From positions 1-13,771 of the forward strand of contig JAISRY010000076.1 of NCBI GenBank assembly GCA_031273385.1: a stretch of 13,771 bases of DNA, given 5' to 3'. Under the pieces are notes generated by a model. The model saw nothing but the letters and a program-made list of their open reading frames with translations, was not told where the DNA came from and searched no databases. This DNA comes from Tannerellaceae bacterium. GTDB lineage: Bacteria > Bacteroidota > Bacteroidia > Bacteroidales > Tannerellaceae. A program made the translations under genes and the position numbers. Positions within the stretch are counted from its first letter, which is position 1, and each line of letters starts with the position of its first letter. Below are positions 1 to 13,771 of the stretch, piece after piece.

Positions 1-17
1 GACAAGAATATCAAATC

Positions 18-116
18 TATATTTTGTCCTTTCAGGACGTATTCGTAATATCCATTCATTTATCCCAACACGTTGTGTTGGGCTGGGATATAAGAAGGCT
101 TTCAGCCTTGCTTATA
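18..116. repeat. REP-like cluster of three hairpins
   Basis: Three imperfect palindromes stand side by side. The first has arms GTCCT (26-30) and AGGAC (34-38) around TTC, with flanking ATATT/AATAT arms. The second has arms CCCAACAC (64-71) and GTGTTGGG (75-82) around GTT, and lies inside a larger TATCCCA (61-67)/TGGGATA (84-90) pair that competes with it. The third has arms TATAAGAAGGCT (89-100) and AGCCTT-G-CTTATA (104-116) around TTC, giving twelve pairs with one bulged G. Hairpins one and three share the 'CT-TTC-AG' apex. This resembles dispersed REP-like intergenic elements of Bacteroidetes genomes. Copy number in this genome cannot be seen from the window. Confidence 0.7.
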
Positions 117-156
117 ATGTCTGGAAATCACGCTATCGCCGTCATTTTCCTTTTTG

Positions 157-171
157 ATAAACCGGGTTTAT
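157..171. repeat. Short palindrome in repeat-rich intergenic DNA
   Basis: ATAAACC (157-163) and GGTTTAT (165-171) form a 7-bp inverted repeat around a single G. It lies between the REP-like hairpins and the 28-bp palindrome. The sequence just after it, GGGTACTCGCAATGACCC, resembles pieces of dispersed intergenic repeats in related genomes. No function can be assigned. Confidence 0.4.
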
Positions 172-219
172 TGGGTACTCGCAATGACCCTTACTACTCA
201 CAATGCCGGGTATGTCTGT

Positions 220-247
220 GTAGAGACGCAAAATTTTGCGTCTCTAC
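220..247. repeat. Perfect 28-bp palindrome
   Basis: The left arm GTAGAGACGCAAAA (220-233) is followed directly by its exact reverse complement (234-247), with no spacer. Very similar GTAGAGACGC palindromes are known as dispersed repeats in cyanobacteria and also occur in Bacteroidetes and Chlorobi, so this is most likely a dispersed repeat and not an operator for a nearby gene. The perfect symmetry suggests recent insertion or selection to keep the cruciform. Confidence 0.75.
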
Positions 248-261
248 GTGCGGGTTCGCTG

Positions 262-310
262 CACTATTCACTGTTCACTGTTCACTATTCACTATTCACT
301 GTTCACTATT
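262..310. repeat. Heptanucleotide tandem repeat (CACTRTT)x7
   Basis: Seven contiguous 7-bp units CACTRTT run from 262 to 310. The fifth base alternates between A and G in the order A,G,G,A,A,G,A, and no other position varies. The design matches the short tandemly repeated repetitive (STRR) heptamer families described in cyanobacteria and seen in other phyla. Slipped-strand copy-number variation between strains is likely. No gene is encoded: the open frames across it only read the repeat. Confidence 0.8.
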
Positions 311-316
311 CTAAAT

Positions 317-349
317 GGGACGGGAGCTATTTTTATTTGCTCCCGTCCC
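317..349. repeat. Strong 11-bp inverted repeat
   Basis: GGGACGGGAGC (317-327) pairs perfectly with GCTCCCGTCCC (339-349) across an 11-nt AT-rich loop. Beyond a T:G pair, three more A:T pairs extend the stem. This is one of the most stable hairpins in the window. It lies upstream of the promoter-like sequence at 400-432, so it could end transcription entering from the left or serve as a structured repeat end. There is no clear terminal T-run. Confidence 0.65.
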
Positions 350-407
350 GTTTGGAATTGCTCCCGAGCTATTTTTATTTGCTCCCGTGCCGTTTGAAAT
401 TGCTCCC
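324..407. repeat. Two-copy 42-bp tandem repeat
   Basis: Unit 1 (324-365) and unit 2 (366-407) match at 40 of 42 positions, and a truncated third copy may start at 408 (GTCCCGTTTTTA). Each unit contains ATTTTTATTTGCTCCCG and a second GCTCCC block. The right arm of the hairpin at 317-349 lies inside unit 1. The array runs up to the promoter-like TACCTTTG box at 425-432, so copy-number change could alter the upstream context of that promoter. Confidence 0.75.
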
Positions 408-432
408 GTCCCGTTTTTATGTCGTACCTTTG
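400..432 (+). promoter_or_regulatory. Bacteroidetes-type promoter for the winged-helix gene
   Basis: TACCTTTG (425-432) is a full match to the Bacteroidetes -7 consensus TAnnTTTG. A TTG (400-402) lies 22 nt upstream, close to the usual -33 spacing. Transcription would start near 438 and give a leader of about 235 nt before the ATG at 674. The upstream box sits inside the 42-bp repeat array. Confidence 0.5.
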
Positions 433-673
433 CGGCGGACAAAAGGCAGTGAAAAAAAAGAAAATGAAAAAAAGGCGGAACGCCTATTTCTTATATATTA
501 TTATTAATAAGGAAAGGAGCGGAAAGGATACCGGAAAAGAGACCGGCAAGACACACGCCAAAAATGCCTCAAACCGCGCATGGATAAAAGAGACTGTGAC
601 CGGAAAGGACACCAGAAAGGTAACCTGTCGAGGTGAAAAAGAACTAAATTGTTGAATGGTTAATTGAAAGATT
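433..673 (+). other. Long purine-rich untranslated leader
   Basis: No convincing gene is seen here. The stretch contains a hairpin AGGCG-GAA-CGCCT (473-485) after an A-run, an AT-rich palindrome TTATTAATAA (501-510), and purine-rich direct repeats CGGAAAGGATACCGGAAA (520-537) and CGGAAAGGACACCAGAAA (601-618) with two differences. A lysine-rich frame (ATG at 464, stop at 653-655) is open, but its composition simply reflects the A/G-rich DNA. The stretch may be a structured 5' leader of the gene at 674. Confidence 0.35.
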
Positions 674-1177
674 ATGAGTGATTTAAAAGAAAATGAGCGG
701 TCAGAGGGAGAAAGTGGGATGATGGGTGAGTGGGGGAAAAGATTCCTGAAAGTTCCCCTGTTGTTGATAGACTCCTTGTCTTCCTCTTTCGAGGAAGAGC
801 GGAAAATAGCTCATCTCTACCTCGTATTGATGCGTCACTGTTTTTATGAAGATGGATATGTCGTATTAGGCACGGAGAAAATAGCGTGCGCCCGGGGGGA
901 GTGCGTCATCTTTTACAAGCGGCTGACCGACCTGACCGGCCTGTCGGAACGAACCTTACGCAACTTGCTGAATAGGCTTTCCGAAAGAGGGCTGGTAGAG
1001 GTTTACCGCCTCAGAAGAGGCCTCCGCATCACCCTCTGCGGGTACGATGAATTTATGAGTAATTCGGAAAAGCCGGAGAAAAAGGAGAAAAAGGGAAAGA
1101 AGCCGAAACAGACGCCGTGGGAAATTATTGAGGAATATGAGCGGCGGTTGGAGAGTGGGATACTTGCCGGTTTTTGA
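674..1177 (+). CDS. Winged-helix DNA-binding protein, hypothetical
   Basis: This 167-residue protein has a predicted winged helix-turn-helix at about residues 74-122. It runs from an RGE turn through KRLTDLTGLSERTLRNLL (helix-turn-recognition helix at 82-99) to a wing ending in the RITLCGYDEF block (118-127). That layout, with a 'tGlSerTlRnlL..L...Glv' core, resembles winged helices of phage/plasmid replication-organiser (DnaD-like) and transcription-regulator proteins. Residues 131-147 are a lysine-rich linker (KPEKKEKKGKKPKQ) that could add non-specific DNA binding; a short helix (148-161) follows. The ATG at 674 gives the longest form; ATGs at 719 and 722 would remove 15-16 residues of low complexity. 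It lies between a repeat array and the GC-rich operon and has lower GC than the operon. It may be a mobile-element remnant or a local regulator. The family is not identified. Confidence 0.65.
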   Translation: MSDLKENERSEGESGMMGEWGKRFLKVPLLLIDSLSSSFEEERKIAHLYLVLMRHCFYEDGYVVLGTEKIACARGECVIFYKRLTDLTGLSERTLRNLLNRLSERGLVEVYRLRRGLRITLCGYDEFMSNSEKPEKKEKKGKKPKQTPWEIIEEYERRLESGILAGF

Positions 1178-1194
1178 CTCTTTTCCCCTTTTTA

Positions 1195-1227
1195 TTGCGG
1201 CAAAGATGCAGCAAATTCGTATCTTTG
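1195..1227 (+). promoter_or_regulatory. Promoter of the lipid-tailoring/export operon
   Basis: TATCTTTG (1220-1227) matches the Bacteroidetes -7 consensus TAnnTTTG. A TTG (1195-1197) sits 22 nt upstream. The box is half of a perfect inverted repeat, CAAAGAT (1201-1207) and ATCTTTG (1221-1227), so it has symmetric promoter-like halves on both strands, although no gene runs leftward. The expected start site (about 1231-1236) falls on the ATG codons at 1233/1236, which would make the first gene nearly leaderless. Confidence 0.6.
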
Positions 1228-1232
1228 TGGCT

Positions 1233-1604
1233 ATGATGAATAGGGAAGAAAAGCTTGCCGGCTTCTATGCCGTCAGGGCGGTATGGAAGGAAGGGGATGG
1301 CTATGTGTGCGAAGTTGGGCTGAATCCTGGGCACGATGTCTATCGGGGGCATTTTCCGGGTATGCCGGTCGCGCCGGGCGTTTGTTTGCTTTATCTGATT
1401 TGCGGATGCGTGTCGGGGGTGTACGGGCAGGCGTTCCGCTATCGCACGATCCGTAGCTGCAAGTTTCTTTCGGCGGTGAATCCGCTGGAAGAGGCGTCGC
1501 TTCGCCTGGCCTTTTCGCTGGATGACGGCGGCAACCTGCAGGCGGCGCTTACGGGCGGCGACAGGCCTTTGTTGAAACTGAAAGCGTTGTTGGCGAACGA
1601 ATGA
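1233..1604 (+). CDS. FabZ/ApeI-like hotdog-fold dehydratase-like protein
   Basis: Read from the ATG at 1233, this is a 123-residue single hotdog domain, the length of a short FabZ/ApeI-type (3R)-hydroxyacyl-ACP dehydratase. The signature HFPGMPVAPGV (residues 40-50) matches the FabZ active-site loop, with His40 as the catalytic His. The FabZ catalytic Glu, 14 residues after that His, is Tyr54 here, so classical dehydration may be lost or moved; thioesterase or acyl-binding function is possible. An in-frame ATG at 1128 would overlap the upstream gene and start before the promoter, so it was not used; 1236 is equally possible. This is the first gene of the operon, and its stop overlaps the next start by 4 nt (ATGA). 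It may handle a 3-hydroxyacyl or polyenyl thioester for the downstream enzymes. Confidence 0.78.
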   Translation: MMNREEKLAGFYAVRAVWKEGDGYVCEVGLNPGHDVYRGHFPGMPVAPGVCLLYLICGCVSGVYGQAFRYRTIRSCKFLSAVNPLEEASLRLAFSLDDGGNLQAALTGGDRPLLKLKALLANE

Positions 1605-2764
1605 CGGCGGAGGCGATACATACGGTCGTCGTCGTCCCGACCTACAACAATGCGGGGACGCTGGGAAAGGTACTGGAGGATGTGCTGGCGTGCGGTTTGC
1701 CCGTTATCGTGGTGAACGATGGGTCGACAGACCGGACGGCGGAGGTGTTGGAGGCGTTCCCCGGGGTGTGCGTCGCCGGTTATCCGAAGAACCGCGGGAA
1801 AGGCTTCGCCTTGCGTACCGGCCTGGCGGAGGCGGCGAGGCAAGGGTATCGGTATGCTATTACGCTCGACTCGGACGGCCAACATCTTGCCGGCGATATC
1901 CCCTCTTTCCTGGAGGCCGTCGCAGAACATCCCGACAGCCTGCTCATCGGCGCGCGCGACCTTTCGGCGGAGAATATGCCGGGGGAGAATACGTTTGCTA
2001 ACCGCTTTTCCAACTTCTGGTTTACCCTCGAGACAGGCCTTCGCCTGAGCGATACACAGTCCGGTTTCCGTCTTTACCCCCTGCGCCGCCTGGCGGGGAT
2101 GCGTTTCTTTACCACCGGGTATGAGCTGGAGCTGGAGGTCATCGTGCGGGCGGCCTGGCGCGGCATGCGGGTGGCCAACATACCGGTTGGCGTCTATTAT
2201 CCGCCTGCGGGGGAGCGGGTCAGCCATTTCCGCCCGTTGCGCGATTTCGCCCGTATCAGCGTGCTGAATATGCTCTTTGTGCTGGTGGCCATGCTGTGGT
2301 ATTGGCCATGGAAATGCCTGAAAGGGCTGACGAGGCAGCATATCGAACAGTTTATCTCCGACCATGTGACGCACTCGAAAGAGCCGAATAGCCGGATCGC
2401 CGGGTCGGTGGCGCTGGGGGTTTTTATGGGTATCGTTCCTATCTGGGGATACCAGATGATTGCGGCGGGTGTGCTGGCGCATCTGTTGGGGCTGAATAAG
2501 GTCATCGCCATTGTCAGTTCCAACGTCAGTATCCCCCCGATGATCCCTTTTATCCTGTTCGGGAGCTATGTCGCCGGAGGGTGGCTTCTCGGCCGTCCCG
2601 TCCTGCTGGCGATGGACGGGCTGACGCTCGAGACGGTCAGGGATTCGCTCGCGCAGTACCTGGCGGGCAGTATCCTGTTTGCCGTTGCCTCGGCTCTTCT
2701 GGCCGGCATGGCGTGCTTTGCCCTGCTGTCCCTGTTTCGTAAATCCGAACCCTCCGTCAGATGA
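1601..2764 (+). CDS. GT2 glycosyltransferase fused to DUF2062 membrane domain
   Basis: The protein has 387 residues. Residues 8-230 are a GT-A fold family 2 glycosyltransferase of the dolichyl-phosphate mannosyltransferase-like type: nucleotide-binding VVNDGSTD (37-44), metal-binding DSDGQH (90-95), and the QSGFR acceptor-loop motif (153-157). A hydrophobic segment near 222-240 leads into a C-terminal DUF2062 domain (about 247-385) with conserved GVFMGIVPIWGYQ and SIPPMIPF blocks and three or four membrane segments. The likely role is sugar transfer from a nucleotide-sugar to a lipid at the cytoplasmic face of the inner membrane. The donor and acceptor are unknown. The gene overlaps both neighbours by ATGA, so it is probably translated in step with the dehydratase-like protein and the exporter fusion. 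Membrane glycosyltransferases of this kind also occur in pigment-lipid clusters, which fits the context. Confidence 0.9.
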   Translation: MTAEAIHTVVVVPTYNNAGTLGKVLEDVLACGLPVIVVNDGSTDRTAEVLEAFPGVCVAGYPKNRGKGFALRTGLAEAARQGYRYAITLDSDGQHLAGDIPSFLEAVAEHPDSLLIGARDLSAENMPGENTFANRFSNFWFTLETGLRLSDTQSGFRLYPLRRLAGMRFFTTGYELELEVIVRAAWRGMRVANIPVGVYYPPAGERVSHFRPLRDFARISVLNMLFVLVAMLWYWPWKCLKGLTRQHIEQFISDHVTHSKEPNSRIAGSVALGVFMGIVPIWGYQMIAAGVLAHLLGLNKVIAIVSSNVSIPPMIPFILFGSYVAGGWLLGRPVLLAMDGLTLETVRDSLAQYLAGSILFAVASALLAGMACFALLSLFRKSEPSVR

Positions 2765-5700
2765 GCAGGCTCTTCCTCTTGGTCTATGATTACCTGGAGC
2801 GGCATCGTGCGCAGTGTTACCTGCTGATGGCGGCGAGTTTCGCGGCGTTGCTGTTCTTTGCCGTCCAGGTCAGGCTGGAAGAGGATGTCACCCGCTTTTT
2901 CCCCGACACGAAAGAGGCGCGCTATACAGAGGCCGTCTTCCGGAACCTGAAGATAAAAGACAGGATCATCATCCTCGTTTCCGCCCGCGACACGACGCGG
3001 AAGAGCGTCACGGCGGAGCGGCTGATCGAAGCCGGCGACGCCCTGAAAGAGGAGCTACTCCATGTCGCCGGAGGGGAGGAATATATCAGCGAAATCTTCG
3101 CCGAAGTGGATGACGGCCTGGCCGGGCAGGCGACCCGTTTTATCTACGACCACCTGCCGCTTTTCCTCACCGGATCCGATTATGAACGGATGGATTCGCT
3201 TTTCCGTCCCGAACAGCTCGCCAGGCGTATGCAGGCCAACCGGAATACCCTGCTCCTGCCCGTAGGCGCGGGGATCAAACCCCTCATCCTCCACGACCCC
3301 GCCGGACTGGGGATGCCCCTGCTGGAGAGCCTCCGCCGGTTTCAGCCGGCGGCGAACTATACGGTATACGACCGGCATATCTTTTCTGCCGACCGCTCCA
3401 CGCTGCTCCTTTTCCTCACCCCCCGCTACCAGACGGGAGAGACGGGGAAGAACGGCCTCCTTGTCGATGCGGTGGAGGCGGCGTTGGAAAGGGTGGAGGC
3501 GCGTTACCCCGACGTCGAGGCGGCCTATTTCGGCAGTCCGCCGGTCAGCGTATACAACGCCCGGCAGATCAAGCGCGATACGGTGGTCACGCTCAGCGTC
3601 GCGATGCTGATGATCGTCGTCCTCGTCCTGCTGGTCTTCAAGAGCCGGTCGGCGGTGGCGTTGATTATCCTGCCGGTCGTCTATGGGGCGGCCTTTTCGC
3701 TGGCTGTGATCTACTTCGTCAAAGGGTCGGTTTCGGGTATCGCGATCGGGGCGGGGTCGGCCATTTTCGGCGTAGCCCTGAGCTATTCCATCCATGTCCT
3801 GTCGCACTTCAACCATGTCGCTTCGATCCGGCAACTGATCAGGGAGCTGGCCTACCCGTTGACGGTGGGGAGCTTTACGACGGTGGGGGCGTTCTTCGGG
3901 CTGCTCTTTACCGGATCGGAGCTGTTGAGGGACTTTGGCCTCTTCTCCGGCCTGGCGCTGATCGGGACTACGGCCTTTTGCCTCGTCTTCCTGCCCCACC
4001 TCCTGCGGGTGAAACATACGCACCGCGCATCCGGCTATGTCCTCCGCCTCATCGAGCGGGTCAACGGGTACGCTTTCGAACGAAACAAACCGCTGGTGGC
4101 CGCTATACTGATTCTTTTTATCGTCTGCCTCTTCCTGTCGGACAGGGTGGCGTTCGACGGCAATATGATGAACCTGAGCTTCGAACCTCCCGCCCTCAAA
4201 GCGGCGGAAGAGCGGCTGAACCGGCTTTTCGGGTCGGACGACAAGACGGTACTCTTTGTGTCGGTAGGCCAAACGGCGGACGAGGGGTTGGAGAACTATG
4301 CCGAAACCAACCGCGCGCTCTCCCGCCTGAAAGAGGAGGGCAAGGTCAGGGCGTTCACCTCCGCCGGGACGCTGCTCGTCCCCCCGCACGAACAGGCCGC
4401 CCGCCTTAAGCGTTGGAACGGCTACTGGACGGATGCCCGCAAACGGGAGGTCAAAGCCTCGATCGACGACGCCGCCCGTAAGAGCGGTTTCCGCGAGGGG
4501 ACGTTCGACGCGTTCCATGCGTTCCTGGATACCCCCTGCACGGCGTCCTATCTGACGGACGGGGATCCTCCCGTGCGCCTGCTGGACGAATGGGTGACGC
4601 GTGCCGACTCCCTGTTCCTCTTTATCACGCAGGTACGCCTCGCAGAGGAAAACAAGGAAGAGGTGTATGCCGGACTCTCCGGCAACGACCATTTGGTGAT
4701 CTTCGACAGGGGATATTTTGCCAACAAATGGGTGTCGGCCATCCACGATGATTTCTACCTCATTCTTTACATCAGCTCTTTCTTGATCTTCTTCGCCCTG
4801 TTGATCTCCTACGGACGGATCGAGCTGACCCTGATGACGTTCGCGCCGATGGCCATCAGTTGGGTGATTATACTGGGGATTATGGCGGTCGGCGGTATCG
4901 CGTTCAACATCGTCAATATCATCCTGGCGACGTTTATCTTCGGGCTGGGCGACGATTTCAGCATCTTTATCATGGACGGCCTGCAACAGGAATACCGGAC
5001 GGGCAACAGGCTATTGGCTTCGCACAAGACCGCGATCTTTTTCTCTTCCCTGACGGCCGTCATCGGACTGGGGGCGTTGTCCTTTTCCCGCCATCCGGCG
5101 TTGCAATCTATCTCGGCGATCTCCGTGCTGGGTATCCTGTCGGTCGTCCTGGTGTCGTATACGGTATTGCCTCTCCTGTTCCGCCTCCTGATCAGCCGTC
5201 CGGCCAGGCGGGGGAACTACCCCTATACCTTTTCCGGCCTCCTGACCTCCGCCTGGCTCTACAATGCCTTTCTCACCGGCTGCTCCCTGGTGATCGGGGT
5301 CGCCTTTCTCCTCGTACCGCTTCCGGTGAAGCGGCGGACAAAGAAACGGCTCTTCGGCCTGAGCATCATGTATACGTTGCGCCTGTTCCTGAAAACGGCC
5401 TGGGTCGCCCGTCACGTCGTCGACAACCCGGAAAGGGAGACTTTCGAGAAACCGTCGGTGATCGTGGCCAACCACCAGTCGTTTATCGACATCCTGGTGC
5501 TGCTCTCGCTCTCCCCCAAGCTGGTGATGATGACGAACAGCAAAGTCTGGAACTTCCCCTTTATCGGGCGCATCGTGCGGTATGCCGATTTCGTGCAGAC
5601 GGCAGAGGGGTATGAGACCGTCCTCGGGCGGTTGCGCGAAAAGGTGGAGGCGGGCTATTCGGTGATCATCTTCCCCGAGGGCACCCGTTCGACGGACGGA

Positions 5701-6621
5701 CGGATACGCCGCTTCCATAAGGGGGCGTTCTATGTCGCCGAAAAGCTCCGGCTGGATATCCTGCCCGTCGTGCTGTACGGTACCGGCATGATCATCTCCA
5801 AACGCCAGCCGTTCCGTATCAAGCGCGGCATCCTGTGCACCCGCATCCTGCCGCGTATCCCCTGCGCCGCAGACGCCACCTACCGGGAGCGTACAAAAAC
5901 AGTCGCCGCCCTGTTGAAAAAAGAATACGAAGCAGCCGGGGCCTTATACAACCATACGGACAACCCCTACTTCTACCAGAAGCTGATCACGAACTATATC
6001 TACAAGGGGCCTGTCGAGGAGTGGTACCTGCGCATCAAGGTGAAGATGGAACGCCGCTACGCGTTCTTCCACCGGCATGTCCCTCGGAAAGGGATGGTGA
6101 CGGATATCGGTTGCGGCTACGGCGCGTTGTCGTATATGCTGATGATGCTTTCCGAAGGGCGTACGCTGCTGGGGATCGACTATGATGCGGAAAAGATAGC
6201 GGTCGCCGCCCACAACTTTTCGCGTAACGAACGGATCCGCTTCGTGGCAGGCGATGCGCTCACCGTCGGGCTGCCCATGAGCGACACGTTCATCCTGAAC
6301 GATGTGCTGCACTATATGGACGCGGCGGCGCAGGAGCGGCTGATCCTACGGTGTATCGACAAACTGCTTCCCGGAGGGATGATCATCATACGCGACGGAG
6401 ACCCGGCGGACAAACGCCATCACCGGCTGACACGCCTCACCGAGTATCTGTCGACCCGTCTGACGGGCTTCAACAAAAAAGAGCGGGAGTTCTACTTCCC
6501 GTCGGGCGAACGGCTGATGCACATAGCCGCGCAATACCGCATGGCGATCACGCGGCAAACCAACGACCGCTATACGTCGAACGTCCTGTATGTCTTAACG
6601 AAGAAAGAGTATCCGGTATGA
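2761..6621 (+). CDS. MMPL/RND exporter-PlsC acyltransferase-methyltransferase fusion
   Basis: The protein has 1286 residues in three parts. Residues 1-815 are an MMPL/HAE3-type RND transporter: a TM at 18-37, a periplasmic domain (about 40-270), a six-TM bundle (274-460), a second periplasmic domain (about 462-660) and a second bundle (665-815); an extra TM lies near 833-855. Residues about 880-1060 are a PlsC-type acyltransferase with NHQSFID (904-910, the HX4D motif) and FPEGTRS (971-977). Residues about 1085-1286 are a class I SAM methyltransferase with DIGCGYG (1115-1121). The likely role is acylating and methylating a lipid at the cytoplasmic face and exporting it. These activities are usually separate proteins in aryl polyene-type clusters. 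The TM4 proton-relay Asp is Ser341, while TM10 keeps Asp732. No frameshift is seen: the frame is open throughout, with even codon use. The gene overlaps both neighbours by ATGA. Confidence 0.92.
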   Translation: MSRLFLLVYDYLERHRAQCYLLMAASFAALLFFAVQVRLEEDVTRFFPDTKEARYTEAVFRNLKIKDRIIILVSARDTTRKSVTAERLIEAGDALKEELLHVAGGEEYISEIFAEVDDGLAGQATRFIYDHLPLFLTGSDYERMDSLFRPEQLARRMQANRNTLLLPVGAGIKPLILHDPAGLGMPLLESLRRFQPAANYTVYDRHIFSADRSTLLLFLTPRYQTGETGKNGLLVDAVEAALERVEARYPDVEAAYFGSPPVSVYNARQIKRDTVVTLSVAMLMIVVLVLLVFKSRSAVALIILPVVYGAAFSLAVIYFVKGSVSGIAIGAGSAIFGVALSYSIHVLSHFNHVASIRQLIRELAYPLTVGSFTTVGAFFGLLFTGSELLRDFGLFSGLALIGTTAFCLVFLPHLLRVKHTHRASGYVLRLIERVNGYAFERNKPLVAAILILFIVCLFLSDRVAFDGNMMNLSFEPPALKAAEERLNRLFGSDDKTVLFVSVGQTADEGLENYAETNRALSRLKEEGKVRAFTSAGTLLVPPHEQAARLKRWNGYWTDARKREVKASIDDAARKSGFREGTFDAFHAFLDTPCTASYLTDGDPPVRLLDEWVTRADSLFLFITQVRLAEENKEEVYAGLSGNDHLVIFDRGYFANKWVSAIHDDFYLILYISSFLIFFALLISYGRIELTLMTFAPMAISWVIILGIMAVGGIAFNIVNIILATFIFGLGDDFSIFIMDGLQQEYRTGNRLLASHKTAIFFSSLTAVIGLGALSFSRHPALQSISAISVLGILSVVLVSYTVLPLLFRLLISRPARRGNYPYTFSGLLTSAWLYNAFLTGCSLVIGVAFLLVPLPVKRRTKKRLFGLSIMYTLRLFLKTAWVARHVVDNPERETFEKPSVIVANHQSFIDILVLLSLSPKLVMMTNSKVWNFPFIGRIVRYADFVQTAEGYETVLGRLREKVEAGYSVIIFPEGTRSTDGRIRRFHKGAFYVAEKLRLDILPVVLYGTGMIISKRQPFRIKRGILCTRILPRIPCAADATYRERTKTVAALLKKEYEAAGALYNHTDNPYFYQKLITNYIYKGPVEEWYLRIKVKMERRYAFFHRHVPRKGMVTDIGCGYGALSYMLMMLSEGRTLLGIDYDAEKIAVAAHNFSRNERIRFVAGDALTVGLPMSDTFILNDVLHYMDAAAQERLILRCIDKLLPGGMIIIRDGDPADKRHHRLTRLTEYLSTRLTGFNKKEREFYFPSGERLMHIAAQYRMAITRQTNDRYTSNVLYVLTKKEYPV

Positions 6622-8117
6622 GCAGGTATGATGTCGTCATTATCGGTAGCGGCCTGGGAGGGCTGGTCTGCGGAGCGACGCTCGGCAAGGAGGGGTATCA
6701 TGTCTGCGTGCTGGAAAAGAACGGGGCGCCGGGCGGGTGCTTCCAGTCGTTTAAACGCAACGGCAGGCTGCTGGATACGGGGATTCACTATATCGGCGGC
6801 ATGGACGAGGGAGAGGCGTTGCACCAGTACTTTACCTACTTCGGCATACAGAACGGGCTGAAGCTGAAACGGATGGACGAAGAGGCGTTCGACATCATCC
6901 GCTATGGCGGGGAGGAATACCGTTACGCCATGGGGCATGAGCGCTTTGTCGAGACCCTCGCCCGGCGTTTCCCCAAAGAGAAAGAGGCGATCAGGCGGTA
7001 TGCCGCCATGCTGGACGGGATCGGACATACGATCAGTGTCGATCAGTTGGCGAAAGGGACGCTGTCGACAGGGGCGTTTGAACACTTTTCCACCTCCGCA
7101 TGGGAACGGATCACCTCCCTGACCTCCGACCGGCGGCTCCAACAGGTACTCTCCAGTCCCGCCCTGCTCTATGGCGGGGAGCAGGCCACCTCGACCTTTT
7201 ACCACCATGCCATGATCACCGACTCCTACCTCAAAGGCGCCTACCGCTTCGTGGACGGCAGTATGCAGGTGGTGGATGCCCTGGTGGACGTTATCCGGCG
7301 CCATGGGGGGACGGTGATGACGGAGGCCGAAGCGACGCGGCTATACCTCTCGGGCGACAGGGTGCAATCGGTCGAAGTCAACGGCGCGGAACGGCTGGAG
7401 GCGGCTCATGTCATCTCCTCGATTCATCCGGCTGTCACCATGCAGCTGGTCGAAAAAACGCCGCTCATCCGCAAAGCCTACCTCTCCAGGCTCTCCCGCC
7501 TGCCGAACTCCTACGGCCTCTTCTCCGTCTACCTCATACAGAAGAAGAACACGACGCCCTATCGCAACCACAACCTCTTCGTCTACGGTCGCGACAACGT
7601 CTGGCACAATACCCTCCATCCCGAAGATACGGCCATCAACTGCTCGCTGATCACCATGCAGCCCTCTTCCGCCGACGAACGCTACACCGATGTCATCTGC
7701 CTCCTGACCCCCATGTATATCGCCGAACTCCGGCAGTGGGAAGACACCACCGTAGAGCGCCGGGGCGACGGCTACCGGCAATTCAAGGAACAAAAAGCCA
7801 GGGAGATGATCTCCTTTGTCGAACAATATGAGCCCTCCATCAACCGCCATACCGAAGCCGTCTATACGGCGACGCCCCTGACCTACCGCGATTATACCGG
7901 TACGCCGGACGGCTCCGCCTACGGGATCATGAAGAACTACAACCAGCCGTTGGCCACGATCATCCCGAACCGTACCCGTATCGCCAACCTGCTCCTGGCA
8001 GGGCAGAACCTGAATGTGCACGGCGCACTGGGCGTGACGCTCACCTCCATGCTGACCTGCGCCGAACTGCTCGGTACCGACTACCTGGCCAAACGAATAG
8101 GAGGAAGCGTGATATGA
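6618..8117 (+). CDS. Phytoene desaturase/RetSat-like FAD oxidoreductase
   Basis: The protein has 499 residues from the ATG at 6618, which overlaps the upstream stop (ATGA); the longer frame from 6351 is read inside the upstream gene and is not the start. An N-terminal Rossmann motif DVVIIGSGLGGLVCG (5-19) is followed by acidic Glu33 and the GG pair (39-40), and the C-terminal FAD motif AGQNLNVHGALGVT lies at 461-474. The whole resembles the CrtI/CrtO/retinol-saturase (amine-oxidase-like) family that desaturates, saturates or isomerises polyene chains. No signal peptide is seen, so it should be cytoplasmic or membrane-associated. In this operon a substrate with conjugated double bonds, or a long acyl chain, is plausible. 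The direction of the reaction (desaturation or saturation) cannot be read from the sequence. It overlaps the next gene by 4 nt. Confidence 0.88.
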   Translation: MSRYDVVIIGSGLGGLVCGATLGKEGYHVCVLEKNGAPGGCFQSFKRNGRLLDTGIHYIGGMDEGEALHQYFTYFGIQNGLKLKRMDEEAFDIIRYGGEEYRYAMGHERFVETLARRFPKEKEAIRRYAAMLDGIGHTISVDQLAKGTLSTGAFEHFSTSAWERITSLTSDRRLQQVLSSPALLYGGEQATSTFYHHAMITDSYLKGAYRFVDGSMQVVDALVDVIRRHGGTVMTEAEATRLYLSGDRVQSVEVNGAERLEAAHVISSIHPAVTMQLVEKTPLIRKAYLSRLSRLPNSYGLFSVYLIQKKNTTPYRNHNLFVYGRDNVWHNTLHPEDTAINCSLITMQPSSADERYTDVICLLTPMYIAELRQWEDTTVERRGDGYRQFKEQKAREMISFVEQYEPSINRHTEAVYTATPLTYRDYTGTPDGSAYGIMKNYNQPLATIIPNRTRIANLLLAGQNLNVHGALGVTLTSMLTCAELLGTDYLAKRIGGSVI

Positions 8118-9766
8118 AAGGGGGGTGTGTTTTTGCTGGCCTTGTTGGGGTGGCGCTTCTTTTGGCGGGTGGCTTGTGCGGGCTTTATTTTACGGCCGAT
8201 ATGAAGCAGCCGGGCGTTTCGTTGCATGGCATTGCTGCCTATCCGTTGGTTAAGGGGGATAGTCTGCGGACTTATGGGGGCAATTGGCTTCGCTTGACGG
8301 CCTCCGGACTGTGGGAATTGCATGTCCAAGGGACGGGCTTTGAGCGGGGCGTGGCTGCCGGTAAACTCACCGAAGAGTTGCTGCATTACCAGGAAAAGGT
8401 CTTTGTGGATAAGATACGGGAATTTATCCCGTCGGACGGCTACCTGAAATGGCTGCGCTTCCTGCTGGTGGTGTTTAACCGGAAGCTGGGCGACTATGTC
8501 CCGGAAGAAAACAGGGAAGAGATCTACGGCATCTCCCTTTCGTGTTCGCACGACTATGATGCGATCGGGACGCCCTACCAGCGGCAGCTGAACTACCATG
8601 CGGCACACGATATCGGACACGCCATGCAGGATTATATGCTGGTCGGGTGCAGCTCTTTCGCCGTGTGGGGAAAGGAGGGCGCCGACTCGTCGCTCGTGAT
8701 CGGGCGTAACTTCGACTTCTATATGGGGGACGACTTCGCCCGTCACAAGGTCGTCTCTTTCTTCCGCCCTACTGAGGGCTATCGCTTTGCTTCCGTCGGG
8801 TGGGCGGGCATGACCGGCGTATTGTCCGGTATGAACGAAACAGGACTGACCGTGACCATCAACGCCGCAAAGTCCTCCGTCCCCCTCTATGCCGCCATGC
8901 CCATATCCCTCCTTGCACGTGAAATCCTGCAATATGCCTCCACCATCGACGAGGCCTACGTCATCGCCTCCCGACGCCGGACGTTCGTCGCCGAATCGTT
9001 GCTGATCGGCTCCGCCGCAGACGGGAGGGCTGCCGTTATTGAAAAGTCCGTCGACCGGATCGCCCTCTTCCGGCCGGAGACGGAGCGGATCGTCTGCACG
9101 AACCATTACCAGTCGGAAGCCTTTGCCGCCGACACACGCAACGCAGAGAATATCGCCACCTCAGACAGCCCCTACCGCTACGAGCGGATGAACGAACTGC
9201 TGGACGCCTGCCGTCCGGTCGATGCTACAAAAGCCGCCTCCGTCTTGAGAAACCGTTTCGGAAAGCAAGGGAAAGAGATCGGCCTGGCGAATGAGAAAGC
9301 GATCAACCAGTTCATCGCCCATCACTCCGTCATCTTCAAGCCCGAAAGCCGGCTGATGTGGGTCTCCACCGCCCCGTGGCAATCGGGCGCGTATGTGGCA
9401 TACGACCTGAACAGGATCTTTTCCCGACAGGCAACGGACGCCTGTCAGGTCGATTCCCTGGCTATCGCCCCCGATACGCTGCTGCATAGCCCCGTATACC
9501 AACGGCTACTCACCTACCGCCGCCTGTCGGAAAAGGTGCGCATGAGCATCCGCAACCACACCGTGCTGCCCGATACGGTGATCGAAAACCTCATAGCCGG
9601 TAACCCCGAACTGTATAACGCCTGGCTGCTGGCAGGGGATTACCGTCAGGCGTCGGGCGACAGGGAAAAGGCCGTCGCCTATTGGGAAAAGGCCTTGACG
9701 AAAGAGATTCCCAAAGCGGAGGAACGGGCGGCCATCGAGAAGAAAATAAAGAAACTAAAGAGATAA
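8114..9766 (+). CDS. Membrane-anchored C45-like Ntn hydrolase/acyltransferase
   Basis: The protein has 550 residues. A hydrophobic N-terminal segment (about 5-27) is a signal anchor or signal peptide; no convincing lipobox is present. The C45 (acyl-CoA:6-aminopenicillanate acyltransferase-like) core starts at GCSSFAV, with predicted nucleophile Cys179. In this family autocleavage occurs between Gly and Cys, matching Gly178-Cys179. RNFDFY (198-203) and SGMNETGLTVTINA fit the Ntn fold. The C-terminal 60 residues (ending in YRQASGDREKAVAYWEKAL and a lysine-rich tail) look like one TPR-like hairpin. Family members act on amide bonds or transfer acyl groups to amines. The enzyme would work outside the cytoplasm if the N-terminus is an export signal, so it may finish or process a lipid after MMPL export. 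The start at 8114 is fixed by the ATGA overlap with the upstream gene. Confidence 0.85.
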   Translation: MKGGCVFAGLVGVALLLAGGLCGLYFTADMKQPGVSLHGIAAYPLVKGDSLRTYGGNWLRLTASGLWELHVQGTGFERGVAAGKLTEELLHYQEKVFVDKIREFIPSDGYLKWLRFLLVVFNRKLGDYVPEENREEIYGISLSCSHDYDAIGTPYQRQLNYHAAHDIGHAMQDYMLVGCSSFAVWGKEGADSSLVIGRNFDFYMGDDFARHKVVSFFRPTEGYRFASVGWAGMTGVLSGMNETGLTVTINAAKSSVPLYAAMPISLLAREILQYASTIDEAYVIASRRRTFVAESLLIGSAADGRAAVIEKSVDRIALFRPETERIVCTNHYQSEAFAADTRNAENIATSDSPYRYERMNELLDACRPVDATKAASVLRNRFGKQGKEIGLANEKAINQFIAHHSVIFKPESRLMWVSTAPWQSGAYVAYDLNRIFSRQATDACQVDSLAIAPDTLLHSPVYQRLLTYRRLSEKVRMSIRNHTVLPDTVIENLIAGNPELYNAWLLAGDYRQASGDREKAVAYWEKALTKEIPKAEERAAIEKKIKKLKR

Positions 9767-9771
9767 CGTAT

Positions 9772-11067
9772 ATGCATACATTCAGTGAAATACAATACAA
9801 AACGGCGGAAGAGATCCTCCTGTTCCAGGAGGCGAAGCTAAGGGAAGAGCTGGCCTACCTCTCCCAACGCTCCACATTCTACCGCCGGATGTTCGGGGAG
9901 CGGCGGATCGACATCAGGGAGATCCGGACGATAGAAGACCTTCAGCGGCTTCCGGTGACGACCAAGGCCGACCTGCAACGCCATAACGCCGACTTTGTGT
10001 GCGTCGACAAGAGCGAGATCATCGACTATGTGACCACGTCGGGCACGCTGGGCGATCCCGTCACGTTCGTCCTCACCTCCGGGGATCTGGACAGGCTGTC
10101 GTACAACGAATACCTCTCCTTTACCACCGCAGGCTGTACCGCCCGCGACGTCATGCAACTGATGACGACGCTCGACCGCCGCTTCATGGCCGGACTGGCC
10201 TATTACATGGGGGCGCGCGAACTGGGCGCCGGCGTGGTGCGCGTGGGGAACGGGATACCGGAGTTGCAATGGGACACCATCGAGCGGATACGGCCTACCT
10301 TTTGCATGGTCGTCCCCTCCTTTCTCATCAAACTGATCGAATATGCCGGGGCGCACGGAGTGGACTATCGCCGCTCGTCGCTGAGAAAGGCGATCTGCAT
10401 AGGGGAGCCGCTACGCCATCCCGACTTCTCCCTCAATACGCTGGGCAAACGGATCGACGAAGAATGGCCGGCATTGTCGCTCTACTCCACCTACGCCTCC
10501 ACCGAGATGCAGTCCTCCTTTACCGAATGTGACGCCCATTGCGGCGGCCATTTGCAGCCGGAACTGATCATCGTCGAGTTTCTGGACGACCGTAACCGCG
10601 CTGTCGGGGAGGACGAACCCGGCGAGGTGACCGTCACCACCCTGGGCGTGCGCGGTATGCCGTTGCTCCGTTTCAAAACGGGGGATATCTGTTACCGCCA
10701 TACCGCCCCCTGTTCGTGCGGGCGGCATACGATCCGCCTGGGCCCTGTATTGGGGAGAAAAGGGCAAATGATCAAATACAAGGGGACGACCCTCTATCCC
10801 CCCGCCCTGTATGACATCCTCGACACGATACCGGAGGTGAAGAACTATGCCGTGGAGGTATACACAGGCGAGCTGGGCACGGATGAGATCCTCATACGCG
10901 TGGGAAGCGAAAGGCGGACAGACGCTTTCGCCAAAGAGATCAAAGACCTTTTCCGCTCGAAAATACGGGTAGCGCCCGCCATACGCTTCGCTACGGAGGA
11001 AGAAATCGCAAAAATTCAGCTGCCTGAGATGAGCAGGAAAACAATTAAATTCATAGATTCACGTTAA
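9772..11067 (+). CDS. PaaK-like adenylate-forming ligase (phenylacetate-CoA ligase family)
   Basis: The protein has 431 residues, the normal length for the PaaK branch of acyl/aryl-CoA ligases. Motifs: ATP-binding TTSGTLGDP (88-96), YASTE (241-245, A5), RFKTGD (300-305, A7) and GRKGQMIKYKG in the A8 hinge; it ends in the typical MSRKTIKFIDSR. Cys253, His256, Cys257, Cys314 and Cys316 could form a structural zinc site, as in some family members. It activates a carboxylic acid, aryl or fatty, as an adenylate and then a thioester. The ATG at 9772 was chosen because it follows the upstream stop by 4 nt; the longer frame from 9682 lies inside that gene. In this operon it may prime or activate the acyl or aryl starter for the other enzymes. 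The substrate cannot be read from the sequence. Confidence 0.88.
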   Translation: MHTFSEIQYKTAEEILLFQEAKLREELAYLSQRSTFYRRMFGERRIDIREIRTIEDLQRLPVTTKADLQRHNADFVCVDKSEIIDYVTTSGTLGDPVTFVLTSGDLDRLSYNEYLSFTTAGCTARDVMQLMTTLDRRFMAGLAYYMGARELGAGVVRVGNGIPELQWDTIERIRPTFCMVVPSFLIKLIEYAGAHGVDYRRSSLRKAICIGEPLRHPDFSLNTLGKRIDEEWPALSLYSTYASTEMQSSFTECDAHCGGHLQPELIIVEFLDDRNRAVGEDEPGEVTVTTLGVRGMPLLRFKTGDICYRHTAPCSCGRHTIRLGPVLGRKGQMIKYKGTTLYPPALYDILDTIPEVKNYAVEVYTGELGTDEILIRVGSERRTDAFAKEIKDLFRSKIRVAPAIRFATEEEIAKIQLPEMSRKTIKFIDSR

Positions 11068-11095
11068 TAGGTAAAGATGTAAACGAAGTGACGTG

Positions 11096-12133
11096 ATGAA
11101 AGAGAAAAAGAGAAAAACAGGCTTTGCCATTGTAGGCTGCGGGCATATCGGGAAACGACATGCCGAAATGATCGTCCATGAAACGGATGCGGAGTTGATC
11201 GCCCTGTGCGATATCCGTCCCCCCCGGGAGCTGGGTATCGAGGGGTATGACGTCCCTTTCTTCGATGACTACCGGCAGATGCTGCAAGCGGGGCTGGAGA
11301 TCGACGTCGTTTGTATCTGTACGCCCAACGGCCTGCACGCCTCCATGTCGGTGGAGGCGATCGAGGCGGGCTTTCATGTGGTGATCGAAAAGCCGGTGGC
11401 CTTGACCCTCGTCGATGCGGAAAAGGTGGTACACGCCTCCCTGAAGCATTGCAAACAGGCGTTCTGCGTGATGCAAAACCGCTACTCGCCTCCCGCCGTA
11501 TGGATGAAAGAGGTGGTCGACTCGGGCAGGCTGGGCGAAATCTATATGGTACAGCTGAACTGCTATTGGAACAGGGACGAACGCTACTACAAACCCGGTG
11601 GCTGGCATGGAAGCAAGGCCTTGGACGGAGGCGTCCTGTTCACCCAGTTTTCCCATTTCATCGATATCATGTACTGGCTTTTCGGCGATATCTGTATGAT
11701 CCAGGCACGGTTTGCCGACTTCAACCATGCACACCTGACCGACTTCGAGGATTCGGGCGTCGTCCTTTTCAATTTCATCAACGGCGGGATCGGTACGCTC
11801 AACTACTCCACCTCCGTTTGCGACAGGAATATGGAAAGCAGCCTGCTGGTCGTCGCCCAAAACGGCAGCGTGAAAATCGGCGGCCAGTATATGGACAAAG
11901 TGGAATATTGCCATATCCGCGACTATACCATGCCCGAACTGCCCCCCACCAATCCGGGCAACGACTATGGCGCCTACACGGGAACGGCTCAGAATCACCA
12001 TTTCGTCATACGGAACGTCCTCCGCGTATTGTCCGGTACGCATACCGAATCCATTACGACAAACGTGCTGGAAGGGATGAAAGTGGTCGATATCATCCAG
12101 CGGATCTATGCCTTGAAGTCGCCACCGGAATAA
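11096..12133 (+). CDS. Gfo/Idh/MocA family oxidoreductase
   Basis: The protein has 345 residues from the ATG at 11096; GTG at 11093 would add one residue. The NAD(P)-binding Rossmann fold opens with GCGHIG (14-19). EKP (98-100) carries the conserved catalytic-site Lys, and DGG (177-179) with QFSHFID (184-190) give the active-site His of the C-terminal domain. The family oxidises or reduces sugar-type substrates, often nucleotide- or polysaccharide-linked. It begins 28 nt after the ligase, has the same high GC, and has no clear own promoter, so it could be the last gene of the operon and supply or modify the sugar used by the GT2 protein (inference). It may instead belong functionally with the TIM-barrel protein at 12636: such pairs act together in keto-sugar metabolism in Bacteroidetes. 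Confidence 0.85.
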   Translation: MKEKKRKTGFAIVGCGHIGKRHAEMIVHETDAELIALCDIRPPRELGIEGYDVPFFDDYRQMLQAGLEIDVVCICTPNGLHASMSVEAIEAGFHVVIEKPVALTLVDAEKVVHASLKHCKQAFCVMQNRYSPPAVWMKEVVDSGRLGEIYMVQLNCYWNRDERYYKPGGWHGSKALDGGVLFTQFSHFIDIMYWLFGDICMIQARFADFNHAHLTDFEDSGVVLFNFINGGIGTLNYSTSVCDRNMESSLLVVAQNGSVKIGGQYMDKVEYCHIRDYTMPELPPTNPGNDYGAYTGTAQNHHFVIRNVLRVLSGTHTESITTNVLEGMKVVDIIQRIYALKSPPE

Positions 12134-12160
12134 TTTTTCCATTTTGTTGGGTATAAATAG

Positions 12161-12190
12161 TTGTTATTTAAAAAAAAATGCACACATTTG
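12161..12190 (+). promoter_or_regulatory. Promoter of the PUR-family gene
   Basis: CACATTTG (12183-12190) matches the Bacteroidetes -7 consensus TAnnTTTG at all but one fixed position. A TTG (12161-12163) lies 19 nt upstream, the standard spacing, across an A-run. A purine-rich AAGGAAAGG (12208-12216) lies further down, ahead of the ATG at 12239. This separates the low-GC PUR gene from the GC-rich operon. Confidence 0.5.
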
Positions 12191-12238
12191 GGGATGATAA
12201 AGATAATAAGGAAAGGTGTTTAACAAAGAGCGACGATC

Positions 12239-12601
12239 ATGGAAGAGTCAGTGAAGAAAATGCATGAGGAAAGTGGTGAAAAAGAAATTTTGTATTCAAA
12301 AGCCATAAAGGCGGGGAAGCGGATTTATTACCTGGATGTAAAGAGGAATTTAAAGAACGATCTGTTTCTGGCAATCACGGAGAGCAAGAAGATCCAGTCG
12401 AAAGACGGGTTACAAGCCTCTTTCGAGAAGCATAAGATATTCCTTTACAAAGAGGATTTTGATAAATTTACCGATGGGATACATGATGTCATTGATTATA
12501 TCAAGCGGTACAACGGCTATATGCCCCCGGTGGAAGATACCGGCGAAGAGGACGGCCGGGAAGAGGGTTCCGATGATATAAAGCTGGATATTGACTTCTA
12601 A
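12239..12601 (+). CDS. PUR-family DNA/RNA-binding protein (DUF3276)
   Basis: The 120-residue protein is typical of the Bacteroidetes DUF3276/PUR family. Residues about 15-95 form the PUR fold, with the strongly conserved KAIKAGKRIYYLDVKRN (21-37) and FLAITESKK (43-51) blocks. Residues 99-120 are an acidic tail (EEDGREEG...DIKLDIDF). The family includes Borrelia BpuR, a single-stranded nucleic-acid binding regulator; a regulatory or nucleoid role here is inferred from homology. The start at 12239 matches the usual N-terminus; Met8 (12260) is less likely. The gene is clearly lower in GC than the operon to its left. It has its own promoter and probably stands alone; it is likely a core chromosomal gene flanking the inserted GC-rich block. 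Confidence 0.92.
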   Translation: MEESVKKMHEESGEKEILYSKAIKAGKRIYYLDVKRNLKNDLFLAITESKKIQSKDGLQASFEKHKIFLYKEDFDKFTDGIHDVIDYIKRYNGYMPPVEDTGEEDGREEGSDDIKLDIDF

Positions 12602-12635
12602 TTTATAGATTATAAATGTAATATATTTAAGTGCT

Positions 12636-13505
12636 ATGCAAAACAGACGTAATTTTCTAAAGCAGGCGACGTTGTTGCTTGCAGGAGGCGCAGTGATGCC
12701 TCAGTTGTTATCTTCCTGCGGCGGGCCGGCAAAGACGATCGGGCTTCAGCTCTACTCCCTCAGAGACCTTGTCAAAGAGTCGGGTATTGAAACGGTATTG
12801 AAAACAGCCGCTAAGATCGGGTATAAGAACCTCGAGACAGCCGGCTATGACAACGGTAAGATCTATGGAAAATCACCCGCCGAGTTTAAAAAGCTGGTGG
12901 ATGATTTAGGGATGAAATGCACCAGCGCCCACCTGGGACGCGATTTCTCCAAAGAGACGGAAGCCGAAGTGATGGCCTGGTGGGATAAGGCCATCGAAGC
13001 GCACAACGAATTGGGCGTAAAATACATGGTACAACCCTCCATGCCGGTAAACGACCAGACGACACAGGAAGACCTGAAGCTCTATTGCGATTACTTCACG
13101 ACGGTCGGTATGAAGACCGCGGCGGCAAGCATCGCTTTCGGCTATCACAACCACTCCTTTGAGTTCCGGAAGATCGGCGACCAGCTGATCTACGATTTCC
13201 TCCTCGACAATGTAAGCAAGAACCATGTCTTCTTCCAGATGGATGTCTATTGGCTAACAGTGGGCGGCGGCGATCCTGTCGCTTACCTGAAAGCCCGCCC
13301 AAGCCAGTTCAGGACGATCCATATCAAAGATGATAAAGAGATCGGCGCAAGCGGGAAAATGGACTTCCAGCCCATCTTTGAACAGATGAAAGCCAACAAC
13401 GTAAAAGACTGGTACGTAGAAGTAGAACAATACACCCAAAATGACCCCGTCGCCAGCGTAAAAGAAAGCTTCGACTTCCTGAACAAGGCAGCGTATGTCT
13501 ATTGA
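12636..13505 (+). CDS. Tat-type lipoprotein sugar phosphate isomerase/epimerase-like TIM barrel
   Basis: The protein has 289 residues. Its N-terminus carries a Tat-like NRRNFLKQ (3-10), a hydrophobic stretch, and a lipobox LSSC with lipidated Cys28. The next residues, GGPAK, lack the acidic lipoprotein export signal used for surface display in Bacteroidetes, so it probably faces the periplasm. Residues 33-285 are an AP-endonuclease-2/xylose-isomerase-like TIM barrel. Likely metal and catalytic residues are Glu67, His171/His173 (HNH), Asp203 (QMDVYW), His229 (HIKD) and Glu262/Glu264 (YVEVEQY). The family isomerises or epimerises sugars; lipoprotein members often sit near Gfo/Idh/MocA oxidoreductases and take part in keto-sugar processing, so function with the gene at 11096 is possible although the PUR gene lies between them. 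No good own promoter is seen: TATATTTA (12622-12629) is a weak -7 candidate. Confidence 0.88.
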   Translation: MQNRRNFLKQATLLLAGGAVMPQLLSSCGGPAKTIGLQLYSLRDLVKESGIETVLKTAAKIGYKNLETAGYDNGKIYGKSPAEFKKLVDDLGMKCTSAHLGRDFSKETEAEVMAWWDKAIEAHNELGVKYMVQPSMPVNDQTTQEDLKLYCDYFTTVGMKTAAASIAFGYHNHSFEFRKIGDQLIYDFLLDNVSKNHVFFQMDVYWLTVGGGDPVAYLKARPSQFRTIHIKDDKEIGASGKMDFQPIFEQMKANNVKDWYVEVEQYTQNDPVASVKESFDFLNKAAYVY

Positions 13506-13515
13506 GTGAGCATTT

Positions 13516-13578
13516 CCCCTTAAGATTCTTAAGGCTCTTTAGGCTCTTAAGAATCTTAAGCCCCTTAAGATTCTTAAA
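13516..13578. terminator. Palindrome cluster, possible terminator
   Basis: CCTTAAGATTCTTAAGG (13518-13534) is a 17-bp odd palindrome just after the TIM-barrel stop and is followed by CTCTTT. Two further copies of the 15-bp core lie at 13546-13560 (reverse orientation) and 13564-13578 (last base changed). Copies one and two can also pair with each other to form a larger stem. It could end transcription of the lipoprotein gene. The T-run is weak, and the element may instead be a dispersed repeat. Confidence 0.5.
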
Positions 13579-13583
13579 ACCAC

Positions 13584-13639
13584 TTATAATGACGAAGACT
13601 CACAATCGTGTGAAAAACAAATAGTATCCGTCATTATAA
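13584..13639. repeat. 11-bp inverted repeat with nested hairpin
   Basis: TTATAATGACG (13584-13594) and CGTCATTATAA (13629-13639) are perfect inverted repeats about 34 nt apart. Between them lies a smaller stem, TCACA (13600-13604)/TGTGA (13609-13613). Matching ends around a short interior recall a small repeat element or a MITE-like unit. No gene is present. Confidence 0.55.
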
Positions 13640-13771
13640 CCGAGCGCAAGCAAGAACGTCATGTCGACCGAGCGCAGCGAGTGGAGACACCTCCGATCGC
13701 ACCCGCCTGCCCTTTCGATCGGAGTTCCTATGTTTGTAATCTCGAATGAAAAAAGAAGCTAGGAGTAGGAT
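13640..13771. repeat. Dispersed-repeat-like sequence with 9-bp inverted repeat
   Basis: AACGTCATGTCGACCGAGCG and the GCAGCGAGTGGAGACACCTC that follows resemble the GTCATGxxGAGCG...GAGACATCTC dispersed repeats common in Bacteroidetes and Chlorobi. CTCCGATCG (13691-13699) and CGATCGGAG (13716-13724) form a 9-bp inverted repeat at its end. From 13725 to the window end no gene or signal is seen. Confidence 0.5.

Follow-up and report, generated by a model that had tools for sequence, protein, structure and literature searches.

In the flx system of Chitinophaga pinensis, FlxY is a 4-coumarate-CoA ligase, and the activities of both the ammonia-lyase and the ligase have been measured (PMC3992019). 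An aryl polyene cluster of Bacteroides xylanisolvens resembles flx, according to the available text of one report (PMC12940132), and in ape clusters the ApeI/ApeP dehydratase is a heterodimer with a single active site, as described in the accessible parts of two papers (PMC8253772, PMC8041823). For the arcuflavin of Azoarcus sp. BH72, the accessible part of the source reports two unlinked polyene loci, and an insertion in either of them gave colourless cells (PMC3949708).

The DNA analysed here, hereafter called the window, is a whole stretch of 13,771 nt (G000:C36:1-13771), a contig of a 251-contig assembly that is 70% complete. Six ORFs lie tightly packed on one strand (Table 1); a preliminary description of this DNA had correctly reported the packing and the ATGA overlaps, which are present at four junctions, but the last gap measured 5 nt rather than 4 nt. 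An ATG at 1233 is also a possible start of the hotdog gene. For the gene upstream (674-1177), the one match, to HTH_36, fell below threshold (18 bits against a cut-off of 25), and its earlier description as unrelated and winged-helix-like is reasonable. As also stated before, the window contains no gene recognisable as coding for a ketosynthase, ketoreductase, ACP or ammonia-lyase. We conclude that these six genes very probably make up the distal half of an flx (flexirubin-type aryl-polyene) pathway which, in this lineage, is divided between two loci. In favour of flx, the equivalog cut-offs for FlxY and FlxA were both passed.

Table 1. Features of the window discussed in the text; the letters T, U, V and W are provisional.
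Feature	Position	Strand	Evidence
Putative promoter	1195..1227	+	TTG and TATCTTTG, -7 type box
Hotdog protein, ApeI-like dehydratase subunit (FlxS-like)	1236..1604	+	Profile A2 versus PDB
GT2-DUF2062 glycosyltransferase (FlxT-like)	1601..2764	+	PF00535 79.6 bits, PF09835 72.3 bits
MMPL exporter-PlsC acyltransferase-methyltransferase fusion (FlxU-like), 1286 aa	2761..6621	+	PF03176, PF01553, PF13649 above cut-off
FAD oxidoreductase, CrtI/CrtD type (FlxV-like)	6618..8117	+	PF01593, PF13450
C45/AAT autoproteolytic acyltransferase (FlxW-like)	8114..9766	+	NF040521 236.7 bits, cut-off 85
FlxY-type acyl-CoA ligase, starter activation	9772..11067	+	NF053551 706.9 bits, cut-off 520

The MMPL-PlsC-methyltransferase fusion had relatives over its whole length from Bacteroides to Chitinophaga (best 80 of 446 loci). 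Matches of the FAD oxidoreductase to the CrtD/CrtI NCBIfam models were below cut-off. The N-terminus of the C45/AAT protein resembled a membrane anchor, and its Cys179 was invariant in 19/19 rows (18 chosen loci and the window); a comparison of this protein with the PDB gave no match.

The chain-building genes of the same genome were found outside the window, on contig C185 (L004). This contig carries a FlxA-type tyrosine ammonia-lyase (NF053541, 843.3 bits, cut-off 700), a ketoreductase, three ketosynthases, a ketosynthase-like protein, two ACPs, a dehydratase, LolA and a lipoprotein, whose profile (C14) had no match in the PDB. All three PF00109 ketosynthases of the 70% complete genome were on C185, in a single operon, and the ORFs of both halves were open. 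An orphan lipid-tailoring operon was rejected because of the chain builders on C185, and a truncated cluster was ruled out by the presence of the other half with open ORFs. The preliminary description had been right to relate the protein classes to aryl polyene and flexirubin clusters and to place most of the chain building at another locus; the partner with ketosynthase and ACP genes is C185. Its picture of a self-contained decorating unit without chain-building enzymes of its own did not hold: FlxY scores above its cut-off and the hotdog protein is similar to one subunit of a dehydratase; these two of the six gene products of what is the second half of an flx cluster are predicted to act in chain building.

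In G055 and G056 these genes stand together in a single colinear cluster. Each half was colinear with these clusters and with the named clusters, the halves being joined there and separated here. The break was at the junction of the lipoprotein and hotdog genes in both the window's genome (G000) and its nearest relative, G013, and the junction was intact in G016, from the same genus. The named loci are the best 80 of 446 confirmed loci, and all counts of named loci refer to these. Forty of the 80 had the complete block from GT2 to FlxY on one strand, with a ketosynthase within the fetched stretch in 37 of the 40; the stretches fetched for L087, L112 and L148 contained none, and upstream DNA was short in all three. 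For 36 of the 40 complete-block loci, the available DNA extended 9 kb or more beyond the exporter on its upstream side, and in these testable loci the ketosynthases were upstream (34/36) or just downstream (2/36). Among all of the best 80 with enough upstream DNA, 22/58 were without the complete block and 17/58 without an upstream ketosynthase. As evidence against its own view, the preliminary description had named homologous operons that always adjoin ketosynthase/ACP genes, with this copy truncated; ketosynthase or other chain-builder neighbours were present in 36/36 testable loci (best 80 of 446) and in G055, G056 and G016, but the present copy is split, not truncated. The start of the operon at the hotdog gene is lineage-specific. 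Across 60 genomes, the exporter fusion and the lyase occurred together in 13, either one alone in 1 and 1, and neither in 45 (Fisher 3.7e-11, for non-independent genomes and with cut-offs chosen after seeing the lists).

The hotdog profile A2, built from 28 of 32 listed hotdog frames and including an L104 row that looks mis-framed, matched 3esi_A (1.9e-9) and 6qsr_A (6.5e-9), followed by FabZ. The profile of the window's hotdog protein (W1) matched 6qsr_A and that of the C185 dehydratase (C7) matched 6qsr_B, which are different chains of one PDB entry, the structure of a dehydratase composed of two chains. In the hotdog alignment, the His of GHFP was present in 28/29 rows and an acid at the position of the FabZ Glu in 0/29; alignment A4 comprised 18 of 20 listed sequences together with L004 and L045. 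Thus there are two different hotdog subunits, as in an ApeI/ApeP-type heterodimer; their residues complement each other, and the active site may be composite, with the His from the window protein and the Glu from the C185 protein.

The separation of the halves would be merely apparent if the genes still form one locus with an insert between the lipoprotein and hotdog genes in which the assembly broke. The orientation of the contig ends fits this, C185 runs 1.95 kb past the lipoprotein gene, and the window has 1.2 kb ahead of the hotdog gene. Inverted repeats are abundant in this end stretch of C185, and pieces related to it occur towards the opposite end of the window. In M. vaginae the junction is interrupted by 1193 nt of inserted sequence carrying a frame on the opposite strand. 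However, in G013 the ends are flanked by at least 7 kb and at least 3 kb of other genes, and the permease and Gfo, core genes adjoining the halves, were on separate contigs in 11/11 genus relatives in which the two could be located; in G006 the distance of each from the ends of its contig exceeds 130 kb (contigs of 466 and 400 kb). This comparison suggests two neighbourhoods and does not demonstrate the event itself; it is not decisive because gene order around the permease and Gfo is poorly conserved in the genus. The flanks in G000 and G013 have Gfo beside FlxY in common and otherwise only short repeat-like matches. Both contigs are short in the window's genome, where the apparent split is read from separate contigs. 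We consider a single locus with an insert rather unlikely and prefer two loci. Among the openly available papers listed by literature searches, none dealt with such a flx split.

The -7 type box of Bacteroidota has the consensus TAnnTTTG. A matching box is part of the putative promoter before the hotdog gene, and one also precedes this gene in G013, G016 and M. vaginae. In the window the box ends just 8 nt before the ATG at 1236, and a transcript from this promoter would be almost leaderless. The promoter-box comparison (4/4 versus 0/40) is between groups of related genomes formed after seeing the result, and its Fisher value was not used; the hotdog starts were mis-set in L101 and L104, and probably in L087, L099 and L115, which were scored as box-less. 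A promoter already present in the contiguous G016 cluster may have left the block expressible alone after the break. In most gut Bacteroides and Phocaeicola clusters, the hotdog gene touches the preceding gene (best 80 of 446).

DarB is required for the resorcinol half of flexirubin. With the DarB-like protein of G028 as query (548.1, against the NF053539 cut-off of 550), no DarB was found in G000 (70% complete), G013, G016, G055 or G056. DarB was above cut-off in 0/6 genomes of Bacteroides, Phocaeicola and Massilibacteroides (the last placed in Porphyromonadaceae in the NCBI taxonomy) compared to 4/4 Chitinophaga genomes. A true flexirubin is therefore unsupported, and an aryl-polyene lipid lacking resorcinol is the probable product. 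That the pathway does make flexirubin, with DAR genes missing from the assembly or diverged past recognition, seems improbable. DarB could sit in the unassembled 30% of the genome, the dar genes of C. pinensis are at some other place than its flx cluster (PMC3992019), and DarB and the cluster are on different contigs in C. filiformis, but DarB was not found in the four other genomes either, and the 0/6 versus 4/4 distribution points the same way. More tentatively, and with considerable doubt, the DarB-free flx clusters of gut Bacteroidales may make an undescribed class of outer-membrane lipid. The MMPL fusion would move a carrier lipid bearing a coumarate-started aryl polyene, and the membrane-anchored C45 enzyme would pass the polyene, on the outer side of the inner membrane, to some acceptor that is not dialkylresorcinol. 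On this reading, the halves in the window's lineage would be separately promoted loci and the dehydratase subunits encoded apart.

Purifying selection acts on the genes in each half, with dN/dS of 0.056-0.277 in 20/20 genes compared. This and the open ORFs in the window's genome make it very improbable that the cluster has been decaying since the break and is non-functional. G000 and G013 lack the cluster thioesterase, which is present in 23/23 named clusters (among the best 80 of 446), and an AbiEi/AbiEii pair lies inside the ketosynthase-half operon of G013, both of which could mean decay; the lipoproteins of G000 and G013 are 56% identical, with a stop within the aligned stretch. However, deletion of the thioesterase gene apeK in E. 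coli merely lowered pigmentation, according to the accessible part of that study (PMC8253772). It is scarcely credible, finally, that the operon independently decorates and exports a lipid from an unrelated pathway, as first proposed from the window's want of ketosynthase, ketoreductase, ACP and lyase: G053 has the exporter, FAD and C45 genes and no lyase match, but even this genome has C8/C10-sized ketosynthases on a different contig, clusters elsewhere are colinear, the FlxY and FlxA cut-offs were passed, and every testable named locus adjoins chain builders.

In the two-locus pathway that we propose, the C185 ammonia-lyase would make 4-coumarate and the window's FlxY would activate it. The ketosynthases, their ketosynthase-like partner, the ketoreductase and the two ACPs of C185 would extend the chain, with dehydration by a hotdog pair of one protein from each locus. 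Judging by family and gene company, the polyene may be attached to a lipid by acyltransferases of the LpxL and PlsC types together with the glycosyltransferase and the deacetylase, and MMPL may then move it through the inner membrane. On the far side the membrane-anchored C45 enzyme may act as a transacylase, and delivery to the outer membrane may fall to LolA and the lipoprotein. In the absence of DarB, dialkylresorcinol is probably not the final acceptor.

Cluster finders that read a single contig or neighbourhood would see half a pathway here and could misname it. The case suggests a stepwise break-up of an operon, from touching genes to a gap with a promoter and then to separation, while selection holds both halves. 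For cultured gut Bacteroides and Phocaeicola, the clusters also point to an aryl-polyene lipid without resorcinol, and its acceptor is directly searchable there.

The flx pathway is known, and the apparent two-locus arrangement in this lineage, in which no DarB was found, is a variant of it. The ape clusters of E. coli and Acinetobacter likewise have an RND exporter, a LolA/LolB-like pair and acyl- and glycosyltransferases, but they differ in being contiguous and in their 4-hydroxybenzoate starter, as far as the accessible parts of the two reports go (PMC8253772, PMC8041823); the E. coli gene table, in the part available, does not list a C45 acyltransferase or FAD oxidoreductase (PMC8253772). 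The arcuflavin system, according to the available text, is xanthomonadin-like, with a 4-hydroxybenzoate-type starter and a DAR locus, and its split is unrelated (PMC3949708). The flx clusters of C. pinensis and relatives have in common with the present genes the FlxA and FlxY families and the dehydratase, glycosyltransferase, exporter, reductase and ligase-like genes (PMC3992019). Gene order in the Chitinophaga loci was identical as far as fetched, with 38-42% exporter identity (best 80 of 446 loci), but here there are two loci, the cluster thioesterase is missing and DarB was not found, compared to DarB in 4/4 Chitinophaga. The aryl polyene clusters of gut Bacteroides and Phocaeicola are colinear and of flx type, with 50-54% exporter identity and no DarB above cut-off (best 80 of 446), and they are contiguous, unlike those of the window's lineage.

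The six-gene block of the window, whose ORFs are joined by four ATGA overlaps and a single 5-nt gap, was identified by Pfam and NCBIfam as containing a GT2-DUF2062 protein, an MMPL-PlsC-methyltransferase fusion (the exporter), a CrtI/CrtD-type FAD oxidoreductase, a C45/AAT acyltransferase and a ligase that scored 706.9 bits, above the FlxY equivalog cut-off of 520. The first protein, a hotdog protein, had no Pfam match, and when searched alone its FabZ matches were very weak. Cys179 of the C45 protein was invariant in 19 of 19 aligned rows, most of which had a membrane-anchor-like stretch at the N-terminus, and the protein may perform a periplasmic transacylase step. The window belongs to an assembly (G000) that is 70% complete and consists of 251 contigs. 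A PF00109 profile search of this assembly found three ketosynthases, every one on another contig, C185. There, genes for a FlxA-type tyrosine ammonia-lyase (843.3 bits against the FlxA cut-off of 700), ketoreductase, ketosynthase, ACP, LpxL-type acyltransferase, methyltransferase and hotdog dehydratase (C7) are followed on the same strand by genes for a ketosynthase, ACP, ketosynthase, ketosynthase-like protein (PF13723), polysaccharide deacetylase, LolA and a lipoprotein-like protein without a Pfam match (C14). The preliminary description correctly placed most of the chain building in genes outside the block. Housekeeping FabF was not found in the PF00109 search of G000, as expected because the genome is incomplete; five relatives tested with the same profile gave four or five matches each.

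The window and C185 belong to one pathway. In two genomes from other families of the order, G055 and G056, both halves were contiguous, on one strand and in the same order for the recognised genes; the G055 cluster had no C14 match, and an ORF without a match occupied the methyltransferase position. In G016, from the same genus, the hotdog gene came after the lipoprotein gene, and the contig continued through LolA, the deacetylase and the ketosynthase-like protein into a ketosynthase, where it ended. A second G016 contig started at the methyltransferase, with the lyase closing the cluster; because the cluster is spread over two contigs, we infer the join, including C7 to C9. The complete GT2-to-FlxY block was present in 40 of the best 80 of 446 confirmed named loci, and 36 of these 40 were testable, with 9 kb or more preceding the exporter. 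Ketosynthases lay upstream on the same strand in 34 of the 36. In the other two, L131 and L133, the gene order was permuted, FlxY being followed immediately by lyase, ketoreductase and ketosynthase, and the block boundary has therefore been used more than once. With all 36 testable loci adjoining ketosynthases and single clusters in G055 and G056, the proposal of a separate lipid tailoring and export operon was contradicted.

Across 60 genomes, G000 included, 13 had both an exporter fusion of nearly full length and a lyase at 59% identity or more; the exporter alone was present in G053 and the lyase alone in G036, and 45 genomes had neither (Fisher 3.7e-11, with thresholds chosen after inspecting the lists and with related genomes). 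G053 (L051), which is 99% complete, had no lyase match and has another separated, lyase-free version, in which contig C18 carries ketosynthases and contig C26 the exporter, FAD and C45 genes. Among 18 genomes of the genus, the exporter type (at least 65% identity) was found in G000, G013 and G016, a 32-35% type in six and neither in nine. In G011, with the second type (33%) and DarB, the FlxY and exporter genes lie about 126 kb from the lyase genes on one contig (L049, L050). The closest relative found, G013, has a 90% identical exporter, and in its own assembly the cluster is broken at the same point.

Two of the six block genes, those for FlxY and the hotdog protein, build the chain. In C. 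pinensis, FlxA yields 4-coumarate and FlxY 4-coumaroyl-CoA (PMC3992019). The hotdog profile matched 6qsr chain A (6.5e-9), and the C7 profile matched 6qsr chain B (4.2e-6) as well as FabZ proteins. In the FabZ active site, His and Glu are contributed by two protomers. In the hotdog family, 28 of 29 rows had the GHFP His, the odd one out being L104, apparently a wrong frame, and an acid stood at the FabZ Glu/6qsr_A Asp position in 0 of 29, while C7 relatives had an invariant Glu aligned with that of FabZ (20/20 rows) and HFP in none of the 20. With His only in the hotdog family and Glu only in C7, the site would therefore need one protein per locus, and a composite dehydratase site is predicted from these alignments. 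The 6qsr entry, judging from its chain names, appears to be the ApeI/ApeP pair; PMC8041823 describes ApeI/ApeP dehydratases as heterodimers that have one active site.

Most of the 42 contiguous named loci have no gap between the hotdog gene and the one before it, the two abutting or overlapping. A TAnnTTTG box, a Bacteroidota promoter element, ended no more than 40 nt from the hotdog ATG in two of the 42, namely the G016 contig (L082; lipoprotein-hotdog gap 111 nt) and Massilibacteroides vaginae (L083; gap 1193 nt); in L147 it lay 93 nt away. Both separated copies, in G013 and the window, also had the box, ending in the window 8 nt upstream of ATG 1236. The surrounding sequence was common to G013 and G016, and the M. 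vaginae box looks different; because of these common surroundings, the hotdog promoter probably predates the break. A separate box precedes the lyase gene in both G000 and G013.

Next to the halves lie genes for a permease and a Gfo-type dehydrogenase. Both turned up in 11 other genomes of the genus, on separate contigs in 11/11; only in G006, where the two contigs measure 466 and 400 kb, is a real distance evident, and local gene order around them is poorly conserved. Inverted repeats adjoin the C185 breakpoint, with related pieces in the window at 13.65-13.72 kb.

Coordinates of the block and of features in related loci
Feature	Location	Strand	Remark
Window	G000:C36:1-13771
Six-gene block	window 1236-11067	+	starts at ATG 1236
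Exporter to FlxY	window 2761-11064		compared with L056 (G013)
Intergenic inverted and tandem repeats	L004 (C185):1-600, 1760-1927; window 13652-13724, 262-420		some common to both contigs
Dehydratase-ketosynthase overlap	L004:8046-8049		4 nt; 4HBT gene cleanly gone
AbiEi/AbiEii-type pair	L057 (G013):5931-7513	same as operon	between ketosynthase and KS-like genes
Gfo gene beside FlxY	G013:C9:17237-18265		single TGA within match
Lipoprotein-hotdog gap, M. vaginae	L083:7299-8491		opposite-strand open stretch of 171 codons, presumably RhuM-like (by eye)
Hotdog-GT2 separation, P. vulgatus ATCC 8482	L086:7041-8844		about 1.8 kb; differs from other listed loci
Ketosynthase in 2267-codon open frame	G016:C239:4242-5039		perhaps type I PKS; genome contamination 7%

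Both halves are kept, but with losses. Between G000 and G013, dN/dS was 0.056-0.277 across 20 cluster genes. A 4HBT thioesterase gene lies between the dehydratase and ketosynthase genes in 23/23 named loci that contain both of these neighbours, but the clusters of G000 and G013 lack it, with only 24% identical matches elsewhere. In G013 a toxin-antitoxin-type pair lies within the polyene operon. The dS between the two genomes was 0.28-0.36 for exporter to FlxY, 0.51-1.12 for C185 genes and 0.65 for Gfo, and GC3 in G013 was 0.69-0.75 in the block against 0.52-0.66 in measured C185-type genes. The lower dS, and in G013 the higher GC3, suggest a possible exchange of the exporter-to-FlxY tract.

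DarB (NF053539) scored above cut-off in 4/4 Chitinophaga and in none of eight others (M. vaginae, four Bacteroides, P. vulgatus, Proteiniphilum and Pseudochryseolinea); the Proteiniphilum match was confined to an 86-aa frame (84 bits). A DarB-like query against the 60 relatives had no match in G000, G013, G016, G055 or G056; of the eight genomes carrying the 32-35% exporter type, G008, G011, G017 and G028 gave strong matches and G002, G004, G005 and G038 none. That polyene genes can occur without DAR genes has been published: DAR clusters were present in 16 of 39 genomes (PMC3949708), and similarity to flx has been noted for a cluster of B. xylanisolvens (PMC12940132). The pathway of the window is of a known type in an unusual arrangement. 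A tested precedent for a split polyene pathway is Azoarcus, in which cells were colourless when one or the other of two unlinked loci carried an insertion (PMC3949708).
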